Part shown: positions 1-64,000 of the stretch, piece after piece | How the letters are laid out: each line of letters begins with the position of its first letter | How positions within the stretch are numbered: position 1 is the first letter of the stretch | Assembly (NCBI GenBank): GCA_030267965.1 | Contig: BRYA01000162.1 | Coordinates: 5,829 to 69,828, forward strand | Reading direction: 5' to 3' | Source of the DNA: Triparma columacea | Taxonomy: Eukaryota > Sar > Bolidophyceae > Parmales > Triparmaceae | DNA length: 64,000 nucleotides | Notes under the pieces: model-generated | Databases searched by the model: none | The model's input: the letters and a program-made list of their open reading frames with translations, nothing else | Told to the model about the DNA's origin: nothing | Made by a program: the position numbers and the translations under genes

Positions 1-3000
1 GTTTAGTCCTGTCGTGTCTTCATACACACTCCAGCATATATTCTTTGCTCCAATTTCCTCCTTTTTCCAGACGCAGCTTGTCCTGAATTCTCTGTTTGAG
101 AATCCAGGAATGCCTAAATTTCTCTCACTCAAATAGAGTTGTGAGTGGTTGTTTAGCTTTTTAATCTCCTGCTTCACAACTCTCTTGTTTTTCAACCCAG
201 CTAGTTTCTCCCTCGAGTCCTTAGTGAATTCAAATGCTACACACTCTTCAAGAGAAGCGTCTATAACTGTCTCACCTACACCTGAAACAAGACTCTGGCC
301 TTCAATGTGCACTGACTTCATCTTGACCCCTGGGTCAGGACTCCTGAGATCTTCAAAGTGCTTACTATTTATGCACTTCTCGTAGAATTCCTTTCCCTTC
401 CTGATTGCATCCTTCTCCTCCTCAGAGTAATCTTGGCGCTCATTCTTGATGATGTTGGCAAGAGAGACCAGTGCAGCTTTATCAACCTCATCATCTTGCT
501 TGAAAGTTTCTTGAATCTCGTGTAAGATTTGCAGTTGCTTTGGAATTTTTTTCTCGACAACTTTTAGGGGGATGAAACCGCCAAAATCCAAGTGCTGTTT
601 GAAATCAAGCTTACATTGCGCTATCCCTCCTTCTTTGCTGATGTTGGTAGCTATAAGCAGTCCTCTGCCTTCTGCTCTGACTACATTTTTGATTTCTCCA
701 CCATAATCAATCTCATCGTCGCTTGGCCAAGAGCCAACAGAGATAATTTCATTTTCTTTCTTTTTCCATAGATTCCTGAAGACAAATTCTCTATTATTGA
801 TCAGCAAAGGAAGCTTCTTGACTGAGGCAACCAGCTTCTCATTTCTCCTTTGCACTCCCTTTCTTACTTCAAGCCGGGCAAGATCGCCAGCCTGGAAACC
901 AAGAGTATTCCTCTCCCTGCCACAGTACTCAAAGTACCAAGCTGCTGCCTCCTCTGCTGTGCAGTCTGCATGTCCGTAAGCTCTCCCGAGTGCAATGCTC
1001 CTTTGCCCTCTCTCCTGCTGCCTGTACTTGATCTCCATCTTCACTCCTTCATAAGGTGACTCAAGAGGCCCCCACCCTTCTTCATCCTCCCCACCAAAGA
1101 GCTCCTCCAACTCCCCAAACAACTTATTCTGGTCCTCCTCCAACTCAACCCCCTCCCTCATCCTCTCCACTAAGGCCCCCCTGACCTCAGCATCAACCTC
1201 CTTCCCGTTCCTTCTGAACTTCTCCTGCAACCTGTTGGCCTCAATAAGCTCATTCCTTGCAAGGTAGTCAATTGCTTTGTCCATCACTGCCTTTGGAAGA
1301 AGGCCAGTAAATTTCAGATTAAATGTTTGAACGCGTGTGACTCTACAAACATTTGGAGCAATCTCATTGAAGAAGTAGACACCTTTAGTCTCTGCTAGCA
1401 CAAATCCTTCCTTACTGAGGTCCTTGAAGCCTCCTCCAGGGCACTCTGTCAGTGGCACAAAAGCTAACATGTATGAAGTCCGCCCATTCTCAAGTTTGAC
1501 TTCCTTCCAAGAGAACCAGGATTCGAAGAGACGGTCTTTTGCTGGGTTAGGCATGTGTAATCCTTGGTGTTGATGGTGACTTCTAGTTCCATCAACATTT
1601 TGCTTAAAAACCCTAGGCAGATTGCCATTCTCCTTCAGATGCTTTCTTGCATAAGCGTAAGTCTCGCCTAAACTTAGCTCAGCCAGCATACCCTCTGCTG
1701 ACTTGTCCACAGTGACCCCATAGGCTCCCCACACGTTGTCCCCCTTTCTCCACAAGAACTTGTCCACCCCCTCCTTCAATGTCCCCTTGACTCTCTTCCC
1801 CTTTGTGAGAAATTCCTTCTCTAGCCTCCCAACCCTCTCCAACATTGCCTCCTCCTCTATTGTCAGAGGCGGTGCCCTTGGCATGACCTTCTCCACAAAG
1901 TGTCTTTTCCTCCTCTCATCAATGACAGAAGGCTGTCTGAACACATCCATTACTTCATTGAGAATTCCCTTCAATGAGATGTAGGTAGACTTGGTGTCGC
2001 TTTTCATGTCACTTTTGAGACTAGGGTGCGCAGCGCCCACACTCTTGAAACTAGGGCGCGCACTCTTGAAACTTGGGCGTGCACTCTTTGAGCTTTTGTT
2101 TGTGCTAATGCCAACTTCTGATTTCATCTCTGTTGCTCTCTCCTCTGCCTTGAGAGTTCCCACCATGGTGACTGCAGTTTGTCCAAACTCGAAATCTGTG
2201 AAGCTGAGCTCGCCCTTAATGACACCTCGCTTGACAGTCTTGGTATTTATTGACGCTAGAATTTCGACAAGCATCGCAGTTGCCTCATCAGAAAGGTCAT
2301 CCTCATCAAGGGGTGCCAACTCCATAATGTTCGTCGATTTGTCAGGAGATACGACTTTGACGTCAAGGAGAAATTCGACAAACTTATTCCAGCTGCTGTA
2401 GTGCTGCCAGTAGACGAGTCTGTGAACGACTCTTTCCTTTTCGTCATACTCCTGGAGAGTCTTCCTTCGGAATTTGCCCTGCTGGCAATCGGTGAGGAGA
2501 AAGTCAATGATCTTGTCGCGCTCATCGTGGAAGACACCAGCAAGCTCCATAACCTTCACATCGACACCATTAGAGTTGTCAATGAGGCCTTCAACGGCTC
2601 CTCTCTCCTCAAGAAGCTTGACAAGTTTGCCTTGTTCGAGACCAAGAGCTGCATAATTGATATCTACCGGGCCATGTATTGCAGAGGGTGTGTGATTGGA
2701 GCTGGAGAGGGGCTGCGGGGGGTCTTTATTCTTGACGGTGTTGTCAAGATCTGCTCTCATGGACTGAGCGGCAGTAGCGTGGCTGACAGTCGCAAGGCCG
2801 ACTGGCGTGCGGTCGGGAGTTGCGCACCCAACAGCAGGCGGTATAGCGCTTAGATTGCTCTCGCCCGCTATTCCATCGTTTAAGGGATTGTCAGAAATTT
2901 CGGCGTTGACATTTTCATATCCAGGTTGAAGATGAGGATGGCCAGAAATTTCTAGGGGTAGTTTTGGGGGAATTTTTGGTGAAAAAGGGTCAAAAAAAGG

Positions 3001-4239
3001 CAAGAATCTGAAACTCCCTCACAACGACTTCCAAGTCTCCCCTAAACAATCAAAATACCCTACTCTTCGTCTACAAGATATTGCAAACTTACCTCCTCTA
3101 GCATCCTCGTAAGTGCTTTTCGAGACTGCGAAGGGGACAACATTTTTGTAAAAGTGAGAAAAAACTACAAAGTTTCAACGCGCCCTCCCGCGACTCTTCA
3201 GCTCTCCCCTAGGGTATTAAAATGTATTTTTCTTTGCCGCCTCTCAACGCATAACTCACCTCGTCCCGCATCCTCGTGGCCGTTTTTAGAGTCTGCGGTT
3301 ATGGCGATTATGGTGTTTGTTAGTCAACATGAAGAGATTTCAACGCGTGCTCCTCGTTTCTGTGTACTGTAGCATATCAAGCGCCCCATGCGGTCGCCGG
3401 AGACGGAACCCATGCGGTTGCCGCAGAAGCGCCCCATGCGGTCGCCGCAGACGGAACCCATGCGGTCGCCGCAGAAGGAACCCACGCGGTCGCCGGAGAC
3501 GGATCCCATGCGGTCGCCGCAGACCGGCGCGCGCGCGCGTGCGCCGCGGCCGCCGCCCGTTGAGCTTGACGCCGACGGCCAGGCCCTCCGCGAACGGCTC
3601 CGCGCGTTCCGCACGCAGGCGGTGAGAAAAAACTGCAAAGTTTCAACACGTCCTCCCGCGACTCTCCTGCTCTCTCCTAGAGTATAAATATGTGATTTCT
3701 CTCTTCCGGCTCTCAGCGCTCAACTCACCTCGTCCGGCGTCCTCGAGAGAAATTTCAGATGCTGCAGAGGAAACGACAAAGAGGGGGAAAGTGAGCAAAA
3801 GTGGCAAACTTCATCTTGTCCTCCGACACATCTCTGGCCCTCTACTGAAGTATAAAAATGTTCTTTTCCTCCTCGAGCGCCCGACGCTTACTCACCTCGT
3901 CTGGCTTCCCCATGATCATTTTCAGAGTCTGTCGGGTGTTGGCGATAATGATGTTTTTTTGAGATTTTTGATAACATTTCAACACGCTCCTCAACCATCT
4001 CTCCTATGTTCACAGATATAGATGATTGGCGCTCTTCCAACTTCACCCCCGACGCAAAACTCACCTTGTCCGGCGTCTTCATGAGGCCTATCAACACCCG
4101 ATGTTGAGATAATTGTCCTGTCACTGCCTATATTAGGTTCGCAGGGTCGATTCTCAGACACTGAGGCACTGACTTGTGGCATATTAGTCTCCTCTACGCC
4201 CTCTTCGCTCCCCCCTCGGGGTTCATTCTCCACGTCCAT
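1..4239 (-). CDS. START-like multidomain protein, 3' end outside window
   Basis: Minus-strand exons: 4239..4065, four 33-nt microexons (3928..3896, 3761..3729, 3292..3260, 3125..3093), then one exon from 2951 that stays open to base 1. All junctions are GT-AG and phase 1. The big exon (about 980 residues) starts with a charged region, then shows repeated lipid-transfer-like (START-fold) modules: around 1950-1300 (WGAYGVTVDKS, then RVQTFNLKFTG), around 1080-600 (GPLESPYEGVKM, with AWYFEYCGRER) and a third beginning near 320 (DPGVKMKSV). Repeated START-like proteins are common in algae, but the function here is unknown. The start is uncertain: the frame is open back to an ATG at 4476, and a donor-like site near 4675 suggests a 5' UTR exon. 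The family call rests on motif resemblance only; the open frame itself is certain. Confidence 0.7.
3093..4087 (-). repeat. tandem ~167-bp repeat carrying 33-nt microexons
   Basis: A unit of about 167 bp is repeated. Each copy ends in an 11-codon exon flanked by an AG acceptor and a GTGAG/GTAAG donor. Copies lie at 3928..3896, 3761..3729, 3292..3260 and 3125..3093; the degenerate first copy is fused to the end of exon 1 (4087..4065). Introns are 134-141 nt, except the one holding the GC-rich insert (436 nt). Phase-1 translations are DSENDHGEARR, ASEISLEDAGR, DSKNGHEDAGR and VSKSTYEDARG. The Ala codon varies synonymously (GCC, GCC, GCG, GCT), which supports this frame. The introns are also similar to one another, so exon and intron were duplicated together. 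Confidence 0.8.
3377..3621. repeat. GC-rich 24-bp minisatellite insert in an intron
   Basis: Roughly six imperfect 24-bp copies (core CCCATGCGGTCGCCGCAGA) are followed by a GC-rich tail ending just before GTGAGA at 3622. The block interrupts one 167-bp repeat unit, making that intron about 302 bp longer than its siblings. Base composition is far richer in GC than the surrounding intron. On the plus strand the tail reads as a protein-like stretch (LDADGQALRERLRAF) that ends at a donor-like GTGAGA, so it may be a captured exon piece. No function is assigned. Confidence 0.7.
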
Positions 4240-4479
4240 GTGCGGTTGCTCAACTCGTGTTGTATCTTGGAATCTGAGCGGTGGGTGTACGGATCGGTGA
4301 AGGTTAGAAGAGTGTATAAGCTTGACGATTTTGAAAGTCAATACGAAAACGACAGGCCCGGCGTTGAGACCACCATTGGGACGTTTGACCAACTGCAGAG
4401 TGTCGGAGTGTAGAGACCATGGGAAATCTCTCGGCTCCCTGGTCATTTCGGTGACATCTTGTGACCGCCCCGTCATCCG

Positions 4480-5464
4480 ATGTAGTTAGATCCTGGAAAT
4501 CTTGAAGTAAATCAACGTTGAGGCCATACAGGAGATGTCAGATCCTGGTTGTGAAATCCAACATCGGGAGAGAGGATCGTCTTAAGAAAAATTGTTTGGG
4601 ACTCATGCCCATTTTCGCCCATTTTGTGCGGAGGTACATCGTCAAGCCCATCTCTGGTACGATTAAAGCTACTTACCCAGGGACGCTCAGTGTGAGGTGA
4701 AGTTCTCTGCTGTTTATGCCCAACGAAGCCCTCCCTGAAATGACCGAAATCTGGTCTGCTCCGGAATTGTTTTTTAGTCTAATTCGAAGCTAATATTCAG
4801 CAATTCCTAAAACGCTTCTCCCAGAATCCTAAAAACGGGTAAGCGGATACCGTACAACCCTACCTACACGTCCCGGCCCCCAGAATTTCCAAAAGGTTAG
4901 TTGAGGGTTTAGGAAGGAGGGTGGGTTTGTTGGAAAGCTTCCTCCTCTCACGTTTGCTTATTATAACTTATTATAATTTTAGAACGAGACTTATACATTC
5001 TCTTTTTTTTAAATGCCTTCTTACATGTCGGCATAACGTCCTATTTCTATGTCCTTCCCCTCCTCTCCCTTCTTCCATGACCTGGGTGATTAAGATATGA
5101 AGAAGAACGTGCAAAGCGTGAATATTACGGCTTTTTGCTAATAATGTACTTAGTTTTTATCCACTTACGCCCCTGACACTGCACGCCTCTCATTCTAGGT
5201 TCAGGAGTGGCATTTGGTTTTTCTCCAATCTCCAGAACCAATGATGCCAAGTGCACTTGTTAACTTTGCCAAAAGTCCTTCATTAGTAAAAACAAAGCCC
5301 CATCTCTATATTTAGTCGCCATAGATACCCCCTATCTACTCAATTTCCCTAATACCTATCTCCGATCCCGTTAATCAATCCCGTAACCTCTCCACCACCA
5401 GTTAGAAAATTCTAACATCATCAGGAAGTTCTCGAAGGAGCAGTCCCTCACCCAAAAAACCATC
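4480..5464. other. intergenic region, no gene recognised
   Basis: No coherent coding sequence was found. A donor-like site on the minus strand near 4675 (CCCTGG then GTAAGT) may end an untranslated first exon of the START-like gene. The right-hand part should contain the EngA promoter, but no clear TATA box is visible. Confidence 0.4.
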
Positions 5465-7741
5465 ATGAGAAGCATCAAAGCCTTTCCGTGCTTCGCTTGT
5501 GCAATTTTTGTCTTCCTTTCACTCTCCGTGAGTGCATTTAAGTTCCCCTTCACGATCATGCCAACAAGAAATGATCCACATTCTGCTCTTTACTCTCTCG
5601 AGGAGCCCCCATCATCCCCTGCCTCGTCCCCGGCGTTCTCCTCCCCTCTCCCCTCATCTCGATCCCCTAAATCCCAGCTCCCTCTGCGTGTCTACCACGC
5701 CAGTGGCCCTCGCAAGAAGCCAACTATTGCTGTAATTGGTCGTCCTAACGTTGGAAAGTCTGCCCTCGTTAACCGCCTCGCCGGGACCCAGTCCGGCGGA
5801 GCCATCGTCGCGGACGAGTCCGGGATAACCAGGGACAGGACGTACAGGGTGGGGGAGTTCATGAACAAGAAGTTCCAGATTGTTGACACTGGGGGGCTGG
5901 TGTTTGATGACAAGGAGGTGAGATTGCGGAGGACGGGAGGAAAGTGGTGTGGCGACGATACTAGGGGGGCACCCCGGCCCTCTCACCTCGCAATCTTAAC
6001 CCCCCCCCTCCTTTCTGTCGTCGCTGCTCTCCTCTCAATCACAGGGACTCTTCATGGCTCAAATCAAGGAGCAGGCCATGATTGCCATTTCGGAGTCCTC
6101 CGCGGTGGTCCTCGTGGCGGACGGGATGACGGGCCTCACCTCGATGGACTTGGACCTTGCTGAATTTTTGAGGAGGGAGGTGAGGATCGACAATAGCAGT
6201 TGAAGCAGCTCCCGCTCGTAGCGCCGCTCCTGCTCGTTGCGTTGATCCTGCTCGTTGCGCCGCTCCTCTCCTCGATCGCTCGCCTTTGTAATCTAACTAA
6301 CGCAACCCTCTCCACGGCTCGCTTCGCTTGCCGGCGCAGGTTCTCAAGAGGGGCATCCCCGTTCGTGTCGCAGTGAACAAGTGCGAGTCTGAGAAGACTG
6401 GGCAAGCTTCCGCCGCTGAGTTCTGGAAGCTGGGCCTCGGCGAGCCCAACGCCGTGAGCGCCATCCACGGGGTCGGGACGGCGGAGCTGTTGGAGGGGGT
6501 CTTCGAGGATATCGAGAGGCTGGAGGGGGCGGGGAAGCAGGGGGTTCAGGTTGAAGAGAGGGACAAGGAGGTGGAAGATTTCCTCATGGATTACGGGATC
6601 GGAGGGGACGATGCGAAGGGCGACGATGACGGCTTCAACCAACTCTCAAAGAGGGAGCAGCGGAAGGTCGCCCGTATGAAGGACAGGTGAGAACGGCGAT
6701 GCACACAATTCTTACAACCTCCGCCTAACCCTCATGGCAACTAACCCTCTTCGGTCGTCGCCCCATTCGTCCTCTCCCCTCTTTCCTCTCCCCCGCAGCC
6801 TCGACGAAGAGTACGACCTCGACGATGAGATGATCAACATTGCAATCATAGGTCGTCCCAACGTCGGAAAGTCCAGCCTCCTGAACAGAATATTCGGGTC
6901 CAACAGGGCTATCGTGTCCGACATCGCCGGGACGACCCGCGACTCAATCGACGCCATAATGGAGCGACCCTCCGGGTCCGAAGACGTTCCCCCCACCCTC
7001 TACCGCTTCATTGACACCGCCGGCATCCGCAAGAAGGGTAAGGTAGACTTTGGTCCAGAGTTCTTCATGGTCAACCGGGCCCTCAGGGCCATCAGGAGGT
7101 CGGACGTCGTGCTCCTAGTCCTTGACGCCACGAAGGGGGTAAGCGAGCAGGACAGGATCCTGGCCCAGAAGATCTCGGACGACGGTCGCGCCTGCGTTAT
7201 CGTCTGCAACAAGTGGGACGCTGTCGTTGACAAGGACGAGTCCACCTACGACAAGTCGGTAAAGTACGTCAGGGAGGAGCTCCCCCAGGTCCGGTGGGCC
7301 CCCATCCTCTTCGTTTCAGCCGAGAGCGGCCAGCGGGTCCAGAAGCTTTACTCTGCGATAGACGAGGCCGTGGAGGCACACAGGAAGAGGTTCACGACGG
7401 CAACGCTCAACGAGGTACTGAGGGACGCGGTGTCTTGGCAGCCCCCACCGGCGAAGAGGTCGGGGGCGGCGGCTAAGATATACTACTGCAACCAGGTGTC
7501 CTCCAGACCCCCCACCGTCGTGGTGTTCTGCTCCAGCCCGGAGTTGGTGAACGATAACTACAAGAGGTACCTCGACAGGAAGTTCAGGGAGAGCCTAACG
7601 GGTTGGACTTCCACTCCTGTGAGGTGGGTCTTCAGGGGGAGGAGGGTTAGGGACGTGTGGAGGGCAGGACAGGGGATGATGGGGGGGGATCCGGGGGACG
7701 GGGGGTCAGGGAACAACTACCCTAAACCTCACGCTGGGTAA
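5465..7741 (+). CDS. engA: Der/EngA-type GTPase, plastid-targeted
   Basis: Exons 5465..5917, 6045..6179, 6340..6686 and 6799..7741 give 625 residues. Der/EngA is a tandem GTPase for assembly of the large subunit of bacterial-type ribosomes. The N-terminus is a hydrophobic signal peptide ending in VSAFKFP, like the ASAFAP motif of proteins entering secondary plastids, then a Ser/Pro-rich linker. GTPase 1: [14 protein letters not shown]4 NKCE. GTPase 2: [21 protein letters not shown]-terminal KH-like domain follows ([12 protein letters not shown] to WVFRGRRV). Introns start GTGAG; intron 2 carries the GCTCGCTTCGC motif before its acceptor. Targeting to the plastid rather than the mitochondrion is inferred from the bipartite leader. 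Confidence 0.93.
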
Positions 7742-8210
7742 AGGGGGGGGAGGGGGGGGGAGGGGGGTAGGGAGAGGGAGGAGGATATGTTACAATGAAG
7801 AAGTGTGGTTGTGTGGTCCGTTGTTATCTACTACTACAAAAATAGACTTAAGAATTCCTGGATGTCCATGTGTATTACTTCAAATTGCTTATTTTTTACC
7901 ACTTTTGAAGCAAAAACATTAAGCAATCCCAGTTCAAACCCAGAAATTCTTTTTACTGCAGGGGAGGGCATTGATTGCGAAAATTGCGATTAGCGTGAGA
8001 ATGAACAATTTCATATTTCTCCAACCTAATTTTGTCCCTCTCCTCTCGTCCAGATCTCGACTCCAAGAAGAAACTTTTTCAGAGGTGGACTCCAATATTA
8101 GCACCTACACGACACTTCTGACTAAGTGAAGTACCTTCAAGGCTTTGGTGATAAGTTTCACATCGTAATTTGCCGCTATAAACTCACATTCGGGATAGGT
8201 TCGCTCAAAA
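7742..8210. other. intergenic, G-run and candidate TATA box
   Basis: A G-rich low-complexity run follows the EngA stop (7742-7770). The rest is AT-rich without a convincing gene. TATAAA at 8177-8182, 28 bp before the ATG at 8211, is a candidate promoter element for the ankyrin-MYND gene, although that close spacing would imply a very short leader. Confidence 0.4.
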
Positions 8211-9425
8211 ATGACATCACAATCAGAGGAACAATCGTCACACAATTTATCAGAGACCACAAATGTGACAGTACATAGTTTGGACGATTTGACAGACGGT
8301 CAGCAGTTATGCTTAGATTGGGCTGGTAAGCAAGACTGGGATCGCATCAAGGGGTATGCCAAGGAACATGGTCCTGAGGTTTTGTTAGGCGTTTATACAG
8401 TGCTTGTTGATGAGAAATTGAGGGTAGCTTCAGTCCTCACCGCCGCCTCTCTTCACGATAATGTTGATATGGTCAAGCTTGCCTTAGAGGCTGGCTTCGA
8501 CAACAAGGAAGCCATGTACATGGCCGCACATTCGTCAATGACGAATAGTGACAATTCAACGATCTTGAGATTGCTCTTAGAACATGGACTTGACCCTAAT
8601 ATGGACCTACGAGTCGAAGGGGTGGTGGACTACTTTTCCAACCTTTTGATGCTTGCTGCTGAATGGGGACACATTGATCAGGCCATAGCACTTCTCGATC
8701 ATGGAGCAAATGTGAACAAGACAGTGGTTCACGATAATGAATATATTGATTCACCACTTACTTGTACTACGGATTATGGAGCACACGACATATGCAGACT
8801 GTTTCTCACGCGCGGTGCTATTCCAACCACCAACGACGTGGATACTGTGTTTGGTTATTGCCTCCAGGCGTGCAAAGGAGAACACCCTAACCTTAGTAGA
8901 GATGTCGCAATAAAGATGTTCACAACATTTCTTCATCTCGGAAAGCCCGATTCCGACGTAGTTCAAGACAAATTCAATCATTTCAAGGATTACTATCACG
9001 ATCCTACAATCACCAACATCACGAAACACTACCTTCAAGGCCGTCCCTTCTGCTGCTTCATTTGCGAGGCTCTAACCGCCAAGGAGCGTGACAAGCTCCT
9101 AATGTGTCCCTGCCGCAACGTCGCCTACTGTTCGAAGGGTTGCCAGGTCAAGCACTGGAGGGAACACAAGGTGCAGTGCACGGGACCACTGAACGAAAGG
9201 GGGGAGAGTGAGGCAATGGTCAAGAAAAGATCCAAGACAGGGAAAGGGATTAAGGGGGGAGGAGAGGATGTGGGAGTAGCCGAAGCAGCAGGAGCAGTAG
9301 CCGAACCAGCAGGAGCAGTAACCGAAGCAGCAGGAGCAGTAGCCGAAGCAGCAGGAGCAGTTGCGACGGGGAAGAATGGCAAGAAGGGGAAGAAGGGGAA
9401 GAAGGGTAGGGGTAAGAAGAAGTGA
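8211..9425 (+). CDS. ankyrin repeat protein with C-terminal MYND zinc finger
   Basis: Single-exon gene of 404 residues. Residues about 60-200 contain ankyrin-type helices (HDNVDMVKLALEAG, LLEHGLDPN, GHIDQAIALLDHGANVN). Residues about 283-324 form a MYND zinc finger: CCFICEA, CPCRNVAYCSKGCQ, HWREHKVQC, with the expected Cys/His order. The tail is low-complexity: four seven-residue Ala-rich repeats (VAEAAGA type), then a Lys/Gly tail. MYND fingers bind short proline motifs in protein-protein contacts; ankyrin-MYND proteins are abundant in algae and mostly uncharacterised. The ATG at 8211 is the first in frame and lies just after a TATA-like box. Confidence 0.88.
   Translation: MTSQSEEQSSHNLSETTNVTVHSLDDLTDGQQLCLDWAGKQDWDRIKGYAKEHGPEVLLGVYTVLVDEKLRVASVLTAASLHDNVDMVKLALEAGFDNKEAMYMAAHSSMTNSDNSTILRLLLEHGLDPNMDLRVEGVVDYFSNLLMLAAEWGHIDQAIALLDHGANVNKTVVHDNEYIDSPLTCTTDYGAHDICRLFLTRGAIPTTNDVDTVFGYCLQACKGEHPNLSRDVAIKMFTTFLHLGKPDSDVVQDKFNHFKDYYHDPTITNITKHYLQGRPFCCFICEALTAKERDKLLMCPCRNVAYCSKGCQVKHWREHKVQCTGPLNERGESEAMVKKRSKTGKGIKGGGEDVGVAEAAGAVAEPAGAVTEAAGAVAEAAGAVATGKNGKKGKKGKKGRGKKK
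9282..9366 (+). repeat. in-frame 21-bp repeat in the ankyrin-MYND gene
   Basis: Four 21-bp copies (about AGCCGAAGCAGCAGGAGCAG) encode VAEAAGA-type heptads near the C-terminus. One copy has Pro and one has Thr at a variable place. Confidence 0.75.
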
Positions 9426-9651
9426 ACGAAACAATCAATACAGTAAAGCGGCGGCTATAAGCAATATTTCAGAATTCGATGTAAAAAAAAAACCCAAAGG
9501 AGGTTCTTCTTTTCGCCAGTAATATTGATACACTACGCCCTTTAAACCTCCCCCCCCCCCAATAAAGCACCCTAACATTAGCCCTCCCCCTCCCTCATCC
9601 CCCCCACCTCCCCTTTCCCTCTTCTCCCATTCTCTCCCCAATGTAATAACC

Positions 9652-11233
9652 TTACGCAAAGTAGTCCAGACTACCTTTTTTCTTCGCACTAACCACGCTG
9701 ATAGCTTCGATAAAGTCTTCATGCATGATAACCGTCCCTTCCCTCCTCAGCGCCAGCATGCCCGCTTCCACGCAGACCGCCTTCAGCTGCGCGCCGTTGA
9801 AGTCATCGCATGATCGAGCGAGCTCATCGAAGACTACGTCATCACCTACGTTCATTTTACGCGAGTGTATCTTCATGACTTGAGCCCTCGCTGACTCACT
9901 CGGGTGAGGGAGCTCGATTTTCCTGTCGAGTCTCCCTGATCTAAGTAGCGCTGGGTCTAGGACGTCGGGTCTGTTTGTTGCTGCGATGACTTTGATCATA
10001 TCGTTGCTGCTGAAACCGTCAAGCTGACTTAACAGTTCGAGCATGGTCCTCTGAACCTCCCTGTCCCCGGACTGGTCACCACCGAATCTCTTAGTCCCGA
10101 TAGCGTCGAGTTCATCAATGAAGATAATAGCACCCTTCCTATCCCCCTCCTTAATCTTCTCCCTCGCAAGCTCAAACGCGTCCCTGATCAACTTCGCACC
10201 GTCCCCGATGAACATTTGCACAAGTTGCGGTCCCGCCAACTTCAGGAAAATCGCGTCCGTCTGGTTCGCGCACGCCCTAGCCAATAAGGTTTTCCCCGTC
10301 CCCGGTGGTCCGTGCAGGAGTACCCCTTTAGGTGGTTTTATGCCTATGCTGTCGAACATGTCCTTGTGAGTCATGGGTAGGACGATGGCCTCGATTAGCT
10401 CTTGGATCTGCTTGTCGCAGCCACCGATGTCACTGTACTCCTCCGTCGGCCTCTCGTCGACCTCCATGGCCTTCACCCTTGAGTCGTACTCCGCCGGGAG
10501 CTTCTCGAGGATCAGGTAGCTGTCCTTGTTCGTACCTACCATGTCGGAGGGCTTGAGATCATCGACGTCGACGAGGCCGGGGATGGGGAGGTAGATGGTC
10601 TGCCTGGTGGAGGTGCGTACGACCGCAGACTTTGTCTTCCTCATGGCGTCTGCGTCTGTGGCGGCGCCGTCCTCCTCCTCCTTCTCTAGGCCGTCCTCAG
10701 CGTCAGCATCGAGGATCTCGACGACGTTGGCAACGAGGTAAGGGAGCTGCTTGTTTACCTTGACCTTCTCGAGGTTCTCCTTGATCTTGTCCTTCTGGTT
10801 GGCCGACTCGTGGTTGATGCGCTGGACGTCCGAACGCATTATGCGGATGTCGTTGTCGAGGAGGCGGATCCTGGTGCGGATGTCGTCGTTGGACATGCTG
10901 TTGATCTCTGAGTCCACTGGGTCGTCATCTCCCCAGACTGTGTTGTGTGTTTGTGAGTGTGTTTGGGTGTGTTTGGGTGTGTGTGTATTTGGGTTAGTAT
11001 GTGTATATGGGTGTGAGTACGTGTATATGTGTGTATGTCTATAACGCGGTGTATGAGGTAATAGAATTCAAAAAAGCAAATGAGAGTCCGGAAGAGTGGG
11101 ATTATATTTCTGATAGATTAGAATTGATATACACTACATACAGGAGTATACACTGATATAAACACTTACTATCCTCTCCCTCAAGATCAGGAGCAGCCGC
11201 TGTGCTTTCTAAGTCTTCATTAGCTGGTGGCAT
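9652..11233 (-). CDS. RPT5: 26S proteasome regulatory ATPase RPT5 (subunit 6A)
   Basis: Exons 11233..11170 and 10937..9652 give 449 residues. Exon 1 ([15 protein letters not shown]) ends at GTAAGT in phase 1 and joins TC-TGG-GGA at 10937, giving an acidic N-terminus before MSNDDIRTR. The large exon alone has no ATG at its 5' end (the first codon of the open frame near 10917 is GTG), which supports the join. Features: N-terminal coiled coil, OB region, Walker A GPPGTGKT, Walker [12 protein letters not shown], sensor [10 protein letters not shown] and arginine finger region [10 protein letters not shown]. The C-terminus DYFA resembles the HbYX tail (YYA) that docks RPT5 into the 20S core. RPT5 is one of six ATPases that unfold ubiquitinated substrates in cytosol and nucleus. 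It lies head-to-head with the GGTase beta gene. Confidence 0.96.
10942..11040. repeat. TG/CA-rich tract in the RPT5 intron
   Basis: Most of the 232-nt RPT5 intron near its acceptor is TG-rich on the plus strand (TGTGTTTGTGAGTG, GTATATGTGTGTATG). It supplies the CA-rich acceptor context on the coding strand. Confidence 0.8.
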
Positions 11234-11620
11234 GATAAAATGGAAAGGAGAGCCAAATTTATTTGGGATCCGGGAAGAAAACTTGGGAGCTGAAAGTCAA
11301 GCTTTTGTCCCTCAAACACTTTCTACACTTTCTATAATTTCGATATGGCAAAGAAGCGTGCTTATGCGCCCGAGTCAGCCCCTAAAACCTCGCAACTTGT
11401 TGGCGATGTAAAGTCTTAGGGCAGGACAGGGGTTAAAAGAAGGATTCAAGCTCTCTAGATACGTTCAGAGACCTTGCTGGGCGCCCAGCCCAAACGTTAG
11501 GGACTTGCTTGAGCGATTTGAGAATTTCCCGGAGAGTCTCTGGTGACAGTCAAAAATTTTTGTCTTTCTCCTTCCTTTCCTCCCTCCTTCCTTCAAACCG
11601 AGCAAATATCAAAATATAGA
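11234..11620. promoter_or_regulatory. divergent intergenic region, RPT5 / GGTase beta
   Basis: The 387 bp between two opposing start codons must carry both promoters. No TATA box or known operator is recognised. The right end is C/T-rich (TTTCTCCTTCCTTTCC), as expected of a 5' UTR. Confidence 0.4.
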
Positions 11621-13273
11621 ATGACAGATACTGAAGAAAAACAATCATATTCCCAGAAGTTACACTGGCAATACCTTCACTATAGTCTGAGTGGATTACC
11701 AGGTAGGCTTAAAATCGTTTTTTAGCCAACAAAGACACAGGCCTCTGCCGCCCCAGACTTCATCCCCCTCTCAAAAAGCTCATAACAGCTACTTATCGTC
11801 AATTCAATATCACTATATTGAGAACAATATGGAAATTGAAGGACCATGGACATAAACACAATAATACTACATTCAATTGTTTGAAATATCCAACTAAATG
11901 CCACCGCTAAATCTGACCCCAAGGCACATGGAGAGTCTTTCACATCACATATCAGTATACCATATCAGTATACCAATCAGTATATCGTCTAAGAGGATAC
12001 CACCACACAATTCATCACCACCCACGCCCTCCTTATCCGACACCCCTTCGCTAAATCAAACCCTAAATCAAAAACCCAAACCCTAACCCTTCACTAATCA
12101 AACAAACCAACACACCACATACACACCACAGGAGCGTACTCAGGGCTAGACACAAACCGTTTAACCCTCGTCCACTTCCTGGTCCATTCCCTCTCCATAA
12201 CCTCCGACGTCCGTCTCTTTGCCCCCCAGTCATCCGAGGTCCGTTCCCGCTTGATATCCTGGATCCTCAACCTCCTCGTAACCTCCGGCACCGGTCCCAC
12301 CGCGACCGCTGGATTCACAGGCGGCACGTCTATCGGTAATCCCTTCACACCCTTCACACCTACCTCCTCATCCTCCTCCTCCCCTCCCCCACCCCGCGTT
12401 GAGACCACGCATCACATCGCAATGACGTACTGTGCTCTCTTAACCCTCCTCTCCCTCTCCTACGACATAACAACTCTCCCATGCCACGCAATAATGAACG
12501 GTGTAAAATCCCTCCAGAACCTTTCCCCCGGTCCCCTTCAAGGGTCCTTCAAATCACACGGTGAGGGTAGTGAGAGTGACATGAGGTTCAACTACTGCGC
12601 CGTAACAATCGAGAGGGTGCTATGGAAGTGCCTCAACCCTACCCTACCATACGACGGGAAGGACTGCACGTATATTGATAAGAAGACGCTACTTGAATAC
12701 TGTAAGGGATGCAAAACGTACGACGGTGGTATCGGGTTAGTACCAGGGTTAGAGAGTCACGGTGGTAGTTACTTCACGTGTCTAGCTACGCTTTCTACGT
12801 TAGACATGATTGGAGAGGTATTTGAAAGTGAGGAATGTCTTGATAGACTTGAAAGATGGGGGGTTAGGAGACAAATTGGAGGCATGCAAGGGAGGACTGG
12901 GAAAGCTGAGGATACATGCTACAGTTACTGGGTCGGGGGAGGGATAAGGATACTAGGTACATACAGGGGTGGGGACGACGCTGATAAATGCGAGCTACCG
13001 GAACCGGGGAAGGTGGTGGAATTCATCATGAAATGCCAGCACCCGAGGTTTGGGGGATTCGGGAAGAACGTGGGGGCGCCGCCTGATATTATGCATACGT
13101 TCTACTCACTATGCTACCTTAGCATGTCGGGGGTGGAGGGAGATAAGATGGGAGAGGTTGATGTTGTACTTGGGTGTGATGGGAAAGTGGGGGAATGGGT
13201 TAGGAGAGATGGAGTGGGGTATGGGGTTTGTATTGAAGAACATGAGAAGAGGATGAAGGGGGAGGGGGACTGA
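11621..13273 (+). CDS. PGGT1B: protein geranylgeranyltransferase type I, beta subunit
   Basis: Exons 11621..11702 and 12132..13273 give 407 residues. Exon 1 encodes MTDTEEKQSYSQKLHWQYL, ending P-G in phase 1. Exon 2 continues AYSGLDTNRLTLVHFLVHSL, matching the first helices of the family. The alpha-alpha barrel repeats are clear (GGIGLVPGLESHGGSYFTC, CYSYWVGGG, RFGGFGKN). Zn ligands expected in the family are present: Asp and Cys in EDTCYSYW, His in DIMHTFY. The enzyme attaches geranylgeranyl to CaaL cysteines of Rho/Rac-type GTPases, as a dimer with the shared alpha subunit, in the cytosol. GGTase-I is preferred over farnesyltransferase by the GFTGGTSIGNPF segment; this is by eye. Donor GTAGGC is slightly unusual. 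Confidence 0.9.
12046..12090. repeat. degenerate telomere-like CCCTAA motifs in an intron
   Basis: Several CCCTAA units separated by short spacers (CCCTAAATCA, then ACCCTAACCC) lie in intron 1 of the GGTase beta gene. They are imperfect and may be coincidental. Confidence 0.5.
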
Positions 13274-13408
13274 GGGTTTTTTAATTTGAGATCATTTCCT
13301 CTAGGAATCCGGGATGAATTTAATTAATTCTCCACTTTTATTTATGCAACAACACGGCACTATATGGGCCAGCCTCTCGCTCCAAGACCGACTTTAGGCG
13401 CAAAGAGA

Positions 13409-15112
13409 TTAGAGAAACTCCAGAATAACTCTCCACAAAACTTTCGGGATCTTCTCACGTGCCTCACTTTCCCTTAGCGGTGGGGCTTCAACTCCGTCAG
13501 TTCGCTTCCGCTTCCTAGCCGATCTCCTGGGTGGATCCTCCACGTGATCCCAGGTTCCCTTGAGGCACAGCAGAGCGTTGACGCGTTCGATCACAGCGAT
13601 CTTGCGGTGCCACCTATAATGGAGAAGGTCCGAGACAGTCGGCATGTTCTTATCAGCAGCGGCAGTGATTAGGGCAGTGCAGTTCGAGAAGCAGTCTTCA
13701 CCGATGGAAACATCAGGAGATAGAATGAGTTTCGTCAGGGCGGAGCAATTGCTGAAAGCTTCATTGCTAATCGTCGTCACTCCATCTGGGATGGTGATGG
13801 CCGTGAGGGAGGAGCATCCCCAGAAGGCGCGTTTGCCAATCGTTGTCACTCCGTCCGGAATGGTGATGGCTGTGAGGGAGGAGCATCGGTTGAAGGTGGA
13901 ATTGCCGATTGTCGTCACTCCGTCCGGGATTGTGATGGCCGTGAGGGAGGAGCATCCGTAGAAGGTGTCATCGGCAATCGACGTCACTCCGTCCGGGATG
14001 GTGATGGCCGTGAGGGAGGAGCATCTACTGAAGGCGTAATTGCCGATTGTCGTCACTCCGTCCGGGATTGTGATGGCCGTGAGGGAGGAGCATCCGTAGA
14101 AGGTGTCATCGGCAATCGACGTCACTCCGTCCGGGATGGTGATGGCCGTGAGGGAGGAGCATGTAGAGAAGGCGCGTTTGCCAATCGTTGTCACTCCGTC
14201 AGGGATGGTGATGGCCGTGAGGGAGGAGCATTCGTAGAAGGTGCATTCGCTAATCGTTGTCACTCCGTCCGGGATGGTGATGGCTGTGAGGGAGGAGCAT
14301 TCGCGGAAGGCTTCATCGCCAATTGTCGTCACTCCGTCAGGGATGGTGATGGCTGCGAGGGAGGAGCATTCTGTGAAGGTGCTGTTGCCAATTGTAGTCA
14401 CTCCGTCCGGGATGGTGATGGCTGTGAGGGAGGAGCATCCGTGGAAGGCGTAAATGCCAATCGTTGTCACTCCGTCGGGGATTGTGATGGCCGTGAGGGA
14501 GGAGCATCCCCAGAAGGCGTAATCGCTAATCGTTGTCACTCCGTCCGGGATGGTGATGGCCGTGAGGGAGGAGCATCCATTGAAGGCATCTTCGTCAATT
14601 ATTGTCACTCCGTCCGGGATGGTGATGGCCGTGAGGGAGGAGCATCCGTCGAAGGCGCGTACGCCAATTGTCATCACTCCTTCCGGGATTGTCATGGCTG
14701 CGAGGGAGAAGCATTCTACGAAGGCGTAACTGCCAATCATCGTCACAGAGTCCGGGATTGTGATGGCTGCGAGGGAGGAGCATCCTTCGAAGGCGCCCTC
14801 GGCAATCGTCGTCACTCCTTCCGGGATGGTGATGGCCGTGAGGGAGGAGCATTCAAAGAAGGCTTCATCGCCAATTATCGTCACTCCGTCCGGGATTGTG
14901 ATGGCCGTGAGGGAGGAGCATCCCTTGAAGGCGCCCTTGCCAATTGTCGTCACTCCATCTGGGATGGTAATGGCCGTGAGGGAGGAGCATCCGTAGAAGG
15001 TTTCATCGGCAATCGACGTCACTCCTTCTACGAAAGTTACTTCTGTGAGCTCACGATCGTCTTTGAAGCTCCCTGTCTCGTCTGTGCCATAGTATACTGC
15101 TGTTTGGGGCAT
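13409..15112 (-). CDS. BspA-type leucine-rich repeat protein (LRR_5), paralogue A
   Basis: Single-exon gene of 567 residues, mostly a tandem 23-residue repeat (69 bp) with core CSSLTAITIPDGVTTIG; about 18 copies. This is the BspA/TpLRR (LRR_5) form, a curved solenoid used for binding. After the repeats come a capping segment (ALTKLILSPDVSIGEDCF), a conserved C-terminal block (HYRWHRKIAVIERVNALL) and a basic stretch RRSARKRKR that could be a nuclear signal. No signal peptide or membrane segment is seen, unlike bacterial BspA surface proteins. A TATAAAA motif lies on the coding strand near 15195. Paralogue B at 35179-37191 shares the C-terminal 200 bp almost exactly. Ligand and role are unknown. 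Confidence 0.9.
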   Translation of the reverse strand: MPQTAVYYGTDETGSFKDDRELTEVTFVEGVTSIADETFYGCSSLTAITIPDGVTTIGKGAFKGCSSLTAITIPDGVTIIGDEAFFECSSLTAITIPEGVTTIAEGAFEGCSSLAAITIPDSVTMIGSYAFVECFSLAAMTIPEGVMTIGVRAFDGCSSLTAITIPDGVTIIDEDAFNGCSSLTAITIPDGVTTISDYAFWGCSSLTAITIPDGVTTIGIYAFHGCSSLTAITIPDGVTTIGNSTFTECSSLAAITIPDGVTTIGDEAFRECSSLTAITIPDGVTTISECTFYECSSLTAITIPDGVTTIGKRAFSTCSSLTAITIPDGVTSIADDTFYGCSSLTAITIPDGVTTIGNYAFSRCSSLTAITIPDGVTSIADDTFYGCSSLTAITIPDGVTTIGNSTFNRCSSLTAITIPDGVTTIGKRAFWGCSSLTAITIPDGVTTISNEAFSNCSALTKLILSPDVSIGEDCFSNCTALITAAADKNMPTVSDLLHYRWHRKIAVIERVNALLCLKGTWDHVEDPPRRSARKRKRTDGVEAPPLRESEAREKIPKVLWRVILEFL

Positions 15113-15983
15113 TTTGGGGAAGGGGAGAGTCCCGGGGTTGAGAGGATCTTTTCACCCGCCTTTTCGGTGACAGTTGAAAGCCCAAACTATTTTATACTGG
15201 ATTCTCTGCGAGTTCTTACATTATTGACGGGATAAGCAGGGTTAGTGTGGTGTGATTGACGAAGAACAAGGGAGAGGGATGGTGAGACCCTCAAGGATGC
15301 ATCATTGCGGCGTCAATAGCGGTTCCCTGCCCGATAGCAACCACAATATGACACTAACAAATTCGGAAATAGGGCCCAAAGTAGTATTATCTCGTCTATA
15401 AGACGGTAATAAGAAGGGGAAAAACCCACGAATACTCGACCTCGATTGAAGGGGAAATAACTTGGTTCCTTGACGTGAATAGGAAACTAAAATCAACGAT
15501 AGGACAAAATACAACTGGTTAAAGCCTTAACAAGGGTCATCATTGTCATTGTTATCCGTCTTACTTTTATTTTGATAGATTTGTTATTGCCCTATTTCTC
15601 CCTCCACTAGGCCCCTCAGGGTGGGTCAGCATCTATCTATTATTATGACCCGATTGTTTCATTCATGTCTGACTATACTTGGAAAAAGGGTAACGTTCGT
15701 GCATTACTGAGAGTTCCTTGTCCGTGATTCTCGTCCTTGCTTCTCTACGCTCGGTGTGGGTCGTATTGGGCTCTGCCATGGTAGAAGCAGTCGAGGTAGT
15801 CCCGGCGGTGTTCGCGCTGGATCGCGCGCATCCTGGAGTACGTCCTGGCGTTCTCCCTCCTTGGCCACAAAAAAAAATATATACTAATCGATCCACCCGA
15901 GTGCCAAGAGACTCTATTTTACATGCCCCCTGTGCCCCCACTTTCCCCTCCTCACCCGTTCCCCCCCCCCCCCCCCTCCCCCC
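15113..15983. other. 5' flank of LRR paralogue A, conserved block
   Basis: No gene was found. The block 15235-15550 is nearly the same as 37313-37625 upstream of paralogue B, in the same orientation relative to the LRR gene. It includes a small hairpin (CGTCT-ATA-AGACG at about 15392-15404, with ATTA/TAAT outside it). The rest to 15983 is AT-rich, then a C-run (15961-15990) at the end of the next gene. Confidence 0.6.
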
Positions 15984-16661
15984 CTACTTCCTTCCATCCT
16001 TCTGATCCTCGTAGTGTTTAAGGTACTCGCTCTTCTCCGGTGGTACGACATCTCCCCCCCTCTCATGTCCAATCCCGTTGATGATGTTGTACCCCACCCG
16101 AGTGTCCCCGTGCCGAGCCATGTTAACAGCCCTAACCGCCGCCCTGTACCTAACCATATCGTCCGCGTACCTAAGCCTCTCCCCGTCGTGCGTGTCGTCG
16201 TACTGTAGCGTCAGGGGATCGTAAGGTACGCACGACTTGTTCTTGGCAGACTTCACGCCAAGCTCCCGCTGACGGGCCCAGTAGACCTCCTCCTGGTGCT
16301 TGGATGACTCGATCTTCTTCCACCGGGCCTCCTCGTTGACGGCCCTGGTATTCCTGGTGTTGTTGTAAATGTCCTGCTTCCTGTTGTACGCAGCCTTTCG
16401 CTTAAGGAACTCTTCCCCGGCAGTGTCAGAGTGGAACCTGTCCGCGTCAGCCATGAACCCTGCCGCGTCGGGTTTGAGGGTGAGGAGCTCCGAGGGGTTC
16501 TCAGGGGCGTTCTCCCTGTACATCTTGGCGGCGAGGCCGGTCCTGTTCATTAGCCTCTGCTTCTCAAGGGCTACCTTGTCCTTGAGGGCGCGACGCTCCT
16601 TACGGGTCATGGGCTTGATGTTCTTAAACCCGGATGAGGGACCCTGGGGAACCCTGTCCAT
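15984..16661 (-). CDS. conserved-looking protein of unknown function, divergent from IFT56
   Basis: Single-exon gene of 225 residues, not recognised. It is basic and mostly helical at the N-terminus (MTRKERRALKDKVALEK, with a Lys/Arg-rich continuation). The centre is charged (QDIYNNTRNTRAVNEEARWK), and a C-terminal block looks conserved (SCVPYDPLTLQYDD, RYRAAVRAVNMARHGDTRVG, YNIING). That block resembles small axoneme-associated proteins in style, but no named family can be assigned. Its neighbour, 376 bp away head-to-head, is IFT56, so a ciliary role is a reasonable guess only. No signal peptide or membrane helix is seen. Confidence 0.75.
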   Translation of the reverse strand: MDRVPQGPSSGFKNIKPMTRKERRALKDKVALEKQRLMNRTGLAAKMYRENAPENPSELLTLKPDAAGFMADADRFHSDTAGEEFLKRKAAYNRKQDIYNNTRNTRAVNEEARWKKIESSKHQEEVYWARQRELGVKSAKNKSCVPYDPLTLQYDDTHDGERLRYADDMVRYRAAVRAVNMARHGDTRVGYNIINGIGHERGGDVVPPEKSEYLKHYEDQKDGRK

Positions 16662-17037
16662 GTTGGTTGTGAGTAGGAGGGGGAGGGAGATGAAAGAAGG
16701 AGAGACCGAAGAGGAGTTGGGGGGTGGAATTTGGTCCTGGGGGGGATTCTATGGTGATGACGGGCCTATATTAATGTTGACGCTGAATTAATTCGGGTCG
16801 AAGGACTGTCGATGTTCACTGAATTGATTGGTAGAGGGGAGATATTGGCCCTTCAAAAAGTGGGGACAACGAGCAGAAAAACCCACTTCCCACTTCTCAA
16901 AAACTGGATCGACTCAAATCGGCCAAACCCCCACTTTCAAATTCTCTCCATCCCCGCTTTCCCAATAAACCCGAAAATCTACAGTACACCGTGTCGTACT
17001 TCATACCTTTCCACCTTCACCCAATTTCCTCGCGATC
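16662..17037. promoter_or_regulatory. divergent intergenic region upstream of IFT56
   Basis: The 376-bp spacer between opposing start codons holds no gene. TATATTAATG near 16768 is AT-rich; no X-box or other ciliary element could be named with confidence. Confidence 0.35.
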
Positions 17038-19001
17038 ATGTTGATGAGCAGAGGAAACCAGCGCAGGTCCTCTGTCGGGGGTCCATCTCGCTCCAAGAAG
17101 GAGAAGAAGGTGCCGACCAAGGAGGACTTCATCAAGAAGCGCGATTTTACCGGCGCCTTGGCTCTCCTCGAGTTCCAGCGCCGCAACGGTGACAACATCG
17201 AGAGTGAGGAGGATGAGATTGAGCTCCTCATGTGGATAGGCTACTGCGCCTTCCACCTTGGCAAGTACGAGAGGGCGCAGGAGGTCTACACCGAATTGAT
17301 GAGCGGAAACCTAGGGAAGTGCCCCCCTGAGGTGCCGCTGCACCTGGCCTGCGTTTACTACTACATGCAAATGTACAAGGAGGTGAGATTCGAGGGTTTC
17401 AAGAAGTTAAAAAGGGAATCGCGAAGGTCGTTAATGGTCGGCGCGCTCGTCGGCGTCCCCGTTGTCTCATGCTGTAGCCCCTCTTTTAAGTTAACAAAAC
17501 CCTCTCCGCAACCTTCTTCACTCACCGCAGGCCTCCGAGACTGCCAATGATATCAAGAACGACACCCCCCTCAAGAACCGGGTCCTCTTCCACGTCTGTC
17601 ACAAGCTAGCTGACGAGCACAAGCTGATGCAGCACCACCAGAAGCTGTCTGACACCAACGAGGACCAGCTCTCCCTCGCCGCCATTCACTACCTTCGCGG
17701 ACACTTCCAGGAGGCCACGGACATTTACAAGCGCCTCCTGCTCGAGAACCGCGAGGACCTTGCCCTCAACGTCTACGTCGCAATGTGCTACTACAAGCTC
17801 GACTACTACGACGTGTCCCTGGAGATCCTCGCCGTCTACCTCCAGACGTACCCCGACTCCGCCGTCGCAATCAACCTCAAGGCGTGCAACCACTTCCGCC
17901 TCTACAACGGCAAGGCCGCCGAGGCCGAGCTCAAGGTCTTGGCGGAGCACGGGCACGTCCTGCAGGCCAACGACCTCATCAGGCACAACATGGTAGTCTT
18001 CAGCCAGGGCGACCAGGCCCTCCAGGTCTTGCCCCCCCTGGTAGACTTCATCCCAGAGGCCAGGCTCAACCTCGTCATCTACTACCTAAGAAACGACGGA
18101 GTCGCAGAGGCTGAGGCACTCCTGAAGGACCTCGAACCCTCGACCCCACAGGAGTACATCCTCAAGGGAGTCGTTAACGCCTGCATGGGCCAGTCCATGG
18201 GAATGAGGGAGGTGAGAGTTGATGAGGATGAGGACGAGGATGGGGGTGACCAAAATGCGGAAGCGGTAAATCATCTGAGAGGGTAAAAATAGAACCAACA
18301 ATTAACACCCCCCCCCCTCCCCTCCCCCCTCTCCCCCACTGCAGCACCTCAAGGAGGCCCAAAAGAACTTCCAGCTCGTGGGAGCGTCCGCCTCCGAGTG
18401 CGACACCATCCCCGGCAGGCAGTGCATGGCCTCGTGCTTCTTCCTCATGAAGCAGTTCGAGGACGTCAACATCTACCTCAACAGCATCAAGCAGTACATG
18501 TACAACGACGACGACTTCAACTGGAACTACGGCATCTCCCTTGCGGCGACCGGAAAGTTCAAGCAGGCGGAAGAGGCCCTCCTCCTCGTCCAGAATGAGA
18601 ACTACAAGGCCGAGTACTGTTACATTAGCTGGCTGGCGAGGTGCTACATCATGAACAACAACCCTAGGAACGCTTGGGAGCTCTACCTCAAGATGGAGAC
18701 GACCAACGAGTCCTTCAACCTCCTTCAGCTCATCGCGAACGACTGCTACCGCATGGGAAGCTTCCTCTACGCGGCCAAGGCCTTTGACGTCCTGGAGCGC
18801 CTGGACCCGGATCCGGAGTACTGGGAGGGAAAGAGGGGGGCGTTCGCTGGAGTCTTCCAGGCCGTCGTCGCGGGGAAGGCACCGAAGGAAGACCTGAGGG
18901 ACGTCATCCAAATGGTCAAACACACGGGCAACCCGCAGGTGGAGTACATCACTAGAGTCATTAGGAAGTGGGCTAAGGAGGCAAATGTTAAGCTATCCTA
19001 A
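17038..19001 (+). CDS. IFT56: intraflagellar transport protein 56 (TTC26/DYF13)
   Basis: Exons 17038..17382, 17531..18211 and 18345..19001, all phase 0, give 560 residues, close to the usual length of about 555. It is a TPR solenoid: [105 protein letters not shown]56 is a peripheral IFT-B subunit needed to carry a subset of motility proteins into cilia. Introns start GTGAGA and end in C-rich acceptors. Presence of this gene implies that the organism makes, or recently made, flagella. Confidence 0.95.
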
Positions 19002-19416
19002 AGGAGTACCAACGACATCGGCACCCGCTACCTGCGAAGAGTTGCCGAGAAATGTAATTTAACCCACCTTAATTCTTGAGACAAAAAGTGTTATTGAATG
19101 CATTGTTAATTTCATGAATGATCAGGCCGATTTGTGTGTGGAAGAAGATGATGAAGGTGGAGTGGTTAACTAACTGGAATCGAGTTCGCTATTTATCCAC
19201 TGCGTGCCGTAGTCAATTAGTCTCGCCGCGTCTAGGTGTAATCTTGACCTCAGACCCCCGTGTTTTGCCATACTTTGCGGCCGTACACACCTCACCCTCT
19301 TCCTCTTCTCAACAACCTAACCCCATTCGAGGCGGGGTTGTATCTGATCTGGATCAATTTACTGAGCCCTTGGTGGAAGTAAAGACTGATAAGGTTCAGC
19401 TGCTTACATTCCTAAT
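19002..19416. other. intergenic, nothing recognised
   Basis: No gene was found in the 415 bp between the IFT56 stop and the channel start. Short open frames here have no protein-like composition. Confidence 0.4.
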
Positions 19417-22400
19417 ATGAGCTCCTCCGATGCCCTCGACTCTCTCGACAGCCTGGCCATGGTAGAGGTGATGATCTCCAATCTGTCGAAGAGGTTATCG
19501 AAGAATGAGTACACTGAGAGTGAATCGATGGCGATGGGGAAGAGGCTGGCGCACCTTTCCGGCCTCTTGGACTCGTGTAAGAGCGCGAACGCGCGCTCTG
19601 GATCTCGAGAGGCTTCTCCTCCACCCCGTAGAGTCAACCCGTTTGGCAAAATTGGCACTCAAAGCATCCCTGATGAGGAGAAGCGCCGATTGATGGAGAG
19701 AAACAGCCCGAAGAAGAAGTTTTCCCCGATGTCGCCGTCATCGCCAGGGCATTTCCCGGCCTCCCCGGGCGGGGAGCTGAGCAAGCTGGAGAATGATCCG
19801 ATGAGCTCACCTGTTGTACATCCGGTTACACAGCCGATCGCGGTAGCCAAGATACACCCAGAGGAGCCTCCGTCGTCAACGAGGTTGTTCGGCGCGCCCA
19901 GAATAGCTCCCACAGATAGTTCTCTTGGTCACATGTCTATAGCTGAGGATGAGGAGATGGTTTTTGATCCAAAAGAGTGAGTATTGGGAAGACGATACTA
20001 TTTCTCTGCGCGCTCGTCGCTTATCCGCTCCTCCCCGACGCTCGTTCGCTCGTCGCAGCTCTCTCAAGCCGCCCTTGATGCAAAGTCTTTCGCTCGGCAG
20101 TATGGTAGTCATTGAGGAGGGGCAAAAGGAGCAGTTCGACAACCTGTCGAAGACAACCCCTAGCCTAATGCAATCAGAAAAGCCCGTCCCAAAATCAAAA
20201 ATCATGCCAAGGCTGACGGTGCAGGAGAAGAAAATATTCACGGAAAAAATGACGTCGGGCGGCTTCGGGTTGAATGCTTCTGGTAAAATAGCTATAAAAG
20301 AGGTCGCAGCCGATTCAAATGCTAGAGAAGGTCGCCCCTCTGTAGGTAAAATTGCGAGCCGGCGCTTCTCGGTAGGGTCGCTGCTCATGGCAAAGGCCAG
20401 GGCGAGAGAGGCTTTCCAGATGCTCGACAGAAATGGAGACGGTTTCCTACGTAAGGAGGACGTCTTCGAGGCGCTCACGATGCTTCACTTTGACGAGCGT
20501 TTCAACGAAGCGCACGAAAGTGGCGACGACGTAAAAGCTATGGAGGTAGTTGAGTTGATGATTTCAGAAATAGACAAGGACGGAGACGGAAAGATTGACC
20601 TTGAGGGTGAGAAAGGAACATGGAATTGAGGGCTGCGCCAAACGCCTTGCACCATACCCGCGTTCTCAGATTTCACCTAACGCAACTCATCCACTAACGC
20701 AACTCCCCTCCCTCACTTCGCTCACCACAGAGTTCGTCGATGTTCTCACGCATGAAAACAACCAGAGTGGAGGGATGCAACAACGGATGTCGATGCTTGC
20801 GAGAAACATCGTGCAGGCTCACCAGCAAAAAGAAAGTGGGATGGTGTTGATCGGAGATGCGAAGGTGAGATAAGACAACAAGTAGAGAATGAACAATAAA
20901 TAACAAACTAACCACAATCTGTCGTCGCTTCGCTCACGCTCATCGCAGTATATGATCCACCCCAACAATGAGAAGAATATTTACTTCGATTTAATGGTTG
21001 CCTTCCTAATCATTCTCACTGTGGTCACGCTGCCCCTTTGCATTGCTTGGGAGGAAATAAACTCGGCAATGAGTTCCTTCAATCTTTGTGTCGATTTCCT
21101 CTTCCTCTTTGACGTCGCAAAGAACTTCAACACCGGCTTCGTTGACATGAACGACAACGTCATAATGGACCGCCCTTCTGTCGTCGAAAACTACATGAAA
21201 GGCTGGTTCCTCATTGACCTTATCAGCAGTATTCCTATCGAACTGTTGATAGGAGAAGACTCTTCCAATATTGCTACGGCAAATTCTGGAGTCAAAACCT
21301 TCAAGCTCCTTCGCGTGGCTAAAGTTCTCCGCCTATTCAAACTCTCGAAGACCTTCAAGTGGTTGAAGGAGGGTATGAAGGCGATCGAGGAGACTCTGCA
21401 GTGGAGGATGTCTGACGCTGCGATCAAATTTACGAAGCTCTTTCTCTTCGTGGTTTTGGCTGCCCACTGGATCGCGTGTTTTCACTGGTTCCTTTGCCGA
21501 AGCTACGACTTCCCCGAAGACTCGTGGGTCTACTTCTCAGAACTTCAGGGACCTGATCATGGGGGACCTGAAGTTACCGTCTTGTTGCAATACTCGTGGG
21601 CTCTCTTTAAGGCCCTCGCACAAATGATTACGATAGGATTTGAGACTCCCCCGTTTACAAACGTCAGCTGTACCACCACTTCAGCTTGGTGCAGCCTAGA
21701 AACGTGGACGACGCTGCTGTGCCTTTACATTGGTACCATCTTCTACGCCCTTCTCATTTCCAACACGTCCACAATTATCATGCAGCTGAACCAGGCCAAG
21801 CGCCAGTTCGAGGAGAAGATACAGCAGGTGAACGAATACATGCGAGACAAGAAGCTCCCCTCGTCCTTGAGGGACAAGGTCCGAGACTACTACCACTTGG
21901 CCTACAGCGAGGGAAAGATCTTCGACGAGACTGGTATCCTTTCTGAGCTCGCTCCGAGCCTTAGAAGCGAGATCCTGCACTACAACTCCCGCGACCTCTA
22001 CTCGCTGGTGCCCATATTCTCTTCCTCCCCCTATACGTTCACGGCCGAGGTCGCCAACGTCATCCGGCCCGAGATCGCCTTCGCTGAGGAGCAGGTGGTC
22101 GTGGAGGGAACCTCCGGCGATACAATCTACTACATTTACAAGGGCATCGCTGAGGTCAGGCCTATGAACCACACGGAGTCCGTATTCACCGCCATTGGGG
22201 ACGGCTGCTATTTCGGCGACGTGGCCCTATTCCTCGACTGCAAGAGGAGCGCGACGATAAGGACCAAGACGCTTTGCATCATGTACACTGTCCAGAAAGA
22301 AGAGCTGATGTCCTGTCTGCTGGACTTCCCTGAGATCAAGGAGTACATGGTGATGATCGCCAAGAGCAGGAAGGGTAGGATCGACCTGATCAACTCGGGC

Positions 22401-22721
22401 GAGGTGATCTCTGAGTTTGTTGACGACGAGGACTGTAAGACTGAACTGTTCATGGACACGGTTAATGGGGATGGTGTGGGGAGCCCGGGGGCACCGGGGA
22501 ACGAGCACCTCAACAACGCGGGGAGAAGGTCCAGCACCGCGAGCAACCAGCAGAGGGGGAGCAGGAGGGGCAGCGGTCTGGGGCTGGACAGCGAGGCGGT
22601 CCAGAAAATAGTACAAAGGCAGCAAAAGAAGGAACAAAGCGTGAGGGGTAAGGCGCGGAATGGGAGGAGGAGGGCGTCGGACCTGAGCTTCAAAGAAAAT
22701 TCAAAATATCTAGTGAGATAG
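19417..22721 (+). CDS. EF-hand plus cyclic-nucleotide-gated-type cation channel
   Basis: Exons 19417..19976, 20059..20606, 20731..20864 and 20949..22721 give 1004 residues; phases 2, 1, 0 agree. The cytosolic N-terminus (about 380 residues) is Ser/Pro-rich and ends in two EF-hand loops (DRNGDGFLRKED, DKDGDGKIDLE). Then come six membrane helices: S1 VAFLIILTVVTLPLC, an S4-like Arg/Lys series LLRVAKVLRLFKLSK, S5 LFLFVVLAAHWIACFHW, pore, S6 LLCLYIGTIFYALLI. The pore reads MITIGFETPP rather than GYG. A C-linker (YMRDKKLPSSLRDKVRDYY) leads to a cyclic-nucleotide-binding domain (GTSGDTIYYIY, FGDVALF, CKRSATI). It resembles CNG/HCN/EAG channels and was probably gated by Ca2+ and cyclic nucleotide. 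Three of its introns end in the CGCTTCGCTC-like motif. Confidence 0.9.
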
Positions 22722-22853
22722 GAAGCTTCCTAGTGTAAGAACAACCCTAGTGTAAGAACAACAAAAGAACAAAACAACAAGAACAAAACGACGACTCGCT
22801 GTGGTAAAGAAAAGACAATTAGATTAGAATAAAAATCCAACAAAGTCGGGACG

Positions 22854-25286
22854 CTATCGCTTGAGGATCTTCAGCGCCCTTTTGTACTTTTCCCTCCACA
22901 TGGACTCCTTGACGTTTCCCTTCCAATCCCCCATTGAATCCTTAATAAATTTCCTCAAGTCAGCCGCCATTCCCCCGTCCTTCTTCGCAATCGTTCCCGC
23001 CAATGCCTCGACCTCCGTGGTGCTGAGCTCTTCTAGCGCCGTCCCGAAGAAGTACACGAAGAAGACAATCTCTTCTTGCGAGAGGTTGGCAAAGTCCACG
23101 TCCGCAAACGCGTAAACAAAGTCCAGCCCCTGCAGGCCGACCAGGTTCGCCGCGAGGACTCCCAGGTTCCTCGCCCTCTTCACGGTGTCGAGCCCCTTCA
23201 TGTTGTCCTTGTACGCCAGGTTCACGGTGAGCTTGTGCTCCTTCTTGTCCTCTTGGAGGAGAGACTGGAGGATGGAGAGGTAGAAGGGGTTGAACTTATT
23301 CTCACGACCGCAAACCTCGATTACTACGCGGACGACCTCGCGGGCGTCCTTGTGGCTGAGGTTCATGGAGTTGATGCTCGCACCAAACTCGAGGTGGTCA
23401 AAGGAGGTGAGGAGGGTCCTGAAAATCTTCTTCTTGAAGGCAGTGTTCATTTTCATTTTCTTAGCAAGGGAAGCAATCCTGTCGTCGGACTCCCCGTCAA
23501 CTTTGGCGCTGGGTGCGTCCGCTGCTGCCATTGTCGAACTTGTCGTCGTCGCTACGCTTCCATCCAATCCGTCCTTATTGTATGTTCCACCTGCGCCGCA
23601 AAGAGAGAGAGAGTTGCGATTGCCCTCCTGTTAGTTATCCGTTCCCCCCCTTGCATGTAAAACCACCATCCCCTCTTCTTCGCGCTGTCGTTTCTTACCT
23701 AGTTTCCACCACCTTCCCTTAGCCTCCACATCCCTGAAGTCCTCCGCCTTTATAGCTTTTCCCTCCCTCCTGTCCCCCACGACCTCCCTGACCTCCTTCA
23801 CCATTCTACCTGTTTTCTCAGCGTCCGTAACCACCCCGTGTGCCTCCAAGTGTCTCTTAAGTTTCTTCTTGCTCTTAACAAGGTGTATCAGTTTCTCCAG
23901 TGCCTTCTCCTTCATCCAGCTCCCCTTCCCCTCCCCAACCTTCATCGATCTAACCCTGTCCTCCACCGCGTCCCTAACCCTCCTCTCGTCCTCCCCCATG
24001 TCCCTCGCTAGCTTCTCCCCGGTCGCGTCTAACGTGAAGTTGAGTACACCAAGAGCACGGTTCTCCCCCCCCTCACCCCCCCCCCCCGCTACGTGCTCGC
24101 AAAGCCCTACCACGAACATGGCGCTGAGGTTCCCGGCCGCGAAGTAAGCCGCCAAAGTTGCGGCGGCATTCACGCCCTCCGGGCCCTCCTCTCCCCCGTC
24201 CTGTGGTCCGGAGGTCACGTAAGTTAGGATGGACTTGTAAGCGGACTCGGCTAGGACGACGCCGACGGTAGACCAGGGGGAACCGAGGGATACGAAGGAT
24301 ATTATGTAGGCGAAGCCCGCGTTCTGACGGACGTTCGAGTCCCTCGCTATCTTGTTCAGGCTCTCCAAGGCAGACTTGAAAGTCGCGAGTACAGTGGAGC
24401 TCGGGAGCTGTGACGAGCGCACCGTCCTGAGTACCGGGGTCACGTTTCGCTCGCTCAGGCGGTTCAGGGTCCCCTTTAGGCCGCTATCGACGGAGCCGGA
24501 AAGGGGGATGGAGGCTTGCATCTTCTTGCGGAGGTGGGGGGGGATGTAGGCGGAGGGCTTTGAGGAGGACGTGGAGGAGGGGGTAGGACGACCGTAGATG
24601 TCCTCACCAGGGGTGGGGGCGTACGTATCCGTGGCATCAACTGGGGGAGGTAGGGTGGTAGGGCCCTCGGAATCTGAGTTTGAGCCGCCTGAGGTATCAG
24701 AGTCTGAGTCTTGGTCTGAGTTGTCTTGGTCTGGGTCAGAGGAGTTAGGCTCTTGGTCCTCTACTCCGAGCCTGACTCCGAGGTCGTCTAACTCGGACAT
24801 GAAGTCCGCGAACCCTTCCCCCATTTCCTCCCCCCACTCCTTGCGTAGCTTGCTCTTCCCTGAGCCCTTGGAGAGCTTCTTGGCGAGCTTCTTTATCAGA
24901 AGGTCGTCCTCTGCCGCCCCTGCGTCAAAGGTAGCGGATGACGAGGCGGAAGGCTTGTGGTGCGCTGGGGATTTCATTTCAGGCTCGTCCTCGTCATCAT
25001 CCGATGAGGAGGAGTGAGGTTGGTCATCATCCTCATCTTCATAATCATCCCCTTCATCCCCTTCATCCCCCTCATAATTGTCAAAATCTCCTTCTCCTAG
25101 TCTGTCCTCCAAGTCGTCAAGCTCGTCTAGGAAGTCGTTGAATCCCTCCCCCATATCGTTGTCGAATTCTCTCTTTGTTTTCTTCTTACTCTTCTCATCC
25201 TTTGCCAGCTTCTTTGAAAGGCTTGAGATTAACTCCTCGTCAGCCAGGGCGGATGGATCTAGAGATGATATGGAACGCTTGGGCAT
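22854..25286 (-). CDS. NOM1: NOM1/SGD1 nucleolar MIF4G-MA3 protein
   Basis: Exons 25286..23699 and 23590..22854 give 774 residues; the donor GTAAGA is phase 1 and joins at GT-GGA-ACA. The acidic N-terminus holds a duplicated motif (LSKKLAKDEKSKKKTK with MGEGFNDFLDELDDLEDRLG; then LAKKLSKGSGKSKLRK with MGEGFADFMSELDDLGVRLG). YIPPHLRKKM introduces the MIF4G domain (LKGTLNRLSERNVTPVL). GRWWKLG, typical of the MIF4G-MA3 linker, sits at the splice site. The MA3 domain follows in exon 2 (NTAFKKKIFRTLLTSFDHLE, FNPFYLSILQSLLQEDKK). Family members act in 18S rRNA processing in the nucleolus. The gene is divergent from the NOC3 gene. Confidence 0.92.
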
Positions 25287-25649
25287 TGGTGTTGATGGGG
25301 AAGGGGGGTGATAGTGGTAGATGTGTAGTAGATGAGTAGAAAGAGGAGGAGGAGGATTGAGCGAGGAAGGTTGGGTGGGTGATGTTGCTTTTCAACTCTT
25401 TGATGAGTTTAATTGCGTAAATTTGCAATCAGTGGAAGTAAAATGTGTCTATGGTTTCGATTTTGTTGGTTTTGATCTCACAAATGTCCGTAAATGGGCA
25501 GTTTGTTGAATGTCAAAAAAAAGTTTCCCCTCCTCCATCCACCCCTGCCAGATTTCTATTTTTTCCAAAAGGAATTACGCTACATCTTATTGGTATCGTT
25601 GGTGGTATCATCCAACTGTTATACCATAAATAACTCTAAAAACTCCAAA
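25287..25649. promoter_or_regulatory. divergent promoter region, NOM1 / NOC3
   Basis: The 363 bp separate opposing start codons of two nucleolar ribosome-biogenesis genes. The frame of NOC3 is open upstream to an ATG at 25494, but that stretch is not protein-like. No specific element can be named. Confidence 0.4.
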
Positions 25650-27460
25650 ATGTCATCAGAAACTTCAAAAATGGCTAATCCATCGACTACTACTTCGACC
25701 AATATCATCCATCCAACAAAGACAACCATAGCGACTCTCTCACAAGCCATCATTACAAACCCTCAGTCAGGTCTCGCGCCCACTGATTCCGGTCCCTCCC
25801 AGCTCTCTCAGTTGACCTCTTTAATCGACCATCCTCTCCTTGGTGAATTAGCAATGAAGTCCCTAACCCTCCTCTACTGTGACATCCTACCCTCCTACCG
25901 TCTCCGTCAGCACTCCTCAACCGAGCAGGTCAAAAAGGACGAGCACAAGACCAGAGTCTTCGAGAACAGGCTGCTCGCAGCCTTCACGGCCTTCGTAGGA
26001 AAGCTGAGGAGGGAGGGGGGTAAGTGCAGCACAAGGTGCCTACTGGAGATTGTCAAGGCTAAGGAGGGGTGCAACTTCTACCAGCAGATCGTGCAGACGT
26101 TGGTGAGGAGGTCGGTGACTCAGGCTGCGATCGTGGCTGGGGGGTTGGGGGGTATCGTTGAGAAGGACAGGAGGTGGCAGGCTAGCTCGATTATAATCGG
26201 GGAGGTCGCTAAGCACTGCAACAGGGGTTGGAAGGACGGCGTGAAGAGGAGCTCAAAGACCGACGCTTCGATGAGGGAGCTGATCGACGCTGTGACGGGG
26301 GTTAATTTGAGGGTAACGAAGGAGGAGGTTGAGGCGGCGAAACTCCTGGGGAGGTCAAACAAGAAAAACGGGAAGAAGGACAAAATCAAAAAGGAGGTAG
26401 AGGACGAGATGGCCGAGGGAGACGCGAGGGAGAGCAAGAGCAACATAATCAGGTGGCAGGGCGACACCCTCGATTCCTTGGTCAGGTGCTACCTCCAGGG
26501 TATGAGGGTCGGGGTCGAGGAGAACGACGAGGCCCTCGTCGCAGTTGTTATGAGGGGCATCGGGAAGTTCGGGGAGCTCGTCAACTCAGACGTCGTCGCG
26601 GAGGTCGTCAGGGTCTGCAAGCGGCTCCTTATGTCGACGGCGGTGGAGATGTCAAGCCAGAGCAGCCTCAGCTGCGTGCTGTGCGTCTACAGCCTGCTCA
26701 GCCACAACCTGGAGGAAACTGGGAAGGACGACATGTGGGTGCTCACGGCGCTGTACAAGCAGCTGAGGAGGGTCGACGAGGCTAGTGAGACTTTGCTCCA
26801 GTGTGTGGATAGGGCAGTCTTCAAGAGGAGGGAGATCAGGGTCACCACAATCAGCGCAGTCGTCAAGAGGGCCCTGGCCTTGGGGGCCTCGACGGCAGAC
26901 GGTAAGACCCAGGCCTCGATGCTGGGGCTTGCGAGGATGATCGTGGGGAGGTACAAGAGCGCGGAGAGGGGAACGGAGGAGGAGGAGGGGGGGGGGGAAG
27001 GGTACAATGGGGAGGTCGACGACCCGGAGTTTGCTAATGTTTACGGGGAGGGAGGAGCGTACTGGGAGATGGCTAACTTGAGGTGAGGAAGGGGGGGGGG
27101 GAGAGCACAAACCATCAATCTAAAACGCGAACCATGACTAACCCCCCCACCCAACCCCCTGCTTCCCGTCCTCTCTTCCATCTTAGGTTCAGCCACATTG
27201 AGGAGGTCAGGAAGAGCGCTCTCGACGGCGCCAACCTAAGGAGGATGGACGCCACGTCCGACCCCAAGAAGGCCCTCGTGAAGTGGTCAAGTCGGGAGAG
27301 GGACTTCAGGCATAAGATGAGGGAGCCAAGGAAACATCCACTGGAGAGAAAAGGGGTGGGAGTGGGGTCAGGGAAGAGGAGGAAAATTATGAAGGACGTT
27401 TTCGTTAAGGTTAAGGACGGGAAGGGGGTGGTTAAGGAGGGCGGGAAGGTGGTGGTGTAG
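25650..27460 (+). CDS. NOC3: nucleolar complex protein 3 (NOC3) homologue
   Basis: Exons 25650..27082 and 27187..27460 (phase 2) give 568 residues, shorter than yeast or animal NOC3 because the basic N-terminal extension is missing or lies in an unseen exon. Family signatures: SLTLLYCDILPSYRLR (NOC3: LFKDI-PSYKIR), EIVKAKEGCNFYQQIVQTLV, a basic insert KKNGKKDKIKKE, VVMRGIGKFGELVNSDVVAE, and near the end DDPEFANVYG with YWEMANLRFSHIEEVR, matching the CBF/NOC region DEPEYCN-WEL. The C-terminus is Lys/Arg-rich. NOC3 acts in 60S subunit maturation and export and, in yeast, in replication initiation. The start M at 25650 was chosen because the 52 codons before it are low quality. Confidence 0.85.
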
Positions 27461-27730
27461 TAGTGAAGGGCTGCGTTGTCACAATAAAGACAGGTTTGTT
27501 TTCATCTAGACTGCATTTCTGAGAAGAGGAAAAAGAGGTTGGGTGAAGGATCCAGAATTACCCATTGACCCCTCTCTTCACAGAGCCGTCATCACTCCAT
27601 TCATCCCGTCCATATCTCACCCTCTGTATCATCGTGTGTGTGTGTGTGTGTGTGTAATAGTGCCCCATATAGTCTCAAAGGGTGGCAAATCAGTCAGCAA
27701 AAACCCGCCTGAGCCCGCCCGTGAGCAAAG
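27461..27730. other. intergenic with a short TG repeat
   Basis: No gene was found. A (TG)n tract lies at about 27634-27656, on the promoter side of the AP-2 mu gene. Confidence 0.5.
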
Positions 27731-29526
27731 ATGATCTCAATGCTCTATTTAATGAATGCTAGGGGTGATATTGTTATTAGTCGACAATATCGGTAAGTAA
27801 AGTAGCATATGAGTGGTGTGTGTATGTGTATGTGTTTGTATCAACAAATAAATACACAAAACATCAAAAAGATCACGAGGAGCCCAAGAGGGAGAATGAT
27901 CTCCCACTACCTATGACCACAATCTATTGCTTGCATCCTCACACCTTGATCATCTTTTCCCTCCTCCCCCCCTCCCCCCCTCCCACGCGCTCTCACCCCC
28001 ACAGTGACGATGTTTCCCAAGCAACAACAGACAGTTTCCGTCTGAAGGTCCTCGGAGCCAAGGAGGGCGGTACCTCCGCCCCCATCCGCTCCATCGACTC
28101 CTCCACCTTCGTATACTGCAGACACCTTAACATGTACTTCGTCGCTGTCACCCGCTCAAACGTCAACCCTTCCCTCGTCCTCGAGTTCCTTTACCAGAAA
28201 ATTAGGGTACTTCAGGCGTACCTTGGGGAGACCTTCACGGAGGACAAGGTGAGATCAAGATGAAACAAGGACCGATGAGCTTAGATCTGTCAGCGCTATA
28301 TATAGCACTTCCTCCTATGCAAAACGTTCTCCCTCATTTTCCATGAGCCACGATTCTCATTTTCACCCATCAATCCTCTAAACCCCCATTCGCTATCGCT
28401 TTGCTCGTCACGATAGATCAGGAACAACTTCACTCTCCTCTATGAGCTCTTTGATGAGACGATGGACTTTGGCTACCCCCAGAATACCTCCATCGACGTT
28501 CTCAAGCTGTACATTAACCTCGGGAAGCAAAAGGCCAGGGTAGTTGAGGACCAAGCTAGCCTCACCTCCCAGATCACCGGAGCCATCGACTGGCGAAGGG
28601 AGGGTATCAGGCACAAGAGGAACGAGGTCTACATCGACGTCCTGGAGAGCGTGAACCTGCTGCTGAGCCAAACGGGGGGGATACTTAGGCAGGAGGTCAC
28701 GGGGAGCGTCATGATGAATACGAAACTCACGGGGATGCCGGAGTGCAAGGTGAGAGGATATGGGTGGAGCGAAGCAAAAGCATCGGTGGTGTTGTTACTT
28801 TGTTGGCGATGAAGATATATCCGATATGACCTCTCTTTCATCCACCACTCACTAACGCCCCCACCCCACCTCACCCAGTTCGGCCTTAACGACAAATTGT
28901 CGGTCGAGAAGGACAAGAACTCTTCCAACGCCGGGAAATCCGGCGTCTCAATCGACGACTGCACCTTCCATCGCTGCGTCTCCCTTGGCCGCTTCGATGC
29001 TGACCGCACCATTACCTTCATCCCCCCAGATGGTGAATTCGAGCTCATGAAGTACCGCGTGACCGAGAACATAAACCTACCGTTCCGCGTGATTGCGGCT
29101 ATCCAGGAGGACGGTCAAACCCGTGTCAGCATAAACGTGAAGCTCAGCGCGACCTTCAGCGAGAAGCTGTTCGCGAGCTCCGTCGTCCTGAAGATCCCTG
29201 TGCCTGAGAACACGGCTCGATGCAAGATCAAGACGACGATGGGGCGCGCGAAGTACAGCCCGGAGGACTCGGCTATCCTGTTCAAGTTGAAGAGGTTCCA
29301 GGGACAGAGCGAGTCCATGCTCTCGGCCGATGTCACGCTTATGCCCACGGTCAATAAGACTGCTTGGTCACGACCACCGATTGGACTGGACTTCTCAGTA
29401 CCCATGTTCACGGCCAGTGGAGTGCACGTGAGGTTCCTGAAGGTGTTTGACAAGAGCGGTTACACTACCAATAGGTGGGTGAGATACATCACCAAGTCGG
29501 GGGATTCTTACAACATAAGGATTTAA
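27731..29526 (+). CDS. AP2M1: AP-2 adaptor complex subunit mu
   Basis: Exons 27731..27792, 28005..28248, 28417..28749 and 28879..29526 give 428 residues (animal mu2: 435). The 62-nt first exon encodes MISMLYLMNARGDIVISRQY with a phase-2 GTAAGT donor. The longin-like domain follows (FVAVTRSNVNPSLVLEFLY, YELFDETMDFGYPQNTS), then the linker WRREGIRHKRNEVYIDVLES and the mu homology domain (GMPECKFGLNDKL, DDCTFHRCVSL, FIPPDGEFELMKYR, WVRYITKSG). The protein links clathrin to PIP2 and YxxPhi cargo signals at the plasma membrane. AP-2 rather than AP-1 is judged from DFGYPQNTS and the C-terminal sequence. Intron 2 ends with TCGCTTTGCTCGTCACGATAG. Confidence 0.95.
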
Positions 29527-29663
29527 GGGAGGTGGGGCGGGAATGGGCGGGGGGGGAGGGGGCGTAATAAAACGTTTCGTTTAGCACAAGGAAAGACGCG
29601 CTTTAAAACCATGAATCGTCAAAAAGTGGCTGGTAATTCTTGCTGAAAATATCGCTCCCAACG

Positions 29664-30135
29664 ATGTTTATCCTGAATTTCATTCTCTTCATTCTTATTC
29701 TACTATCAATAGTATCTCCCTCGGCTATCTGTTTTCTCCTCAACCGTCTTCCATTCCATCATTCACAAATGCCCTTCAATTCTCAACTCCTTTCAAAGCC
29801 CAAATCAAAGTTCCTTCAGAACCTCGAACGTGAAAAGTTGCGGCGAGGGCTAAATAAAAACAACGATGATGCAATAGATACGAATATTACTAAACCTGGT
29901 CCCTACCAGCGAGCAGGTTCGTCACTCTCAAGGTTCCACTCCCCACCCTTCTTCCTCATTCCACCCTCTCTAACCCTCCTTCCTCGTCCTCCCTTTCTAA
30001 ACAGAGGAATGGGACAAGTCACCATCCGCCCGAGTGTCAGTTTCTGAATCTGAGCGAATAAAGTATGATTCCATCAGGGAGGGTGACTCCTTCAAGCAGG
30101 ACACCTACTTACGACGCGAGGCTGGTAAAGATTGA
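29664..30135 (+). CDS. small protein with signal-like leader, unknown function
   Basis: Exons 29664..29916 and 30005..30135 give 127 residues; phase 1 joins RA-E-EWDKSPSAR. The donor GTTCGT is non-standard, but the downstream frame is protein-like (SVSESERIKYDSIREGDSF, LRREAGKD) and ends in TGA. The N-terminus is very hydrophobic (FILNFILFILILLSIVSPSA) followed by ICF and basic residues, so entry into the secretory route or plastid is possible. The rest is small, charged and hydrophilic. No family was recognised. Confidence 0.65.
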
Positions 30136-30302
30136 AGCGTGGCACGGCGTGTGGTGGAGGAGGAAGAAGACTGGGGGGGGTATTTGAGGTGTGATCGTTC
30201 GTTCTTCTATCTATTTGTTGTTGTTGTAACCTTCCGTTTTCCTTTCCTTTCATTCCTCCTATTCCTCCCCCTCTCCACCCGCCCCATGCCCTCCCGCTCT
30301 GC

Positions 30303-31558
30303 TCACATCTCCTTCTTCTTTCCCCCTCCCCCCTCTCCTCCCTCCCCCTCCTCCAACTCCCCCTTCTTCCCCCTCAACCTCCCATCGAATCCCATCATAA
30401 TAACGCTAATCTGGCACGTCATTTCTTTCTCCTCCGTGACATCTTCCTTCTCCCCCTCCCCCGCGTCCCTAATCCACTCCCCTAGCTTGTATATGCACTT
30501 CTGAAGCTCCTCCCTGGCCCTCTGGTAATACCCGTCGATGTAGTCCATCATCTCCCCCTCCTTAACAACCACATTCCCGTCAATGCTTAGCGCTCTGTCC
30601 CAGCAATCACACTCGAACAAGGCCTCGCATAGTGCAACCAGTGTGTCCACCAGTAGCCTCTCAGCCCTCGCCGCCCCCTTGGCATCGGAGGCCTCCGCCA
30701 CGTTCTTATCCCTCCATTCTACGCACTCGAGGAGGGCGGCAACAGCCTCGCCGTTGCGGCCGAGAGAAGAGAGTAGGTCAGCGTAGCCGGAGATAACGCG
30801 CGGGATGAGGTCCAGCGTGTAAGATGTGTAAGCTGGGTTGGGGCGCGATTTCTTTGCCGGGCTTTCCTTCCCGTCGCCGTTCTCGGTAGTGCTGCTCGTC
30901 GTCGAGACTGCATCTGTATCTGTCTTCCCCCCCCCTTCAATCCCGTCGTCGTCCTCGGGTAGAGCGTCTGCGAGAATCTCCCAAGCCACCTCCATGTTCT
31001 CCTCCGCGATCCCCAAATCCTCCTCGTCGTCCCTCTCGCCCTTCACCGCACCCGCCTCCTCCCCCCCTTCTTCCTTCACCCCTGACACCCCGACTTCCCC
31101 CTCTGATGATCCCTGAGATGCCTCAACCAATCCATTGAAGTCTGAGCTATCCTGACGAAGGTTGTAGCTCCTGAACAAAGCCCTACCATACTCGTAGTAC
31201 CTGAATCACCAAGTAGATACGATCGAGAGACGGGCGTGTTAGAACGCTTGAGTGACATCTATGGTTACAAATGTCATGATTGACAAGCAAGAAAGGCAGA
31301 CAAGAATAAAACGCCTCCCTCCAACGTTTCCCCAACCCTCCCTTCCACTCCCCTTGCTCCTGAACACCCCGTACCCTGATTTACTTACAATGGTGCGACC
31401 TCTACTCCCCTTTCTCCGTATTGTGATCTCGCCCTGTCTATCAAACCAGCAAGAATGGAGAGAGAACGCTCGATTGAGGAGGCAGAGGAGGAGCGAAGGA
31501 GCTTCCGGACCAATTTGTAACGAGGATCTAGGACTGTTGGTGGAAGGGGGAGGGACAT
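30303..31558 (-). CDS. NASP/SHNi-TPR histone chaperone-like protein
   Basis: Exons 31558..31389 and 31200..30303 give 355 residues; the phase-2 join makes VEVAPLYYEYGRALFRSYNL, the first SHNi-TPR helix pair. A long acidic insert interrupts the TPR (EEGGEEAGAVKGERDDEEDL), as in NASP. It is followed by NMEVAWEILADALPEDD, DLIPRVISGYADLLSSLGRN, GEAVAALLECVEWRD and a Glu/Gly/Lys-rich tail. NASP-type chaperones keep soluble H3-H4 pools. Family placement rests on the YYEYG motif, the acidic interruption and the TPR spacing. It is head-to-head with the D27-like gene. Confidence 0.75.
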
Positions 31559-31785
31559 GACCGAAGAACGGGGGAAACGTGAAATATGGAGGGTTTTCTC
31601 TGGGTTTTTTGTTGGAAAGACAAAAATCCTTGGGCACTCTTTACTTTTTGCGTGACTTAAGCAGCCTCTCTTCTCCTCCCACAGCCCAATATTAACATTC
31701 TTTTTCTTTTCATAGCCTCATAAATTGGCGTAATTTCTAAATTGGAGGAATTGGCTGCTCCCAAAATATCGACACAGCAAACAAC

Positions 31786-33166
31786 ATGCTTCTATCTCGT
31801 CTCTACTGCGCTCCTGCGCTCCTTCTCGCCGTTGTCCTACTCCTCTTGTGTCTTTTACCCACTACTCAATTCAACACCTCTCCCACCCTCCTCAAAGGCA
31901 CAAGAATGAGGGTGTCTAGTTCAAGACACATCCTCCGTTCCTCTTTGTCAACCACTGCGTCAGTTGGTGCCAACGTGCCCAGGATCCTTGGCTTGTTGCT
32001 ACCTTTGCTGGACGACGGGCAGGAGACCGGTGGGATTGCTGCTGACGTTATCAGGCTTCAGGAGAACATCGACTTGCACCGCTCGTCCGGTGGCAGTTTA
32101 GAGGAGGGCAGTGCGGTTGAGAGGGGGTTCAGGATTAAGTTAATGGAAGTAGAGAGGTATTTGTTGCTGGCGAGGATGCTGGAGAGGGACGGGGACGCTT
32201 ACTATAAGACGGTGGCCTTCATGGTCCAGAGTCAGACACTTGGGTGAGTAAGAAGGGCAAAACGGCGCCTGCCACCCTCCCCCCCCCCGACCCTTTTAAC
32301 CCCCCCCCCCCTTTGCTTCCCGCTTCCCCAGTTTCGACCGCCACTCCGCTCCCAACCTCCAGCGTTTCCCTCCCCTCCCCCCCTCCCCCTCCGCCTCCTC
32401 CTCCCCCTACTCCACCTACAACCCCCCACAAGACCGTTCCCCGGTGGTAGAAAAAATCGCTTCCGACGGTTCCACCGTTACCAATGACGTCGAGGTCTCT
32501 GAAAGGTGCGACCCCTTGAGCCTCTACGACTCGTTGCTCCTCTGGGTGTTCCGCAAGTCCGTCGCCTCTGAAACCTCCCTGCCGCCCATGTGGGACACGG
32601 GGGGGATCGAGGGACTCGTGGCTCAGGGCAGGGCTTACATGTCCGTGGCCTCGGAGGTTGATCAGAGGAACATGGTGAAGAACGTTCTCAGGGGACTGAT
32701 GGGACCGATTGTACCTGTGTACAGGCTGTTCATGGGGGGGTTCGTACCGAGGAAGGTAGCGAGGTGGGCGGGGAAGGAGGAGTGGGGGGATAAGCAGGTG
32801 TTCGCGGGGGGGCTGTTTTACGCGCCGTACCTTACGAGCGTGGTGACGCCACTGTTCTTCCAGTTCCTGGTAGGACCGGCAAAGACAAGCAGGAGGAGCG
32901 ACGGGATGAGGGGGGGGGTGCTGGTGGAGAAGTGCCGGTTCTTGGAGAAGAGCAACTGTAAGGGGCTGTGCCTCAATCAGTGCAAGGTCCCAATGGAGGA
33001 GTTCTTCAAGGATGAGCTTGGGGTGGACTTGTATGTGCAGCCTAACTTTAGGACTCAGGAATGTCAGTGGAGTTGGGGAGAGGAGACGAAGGAGGTAAAG
33101 GACGATGGGGATTGGCCGAAGGGTTGCTTGGAGGGATGTGTGGATCGGAAGCGTATGGGAGAATAG
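31786..33166 (+). CDS. D27-like (DUF4033) carotenoid isomerase homologue
   Basis: Exons 31786..32243 and 32332..33166 give 430 residues (phase 2). The N-terminus is a signal-type leader (ALLLAVVLLLLCLLP) then a basic region, compatible with secondary-plastid import. A Pro/Ser-rich linker follows. The C-terminal half is DUF4033: LVEKCRFLEKSNCKGLCLNQ, CKVPMEEFFKDELGVDLYVQ, PNFRTQECQWSWG, with the Cys series expected of D27 iron proteins. Plant D27 isomerises all-trans to 9-cis beta-carotene, the first step towards strigolactones; algae have several D27-like clades whose products are unknown, so the substrate is not claimed. Confidence 0.88.
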
Positions 33167-33264
33167 TTTAATGTTGCTATCATTTTTCGAACAGTCAGTC
33201 TTAACATTACATTCCGCAAGGGCGAATAAACAGGTGCGGTGAGCTGTCCAAGGTAAGTCGAGCT

Positions 33265-35045
33265 TCATATGCTATTTACGACTAGTTCCATGGCGGCCGC
33301 CCTCTCCTCTACTTCTCCTTCCACGCCCTGCCCCTTCCCACCGACGTAACCATTTTCATACGTCCTAAAGAGATACTCCACAATATCTTTGCTTTCCCCC
33401 ATGTTAACCCCAGTGTTGGGGTCCAAGAGGAAAGGCACTTGTGTCATCCCGCTGACTTCCTCCAGCTCCTCCCTCCTCCTGCTCCCTTTCCCCGCACTCC
33501 TGATTTCGTGCACGAGGTCTAGCTCAACGAGCGCCTCCCTGACTAGCCTGCTGAACTGGTTGCCATCGTAGTCATAAAGTACAAGTGCCTTGGGGGGGGG
33601 AGGGGAGGACCTGGCGGACGCAACGACGGAGGACCCCCTCCCTCCCCTGGCTATGGAGGGGACCAATCCCGCAAGCCCGGGGGACGGTGGTAAGTCCCCC
33701 TCCCCTGCCTCCCCCCCGTACTCTTTCAGAAGGTACTTGACGATGTCCCCGCTCTCAAACATTTGAACCCCACGATCAAGGTCCTCCATGAAGGGGTAAG
33801 TCGCCCTCCTCCCCATGAGCGCCGCCGCGTTCTCCACCTGCCTCCTGTGCGAGCTCCCCCTCCCTGTAGGTACGACAGTGTAAGCGAGGTCCAGGGCCGT
33901 GCAGGCCTCCCGCACTCGCCTGCAGTAGGGGCAGCCCTCGAACTGGTAGATCTGGAGGCTCCCAGGGGAAGGTCGGGGGGGGGTAGGCAGGCTGGATTCC
34001 GAGGATAGGGGAGGGGCTACGGTCGTACCGTAGGGAAGGCGTGACAGGCTGACGATCCCGCTTGTGAAGGTGGAGAGCTCGTCGGGGGACTTCTTGGAGG
34101 ACAGGGGGGCCAGGGAGGAGAGCTGGGACGACGTCACGACGCCGGTTATGGACGAGTCGGATATCGCCTGGACGATGGCGCTGCCGGCGATTGAGACGCG
34201 GAGGGGTGGGTTGAAGGTTCCTTTACCTATGTTGAGCTTGTTCCCCAACGTCCAGACGGGGAGGAGAGGCAGGATGTCGAACTTAGTAGGGTCCCACATG
34301 AAGCTCGGCCTAGCAACGATCGGCCTTATCCCCGCCTTCTCCGCGTCCTCTGACATTTTCCTCTCTACCTTCCTCTTTGCCTCAAGGTATCTCGGGAGGA
34401 AAAACCCTTTGTCCTTCATCCCTGCCTCAATCTTTGTGCCGAGGGCGTTGTCCTCCCAGCCAGCCTCTGCAGCCGACACGTACACGAACGGTCTGGGTTT
34501 GGAGGTCTTAGTCGATTCCGCCGCTTCGAGGAGGTTGAAGGCTGTGGCCCTCATTTCGCTGTCGTAAGTCGCAGAGGCTGAGGGGACGCTCTGGGAACCG
34601 CTGGTGATTAGGTTGGCAAAGCGGAGCCCGCTTTCGCTGTCGAGCAGGAGACCGATAGCGTGAACGAAGGCGTCCTTGTCCTTGGCTAGATCCTTCATTA
34701 ACCCCTGGTCGTCTGCGTTACCCTTGACCCAGTTGACCTTGGAAAGGACCTTGTCATTTGGAGCCGGATTCCTGCCACGACGGCTCAAGGATGTCACTTC
34801 CCAACCTCGTGATACTGCCTCGTTGCAGACTTGGCGGCCGAGGTAGCCTGAGCCTGTTTGGTGTGTGTGGTTGTTGAGTGTGGAGTGTGTTAGAAGGATA
34901 TTTGTGTGTGGTGTGTGGTGAGTCGGAGCAGTCTCGACTCAAGCTGTATTTTTTTTGGCTTACCTCCAAGTACTAATAATTTGAGCGATATGGTTGGATG
35001 TATTATAATACAAAGTATGGAAATCGTGTATAATACATGTAACAT
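33265..35045 (-). CDS. atypical SDR fused to two thioredoxin-fold (GST-N/Grx) domains
   Basis: Exons 35045..34964 and 34853..33265 (phase 1) give 556 residues. The junction rebuilds the NAD(P) motif VLGGSGYLG. Residues about 20-260 form an atypical short-chain dehydrogenase (KGNADDQGLMKDLAKDKDAF, FVYVSAAEAGW, YLEAKRKVE). Domain 2 (from about 325) has a glutaredoxin-like active site EGCPYCRRVREA and the GST-N pattern MFESGDIVKYLLKEYGG. Domain 3 repeats the fold (PFLLDPNTGVNMGESKDIVE) but replaces CPYC with NQFSR, so it is probably non-catalytic. Plants have double GST-N proteins of this type in plastids; fusion to the SDR is unusual. The hydrophobic leader (LYTISILCIIIHP) suggests membrane or organelle targeting. 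Confidence 0.88.
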
Positions 35046-35178
35046 TGATCTCATTGGAACAGAAACAAATTAAACAACTGGCATGGAGAGACTGAGAAAA
35101 TGGGCCTGAAAATAAATGCTGAGCTCTCAGATAAAAAATGGAACAATTCACATTACGTTCACAACAACGACCAAGACT

Positions 35179-37191
35179 TCACAGAAACTCCAGAATTACT
35201 CTCCACAAAACTTTCGGGATCTTCTCACGTGCCTCACTTTCCCTTAGCGGTGGGGCTTCAACTCCGTCAGTTCGCTTCCGCTTCCTAGCCGATCTCCTGG
35301 GTGGATCCTCCACGTGATCCCAGGTTCCCTTGAGGCACAGCAGAGCGTTGACGCGTTCCGTCACAGCGATTTTGCGGTGCCACCTATAATGGAGGAGGTC
35401 CTCGACAGTGGAAATATTTTGATCCGCCGCGGCAGCGATTAGGGCGGTGCAGTCCAAGAAGCAGTTATCACCGATGGAGACAGCGGGAGATAGACTGAGT
35501 TTCGTCAGGGCGGAGCAATCCCTGAAGGCGGCAAAGCCAATCGACGTCACTGAGTCCGGGATGGTGACGGCCGTGAGGGAGGAGCAGTAGGAGAAGGCAT
35601 AACTGCCAATCTCTGTCACTCCGTCCGGGATGGTGATGGCAGTGAGGGAGGAGCAACTGTGGAAGGCGCCATCGCCAATCGTCGTCACTGTGTCCGGGAT
35701 TGTGATGGCCGTGAGGGAGGAGCAATCTCTGAAGGCGTCTTCGCCAATTATCGTCACTCCGTCTGGGATGATGACGGCCGTGAGGGAGGAGCATCCAGAG
35801 AAGGCGAAATCACCAATCTCTGTCATTCCGTCCGGGATGGTGATGGCCGTGAGGGAGGAGCAGTCTTCGAAAGCATTACTGTCAATCGTTGTCACTGAGT
35901 CCGGGATTGTGATGGCCGTGAGGGAGGAGCATCCTTCGAAGGCGGCACGGCCAATCGACGTCACTCCATCTGGGATTGTGATGGTCGTGAGTGAAGACCA
36001 ATAGCAGAAGGCGCGTTCGCCAATCATTGTCACTCCGTCCGAGATGGTGATGGCCGTGAGGGAGGAGCATTCGTAGAAGGCGTGCAAGTGAATCGGATGG
36101 ATGGTAATGGCCGTGAGAGAGGAGCATCCCTCGAAGGCCCAGTCGCAAATCTCCGTCACTCCGTCCGGGATGGTGATGGCTGTGAGAGAGGAGCATTCGT
36201 AGAAGGCATCTTTGCCAATCATCGTCGCTGTGTCCGGGATTGTGATGGCCGTGAGGGAGGAGCATCCGTCGAAGGCGTTTTCGCTTATCATTGTCACTCC
36301 GTCCGGGATGGTGATGGCCGTGAGGGAGGAGCATCCAGAGAAGGCGAAATCACCAATCTCTGTCATTCCGTCCGGGATGGTGATGGCCGTGAGAGAGGAG
36401 CATCCTCTGAAGGCATCTTTGCCAATCGTCGTCACTCCGTCTGGGATTATGATGGCTGTGAGGGAGGAGCATCCGTAGAAGGCGCCCTTGCCAATTGTCG
36501 TCACTCCGTCCGGGATTGTGATGGCTGTGAGGGAGGAGCATCCCTCGAATGCGTCCTCGCCAATTGTCGTCACTCCGTCAGGGATGGTGATGGCCGTGAG
36601 GGAGGAGCATCCACTGAAGGCGCTATTGCCAATCATTGTCACTCCAACTGGGATGGTGATGGCCGTGAGGGAGGAGCATCCCCAGAAGGCGTCATTGCCA
36701 ATCTTCATCACTCCGTCCGGAATTGTGATGGCCGTGAGGGAGGAGCATTCCTGGAAGGCTTCATCGTGAATCATTCTCACTGAGTCCGGGATGGTGATGG
36801 CCGTGAGGGAGGAGCATCCAGCGAAGGCGCCATTGCCAATTGTTGTCACTCCGTCCGGGATTGTGATGGACGTGAGGGAGGAGCATTTGTAGAAGGCATC
36901 ATTGCCAATCATCGTCACTCCGTCCGGGATGGTGATGGCCGTGAGGGAGGAGCATCTGGAGAAGGCGCCCTTGCCAATCGACGTCACTCCTTGTGCAAAA
37001 GTCACTTCTGTGAGATCACGATTACCTCTGAAGCTCTCTGTTCCGGAGTATACTGCTGTTTTGGGAAGGGAAGAGTCCCCATCATCTAGATTGTCATAGT
37101 CACCACCATAGTCATCACTATAGTCATCACTATACTCATCACCATCGTCATCACTAGAGTCATCACCATAAGTAAAGTCTAATTCACTCAT
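35179..37191 (-). CDS. BspA-type leucine-rich repeat protein (LRR_5), paralogue B
   Basis: Single exon, 670 residues. The N-terminus is Asp/Tyr-rich (DEYSDDYSDDYGGDYDNLDD), absent from paralogue A. Then come about 23 repeats of 23 residues with core CSSLTAITIPDGVTTIG. One copy near 36065-36110 is shortened (ITIHPIHLHAFYECSSL). The cap (LSLSPAVSIGDNCFLDC) and the C-terminal block (HYRWHRKIAVTERVNALL, RRSARKRKR) match paralogue A. A TATAAAAG motif lies about 20-30 bp before the ATG on the coding strand. The near-identical C-terminal DNA and 5' flank show recent duplication; repeat number differs, as expected from unequal exchange. Confidence 0.9.
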   Translation of the reverse strand: MSELDFTYGDDSSDDDGDEYSDDYSDDYGGDYDNLDDGDSSLPKTAVYSGTESFRGNRDLTEVTFAQGVTSIGKGAFSRCSSLTAITIPDGVTMIGNDAFYKCSSLTSITIPDGVTTIGNGAFAGCSSLTAITIPDSVRMIHDEAFQECSSLTAITIPDGVMKIGNDAFWGCSSLTAITIPVGVTMIGNSAFSGCSSLTAITIPDGVTTIGEDAFEGCSSLTAITIPDGVTTIGKGAFYGCSSLTAIIIPDGVTTIGKDAFRGCSSLTAITIPDGMTEIGDFAFSGCSSLTAITIPDGVTMISENAFDGCSSLTAITIPDTATMIGKDAFYECSSLTAITIPDGVTEICDWAFEGCSSLTAITIHPIHLHAFYECSSLTAITISDGVTMIGERAFCYWSSLTTITIPDGVTSIGRAAFEGCSSLTAITIPDSVTTIDSNAFEDCSSLTAITIPDGMTEIGDFAFSGCSSLTAVIIPDGVTIIGEDAFRDCSSLTAITIPDTVTTIGDGAFHSCSSLTAITIPDGVTEIGSYAFSYCSSLTAVTIPDSVTSIGFAAFRDCSALTKLSLSPAVSIGDNCFLDCTALIAAAADQNISTVEDLLHYRWHRKIAVTERVNALLCLKGTWDHVEDPPRRSARKRKRTDGVEAPPLRESEAREKIPKVLWRVILEFL

Positions 37192-37866
37192 AGTAGGGAT
37201 GGAGAGGATCTTTTATACTGTCCTTTCGGTAAACTAACCCTAACCCTGGATTTATTATACAGTCTTGTCGTTGTCAGCTTCAGTCCTCAACGAATTCCTA
37301 CATCATTGACGGGAATCAAGAGGGTTAGTGTGGTGTGATTGACAAAGAACAAGGGAGAGGGATTGTGAGACCCCTCAAGGAACGCGTCATTGCGCCAATA
37401 GCGGTTCCCTGCCATTTAGCAACAACAATACGACACTAACAGTATCGGAAATAGAGCCCAAAGTAGTATTATCTCGTCTATAAGACGGTAATAAGAAGGG
37501 GAAAAACCCACGAATACTGGACCTCGATTGAAGGGGAAATAACTTGGTTCCTTGACGTGAATAGGAAATTAAAATCAACGATAGGACAAACTACAACTGG
37601 TCAAAGCCTTAACAAGGGTTATTATTGTCATTGTTGTCCTTCTTACCTATATTTCAAAGCTATTTATTGGCTGCATTCCTGGGCTGGAAATCCCTCTAAA
37701 ATAATCCCTCCCTCTCTCCCATCCCACTCACTTATATTCTCCTAATCGTACTGGTACTCATACATATATCATACATATACTTATAGCTTACTTCAAACGT
37801 TGTGAAAGTGTAAATAAAGAGAATTTAGAACCTTTCCTCCAACCCCCCTCCAACCCGCCTCTAAAT
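37192..37866. other. 5' flank of LRR paralogue B with conserved block
   Basis: Positions 37313-37625 closely match 15235-15550, including the CGTCT-ATA-AGACG hairpin. CTAACCCTAACCC at 37235-37248 is telomere-like. No gene was recognised; the right end is the ESCO promoter region. Confidence 0.6.
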
Positions 37867-39255
37867 ATGTTTGGAAAATCAAGCATAAAACGAAAGAGAA
37901 AGAGCTTTGGCAAATCTTCCGTCACTTCAGAAGCGGCAAGTCACACATTTAGCCCCGTTAACAACACCCGTAACAACATTTCAAGCTCTGAACATGCATT
38001 CGATAGCATATTTGGAGAAGGAGGCCTAACAGGAGGCCTAACAGGAGGCCTAACAGCGCCAACACCTCAAGATTGTATCAATACGCAACACAATACACAA
38101 CACAAGACACAACACAATACACATTCAACCATCCACTCTACCAACATCAACTCTCCCCATAAAGCACTTCACAAATCACTACAAGAAACCGACCCTATCC
38201 CCCCCTCTGTACCATCTACCCCCTCCACTACCGCCTCCACTACCCCCTCCACTACCTCCGCCGATCCCATGACCTCCACTCGTACCCTCAAAGACACCAA
38301 ATCCACACCCGATACAACTCCTCACAATGCAATCACACCAATAACAAGACCATCTGCCGCCTCCACCAACACCGCAACCTCCAAAAACACCTCAAAAAAG
38401 AACAAAACCATATCGTCCTTCTTCACATCGGTCCAAAAACCAGTCAACATCAAAAAGCTACCACCCAAACCACCCCACAACCCCTCCCTAGCCTCAAACC
38501 TCACGGCCCCTTCGGCCCCCCCCGCCACAACCAACAAGACCCAGTACTATCTAGATTTCGGGCAGAAGGGTTTCAACGAATCCATAAAGTGCCCGATCTG
38601 CGAGACCCTCTACCAGCCAAGCATAAAGTCAGAGTCCGACAACCACAAGAAGGCCTGCTCCTCCTTCACCCTTGGCGTCCCCTTCCACACCCCCAAGAAG
38701 CACCGCGAGATCCTCAAGGATTTGAAGAGCCCTCCCTCCTCCTCCCGCTCCCCCCCCCCCAACGCCTACCTAGGCCCTAGCGACCACATCCTCTTCCGTT
38801 TCGCAACCCTGAACTCCCGCCTCCGCTCCATCAAAACGATCGTAGACAAGGAGATGGGATTCGCCGAGGACGAGCCGCCCAAAAATATCGTCTACCACGT
38901 AGCCGTGTCTCCCCTAAACGGAAGAGCGGTGGGACTAGTAACCACCCACCCCCTGGACCGCGCTTACGCCCTACTCCCCTCCTCGTCCCCATCCTCCCCC
39001 TCCTCCTCCTCCCTCCTCCTCCGATCCAGGGACCCCTCGCCCGTCAAGGTGGGGGTCCACCAGATGTGGGTCCACTCCAAATCCAGGGGCCTCGGAATCT
39101 GCACCTCCCTAATCGACAGGGCCAGGGAGACGACGATATACGGGGAGGTCGTAGGGAGGGGGGAGGTTGCGTTCAGCAGCCCGACGGGGGACGGGGTTAA
39201 GATGGCGAACAAATATAAGAAGGAGGGGGGGGAGGTTTACGTGTACGACTGCTGA
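37867..39255 (+). CDS. ESCO: sister-chromatid cohesion acetyltransferase ECO1/ESCO-like
   Basis: Single exon, 462 residues. The long Ser/Thr/Pro-rich N-terminus contains a 12-bp in-frame repeat (GGLTGGLTGGLT) and a PIP-box-like motif NKTISSFF at about residue 180. Next is a C2H2-type finger, residues about 240-270 (IKCPICETLYQP, DNHKKAC), then the acetyltransferase domain: KNIVYHVAVSPLNGRAVGLV, HQMWVHSKSRGLGICTSLID, and the C-terminal VAFSSPTGDGVKMANKYKKE ending VYVYDC. This matches ESCO/ECO1, which acetylates SMC3 during S phase to lock cohesin; the PIP box couples it to PCNA. Confidence 0.92.
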   Translation: MFGKSSIKRKRKSFGKSSVTSEAASHTFSPVNNTRNNISSSEHAFDSIFGEGGLTGGLTGGLTAPTPQDCINTQHNTQHKTQHNTHSTIHSTNINSPHKALHKSLQETDPIPPSVPSTPSTTASTTPSTTSADPMTSTRTLKDTKSTPDTTPHNAITPITRPSAASTNTATSKNTSKKNKTISSFFTSVQKPVNIKKLPPKPPHNPSLASNLTAPSAPPATTNKTQYYLDFGQKGFNESIKCPICETLYQPSIKSESDNHKKACSSFTLGVPFHTPKKHREILKDLKSPPSSSRSPPPNAYLGPSDHILFRFATLNSRLRSIKTIVDKEMGFAEDEPPKNIVYHVAVSPLNGRAVGLVTTHPLDRAYALLPSSSPSSPSSSSLLLRSRDPSPVKVGVHQMWVHSKSRGLGICTSLIDRARETTIYGEVVGRGEVAFSSPTGDGVKMANKYKKEGGEVYVYDC

Positions 39256-39411
39256 ACGGGGGGGTGGGAGGATTTTAGACATGCTAAATTTCTCTCCCTT
39301 GTATTTATTTATGTATTTATTTGCGACATCTCTAATTTATTTCAACAAAAACAGGGGGGTTAACTTGTTGTTAAGCACAGCCCCTCCCGCACGCAGCTGC
39401 CCGCCACCTTT

Positions 39412-41619
39412 CTACAGCCCCGCGACAGCCCTCTGAATCGCACTGAGGAAGTCTCCATGTTCAAGGGGCTTCCTCACCTCCTTGACCTTTTCGACCCTCT
39501 CCCTCTCCCCGAAGAGGTCGCCCTTGTTGTCGATAGGCACCACCACCGCACCGCCCTCGGTTCCGGGCGCGACGAACTTGCAGTGCACGTTCTTAACCTT
39601 GAAGAAAACCTCTATCCTCATCGGGCTGGCTGTGAAGTCCACCCCCAAAGACTTGTTCAGCTGGATCCTGACCTGCCCGCTGGCCGCGGACAGCGGCACA
39701 ATGTCGAACTTGGTCTTGCTCGTCTTCCCCGTCCCCCCCACCTTCCTAAAGTGCAGGCACTCCTGCGGGCTCAAGCTGAGCGCGGTCTTCCCGTCCTGGT
39801 AGTAGACGCTCCCGCAGCCGGAGTCGGAGAAGGCGACGGCTACGCGGCCCCCGGTGTAGGTGCAGGTCAGGCGCCCGGGATCGCGGGAGACGGCGAGGCC
39901 CCCGCTGGGCCACTTGGCGTAAGCGGAGCCGTCGGACCTGCTCTCGGCCCCGACGCCTCCTCCCAAGTAAAGCTTCTTGAAGGGAGGGGCCAAGGTATGG
40001 GTGGGGCGGGGGGGGCTAGGGACGACGGGGTCGGAAGAGGCGACGGCGGAACCCTGAATTAGGTGAGAGGGTGATTCGGAACCTTCCACGACGCCCTCAA
40101 TGGACTCCATGACCCGAGGGGATGCGACAGAGCTGCCGACGGGGGGGTGGGAGGAACGAGGGGACTGAACTGAAGAGCTAACACTACCCTGCCAGCTAAC
40201 GGGCTTGAACTTAACCTGCCCGGTCTTTGGGGGCAGGGACGAGCTGGGCTTCTTCTTAACCGCTCGCCTTGCGACGGCCTTCTCCTTCTTGATTTTTGCA
40301 ACCTCATCACCGAATGATGGGAGGAGAGAAAGGCAGTCAGATATCGAGGCCGTCGCGAGCGTGGCTCCAGGGGGAGACTTCGGGATCGGGTTCATCGCCG
40401 AGGCCGTGGCCTTCTGAGGCCCCTTCATTGACTTGCTTGACCGAGTTGAAATCGGGGAAGTGTGGATTGGGGAACCGCGCCTGGTGGGAGAGGAGGTCGC
40501 TGACATCTTCTTCCTGCTGTTTACGTGGAGTCGTAGCTCCTTAGGATTCGTTAGGACGGCGTCGGATGGGATTAAGTTACTGTCATTGCCATCGTTGCTG
40601 TTGTTACTATTGTTGTTGTTGTATCTTCTATTGTTGGTTTTCTTTCTCCCTGCTTGTGCAGCCCTCGACAAGGCCGACTTTGTCTCCTTGTTGAAGACCT
40701 TCTGTTTAAAGTATGAGTGGTTCTCCGACTGGAGAATCTTGAACTTGAGCTTGTGAAAGACACCCTTGCCGTCAGTGGAGGCTGCAAAATCGGCGGCTTC
40801 ATCCAAATCGTCCTCCCCAACAGGATTGCAGTCGAAGGTCTGGCAGTTCTCTGCCATTGAAAGCACGACCATTTTGTAGTGTTCGTGACTGCACCAAGGA
40901 TTACTTGAACCGATGAAATGCAACAGACTTTGAAGTTGGGAGAGGTTCAGAAGCTGAGGAGTGTCGATACAATTCTTCGACAGCCAAAGCTCCTCGAGCA
41001 ATGTGAGATCACAGAGCGAAGAAATATCTTCTATCTTATTGTTAGACGCGCGCAACACCTTAAGAGAAGGAAGGGACTCGACGCCAGATAAGGAGGCGAG
41101 CTTATTATGAGAGACGTCCAGTTTTGTGAGGAAGGGAGAGTAAGAAGAAGGGGCGATGAAAGATAGAGGGGCGAGGGTCGGAATGTTGTTGAACGAAAGG
41201 TTGAGCATCGAAAGTGAAGAAAATCGGTTCAGTTCTATGCCCTTGACGTCTAGGATGTTCTGATCAGACAGGATGATGGCCCGAACGTAGTCCAGGTTTG
41301 TAGTATCCGTTGAAAGGTCGGATAGGATCGTCGTTGAGCCGAACGGTGTCGGGGGAAGGTTTGCTGAAAAGTTTAAGAGAGGAGGCCTTGAGGGGGTGAG
41401 AGGTTGTCTCTGGGGAGAGGCCTGGGGAGAGGTCTGTTGGTCCCCTCCGTCTGTGTCCGGCGCTTCGAGATCCGGAGTCGAGGAGGCACCGGGATCGGGA
41501 GTGGATGGGGACTGCATGGGACTGCTTTCACCTATCTCCTCATCACTTTCTTCAAAACCGAACATGGGTTGACTTGATGAGACGGCATCTGGTTCCGGAG
41601 GGGTCTCAGGATCCTTCAT
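39412..41619 (-). CDS. SDS22-type LRR protein with long disordered middle
   Basis: 735 residues from M at 41619 (an open frame reaches 41685, but only by a non-ATG codon). After a disordered N-terminus (PETPPEPDAVSSSQP) come SDS22-like LRRs, residues about 120-240: LSMLNLSFNNIPTL, LTKLDVSHNKLASLSGVESL, LKVLRASNNKIEDISSL, LEELWLSKNCIDTP, then an LRR cap with NPWCSHEHY. The middle is Ser/Pro/Asn-rich, including an Asn-rich run. The last 170 residues form a globular domain (YAKWPSGGLAVSRDPGRLTC, VAVAFSDSGCGSVYYQDGKT) of unrecognised family. SDS22-type LRRs are common in ciliary and phosphatase-regulating proteins; the role is unknown. Confidence 0.82.
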   Translation of the reverse strand: MKDPETPPEPDAVSSSQPMFGFEESDEEIGESSPMQSPSTPDPGASSTPDLEAPDTDGGDQQTSPQASPQRQPLTPSRPPLLNFSANLPPTPFGSTTILSDLSTDTTNLDYVRAIILSDQNILDVKGIELNRFSSLSMLNLSFNNIPTLAPLSFIAPSSYSPFLTKLDVSHNKLASLSGVESLPSLKVLRASNNKIEDISSLCDLTLLEELWLSKNCIDTPQLLNLSQLQSLLHFIGSSNPWCSHEHYKMVVLSMAENCQTFDCNPVGEDDLDEAADFAASTDGKGVFHKLKFKILQSENHSYFKQKVFNKETKSALSRAAQAGRKKTNNRRYNNNNSNNSNDGNDSNLIPSDAVLTNPKELRLHVNSRKKMSATSSPTRRGSPIHTSPISTRSSKSMKGPQKATASAMNPIPKSPPGATLATASISDCLSLLPSFGDEVAKIKKEKAVARRAVKKKPSSSLPPKTGQVKFKPVSWQGSVSSSVQSPRSSHPPVGSSVASPRVMESIEGVVEGSESPSHLIQGSAVASSDPVVPSPPRPTHTLAPPFKKLYLGGGVGAESRSDGSAYAKWPSGGLAVSRDPGRLTCTYTGGRVAVAFSDSGCGSVYYQDGKTALSLSPQECLHFRKVGGTGKTSKTKFDIVPLSAASGQVRIQLNKSLGVDFTASPMRIEVFFKVKNVHCKFVAPGTEGGAVVVPIDNKGDLFGERERVEKVKEVRKPLEHGDFLSAIQRAVAGL

Positions 41620-41794
41620 TGAGAGGTTAGGGGGGGGGCTGGAAAGGTCAGAACGGGAACAAATGGGCAATAACCAAATTCTCAACCTTGAGTCTCAGAG
41701 AAGAAATTGGTCCTTTCCAATTTCCAAACCCCAGTTCGGGGTGCTTAAACATTAATAATATGTAGAGATTTAGTCATGAGAGACAATAGTTTTG

Positions 41795-42820
41795 CTATAG
41801 AGAAAAGTCAACCTCGAAGACGCCGCTGCTACTCCACTTGCCGTTTTCAATCGTGGTCCTTCTGTCTGCTTTTTGGAATATGGCCTCGGCAACCCTCTCG
41901 CCATCAACGTCAGGCTCCAGCGAGAGGTCGACCTCCACAACTGGGGCTGATCCCCTTCTGTTCGTTGCATACTTGGCAGTATGATTTTTTCCAGTCTTGT
42001 ACGAGCGTGCGTTGCCATTGGGCCTTACATTCCCGTTCGCTTGCCGTTCTCCCCATCTAGTCCCCACCCCCCCTCCCCTGGCTCCCCTTCCAAACTTCAA
42101 GCTCATCCTCTCCTTCTCCTTCTTTTCCTTCTCCATCTTCTCCGCTAGTTTACTTTCTGCCTCCTCCCACTTTGTTCTCAGCTCGGCGCAGCGAGAACGG
42201 AGCTGAGAGAGAGAAGCATCTTTCTTTTTCATTGAAGACTGGTTTGACGCCTTCACTTCTGTAAGTTCTTTGCGGCAAGATTCTAGGTCCTCCCTAGTGC
42301 CTTCGAGCTTGAGGGTCAGGGCTGACACCTTTGATTCGAGACCTTCGATGTACGCCTGCAGCTGTGGAGGCGTCGCGAGAGGCAGCGTTGATTTCTTTCT
42401 CAGAAGTGAAGCCATGGAAGTTGGGGACGATGAAGATGGAACGACAGGAGGTACAGGTAGTGCGGGGGGGGGCGGGGGTGGAGGTGCTTTGCTGCGGACA
42501 GAGTGAGGTGTAGCGACTGACTTGTTTGGGTGGGAAGGCTGAACGAAAGACATGTCGGTGTACCTGGGAAAATTCGTAGGTGCATTTGATGACATTGATA
42601 CTGCTGATGGTGCATTAGATGATATTGATATTTCCGAGATATCTGTTCCACGGAGGCGGCAAAGAATCGAGAGAGGGTCAAAGGTCCCATGATCGCCACG
42701 GGGGGAGGAGGAGGGAGAGTGAATTGAAGACATTTGGCTTCGGTCGACATTGTTGGAGAGCATGCTGTGGTGCTGCGGAGTTCGGGAGAAGCTGGGCTTG
42801 GGATGGTGCCGCGAACTCAT
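41795..42820 (-). CDS. coiled-coil protein, unknown function
   Basis: Single exon, 341 residues. The disordered, Ser/Pro-rich N-terminus includes a proline run (SKAPPPPPPPALPVPP). A predicted coiled coil spans about residues 150-250 (YIEGLESKVSALTLKLEGTR, KWEEAESKLAEKMEKEKKEK). The basic Gly/Asn-rich segment after it is followed by two related short motifs, VVEVDLSL and VFEVDFSL, the second at the extreme C-terminus. No family was recognised. The ATG at 42820 is the first in frame. Confidence 0.72.
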   Translation of the reverse strand: MSSRHHPKPSFSRTPQHHSMLSNNVDRSQMSSIHSPSSSPRGDHGTFDPLSILCRLRGTDISEISISSNAPSAVSMSSNAPTNFPRYTDMSFVQPSHPNKSVATPHSVRSKAPPPPPPPALPVPPVVPSSSSPTSMASLLRKKSTLPLATPPQLQAYIEGLESKVSALTLKLEGTREDLESCRKELTEVKASNQSSMKKKDASLSQLRSRCAELRTKWEEAESKLAEKMEKEKKEKERMSLKFGRGARGGGVGTRWGERQANGNVRPNGNARSYKTGKNHTAKYATNRRGSAPVVEVDLSLEPDVDGERVAEAIFQKADRRTTIENGKWSSSGVFEVDFSL

Positions 42821-42967
42821 GATGGCTCGCCTAACACAAAAAAAATGATGTCGAGAAAAAATTTACCAGGGCAGCAGCAGCAGAAGTGAAGAAGCAAACA
42901 AACAAAAGTGAGGGGGAGATAAAGGTGAATGTGTCGACACCGGTTTAGTACAAGCACAAAACTTAAG

Positions 42968-43939
42968 TTATAGCTCCTTCTCATCGTTTCCGCCGGCTAA
43001 TTCGAGAAGTTTCTCGTTATACAACCTTCCGGCAACGGTGCGTCTTATGGGGTCGACTTTTGGGTCACTCCTCATGTTGAGTAGGTCCTCAAGTGAGGCC
43101 TCCCTAAAGGTTTTCGATGACAGGAGATAGTTTTCGTTGAGGACGGCCTTCGCTACAGCGGCGCGCTCTCCTTTGCCTCGCGACGAGTCTATGATGTTGA
43201 GCAGCTCGGCATTGGAGAGGGAATTGAGGGGTCTCCCGTCGTTGGTCTGGAAGTCGGAGGCTGATTGAACGTAGGCTGAGTGGGTTTCTAGGACAAAACT
43301 GGTGAGGGGTGGGGGGGGAGCGTTAGGAAATCGGCGATGAGGGAAGCGGCAATGAGCGAAGCAAAAAAATCGCAGCTAACAGGGTCAGGGTAGGGCTGAG
43401 AGTTCCTCATTCGCTTGCGCGATACAGACTATGGGTAGTGCGAAGGAGCACATGGCCTTCCTCTCTCTTCCCTCCTCGCGTCGCTCATCGCTTCGAACTC
43501 ACCTAGCCTTGCTCCTCAACTCCCCGTGTAACACCTCCCTCTCATCCCTCAGTCTCCTAGCCTTGTCGATCCAAAACTTCTCAACTGCGTCGGGGTCCAT
43601 CTCGGGGAACTTATCTATCGCGAAGGACTTTTGGTCTGGGTTGGAGAGGGAGGTCAGCACGAGCACAGTGAAGGACTCTGTTGAAGACTTGGACTTAAAA
43701 TGAGGAGAAGATAGCTCCAACTGCATTTTCGTGATTGTGTTGAAAGATCCCTGAGTCGTTGAAGATGAAAGCATAGTAGCCAGTTCCAACGTCGTGTACA
43801 CATCAGAATCACTGAGCTGCTTAAGTTCGTTCACCGCATAATTTGCATCTGAAGGGTTGGAGGAGGCAAGATTGAGGATTAGAAGGAAGAACACAGTTAG
43901 GAGAGCTATTGGCCGCCGGGGGGGCGGAAGAAGTGACAT
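42968..43939 (-). CDS. secreted or membrane-anchored protein, unknown function
   Basis: Exons 43939..43503 and 43298..42968 (phase 2) give 255 residues. The N-terminus is a signal peptide or anchor (PIALLTVFFLLILNLASS). The rest is soluble and helical: DANYAVNELKQLSDSDVYTT, DPDAVEKFWIDKARRLRDER, and in exon 2 FREASLEDLLNMRSDPKVD. The acceptor CTCACCAG at 43299 was chosen because it restores frame and is preceded by a C-rich tract; a nearer-looking TAG acceptor would break frame. The intron contains GCTTCGCTCATTGCCGC on the coding strand. No family was recognised. It lies head-to-head with the next gene, which is also secreted. Confidence 0.7.
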
Positions 43940-44065
43940 TGAAGTGGATTGGGCGGTCGGGGGGATGAATCAAGATTATGGAGGGGGGGACCTAATTAAC
44001 TGCCAGCCTTGTGCATAATTCGTTATTATTGAAAAAGGAGTCAATAGAAATCTTACAACTCGAGA

Positions 44066-44848
44066 ATGCTTCCCCCAACACTCCGATCGAGGGAAGGATG
44101 TAGGTTCCTTCTTATTCTGCTCATCCTCACTTTCACTCGGGCTAGTGATGTCCAGCCATCCTTCCCAATGTCGTTCTCCGCAACCGTGGTTACGACAGCG
44201 CACCTACTACCCGAGAATATTAGCTACCCGCCGAGGGAGAAGGTTGTTAAGGTCATGTATGATAGGGCGAGGGGGAAGGCCATGTTCGTGATCGAGAAGT
44301 GAGTGGGGGGGGGATGGTGGGCGCATTGAGTAGAGCATCGCGCATTGAGTAGAGCATCACGCATTGTACGCATTTATCTCACCCGCGCCACCTCCCCCTT
44401 GCACAGAGGACTTGACGCAGGGAAGACCTTCTACAGGGACTTCAAGGGGGAGAACGAATACCTCATCAAATACTCCTCCAAAAAGACCTGCCAAAGGTCA
44501 TGGCTAGGCACGCCCATGCCACCCATCGAACTTCCGAAAATGATTGACATAGGAGAGACAGAAATATCCGGGAAGGAGTGCACCCACTGGGTGAGAGACG
44601 AGGGGACAGAGAGGATACACATGTGGTTCACGAAGGAGGAGGGGACACCCATGAGGCTCACTCACGAACACGTCGGGGAGGACGGGGTCAGCGAACCCAC
44701 CATGACTTATGATATCAAAGATTTTACAGAGGGAGTAGGAGACTTCGGACTGGAGGGGGTGGAAGGGGACTGGAAACACGAGAACTGCGAAAGGTTTGTA
44801 GGAGGATGGCCATGGGTGCACTTGTGGCATTATTACTGGAGGGTTTAA
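44066..44848 (+). CDS. secreted protein, weakly ependymin-like
   Basis: Exons 44066..44298 and 44407..44848 (phase 2) give 224 residues. Signal peptide FLLILLILTFTRASDVQPSF. The mature part has paired cysteines and Trp-rich segments (KTCQRSWLGTPMPPIELPKM, KECTHWVRDEGTERIHMWF, EGTPMRLTHEHVG). The pattern of a lipid-binding beta barrel with a C-x-W/HW core recalls ependymin-related proteins and a plant family of unknown role, but the match is weak and by eye. The intron contains a short tandem duplication (GCATTGAGTAGAGCATC twice). Confidence 0.7.
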
Positions 44849-44951
44849 TGGGGGCGGTTGTCACCAACACATCTACGTCACCATGTCTGTAGTTTCCATT
44901 AACGACATGAATCCTTCCTGCAACTTCGTAAATCAAAAACGCTTTTATATT

Positions 44952-45323
44952 TCACAGGTTCAGGTCACTATCATTATCACCGTTATAAATGAACTTTTCG
45001 TGGACGTCGTTATTGCACTGACTTCCGACATCTCTGGTGTAAACTCGCTTGTGAAAGAAATCGTAGTTAATCTTGAGAATCAGGGTAGCAAACGTCCCCA
45101 ACATCTCGACTATTAAGGGAGCCCATATCGGAACAAGCCCCAGCAGGATGCTATAGGTGAATAAAAGGACTAAACCGCAGATAAAGATTGTCAGCCAGAG
45201 GTAGGAGATATCTTTCGTAGAACTACGAAGCAGGCAGGTCACGAATTGTGTCGGTGCAGCACTAGCGAGGACAGCTGCTCCTATGTAACCAAAGACATTG
45301 ATGGACGATTCATCCAAAGTCAT
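44952..45323 (-). CDS. SemiSWEET/PQ-loop-like single-repeat transporter
   Basis: Single exon, 123 residues. One triple-helix bundle: helix 1 VFGYIGAAVLASAAPTQFV with the proline of the PQ motif (APTQ), the loop LRSSTKDISYLW that matches the family KTKSxxxISxxx signature, helix 2 LTIFICGLVLLFTYSILLG, helix 3 PIWAPLIVEMLGTFATLILK. A short hydrophilic tail follows. SemiSWEETs dimerise to move sugars; eukaryotic SWEETs normally have two bundles plus a linker helix, so a one-bundle eukaryotic gene is notable. Substrate is unknown. The ATG at 45323 is clear; no extra exon with a second bundle was seen nearby. Confidence 0.82.
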   Translation of the reverse strand: MTLDESSINVFGYIGAAVLASAAPTQFVTCLLRSSTKDISYLWLTIFICGLVLLFTYSILLGLVPIWAPLIVEMLGTFATLILKINYDFFHKRVYTRDVGSQCNNDVHEKFIYNGDNDSDLNL

Positions 45324-46175
45324 ATGTTGTTGTGTAGGTCAGATTGATCAGGATACAGTATACAGTATATATATTATGTTGTAATTCTGAAAGGTTGAAA
45401 CGGTTGTGTCGGGGATGTTGTTTTTGTGGTATTTTTCTCTACTTGGTACTTTATGAGAACAACTAGTATCGATGTATCTACTCTTTTCCTTGATAAGAAC
45501 TTGGGTGTCTTTACACTATATCGGATGTACGTGGTGAACGTCAATTATCCCCAGGAGAAAAAATGTCAAATTTTTTTTTTAATGGGTTCAAAGATACTTG
45601 CACTCATATTCTAGATTTGTCAATTAGTCAATTAGTGACACAATAGTTGCATTAAATATTTTCAATGTCAGAAATTGTTATTTAATTATTATACGGAAAG
45701 TCAAACTTTTAAAATTATATATTGAGCACTATCATTTACTTTATAGATTATTTAATGATTGAATTGCACAAATAACCATTATCTAATTCAACGTAGCTCA
45801 TTGGAAAAATATTTTCACAAAATTTCAGAAACGTTTTTTAGATATTATAGAGTATAATATGTGTATTAATATGATTGTGAAATCACATTTTGAAGAATCA
45901 ATGAAGATAAACGTTAACTTCACCTTCATTCGGAAAATCTGTATGTCGTTGCGTGGTGTAACATGGAGTGAAGCGTGACGTGCTACAAACGAAGAGAAAT
46001 TGCATCAAAGAAAGTTTTGATGCAAAACAATGGAAAGTTTCCCAAGATATTATTATTGATCAAAATTTACCTTATTGCACGGATAAACCCAAACAATAAA
46101 ACAAAATTTGTCAAGTGGAAGCCGTTGCCGTATTATCTACGCTGTGAAATTAATGCTCTCTCAACTTCTTCATCT
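45324..46175. other. AT-rich gene-free island
   Basis: From about 45,580 to 45,920 the sequence is extremely AT-rich: hand counts of single 60-base lines give 11, 13, 14 and 16 G+C, against roughly half in neighbouring genes. It contains no long frame and no obvious repeat. TATATATATTATG near 45365 may belong to the SemiSWEET promoter. Confidence 0.7.
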
Positions 46176-47258
46176 TTACGAGTACTGCTCCTGTACTTCC
46201 CTCGCCGTCTTCATTGCCTCCTCCCACTTGGCCTTCTTCTCCTTCCACATGCCCCTTGCCCCCTTCATCCCTCCCCACTCCCACCACATCTCCATGATCG
46301 TTTCAACCTCATTGACAGCCTTAACAAGTCCTCCGTCCTCGTCAACCTCCAGCATCTGAGGGTAGCACTGCACAACTGCGTCCCCAGCCTTGTCCCTCAC
46401 CCCCCCCGCCAGCTTCTCCCCCTCCTTGAGCCTCTCCCCCCATGCCCTAATCGTCTCTTCATCCCCCTCGCCTTTGTCTATTTTCCCCCCGATCTCCTTA
46501 ATCTTAACAACCCCCGCCTTGAGGCTTTCCCTCATGACCATAACCATCCCCAGTACTGTAACCACGACCTTCCCATCCGTCTCCGCATAGCTGTCGGCAA
46601 TTCTCTCCGCCTCCCTTCTCTTCCCTTCATCCTCGCTTTCCAAATCTTCATAGAAGCTATCCTCCCCCGTCCTTTCGTAGTACTCTTGGTCCCCCATAAC
46701 GTCCCTTTTAAGTCCTTGTATTCCTGCTGTAAGTGGTGAGCTGGGGATCCACATTTCATCTACGGAGCTCTTGATATCCTTAACGCATTCATATACCCCT
46801 CTAACAGTCCAGACCCCGTTACTACACGCAACCCTTACATTCAAATCCTTCCACTCCTTATCCTCGAACTTGGTGGACTCGTGGTAACAGAGAATCTTGA
46901 TGTAATGGAAGGATATTGGGCTGGTTTTATCAATTGTCTCGAGGTCTGAGATGTTGATGTTATTCAGCATGGACTTTATCTTCCCCACAGTTGCTGTTAC
47001 TTTATCAAGTAGGTGTAGGCTTACATAGTTGTTGGATTTCCTGAGTGCTTCAGCGTGTGCTGATATTGCCGGGAGTTCGTTGGTTTTTAAGTGTTGTAGG
47101 ACTGAGGTTAGGGGCGCTGATGACTTGATTGATAGTTCTAGTTTAATCATGTTGTGGACGAGGGAACGGAGGTGGTTTTGGAGGTTTGTGAAGGGGGTTG
47201 TTACGGAGGTGGGGGGGTTTGAGTAGTAGGGTAGATGGGTGGAGGTGAAGGATGACAT
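46176..47258 (-). CDS. GCIP/cyclin-D1-binding-like helical protein (tentative)
   Basis: 360 residues from M at 47258 (MSSFTSTHLPYYSNP). The frame is open to 47624, but the extra stretch is low-complexity and would overlap the promoter of the divergent TM9SF gene. The protein is all-helical and acidic: LQNHLRSLVHNMIKLELSIK, KVTATVGKIKSMLNNINISD, WTVRGVYECVKDIKSS, VVVTVLGMVMVMRESLKAGV, TIMEMWWEWGGMKGARGMWK. The arrangement of paired helical bundles recalls GCIP/CCNDBP1 proteins, but no strict motif fixes this. Confidence 0.6.
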   Translation of the reverse strand: MSSFTSTHLPYYSNPPTSVTTPFTNLQNHLRSLVHNMIKLELSIKSSAPLTSVLQHLKTNELPAISAHAEALRKSNNYVSLHLLDKVTATVGKIKSMLNNINISDLETIDKTSPISFHYIKILCYHESTKFEDKEWKDLNVRVACSNGVWTVRGVYECVKDIKSSVDEMWIPSSPLTAGIQGLKRDVMGDQEYYERTGEDSFYEDLESEDEGKRREAERIADSYAETDGKVVVTVLGMVMVMRESLKAGVVKIKEIGGKIDKGEGDEETIRAWGERLKEGEKLAGGVRDKAGDAVVQCYPQMLEVDEDGGLVKAVNEVETIMEMWWEWGGMKGARGMWKEKKAKWEEAMKTAREVQEQYS

Positions 47259-47531
47259 GATGTTAACGTTTGTATTGTGGAGAGGGGTTATGAGAATTAG
47301 TTCCTCTGGCCTGTCGTTGAGGAGGTTGATAATTGAGTGTTGTGGTTGATATGAGTGATATGTTGGTGTATGTGTTGTATATTTAGTATCGATTTGTCTA
47401 GAATTTGTCGATATTAAGTGACTTAATGGTTGTAGAATGGTTATTTGTGGATGGTCAAGTTTGGAGAAAAGAAGAGGGCAGATTCCGGAGCAGAAAAATG
47501 AAACAATTCGGAATAGTCCATATTCTCTGCG

Positions 47532-50497
47532 ATGAGGACCCTCCTCCTCCTCCTCCTCCTCCTCCTCTCTTGCGTTACCGCATTTTATCTTCCTGGTGTT
47601 TATCCAAAGAACTTTGAAGAGCAAGAATCAGTATCATTAAAGGTATGTTATAAGAATCAAATGAGAATTGAGAGAAGAGGACGGTCAAAAACTCGATTCA
47701 AAGGTTCTGCAAATTCTCCTCAAATTCACACGTCAAATTAGAATATAATTATACCATGCCCCGATTCCATCATCCGTAGCACCATATATAGCGTCATATA
47801 TCATATACCTGCCTCTCAACCCACATTTCAATCCACATTTCAACCTACGTTTACAATCCCTCCAACAAGACTCAACTTAGGCCCGTATTACAGCCCATAA
47901 CCGACACGCAAACGACCCGCAAACGACCCGCAAACGACCAGCCACCCACCACCTTCTTCAAACAGCAGGCAACTAGCTTGTTTTTGGACAACCTTGATAA
48001 CATCACACCCCATATCCAACCAACACACTCTGCATCAACCATTCCCCCCTCACCCCTGCCCCCTCTCCCCTCTCCCCCCTCCCCCCCCTCCCCCCCAGCT
48101 CAATGCCCTAACATCAACCAAGACACTCCTCCCCCGTGACCCTTACAAGTTCCCCTTCTGCAAGCCCCGTGATTCCACCGGTGCCGTCCACATAATCCAC
48201 TCCCCCGAGAACCTCGGGGAGTGGCTCTCAGGCTCGGACATCCAGAACTCCCCCTACGACCTGAAGATGAAGGTGGACACGTCATGCACGCAGCTTTGCA
48301 CAACGTACCTAGGACGCTCCAAGTCACGTGGCGTGCCTGACCTCATCAAGGTGAGGAAGGGCAAGAAGGGACCTCCTTCCTGCTCGGAAGGGCAAGAAGC
48401 GACCTCCTCCCTGCTTTCTACTAACCAATCTCCCCCCAATCCCCCCCCACGGCTCGCTTCGCTCGCCGCCCTTAGAACAACTACCACCATAACATGATAA
48501 TCGACAACCTCCCCGCCGCCCCCAAGGTCGAGTCCGCCACCTACGAGACCACCATGTTCCTCAACGACGGCTTCCCCATCGGTTTCGTCGACAACGGCAT
48601 CAAGTACGTAAACAACCACATCAACATAGAGGTCCACTACCACCAAGTTGAGGGGGAGAGCGATAAATTCAGGGTGGTTAGATTCATAGTTGAGCCTTTC
48701 TCAATCAACCACAAGTTCGCGTACAAGGAGGGGGGAGAATCCAAGGACAAGTGGAACCCCTCCAAGAGTCAGGACGAGGTGAGAATGGGATACGAGGAAG
48801 AGCAATGAGCATTTTGCATAGTTGCAGTTATAAGCGCTAATACCCGAATGGGCAAGGCGGAGGAGTGCGCTCAACACCCCCATATCCACTAACACAAGAC
48901 CCCCTCTTCGCGACTCGCTTCGCTCGCCGCACCCTCCCCCTCCTTCACCCCCCCAGGTCGAAATTCTTAACACCGACGTCCTCACCTCTTGCGCCAAGTC
49001 CTCCGGTGGTGCTCTCACTCACACGACCTTTGAGATGGCCGACTTGGCTTCCGGAGGAGTCGGACCCCAGCAAGCCTCCGGAGTCGTCCTCTTCACCTAC
49101 GACGTCAGGTGGATCGAGTCAGACGTCCACTGGGCCTCCCGCTGGGACGTCTACCTCTCCATGGGTAAATCCGACGGCAAGGGAGGCATCCCATCCTCCA
49201 TCCACTGGTACCAGATCCTGAACTCCCTCCTGATAACAGTCGTCCTAACATTCATGGTCGCAGCCATCCTAATCCGCAACCTCCGCCGGGACGTGAACCG
49301 CTACAACGCCGTCCCCACCGACGAGGAGAAGGCGGAGAGGGAGGAGGAGTTCGGTTGGAAGCTCGTTCACGCTGACATATTCAGGCCCCCCACACAGTAC
49401 CCCATGTTCCTCGCCGTCGCGACGGGGACGGGGATGCAGGTACTCGTAATGAGCCTCGCCACAATCTTCTTCTCCGCCGCCGGGTTCATATCACCAGCGG
49501 CAAGGGGGTACCTCATCATGGCACTCCTAATGTTCTACTGCCTCTGCGGGTCCGTTGCGGGCTACACGACGGCTAGGGTCTACAAGTCTTTCAAGGGCAA
49601 GATGTGGCAGAGGTGAGGGCGAGAGACTGAAACTGGAAGGGATACATCCTGACGCACGGCACAAAACCTCACACCAATAACCCCCCCCCTCCCCCCCCTC
49701 CCCCCCCCTCCCAGGGCCACCGTCCTCACCGCCCTCCTCTACCCCGGCCTCTTCTTCGGGACCTTCTTCGTCCTCAACCTCATCAACTGGGCCAACCAGT
49801 CCACAGACGCCGTCCCCTTCACCAGCATGTGCGTAGTAATCCTCCTCTGGTTCGGCGTCAGCGTGCCCCTGGTCTTCATGGGCAGCTACTTCGGCTACAA
49901 GAAGGACCCCATCGAGTTCCCCACCGCCACCTCGAACATCCCCAGGCAGATCCCGGAGCAGAGCTGGTTCATGAACACGGGCGTGCTCATGGTGATAGGC
50001 GGCATCCTACCATTCGGCGCACTCTTCGTCGAGCTATTCCTTATCCTCAGCTCCGTCTGGTCGGAGGAGGTGAGACGCGAACAAACCAAGCTTCCGAGCT
50101 AACGGCTCATGTGTAATTCTCACCCCTTCGCCCCCCCCCCCCCAAAACCTCGCAGTACTACTACGTGTTTGGGTTCCTCTTCATCGTCTGGATTATCCTC
50201 CTGGTCACGGCCGCCGAGATCAGCGTGCTCTTCTGCTACTTCCAGCTCTGCTCCGAGAACTACAACTGGTGGTGGAGGAGCTTCCTAACCTCCGGCGCCG
50301 TCGCCCAGTACGTCTTCCTCTACTCCATCTACTACTTTGAGAAGAACCTGCAGACCACGGGATTCGCGGCGTACTGCCTGTACTTTGGGTACATGGCCAG
50401 CATATCGACGGGGATCTGGCTCATGACGGGAGGCATAGGAATGCTCGCATGCCTTAGGTTCAATATTGCCATTTTTGGGAGCATCAAGGTTGACTGA
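47532..50497 (+). CDS. TM9SF: transmembrane 9 superfamily protein (nonaspanin)
   Basis: Six exons: 47532..47642, 48099..48350, 48476..48778, 48957..49612, 49715..50069 and 50156..50497, giving 672 residues with consistent phases. Signal peptide (MRTLLLLLLLLLSCVTA) then FYLPGVYPKNF, the classic nonaspanin start. The lumenal domain follows (LPRDPYKFPFCKP), then nine membrane helices from SSIHWYQILNSLLITVVLTF onwards. Family motifs: DVNRYN, GWKLVHADIFRPP, PRQIPEQSWFMN, FVELFLILSSVW. The C-terminus GSIKVD is the COPI-binding KxD Golgi-retention signal. TM9 proteins help sort glycine-rich membrane segments in the early secretory pathway. Introns 2 and 3 share CTCGCTTCGCTCGCCGC. Confidence 0.95.
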
Positions 50498-50565
50498 GCA
50501 TGTAAGCAAAGTGACACATTTACTGAACAAACAACTTCATCCATTTCCTTTCACATCATTTAGGG

Positions 50566-51284
50566 TTAGTAGTGAGCCGTTAGCTTCTGCTCCGCCCCAA
50601 CCTTATCGCACAGCTGTCTGAACTTCTCCTTGCTAATTTCAGCCGCTTCATCCCCCATAGCCTTCTCGCACATTATCTCGAGCGTCCTCTCAGGCACTTC
50701 ATGCCCGATGGATAGTCTGAACCACTCCATCATTGAGTGTCTGCTCAGCACGTCCTTACCCTCCCCTGCAAGCGAGTCGAACAGGTAGTCGAACTTTTTG
50801 TTCACGCTTGTCTTGGGCGACAGCAGAGATAGAAGGACGACGAACAGGTCAAATGATAGCTGGCGGACGGACCTGTTCTTTGGTGACATTGGGTCCTCCT
50901 CCGCTGCCCCTTCCTCCGCTGCCTTCTCCTCCGCTACCCCCTCCCTCCCCCCCCCTCTCCTCCCCCCCCCCCCACCCCCTTGAACTCCTTGTCCATGCAG
51001 AGCTTCACAAACGTAGCGCAGCATGCTAGCTCTGGCATGGAACAGAAAGAGCTCATATCGAGTCTCCCTGTCTCCGCATCAGCCAGCGACTGGTACCGCG
51101 TCTTGAGCTTGGACAACTCTTGCTTTGAGAAGACACACTTCTTCTCCAATGATGCAATGTCCTGCTTGTTTGGTTGAGCATCAGGGACGAAAGAGGGCAA
51201 AGGTGCCGGCGCATTAGGATCACCTGCCGCCCCAACGTTCTGAGTCTCCTTCTTCTTCTTCTTTCCAAAGCCAAAAAAACCCAT
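50566..51284 (-). CDS. EF-hand/calcium-sensor-like protein, frame broken in a G/C run
   Basis: Two overlapping minus-strand frames form one protein. Frame 1 starts at 51284 (MGFFGFGKKKKKET) and runs through DIASLEKKCVFSKQELSKLK, typical of the first helix pair of calcineurin-B/CIB-like proteins. Frame 2 ends at 50566 and carries RQLSFDLFVVLLSLLSPKTS, KKFDYLFDSLAG, MMEWFRLSIGHEVPERTLEI, also EF-hand-like. The frame changes inside a Gly/Glu low-complexity stretch over C-runs (50947-50974). A GT-AG micro-intron that restores frame was not found, so an assembly indel in the homopolymer or a real frameshift is likely. Myristoylation of MG at the N-terminus is possible. Confidence 0.65.
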
Positions 51285-51392
51285 CCTTGTGCGAACTTAA
51301 ACTGTCAACAAGCCCCCAGAGCGACGTTGAGAGGTATTTCTATCGCTCCCTGGCTATTTTCCTAACACCCTGATGCGTGAACTACAACAAAA

Positions 51393-53992
51393 ATGTCAGC
51401 CACCGCGCTGAAAAGATCCTTCAGCCAAGTCTTCCAAAGTGAACAGGCGAAAGTGGCGGAGGCGAATGAGTCGCTCAAACCCCCTTTCTCCACTTGCTGG
51501 ACCATGACGCAAGGCCCAGACAAAGTTGCACCCCCCCCGTCACGAGGTTCATCATCTGCACACACCCCTCTAGCCCCCCCTCCTCCACATGCCCATCTTG
51601 ACCCATCCCTCTCCCACCCCATGGCCGAGCATAAAGAGGACATGAATCTATCTTCCTCTTTCGCCTCGGACTACAACCTCGCGAATTCTCAGAACTACGT
51701 TCACACAAACCATGCTGCTTACCTTCGTTCTACGATGGAGAAGAACCTTGATGCCATAAACCATAACATCCCAAGGACCTCAACAGTGGAGAATGAGAAG
51801 GTGGGTCAGCCCCTCGCGACTAGCTATGCCCAACGGACTATCGACAACCATCAGCAACCACCAATGACCCTGTTAGGGTTAGGGTTAACCCTAACCCAAA
51901 CCAATAACCCTAACCCTCACTCCCCTCCCCCCCCCTCCCCTCGCGCGCTGCTGTAGATTTACTTTGATGGGGTCACTCATGCCCACTCACTTTCAATACA
52001 GCTTGCAAGGGAGAAGCGAAGGAACGACTCCCTCATTGACGAGCTCACGTCTGCGAAGAGGGAGCTCCGTGAGCTCAACGACCGCCGGTACGACAGTAAA
52101 AACAAGCTCACCCGGGACATAAATACTCAGCAGCACGAGATCTCCAATCTGAGCGGAAAGATTATGGACCTCGAGCTCGAGCTCAAGAAGTCTACGCAGG
52201 AAAAGCGCGAGATGCAGGTGGAGTTCAAGAAGTACAAGCGGAACTTCGAAAGACAGATAGAGGGGTACCAAAGAAAATCTCTGCAGACGATCAACAACGC
52301 TGAAGACCACCTGGTGCAGTACAACGACGAATGGACCAAAAGGATGGAAGACGAAAGGGAGCAGTGGATTAAGAAGGTCAGGATGAGGGAAGAGTTGAGC
52401 GAGCACAACATGATGGCACTGCAGAATCAGTTTTCGGAGGCGCACCAGTTTTATAACCTCCACCTACAAAAGCTTCGGAAACAGATGATTAAGGAAGAGT
52501 CAAAGAGGGCCAAGGTGGAGGAAGAGATGGAGGAGACCAAATCCTTGCTGCTGCGAGAGCAGGTGAGAGTGGGCAATGCATACGTACAAATACTACATAC
52601 AGCCGGCACATGCATGATTCCAACACCCCGCTTCTGTCATCCGCGTCACTTCGCTCTTCCCTCGCTCAGGCTGCCAGGAAGGCTCTGACAAATCAGCTGA
52701 AAAAGGAGCGGAGGTGGAGGGAAAAGTGCATAAATGTCACGAAATCTGTTATGAATCTCAAGGCGGAGAATAATCTGGACAACGGGGTTGGCCAACCCGC
52801 CTCCACCTCCCCCCCCTCCTCATCTCCACCTGCCAGTCCTTACGCCGAGGATCCTGTCCTCGCCATGGACCCGGCCTCCGTTGCCTACCTCAACGCAGTG
52901 GCAGACTTTGAGAAGACCGAACAGGCGAATGCAGCGGCTGCTGAAGCCCTTTCAGGCTCTCGCTTCTTCCCCCCACCCTCGCCACAGCCAATGCTGCCCC
53001 CCCAACCTCAACGCCGTCACACTGTACCGCAACACGCACCCCACCAATCTCCCAGTCACACTACGAATGTTATTCTTGAGGAGGAGAAAAGGAAGAACAA
53101 ACTCCTGACATTGGAACTGCTTCGTCAGAGGGCTTTCCACAACAGCGGCCTTCCCTCCCCCCCGCCCCTGCACGCGGATTTCACAAACCTTTCGGTACAG
53201 ATCCCCTCGCCGAAGCTCTCTTCCCCCGCCAGGTACCCACCAACCTCACCTTACTTTCCTCTAGGGAGTGCGGCAGGGGCAGTGGTGCCCGAGGAGGTGG
53301 CGGCGCTCAGGGTTGCAGTAGAGAGGGCTGATGTTGAGAGGGTCCTCGAGGCCGAGATCGGGATCGAGAAAGACGTCGAGTTGGAGCGCTTGAGGCTGGA
53401 ACTGGAGCAGGAAAGGAATCGACGAACGAAAGAAGCTGGGGAGGTTGAGGATCTGAAATTGCAGATCGATAAGGCTGTCCAGGATGAGAGGGAACAGCTG
53501 GCGAAAGAGTACCACGACATGCTCAAGCAGAGAGAGGCCCTTGACAGGGAGAGGGAGAGGCAGAAGGACGAGAAGACCAAGAACATCTTGTCAAGCAGCA
53601 CGAAGATGCACGAGGCACTCGAGCATGAAAAGTCGGCACATGCGAGAGAGAGGGAGGATTACCTGCGGGAGAGAGAGGAGCACCGGGAAAAGGTGAAGGA
53701 AATGGTTGAGACAACGAAATTACTTCAGCTACAGAAGGATGAGGAAATGGCAGAAATGCAGGCTTCACTGGAAAGGAAGCACAAGGAGGAGGTGGAAAGG
53801 ATCAGGTTGGAGGGGGAGGCGGTCAACAACCAGCTAAAAGCCATGAGACAGCAGATGGCTGGTAGGGGGGTAGTTGCGCAGGTCGAAAGCGAGACTGTCA
53901 GCCCCGTCAGCGACAAGGTCAATAAGAGGAGGTCCATGCCTGATGTCGATGAGGAGTTCAGACAGAAGTACGGCCAGAGGCACGAATATTGA
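51393..53992 (+). CDS. long coiled-coil protein, unknown function
   Basis: Exons 51393..51800, 52002..52562 and 52670..53992, all phase 0, give 763 residues. The N-terminus is disordered and Pro/Ser-rich. Exon 2 is nearly all coiled coil (LIDELTSAKRELRELNDRRY, KKYKRNFERQIEGYQRKS, EREQWIKKVRMREELSEHNM). Exon 3 has a Pro-rich break then a second long coiled coil (VERVLEAEIGIEKDVELERL, REEHREKVKEMVETTKLL). It looks structural, perhaps basal-body or cytoskeletal. The intron 1 donor is GTGGGT and the intron contains telomere-type repeats; intron 2 ends CACTTCGCTCTTCCCTCGCTCAG. Confidence 0.82.
51871..51923. repeat. interstitial telomere-type repeats inside an intron
   Basis: GTTAGGGTTAGGGTTAACCC, then further CCCTAACCC units to about 51,920, in intron 1 of the coiled-coil gene. 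TTAGGG and CCCTAA units meet head-to-head at GGTTAACC, making a short inverted repeat. Confidence 0.85.
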
Positions 53993-54056
53993 TAGGATAT
54001 AAGGGAGATATTTGTTTACATACAACAGGTTCTAGAGTTAGAGTTCCTCAACTTTC

Positions 54057-54445
54057 TTAACTTTGCTCTCGCCGAGCTTGTTGCTCCTCCCGATCCTTCT
54101 TGAGCTTTCTTGGGTTCGTGTAACTATCCGAGAAGAAAAAACCAGACCTGACGATCGAGTAGATTCCCAAGCCGACAAGCGCTGCAGACGAAAGATCAAC
54201 GAAAGCCCTCATACCGTAAGCGAATGCACCTCTCCTCATAAATACATTCACCACCAACTGCAAATGGGGAGGGGAGGAGTTAGAGAGAATGACAAAAACA
54301 GCACCAATAACGATAACATCCGCACGTCAACGCTCTATTCCCTCACTTTCGATGTTGTGTCTTCAGCAAAGTCAGACAATGTAGATAAGAAATTAAAATC
54401 ATCGGGAAAGAGCGATCCCCCCTCCCCCTCCCCCCCCGCGTACAT
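54057..54445 (-). CDS. small single-pass membrane protein, unknown function
   Basis: Exons 54445..54347 and 54257..54057 (phase 0) give 99 residues. Exon 1: MYAGGEGEGGSLFPDDFNFL, ending DFAEDTTSK at GTGAGG. Exon 2: LVVNVFMRRGAFAYGMRAFV, one membrane helix (SSAALVGLGIYSIVRSGFFF), then a charged tail (PRKLKKDREEQQARREQS). Exon 2 lacks its own ATG at the 5' end, which supports the join. Size and topology suit an organelle inner-membrane or ER protein; no family was recognised. Confidence 0.65.
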
Positions 54446-55039
54446 GCGCCATCTAACCACAATGCTGATCAGTAATAAACGTTTTGTACATGTTTCGTCG
54501 AATCAACATGCGACCATGCTTCAGTATTGTTCCACTTTATCAGTGGACGCAAGACGTCAACGAGGTCATAATTCAGTCCGCCCGACGGCAGATCGTCATT
54601 TCAGCTGGTTAAGGCTACGCACTTCCCACACACAATCCTCCAATGTGCTCCAATGTGACAATAGTTAACAAAACAGGACGGAACCAATCGACAAAGAGGG
54701 CCCAATTCTCAAATTTGCAGCCTCAACAACCTTCGCATCCCCCCAAATACGACACAATGGCAAAGTTACACATAGATTACCACCCAAACACACACACCGG
54801 TTGGAAATCAACCCTACTCACAAGTCTGGGGCTCTCACTTTTTTGCTTTGGCCTCGCCTGGCAAACGCCGGACTTGTTACAATTTCAAGAAGAAATCCTC
54901 ATCTCAGACATCCTCCGCACTTACCCTTGCTCAAGAACCCCGATTCGTCATTCATAAATAGCTTTCTACTAGGCTTAAAGCCCGTGCGTTCTCTCTCCTT
55001 CACTTTTCCCCTTCATCCTTGGCCAAACTGCCCTGCGTT
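54446..55039. other. intergenic, only a doubtful small frame
   Basis: An open frame 54757..54957 (+, 66 codons) has one hydrophobic stretch but no supporting family. Otherwise nothing is seen. Confidence 0.3.
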
Positions 55040-56249
55040 ATGGCCCAAATTATTGCCACCCGTGCATACCTTTTGTGCGCTATCTTTGCGTTAGTGATAA
55101 ATCCTACTCATGCCAACGACCGTACTTATTCGAGTTCCGACAAAGTGACGATTTTGGGCTGTAAAAGCTACAACTATTGCAATGGGCACGGGACCTGCAA
55201 GGTGAGGCCTTCAAAAGCATGCACCACGTAAAGGGATGCTTCTGAGATCGACCTGTTGCCCCCCCCCCCCCCCCATTAACCCTCCTTTCCTCCACGCAGT
55301 ATAATTACAACAAATGTGATTGTGACGAGGGTTGGGGGAGTCCTCGTGAGGTGAGAATGGTTAAAAATAAATGCAGTAGAGAAAGGAGGGGGAATTCAAG
55401 AACAAAACGGAACCTTACGTCCCCGCCACTCGCTCCTCCCCGCCGCCCCTATAGATTGCGATTCTAGGTTTCAGGCCGAGCTATGACTGCACCAAGAAGG
55501 TGTGCGCACTCGGCTATGCATGGGGAGATCAGCCAGCTCCGAACTCGACCACAAACACAAACACGAACAAGGCCCACGAAATGCACGAGTGCTCCAACAT
55601 GGGGATCTGCGACAGGGAGGAGGGCGTCTGCGCGTGCTTCACCGGCTACCGGGGAGCATCCTGCAGCAAGAGGTCGTGCCCTGGGAAGGGCGACTGCTCT
55701 GGCCACGGGAAGTGCGTATCCATGAGCGTGCAGACCAGGATGCCGGACGCGCTGCCCCTCACAAACGCGAATAACAAAACCTCTTCGGGATATTATGAGC
55801 CGGGGGGCCACCAGGGCTCCACATGGGACTCGAATAGGCTCTTTGGCTGCGTCTGCGATTCCTCCTGGCCCGTGGGGCTGGGGGCAGGGGAGACACAGCA
55901 ACCAGAGTGGTTCGGAGCCGACTGTAGTCTGAAGAGGTGAGGATGGAGGAGAGAGTGTATATTTTAATTTTTATAAACTAACCTGGCTTTTCAATCTTCG
56001 TTCGCTCGACGCTTTTCTCGTCGCAGGTGCCCGACAGGGAACAACCCAGGAACAAACGGTGTTGACGAGACAGACGGATTTAACAAGACAGCGGACGGCG
56101 GAAACGGGGTGGGAAAGGCAGGTAACAAGATTCACGTTGATTGCTCAGGCAAAGGCAGATGCGACTTCAAGAGTGGAACTTGTCAGTGTTTTCAAGGATA
56201 CTACGGAGAAAATTGTGGCATCGTGGACGCAAAGAGCACAGGCACGTAA
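55040..56249 (+). CDS. secreted EGF-like cysteine-rich protein
   Basis: Exons 55040..55201, 55300..55350, 55455..55936 and 56027..56249 give 305 residues (phases 0, 0, 2). Signal peptide (AYLLCAIFALVINPTHA). Mature part: EGF-like/tenascin-type repeats with Cys-x-GHG spacing: YNYCNGHGTCK..CDCDEGWGSP, CSNMGICDREEGVCACFTGY, SCPGKGDCSGHGKC..CVCD, and near the end DCSGKGRCDFKSGTCQCFQG. Exon 2 is only 51 nt. Such proteins are abundant in stramenopiles as extracellular or cell-covering proteins; function unknown. Introns 2 and 3 end in CGCTC-rich motifs. Confidence 0.85.
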
Positions 56250-56340
56250 ACAAACATTGCAAAAGAAAGAAGGCCATAGCTTTTGTGAACCAATTTTTCC
56301 ATTCACATCCTCCTGTACACTGAACTCCTCAACCAATTAC

Positions 56341-58133
56341 TTACGTCAACTTCCCGACATAATCATCAGAAGGTCTCACGTACTTATCGTCTTCAGCCAG
56401 TGTTTCCCAGAAAGGCTCTTCCGTTCTGAGCCAATCTTTGACGTGCATGAAAGCGTCGACGATGCTGGAACCTAGTGCAGAGGCCCTAGCTCCGGTGAAG
56501 CCCCTCAAAGGATCAGGGTTCGTGAGACAGTCCTTGTAGGGCATCTCTAGGGTGACGCTTAGGCAGTCGAAACGGTCATTAATTTGGTTGCTGCATATGG
56601 CCAGGTTTCCTTCGTTAGGGGCGTCAGGTTCGTAGCTGTGGGAACAGGGAGAAGTTTAGTTAGGAACGGAGGGACTCGATGCTGCTTCGCATTTTTGGGC
56701 ATTCTATTCTCTCACCTAACCTCTTTCTGCATGTCGGGGTTGGCCCTGCAGTACGCTGCGAGGAAAGCTCCTTGGAGCCCCTGATGGCGAGCACCCCAGT
56801 GACGGATTCCCTCTGAGCCAGCAATAAAATTAAAGGGAAGCTCCTCATCACCGTGAATGTCAGCGAAGCAATCCACTCCTACTTCGTCCATCTTCTTAAG
56901 CACGTAGTAAACCTCAGGCGATCGCTCCAATGTCGGCGCATCATAATCTCCCGTTGGCGCCCACTCCCTGTTCAAGTTCTGACCCCCTGCATTGCACCTC
57001 AAGTAACCGTTCGCACTCCCGTCAGGGTTAATGTTGGGTATTATATAAAAGGTGAAGGCCTCCCTAGCCTTGGCAGACAAGCCGTCCACGGATCCGAACC
57101 CGTCGAGCCCACAGATCCTGGTAAGTAAGCCCTCGGCAAAGAACTGTAACAAGCGAAATGGGTTGCGAAAGAGGTCGCGAAAAGGGTTGGCAAGTAGATT
57201 CGGCTGTGTGAACTACGACATGAACAAAGACTCTTTCTGCTTGCTATTTTCTCTCGTCGTCCGTTCTCACCTCAGCCTGCGTCTCCCCAGGGTGCTGCCT
57301 GTGGCTAACCCAACATTTGAGAGGCCCGTGCCCAACTTTGATGAGCTCGATATCACGGTTTTCCAGCGACTTGCCAACAACGCTGACTTCAACCTCAGGG
57401 ATTGCACGACAGCGGTCAACAAGAGACATATGACGATCATAACTGTAGGGCTCGAAGTAGGAGAAATAAACACCCTGCTCGTTGGGTTTGTGGACGTGTT
57501 TCCACGACAAGGTACCCTCAGACTTGCTGTACTCAGTCTCAGTCTTCCTCTCCCAACTGGCCTTTCCGTCCGTGCTGAAGCAAAAAGTAGACCCAGGCCA
57601 GGCTGATGGGTAGGCGACGTCATTGGCATTGGTAATGACGTAGGTTATCTCAACCTCCTCGCCAATGTTCTCCAAGCCACCGACAACTGAATCACTCAAG
57701 CTCGACATGAAGTAGAACCACTGTGGAAAGGAGAGTTAGGGGGTTGAGGGGAGGCGAGGGAAAGTGACCACTTCTCACCTGACTGTGGATCGTGTCCTCA
57801 AGAGCCGTGTAAGGATCCTGGTCAATATTCAGCAACACCTAAGTCGGAGTAAGGATCATCGTCGTCATTGTCATTGGTTGAGAACATTTGTAAAGGCGGG
57901 TGAGGGTGGGGGATATTGAATGATTTGTCTTCTCGAGTAGTTCGAACGAAAACGACTCCTAGTCTCACCTTATAACTTCCACCGTCGACGCTCTCTGTCC
58001 CCACATGGACAATATTTCCGCCACAGAAAGTGGAAGAGATTGCAACTGGCCCCGCCTCGGAAAGGGCTACTGGCTTTGGGATTGTTGGGAACGTCTTCTT
58101 AGAAATGGCGGTCGCGGAGAGATTGTTAACCAT
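56341..58133 (-). CDS. M14 zinc carboxypeptidase, bacterial (PaCCP-like) type
   Basis: Exons 58133..57969, 57838..57779, 57720..57271, 57143..56716 and 56635..56341 give 465 residues, phases 0, 0, 0, 2. The N-terminal beta domain of cytosolic carboxypeptidases is present (TFCGGNIVHV, QWFYFMSSLSD, FSYFEPYSYDRH). Zinc site: HPGE in RQHPGETQAEFFAEG and His in DIHGDEELPF. Substrate site NREW in GGQNLNREWAP. Catalytic Glu in TLEMPYKDC. The NPDG, DIHGDEE, TLEMPYKD and DPLRGFTG pattern is that of the Pseudomonas-type CCP branch rather than animal tubulin deglutamylases, so a role in removing C-terminal residues from tubulin should not be assumed. The start at 58133 is the first ATG of its exon; an upstream exon is possible. 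Confidence 0.9.
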
Positions 58134-58307
58134 GCCGAAAGTAGCCGCGGAACGGAAGGAAGCTGCAAATAAAAGAGAGCGAAAAATACTGAGCAGAGGG
58201 AGTTTTGACGCATTTCCCCACCTTCATGCTGACGATGAAGGGATTATTACGCAGGTAAAATAAAAATAGACAGAAAAGGCTCGCTCTTCACAAACACGAT
58301 CTATTTT

Positions 58308-59538
58308 CTACCTGAACACTCCCATCCTAAGCATCAGAGAGCGAATGCGCGACACGAAGGGTTAAAATAATGATCGGAAAGTTCAACCTCCCTTCTGTTG
58401 AAGTACAGTCCTGTACACCGCCCCCTCCCCACTCACCTCCTCTTCTTTGACCTCGAAGTCGCCTTTCTGTTCGTCCTCGGCTGGATTCCACCCCCACTGG
58501 GCTGGGAGAATGTCCAGACGTTGTTGTCATTGTCACCTTTATCATCATCCTCTAAATTGTTGTTGTCGTTGCGGGCGGTATTTTTGTTCCGCTCGCTGTT
58601 CTCCTTATCAGAGTTGTTAGGGTCCCCGCGAGACCCGGCGGCGGTGGTATCCCTTACCTTCCGCCCCTTGCTGGGTTTGGCGCTGGGTTTGTCATCTCTC
58701 ACTGCGTCCGTTACCTCAGTCGATCTCAGCAACGCCTCGAACTCATCCACGTCATCCAGCTGTTGCGTCTCCGGTACGGTTACGCTTGTCGATGGATCAA
58801 ACGGGCCGGGAAGGGACGGACTGAGGTGTGTGAGCGCCATCGTATTGGTTTGGGCGTTCTGGGAGACCAAAGACCTGGCGTTGTCGAGATAGTTGACGTT
58901 GTTGATTGCTCCTTGGATCTCCGTTAGAATCCTTACGATCTTTCCTTGGTCGAATTCGGAGGAGGATGGTTCTTGAGGCGATTCTACCACTGCCATAATC
59001 TTGTTTGCAGTGGTGGCGATACTCACAAGCTTGTTGAGGAGGTCGGACGTTTGTTTCGTGTAAGCCTTGAGATGTTGGGGTTTGGGGGTTAGTGTTCAGT
59101 TGGTACGTCAAGCGTTACAGCTGCGTGTATCGACGTATCGCGTCATGTCGTGTCGTGTCTGTCTTGCACATCCATGTGCCGAATCGAATCACCTCAATTT
59201 AATTTGCGGCTATGTCTTGTTCACAGGAGGAAATCGACACCACAACAACTGTACACGATCGACGACTTGTCTCGAACCTTTCAGCTCCATGACTTACCTT
59301 TTCGACCCTACTGACAAGCTGATCCTGCTTTGCAGCAAGATCGGCGAGACCACTGGAGATCTTCCTCTGCTCGATTCGAACGAAATCGAGAGATTGAGAG
59401 AAGTTGGTTTGAGAAATAGCTGCAGTAACCGCGGCACCCACGGAAGCAGTCGCCAAAGAATTAGTGTTCGACGCGCCTGTCACTACCGTAGATGGTGACG
59501 AAAATATGGAGTGCGAGTTGGGGTTAGACACGTGTTGT

Positions 59539-59588
<50 letters not shown>

Positions 59589-59618
59589 ATGTTGTTGTTG
59601 TTGCTGTTGCTGCAGTTG

Positions 59619-59666
<48 letters not shown>

Positions 59667-60967
59667 TGTCATTTGGCGGGGTGGCTGGGACTGATGCAAT
59701 TGCTGGTGTTGGTGCTGCTGGTGATTGTGGGAAGACGGGGATGGCGTGTGGTAAAGATTGGTGGCTGCCACTGCTGTAGCCCCCAGTGGTAGAAGTATCG
59801 GGTTGGAATGTTGATTGGAAGGCAGGATCAAGTTCTGTTGGTAGTGCGGCTGTACAGCGTGAACCTGGGACTGCTGCGTCTGGGGTCCGCGAAGAGAAGC
59901 CGCGGACCGAGACGCGCGATCAAATGGATGTTGCACTGGATGGTTCTGTGTAAAGGATAGGGATTGGTTTACGTGCTTTTGTGAAGGCGAGAAGCTGCGA
60001 GGTAGGTTTGTGAAGATTGTGTAAGTAGTTGTGGGTTAGATTTTGTCGCGTTACGCGCAATACATAAACAACACGCTGCTGCTTCAATATCACCTTCTAA
60101 GCATACCAGGTCTCGCGTTATTTGTGGAGCCATAAATCATCTGAGAGAATTGCGTTTGACGGCCGCCACCATACAAGCGGTTCGAAGGGGTCAGCTCATC
60201 CTGTCGCCCAGAGCTGTAAAGGTTTATGTTGGTTGGTTTGGAGGTTAGAGGGAGGGGGGCAAGCAGGTGCAAGGCGGCGGTGACAAGGGACTGTAGAGGC
60301 GCAATACTCACCTTGCCATAATAGGCCTGAACAGATTCTGTCCGTTCGTCCTTTGTTGAGGAATTCGGGGTAAGGCAACTACGAAGAAGTGTGGCAAGGG
60401 TGAGTTTGGTTGTCAGGGCTGTCGACAGGCGTCTACATAGGTGTAGTGTGCACAGTAGGTTGACGATCAATTCAACTCACCAGGCTCAAAAGGTGAAGAC
60501 CTCTGCTGCTGCTGCTGCTGCTGCTGCTCCTGCTGCTTGGGTAGCATCCATCTTGAGATAGGCATCGCCGCAGACGACGACGACGATGACAGCATCGACA
60601 CCTCTCTACCTCCCTTGCCCCCAACCACTCTAGCAGTGTTGTACCGACCCTCCCCCCCACCGACGGTGTTGCTGTTGCTCCCACTACCTCCTTCCCCCAA
60701 AACCTGGGACAATGTTGGATAAACGACATCTGATACCTGAGACAAGGGGACCTGTGACAAACCTATTCCAGTAAATTCATCTTCATTCTCAGAACCACTC
60801 TCCTTTCTCCTCAAAATGTCCTCTTCCCCTCTCACCGCTCTCGGCTTGCCCCCTTGTTGTCTTTTTGACCCACTAAAAGACGCTCTAGACTTTGACCTCC
60901 CCCCTCCCTTTCCACTAGAGGACGATTTAGACGTCCTTCGTGCGCTTGCACGAGCATAGGCTGACAT
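58308..60967 (-). CDS. poly-glutamine protein, unknown function
   Basis: Six exons: 60967..60481, 60378..60312, 60213..60107, 59935..59298, 59065..58437 and 58326..58308 give 648 residues; phases 1, 2, 1, 0, 2 all agree. The N-terminus is Ser/Lys/Gly-rich (RTSKSSSSGKGGGRSKSRAS) and ends with a Gln run. Exon 4 has a long poly-Q tract and His/Gln repeats, then a helix (SQSLDFVRIEQRKISSGLAD). Exon 5 is partly coiled (ILTEIQGAINNVNYLDNARS) and ends basic (NRKATSRSKKRR). The last exon is 19 nt (MGVFR-stop); without it the frame would still stop at once. Poly-Q/low-complexity proteins often regulate transcription or RNA; no domain is recognised. Confidence 0.75.
59532..59663 (-). repeat. CAG/CAA repeat encoding poly-Q
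   Basis: On the coding strand a run of CAG then CAA/CAG codons, interrupted by occasional His (CAT/CAC) and Leu codons, encodes the main Gln tract. A second pure CAG run lies at about 60504-60525 in exon 1. Confidence 0.92.
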
Positions 60968-61004
60968 TTTGTGACAACAAAAAAGCTCCCACCAACCCAA
61001 AAAA

Positions 61005-61817
61005 ATGGAGAATCCTCTTTCCCCTAGTTTTGCGGCAGTTGTACCAGCTGGACACCCAAAGGAGCCCCCCCCCGAAGACCTTGACCAAGATATTCTCTGT
61101 CTGATCGAGGCCGGATTGGTAAGAACCTAAAGGTGGAGAAATTAACTCTGCACTCCGACGAGGGTCGTGCAGAGGAGAAAAAGGCTTGTTTGGAGTCAAG
61201 TTTCAACAGAAGGGTACAGGTTGTGATAACAATAGACTAAAACCAACCGTGTCTTCTTTCATTTGACGATGACTATCCCCTCGTGCGCCCTTCTTACCCT
61301 GCTAACCCTCAACCACTAAATGTCAGGACGAGGTCAAGAGGGCTGCGTTGCTTCAAAAAGAGAACCAAGAACTGGACGCCGAGAAATCCAAGCTGAAGGA
61401 GGAGAACGAAGGGCTCCAGGGGGAGTTGAAAGGAGCGTTGAGCCACCACACGAAGTTGACCATTGAGTTGGAGGTGAGGATGGGGGTTTGTGTATGTTCT
61501 TCGCTGTGTCACTCGCTGTTTACAGTCACGCGTTTAGCTTAACCCATCTGCGTTCCGTCCACAACCCCCTTTTAACCCAGAGAGTCCGCTCCGAGCACAC
61601 CACCATGGTCATTTGGGCGTCGACTGAGGTCAAGCTGAGGAAGGAGTTGGGGGACGTCAAGCAAACCTTCGCACAAGTCAAGCGCGAGAACGAGAGGATC
61701 AGGGCAAGACTCTCCCTTCTAACGGAGGAGATAACAGGCCTCCAGGAAACCAAGAGGGTTCTGCTTTTGGAGAAGATGCAGGCAAGGAGGGAGGGAGCAG
61801 TTGCGGGGACGAATTAG
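61005..61817 (+). CDS. small coiled-coil protein, unknown function
   Basis: Exons 61005..61118, 61327..61473 and 61581..61817, all phase 0, give 165 residues. The N-terminus is Pro-rich (AAVVPAGHPKEPPPEDLDQD) followed by a short helix (ILCLIEAGL). Exons 2-3 are one coiled coil (LLQKENQELDAEKSKLKEEN, LRKELGDVKQTFAQVKREN, TGLQETKRVLLLEKMQARR). Length and composition recall axonemal or basal-body assembly factors, but no family is fixed. Its ATG is 37 bp from the opposing ATG of the poly-Q gene. Confidence 0.75.
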
Positions 61818-61950
61818 TTCCGTGCAACCCAACATACATTACATGTAATAGAGGGCATACGAAAGTGCTGTCCAACGACTAAGAAAACAAAACGTAGGAT
61901 TATCGTTGTGCAAATATATCATTGTTTATCCCCCTCCCCCCTTCGATTAA

Positions 61951-64000
61951 TCAATCAACCTCCTCGACTTCTGGACCAATGTCCTCGTCAACTCCTTCTC
62001 CACTCTCCGCACCCTGCCCAGCGCCACCAGCCTTCTCATAGCTTTTTTGGAGGATGGGGTTGGCAACCTCTTCCACTTCCTTTTGTTTGGCGTCGTAGCT
62101 TTCCTTATCGCCACTCTCAAGATTGTCCTCGAGCCACTTCAATGCCTCCTCCACAATGCCCCCCAATTTTTCCTTGTCATCAGCGTCGATATTGTCACCA
62201 AGAGAGTCAAGGCTATTCCTGAGGTTGTACAAGTAGCTCTCGAGAGCGTTGCGCGCCTCAACCTTCTCCTTCTCGATTTTATCCTCTTCAGCCATCTCCT
62301 CAGCCTCCGCCACCATCCTCTCAATCTCCTCCTCGCTGAGCCTTCCTTTCTCCGAGGTGATGGTGATAGTCTGAACTTTACCAGTTCCCTTGTCACTAGC
62401 CCCGACGGAAAGGATGCCGTTTGCGTCCACGTCGAAGGAAACCTCAATCTGAGGGACACCCCTTGGAGCGGGAGGGATCCCGCTGAGCTCGAATTGTCCG
62501 AGAAGCCTATTAGATTTCGTCATGGACCTCTCACCCTCGAATACTTGAATGGAGACTCCGGGTTGGTTGTCAGCAAAGGTAGAGAACGTCTGGGACTTCT
62601 TGACGGGAATGGTGGTTCCCCTCTCTACTATTTTGGTCATGACACCCCCAGCAGTCTCAATCCCTAAAGACAGAGGGGCGACGTCCAAGAGGAGAACATC
62701 TTTCGTTGCGTCCGCAGCATCACCGGACAGGATGCCTCCCTGGACCGCAGCACCGTAAGCGACAGCCTCGTCGGGGTTGATGCCCTTGTTGAGTTCCTTT
62801 CCTCCAAAGTAGTCTGAGAGGAGCTTTTGCACCTTGGGAATGCGCGTGGACCCGCCAACGAGGACGACCTGGTCCACCTGGCTTTTGGACATACCGGCGT
62901 CTTTAAGAACCTGGGCGACGGGGTTGAGGGTCTTCTTGAAGAGGTCGTTGCATAGCTCCTCGAACTTGGCCCTAGAAATGGTGCAGGAGAAATCCTCACC
63001 GTTGGCAAGCGCCTCACAGTCAACCGTGGCGGTCGTTTGGGTACTTAGAGTTCTCTTAGCATTCTCACACTGCTTCCTGAGCCTTTGAATGGCCCTCTTA
63101 TCGCCCTTGATGTCTATCCCGCTCTTCCTCTTGAATTGTGCAATGAAGTAATCCATCATACGCTGGTCAAAGTCCTCCCCTCCAAGATGGGTGTCTCCGC
63201 TGGTGGCGCGGACCTCAAAAACACCGTTGTCGATGGTAAGGAGGGTGACGTCGAAGGTTCCCCCGCCGAGGTCGAAAACGAGGATGTTCTCCTCCCTGTC
63301 CTGCTTGTCGAGTCCGTATGCAATGGCAGCGGCAGTAGGCTCGTTAATAACGCGCTCGACCTTGAGGCCGGCGATCTTGCCAGCATCCTTCGTGGCCTGG
63401 CGCTGTGCATCATTGAAGTAGGCCGGGACCGTGACAACCGCATGGTGCACCTTAGTGCCGAGGAATGACTCCGCAGTCTCCTTCATCTTCCTCAAAATCT
63501 GGGGGGGGGGTTGGTTGTTTTGTATTTGTATTTGTGTGAGTGTCGATCCTACGGTTGTAACACCCTTCAGGTAACGGCCCCAGAGGGCATCCTCTAGGTG
63601 TGGGAATGTAGAAGCAGCCAACCAGGAGCACGTCAGGACGAACCCGACAGCGCTGCAACCGGCGACTTGGGGTCTTTCTTGAGCTTTTAGTAACCGCCTT
63701 TACCTCATGATGGGGCGGAATCCCGATGTGGGAAACCGCCTTCAGCGCGGATTGATGTTCAATTGGCGAATGCTATAACAAACGTGAAACTGTGAGGAGA
63801 CACGCGCGCATTGCCGAGCTCGTTGTGCGACAAAAAACAAAGCGAGAAAAAACAACGAAACTAGAGAAGAACCACAAATCAAACACTCACCATGCCGCTG
63901 ACCTCCTCCGGACTCATTTCCTTCTTCTCCCCCTTTATCTCTACCTGAACATTAGGCTTCCCCTCCTTATCCTTCACCAACTCAAACGGGAAAAGAGCCT
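61951..64000 (-). CDS. HSP70: cytosolic HSP70, 5' end outside window
   Basis: Exons: 64000..63891 (partial; [20 protein letters not shown], ending SPEEVSGM at GTGAGTG) and 63498..61951 ([14 protein letters not shown] to the stop). The ATP-binding domain shows [59 protein letters not shown]; the substrate domain shows [20 protein letters not shown]. The C-terminus ends PEVEEVD, so it carries the EEVD motif that binds TPR co-chaperones and marks the cytosolic/nuclear form rather than BiP or organelle HSP70. The frame reads on into the 392-nt intron up to 63621, which should not be taken as coding. About the first 105 residues are missing beyond base 64000. Confidence 0.96.

Follow-up and report, generated by a model that had tools for sequence, protein, structure and literature searches.

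According to the available parts of two reports (PMC10526429, PMC4350168), the micro-exon genes (MEGs) of schistosomes are multigene families built on tandem, very small exons, most of which are symmetric and multiples of three in length. The same parts describe a coding region that lies mostly in the microexons, an N-terminal signal peptide, and a structure that is hard for automatic annotation. Schistosoma VAL-6, as described in the accessible portion of one of these reports (PMC4350168), combines a conventional gene structure with a run of tiny symmetrical exons, for which an origin by recombination has been proposed. A search of the open-licence literature found no paper on tandem microexon duplication in algae.

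In vertebrates, the gene for fast troponin T has short N-terminal cassette exons that give rise to a variable acidic segment; it is a single muscle gene, it is not subtelomeric, and its regulated splicing is established. Subtelomeric multigene families, such as those of trypanosomes and Plasmodium, consist of many related copies near telomeres that are diversified by recombination.

The gene described here was found in a stretch of 64,000 nucleotides from Triparma columacea (contig BRYA01000162.1 of assembly GCA_030267965.1, positions 5,829 to 69,828 of the forward strand), referred to below as the window. It is one copy of a large multigene family of this species.

Exon layout of the window copy

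The gene is read on the minus strand. Exon 1 (4065..4239) encodes MDVENEPRGG...GVDRPHEDAGQ and ends in phase 1; its start and end both recur in paralogues carrying this type of exon 1. Four microexons of 33 nt follow on the same strand, each with its own acceptor and donor and each in phase 1-1: microexon 1 (3896..3928; DSENDHGEARR, type A1), microexon 2 (3729..3761; ASEISLEDAGR, type C), microexon 3 (3260..3292; DSKNGHEDAGR, type A) and microexon 4 (3093..3125; VSKSTYEDARG, type D). The trinucleotide CAG stands before every one of them, and GTGAGT (three cases) or GTAAGT (one case) comes directly after. The main coding exon (1..2951, minus strand) starts with the residues EISGHPHLQPG, its acceptor at 2951 reading AG followed by AAATTT, and it remains open up to the window edge; its paralogues are probably of a START/XK-related family. 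The 44 cassette residues of the window copy compare with about 983 codons of the main exon, still open at the window edge.

A preliminary description of the window, made from its letters, had proposed four 33-nt exons with their own splice sites, all in phase 1-1 and encoding variants of an 11-residue cassette, and the minus-strand reading bears this out. It had also noted a fifth, degenerate copy at the end of exon 1, which is indeed present (GVDRPHEDAGQ, to 4065) and whose likeness extends into the start of the intron, as well as synonymous variation of an Ala codon, found here as GCC, GCC, GCG and GCT. The 167-bp repeat that it assigned to the array exists inside the two outer microexon pairs, but the middle spacing is 469 bp. 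This departure is due to the 436-nt intron (3293..3728, minus strand), which belongs to the long intron class of the family and contains a GC-rich 24/48-bp minisatellite (3379..3524, located by repeat analysis of the window). In order, the introns of the window copy measure 136, 134, 436, 134 and 141 nt. Folding of the RNA of the 436-nt intron gave a z of 0.48, with no surplus structure.

Other features of the window include two arrays of a 69-bp (23-codon) repeat, with 18 copies at 13754-15025 and 22 at 35503-36990, which we take to resemble leucine-rich repeat genes. An open frame on the plus strand (5387-6163), in divergent orientation, contains a GTPase-like stretch and is presumably an EngA/Der-type GTPase.

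Coding evidence across the gene family

The genome searched is a 37.85 Mb draft assembly of 789 contigs, some of which end inside family genes. With window positions 2900-4250 as the query, the search of this genome (best 40 of 197 candidates scored) gave 118 matches, which were sorted by eye into 40 loci, and 30 of the 40 were read in sequence. A cassette profile that included 25-nt flanks and set no splice-site requirement gave 198 places at E <= 1e-3; it was seeded with intact cassettes, and strongly decayed copies could escape it. Of these places, 165 are cassettes visible together with both junctions, 15 are full exon-1 ends and 18 are partial matches, the last being 13 more exon-1 ends, one donor-only match in the array of locus L031, and four acceptor-only matches (L011, at a contig end, and L017, L031 and L033). 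The exon end given by the profile was 6 nt early in 16 units, and there the donor was shifted to the GT 6 nt further on.

A 35-place pattern for type-A cassettes, with up to three mismatches, occurred at 347 places in the genome and a pattern for the main-exon start at 48; the controls (for type A, the reversed pattern) gave 0 in both cases. Extrapolation (347 places at 3.07 per fetched locus) puts the family at about 113 loci, a rough estimate because fetching had favoured the best-matching loci. Spliced models were obtained from 29 loci, without a single stop, and 26 of them reach the main exon. The models of L011, L015 and L036 are cut before it, and the piece of L033 was too short, with no start found.

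An AG acceptor and a GT donor flank all 165 cassettes of the 30 loci, although the AG count might have followed from the sorting itself, matches without an aligned AG having been classed as exon-1 ends. The exon-1 ends set aside in this way come first in their locus in 15 of 15 cases and read as exon-1 ends, with no decayed cassette among them. Cassette lengths are 33 nt (135), 45 nt (28) and 39 nt (2), all divisible by three and in phase 1-1, and none of the 165 contains an in-phase stop. The splice sites are near consensus, with GTGAGT or GTAAGT donors at 159 of 165 cassettes and CAG acceptors at 161 of 165. The earlier view of these as symmetric microexons under coding constraint is thus upheld across the loci read, where AG, GT, a length in threes and freedom from stops are kept 165 times out of 165. 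The modelled introns (n = 182) range from 112 to 506 nt and obey no length rule (64, 54 and 64 by length modulo 3), and their retention would bring in a stop in 173 of 182 cases.

Substitution patterns are less uniform. For type A (89 cassettes), the frequency-weighted dN/dS is 0.29 in phase versus 0.98 and 1.36 off phase. In types B and D, dN/dS is higher in the coding phase than in one of the off phases; in type A1 its in-phase value is 1.05. Among distinct variants, each counted once, 37 of 119 are synonymous where 31.8 would be expected, a weak excess (P = 0.10); the lack of stops, 0 where 4.8 would be expected, is significant (P = 0.003). The donor-side intron varies more than codon positions 1 and 2 in types A, B, C and D (P from 0.008 to 0.00008), with no clear difference in type A1 (P 0.09). 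Greater variability at codon position 3 than at positions 1 and 2 reaches significance in type A1 alone, which is small (P = 0.03), and falls short of it in A (0.06), B and C (both 0.14) and D (0.55). As dN/dS is clear for type A only and the synonymous excess is weak, the claim that cassettes are coding rests on frame, splice sites and fusions.

Fusions are found at both ends of the arrays. In L013 and L021, a 45-nt-type cassette runs on without an intron from an upstream coding stretch whose first residues are MEGEVEAD or MEGEVEED. The stretch is like that of relatives such as P0003-P0005, and the in-frame junction of these chimeric 5′ ends lies inside the acceptor tract of the cassette. The last exon begins with a cassette in L017 and L033 (ATETSHEDAR, ATETSHENAR), and with a partial cassette, DSEYGH, in L031. 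This last locus also carries, in the middle of its array, a symmetric exon of 195 nt (gene-sense 2443-2637) that keeps the frame; its acceptor and start are like a main-exon start and its end is an exon-1 end, the source of the donor-only match. Judged from the assembled genome, the in-frame fusions and the 195-nt chimera are the strongest evidence that the cassettes would be translated in the proposed phase, and equally that units recombine with the frame preserved.

These data bear on whether the arrays might be non-coding, that is, tandem duplications inside an intron in which part of exon 1 with its intron, splice site included, was copied and stays untranslated. The shared sequence at the end of exon 1, with its likeness running on into the intron, would be expected of such an origin, and the weakness of the synonymous excess among distinct variants also points that way. 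Against it, no cassette of the 165 shows decay of splice sites, length or frame, and the fusions tie cassettes in frame to coding exons on either side. Pseudo-exons are very unlikely because five loci have in-frame fusions and one of the arrays contains a chimeric symmetric exon, and untranslated duplication is accordingly given hardly any weight.

An artefact of assembly, in which array lengths or some of the loci would be chimeras of collapsed near-identical copies, is also highly improbable. Several contig ends of the 789-contig draft do lie within genes, but the arrays recur in 30 loci, 138 of the 165 cassettes are distinct at the nucleotide level, and positions are ordered and frames open throughout. 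Assembly error could alter single counts, not the phenomenon.

Array variation and chromosome ends

Type A cassettes are DSENGHEDAGR-like, type B are VSKSKSSHEDAGQDR-like and mostly of 45 nt, type C are ASEMSHEDAGR-like, and type D are VSRSSHEDARR-like, with all 24 of the type D cassettes standing last in their array. First exons are of at least three kinds (MDVENEPRGG, MDTENES.. and MADSE.. types), to which the MEGEVEAD fusion is added. Uncut loci have 3-11 cassettes, numbers that the draft assembly may miscount at single loci, and the contig-cut L011 has 2. The exon duplication proposed from the window copy is supported, with arrays of 3-11 related cassettes across gene copies, and the proposed change in linker length and charge is seen between copies, with 33-137 cassette residues in uncut loci (22-137 overall) and a cassette net charge per locus of -2 to -18.

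The 182 introns fall into two classes: 122 are shorter than 200 nt and all lack a minisatellite, and 60 are longer, of which 59 contain one. The lone exception among the long introns is the 463-nt stretch of L031 that really contains the 195-nt exon. Nearest neighbours among type-A cassettes share their position class in 53 cases out of 100 (mean 32.2 and maximum 52 in 2000 shuffles) and their locus in 12 out of 100 (shuffle mean 3.0, shuffle maximum 11). Such a pattern fits local duplication plus positional descent and exchange between loci.

Members of the family are present on 17 contig ends that have a terminal TTAGGG array (C2, C29, C34, C52, C70, C92, C105, C106, C118, C122, C126, C158, C269, C314, C340, C410 and C427), at a distance of about 2.6-14.5 kb, and all are transcribed toward the telomere; at the ends of C34 and C92 the main-exon start alone was seen, and the right-hand contig ends were checked. 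Among the matches listed for the type-A pattern, all 38 minus-strand places lie within 13.3 kb of the contig start. Counted over contigs C1 to C188 there are 43 telomeric ends, and at least 11 of these are among the 17 family-bearing ends, a lower bound as the array lists are partial. Many ends with a telomere thus display no array of the family, which counts against a simple rule of placement. No TTAGGG array is listed, among contigs C1 to C188, for the contig of the window itself (C161), the right end of which stops within a copy of the family gene.

Some contigs carry TTAGGG arrays at both ends: C70 (L047, L048; 75,484 bases), C71 (L049; 84,296 bases), C75 (L050; 67,733 bases) and C364 (L051; 64,824 bases). 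These four are apparent telomere-to-telomere chromosomes of just 65-84 kb. Counted by eye, 40 of the first 188 contigs have at least one array of 54 nt or more, and very small chromosomes may number in the hundreds in T. columacea. For six of its eight assemblies, the available part of the Parmales genome paper gives N50 values of 51.7-83.2 kb, and neither 'telomer' nor 'chromosome' occurs in its main text as available (PMC10328945). The open-licence literature yielded no paper on Triparma telomeres and chromosomes.

In the assembly as it stands, the form of the exons is demonstrably kept, the arrays differ from copy to copy, and those copies seen at telomere-bearing contig ends face the telomere. 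The probable explanation, in our judgement, is a large, often telomere-proximal family with a linker of symmetric microexons, in which recombination is the main source of variation and most cassettes are included. The linker, N-terminal and for the most part acidic, would be encoded by a phase 1-1 microexon array and would precede a START-like/XK-related protein. Chromosome ends would gain, lose and swap exon-intron units by unequal exchange and gene conversion with one another, and phase 1-1 would leave every product of exchange in frame. Recombination between copies is preferred because arrays differ strongly among copies and the splice sites are near consensus.

Combinatorial alternative splicing, the view taken in the preliminary description, with variable subsets of cassettes giving many linker isoforms per gene as in the schistosome MEGs, is a possible but rather unlikely source of the diversity. 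Every cassette read is symmetric, and any subset would keep the frame; the types differ in charge and length; the minisatellites, confined to the long introns (59/60 versus 0/122), could affect exon choice; and alternative splicing is described for MEGs with small symmetric exons in the available part of PMC4350168. Phase alone, however, is no evidence for skipping, because duplicates need a symmetric phase even if they are always included, and symmetry is expected of any duplicated exon that survives. The near-consensus donors (159/165) and acceptors (161/165) also speak against such a device, as does the lack of extra structure in the long intron of the window.

Given splice sites close to consensus, and introns that are short in two thirds of cases, most cassettes are probably present in the mRNA; if so, diversity would come chiefly from which gene copy is used. 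The arrays would tolerate the skipping of cassettes, and further isoforms may arise in this way. The likely effect, which is the weakest step of this account, would be a flexible spacer of varied length and charge placed before a lipid-binding module.

The protein product and comparison with known systems

No Pfam match was found for the main frame of the window. Among four paralogues scanned with Pfam, P0003 passes both START (PF01852; 24.1, cut-off 22) and XK-related (PF09815; 29.5, cut-off 24.8), P0002 passes XK-related only (25.0), and P0001 and P0010 are under both cut-offs. The START-like part that had been placed after the array is thus supported in one of four paralogues but not by the window frame. 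Structure prediction for the 984-residue piece of the window with 12 relatives gave a mean pLDDT of 31, which is unusable, and did not confirm the START fold.

Eight of the 12 relatives of the main open frame are T. columacea proteins and four come from ENA or JGI. Relatives also occur in other Triparma species, at 28-37% identity; a START domain is precomputed for several of them, and none of the other-Triparma proteins returned by the searches contains a cassette word. The MMETSP transcripts P0040, P0043 and P0051, relatives at 34-40% identity, contain neither cassette words nor EISGH. When residues 1-290 of a spliced model were used as a protein query, only P0001 and P0002 of T. columacea were returned (7992 candidates scored). 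Ten short cassette words were matched in P0001 only among 79 returned proteins (about 8000 best candidates scored per search), and the main-exon word EISGH occurs also in P0014, P0041 and P0046 of this set. By eye, P0015 has a shortened type-A start, DSKNG, that continues into main-exon residues.

Comparison of P0001 (TrCOL_g13771) with locus L010 over three parts (25, 11 and 84 residues) shows identity in each. The deposited model begins within an intron and holds two of the four microexons of L010, a case showing that automatic annotation can overlook such exons. According to the available part of the genome paper, the published T. columacea gene models were built from protein hints alone (PMC10328945).

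Exon shuffling at chromosome ends, in which dozens to about 100 genes, many of them facing a telomere, swap symmetric exon-intron cassettes between chromosomes, compounded by combinatorial splicing, might generate very many START/XK-related linker variants, a tentative proposal with the odds against it. If true, it would be a micro-exon-gene-like diversification in a photosynthetic alga that arose independently of flatworms. The family is a natural experiment in exon duplication, with many paralogous arrays of 3-11 microexons in one genome and the phase kept throughout the cassettes read, and the natural fusions within its arrays expose the reading frame. Two questions become testable: whether organisms other than animals make combinatorial use of tandem symmetric microexons, and whether exon number can be generated by recombination at chromosome ends.

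The closest known systems are the schistosome micro-exon genes, especially VAL-6, and the T. columacea family is not a member of them. Like MEGs, it has tandem, very small exons, here of 33, 39 or 45 nt and phase 1-1 in 165 of 165 cases; unlike MEGs, the array accounts for little of a long protein, and it is because the microexons hold only a small share of the coding region that the family is not counted as a MEG. A signal peptide of the MEG kind is spoken against by the starts of the two commonest first exons, MDVENEPRGG and MDTENES.., which by eye are hydrophilic and acidic. The hosts of MEGs belong to a different phylum, and the likeness is one of exon design. With fast troponin T the family shares short cassettes that give a variable acidic N-terminal segment, and with subtelomeric multigene families the many related copies close to telomeres. 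It differs from the latter in that the varying unit is a phase-keeping exon-intron cassette, in a free-living alga, with no antigenic role implied. The nearest likeness is to VAL-6, in which a conventional gene part is likewise joined to a run of very small symmetric exons; VAL-6 is a single gene of another family, whereas in T. columacea this design recurs across a large family whose copies often face a telomere and whose cassette types are shuffled.
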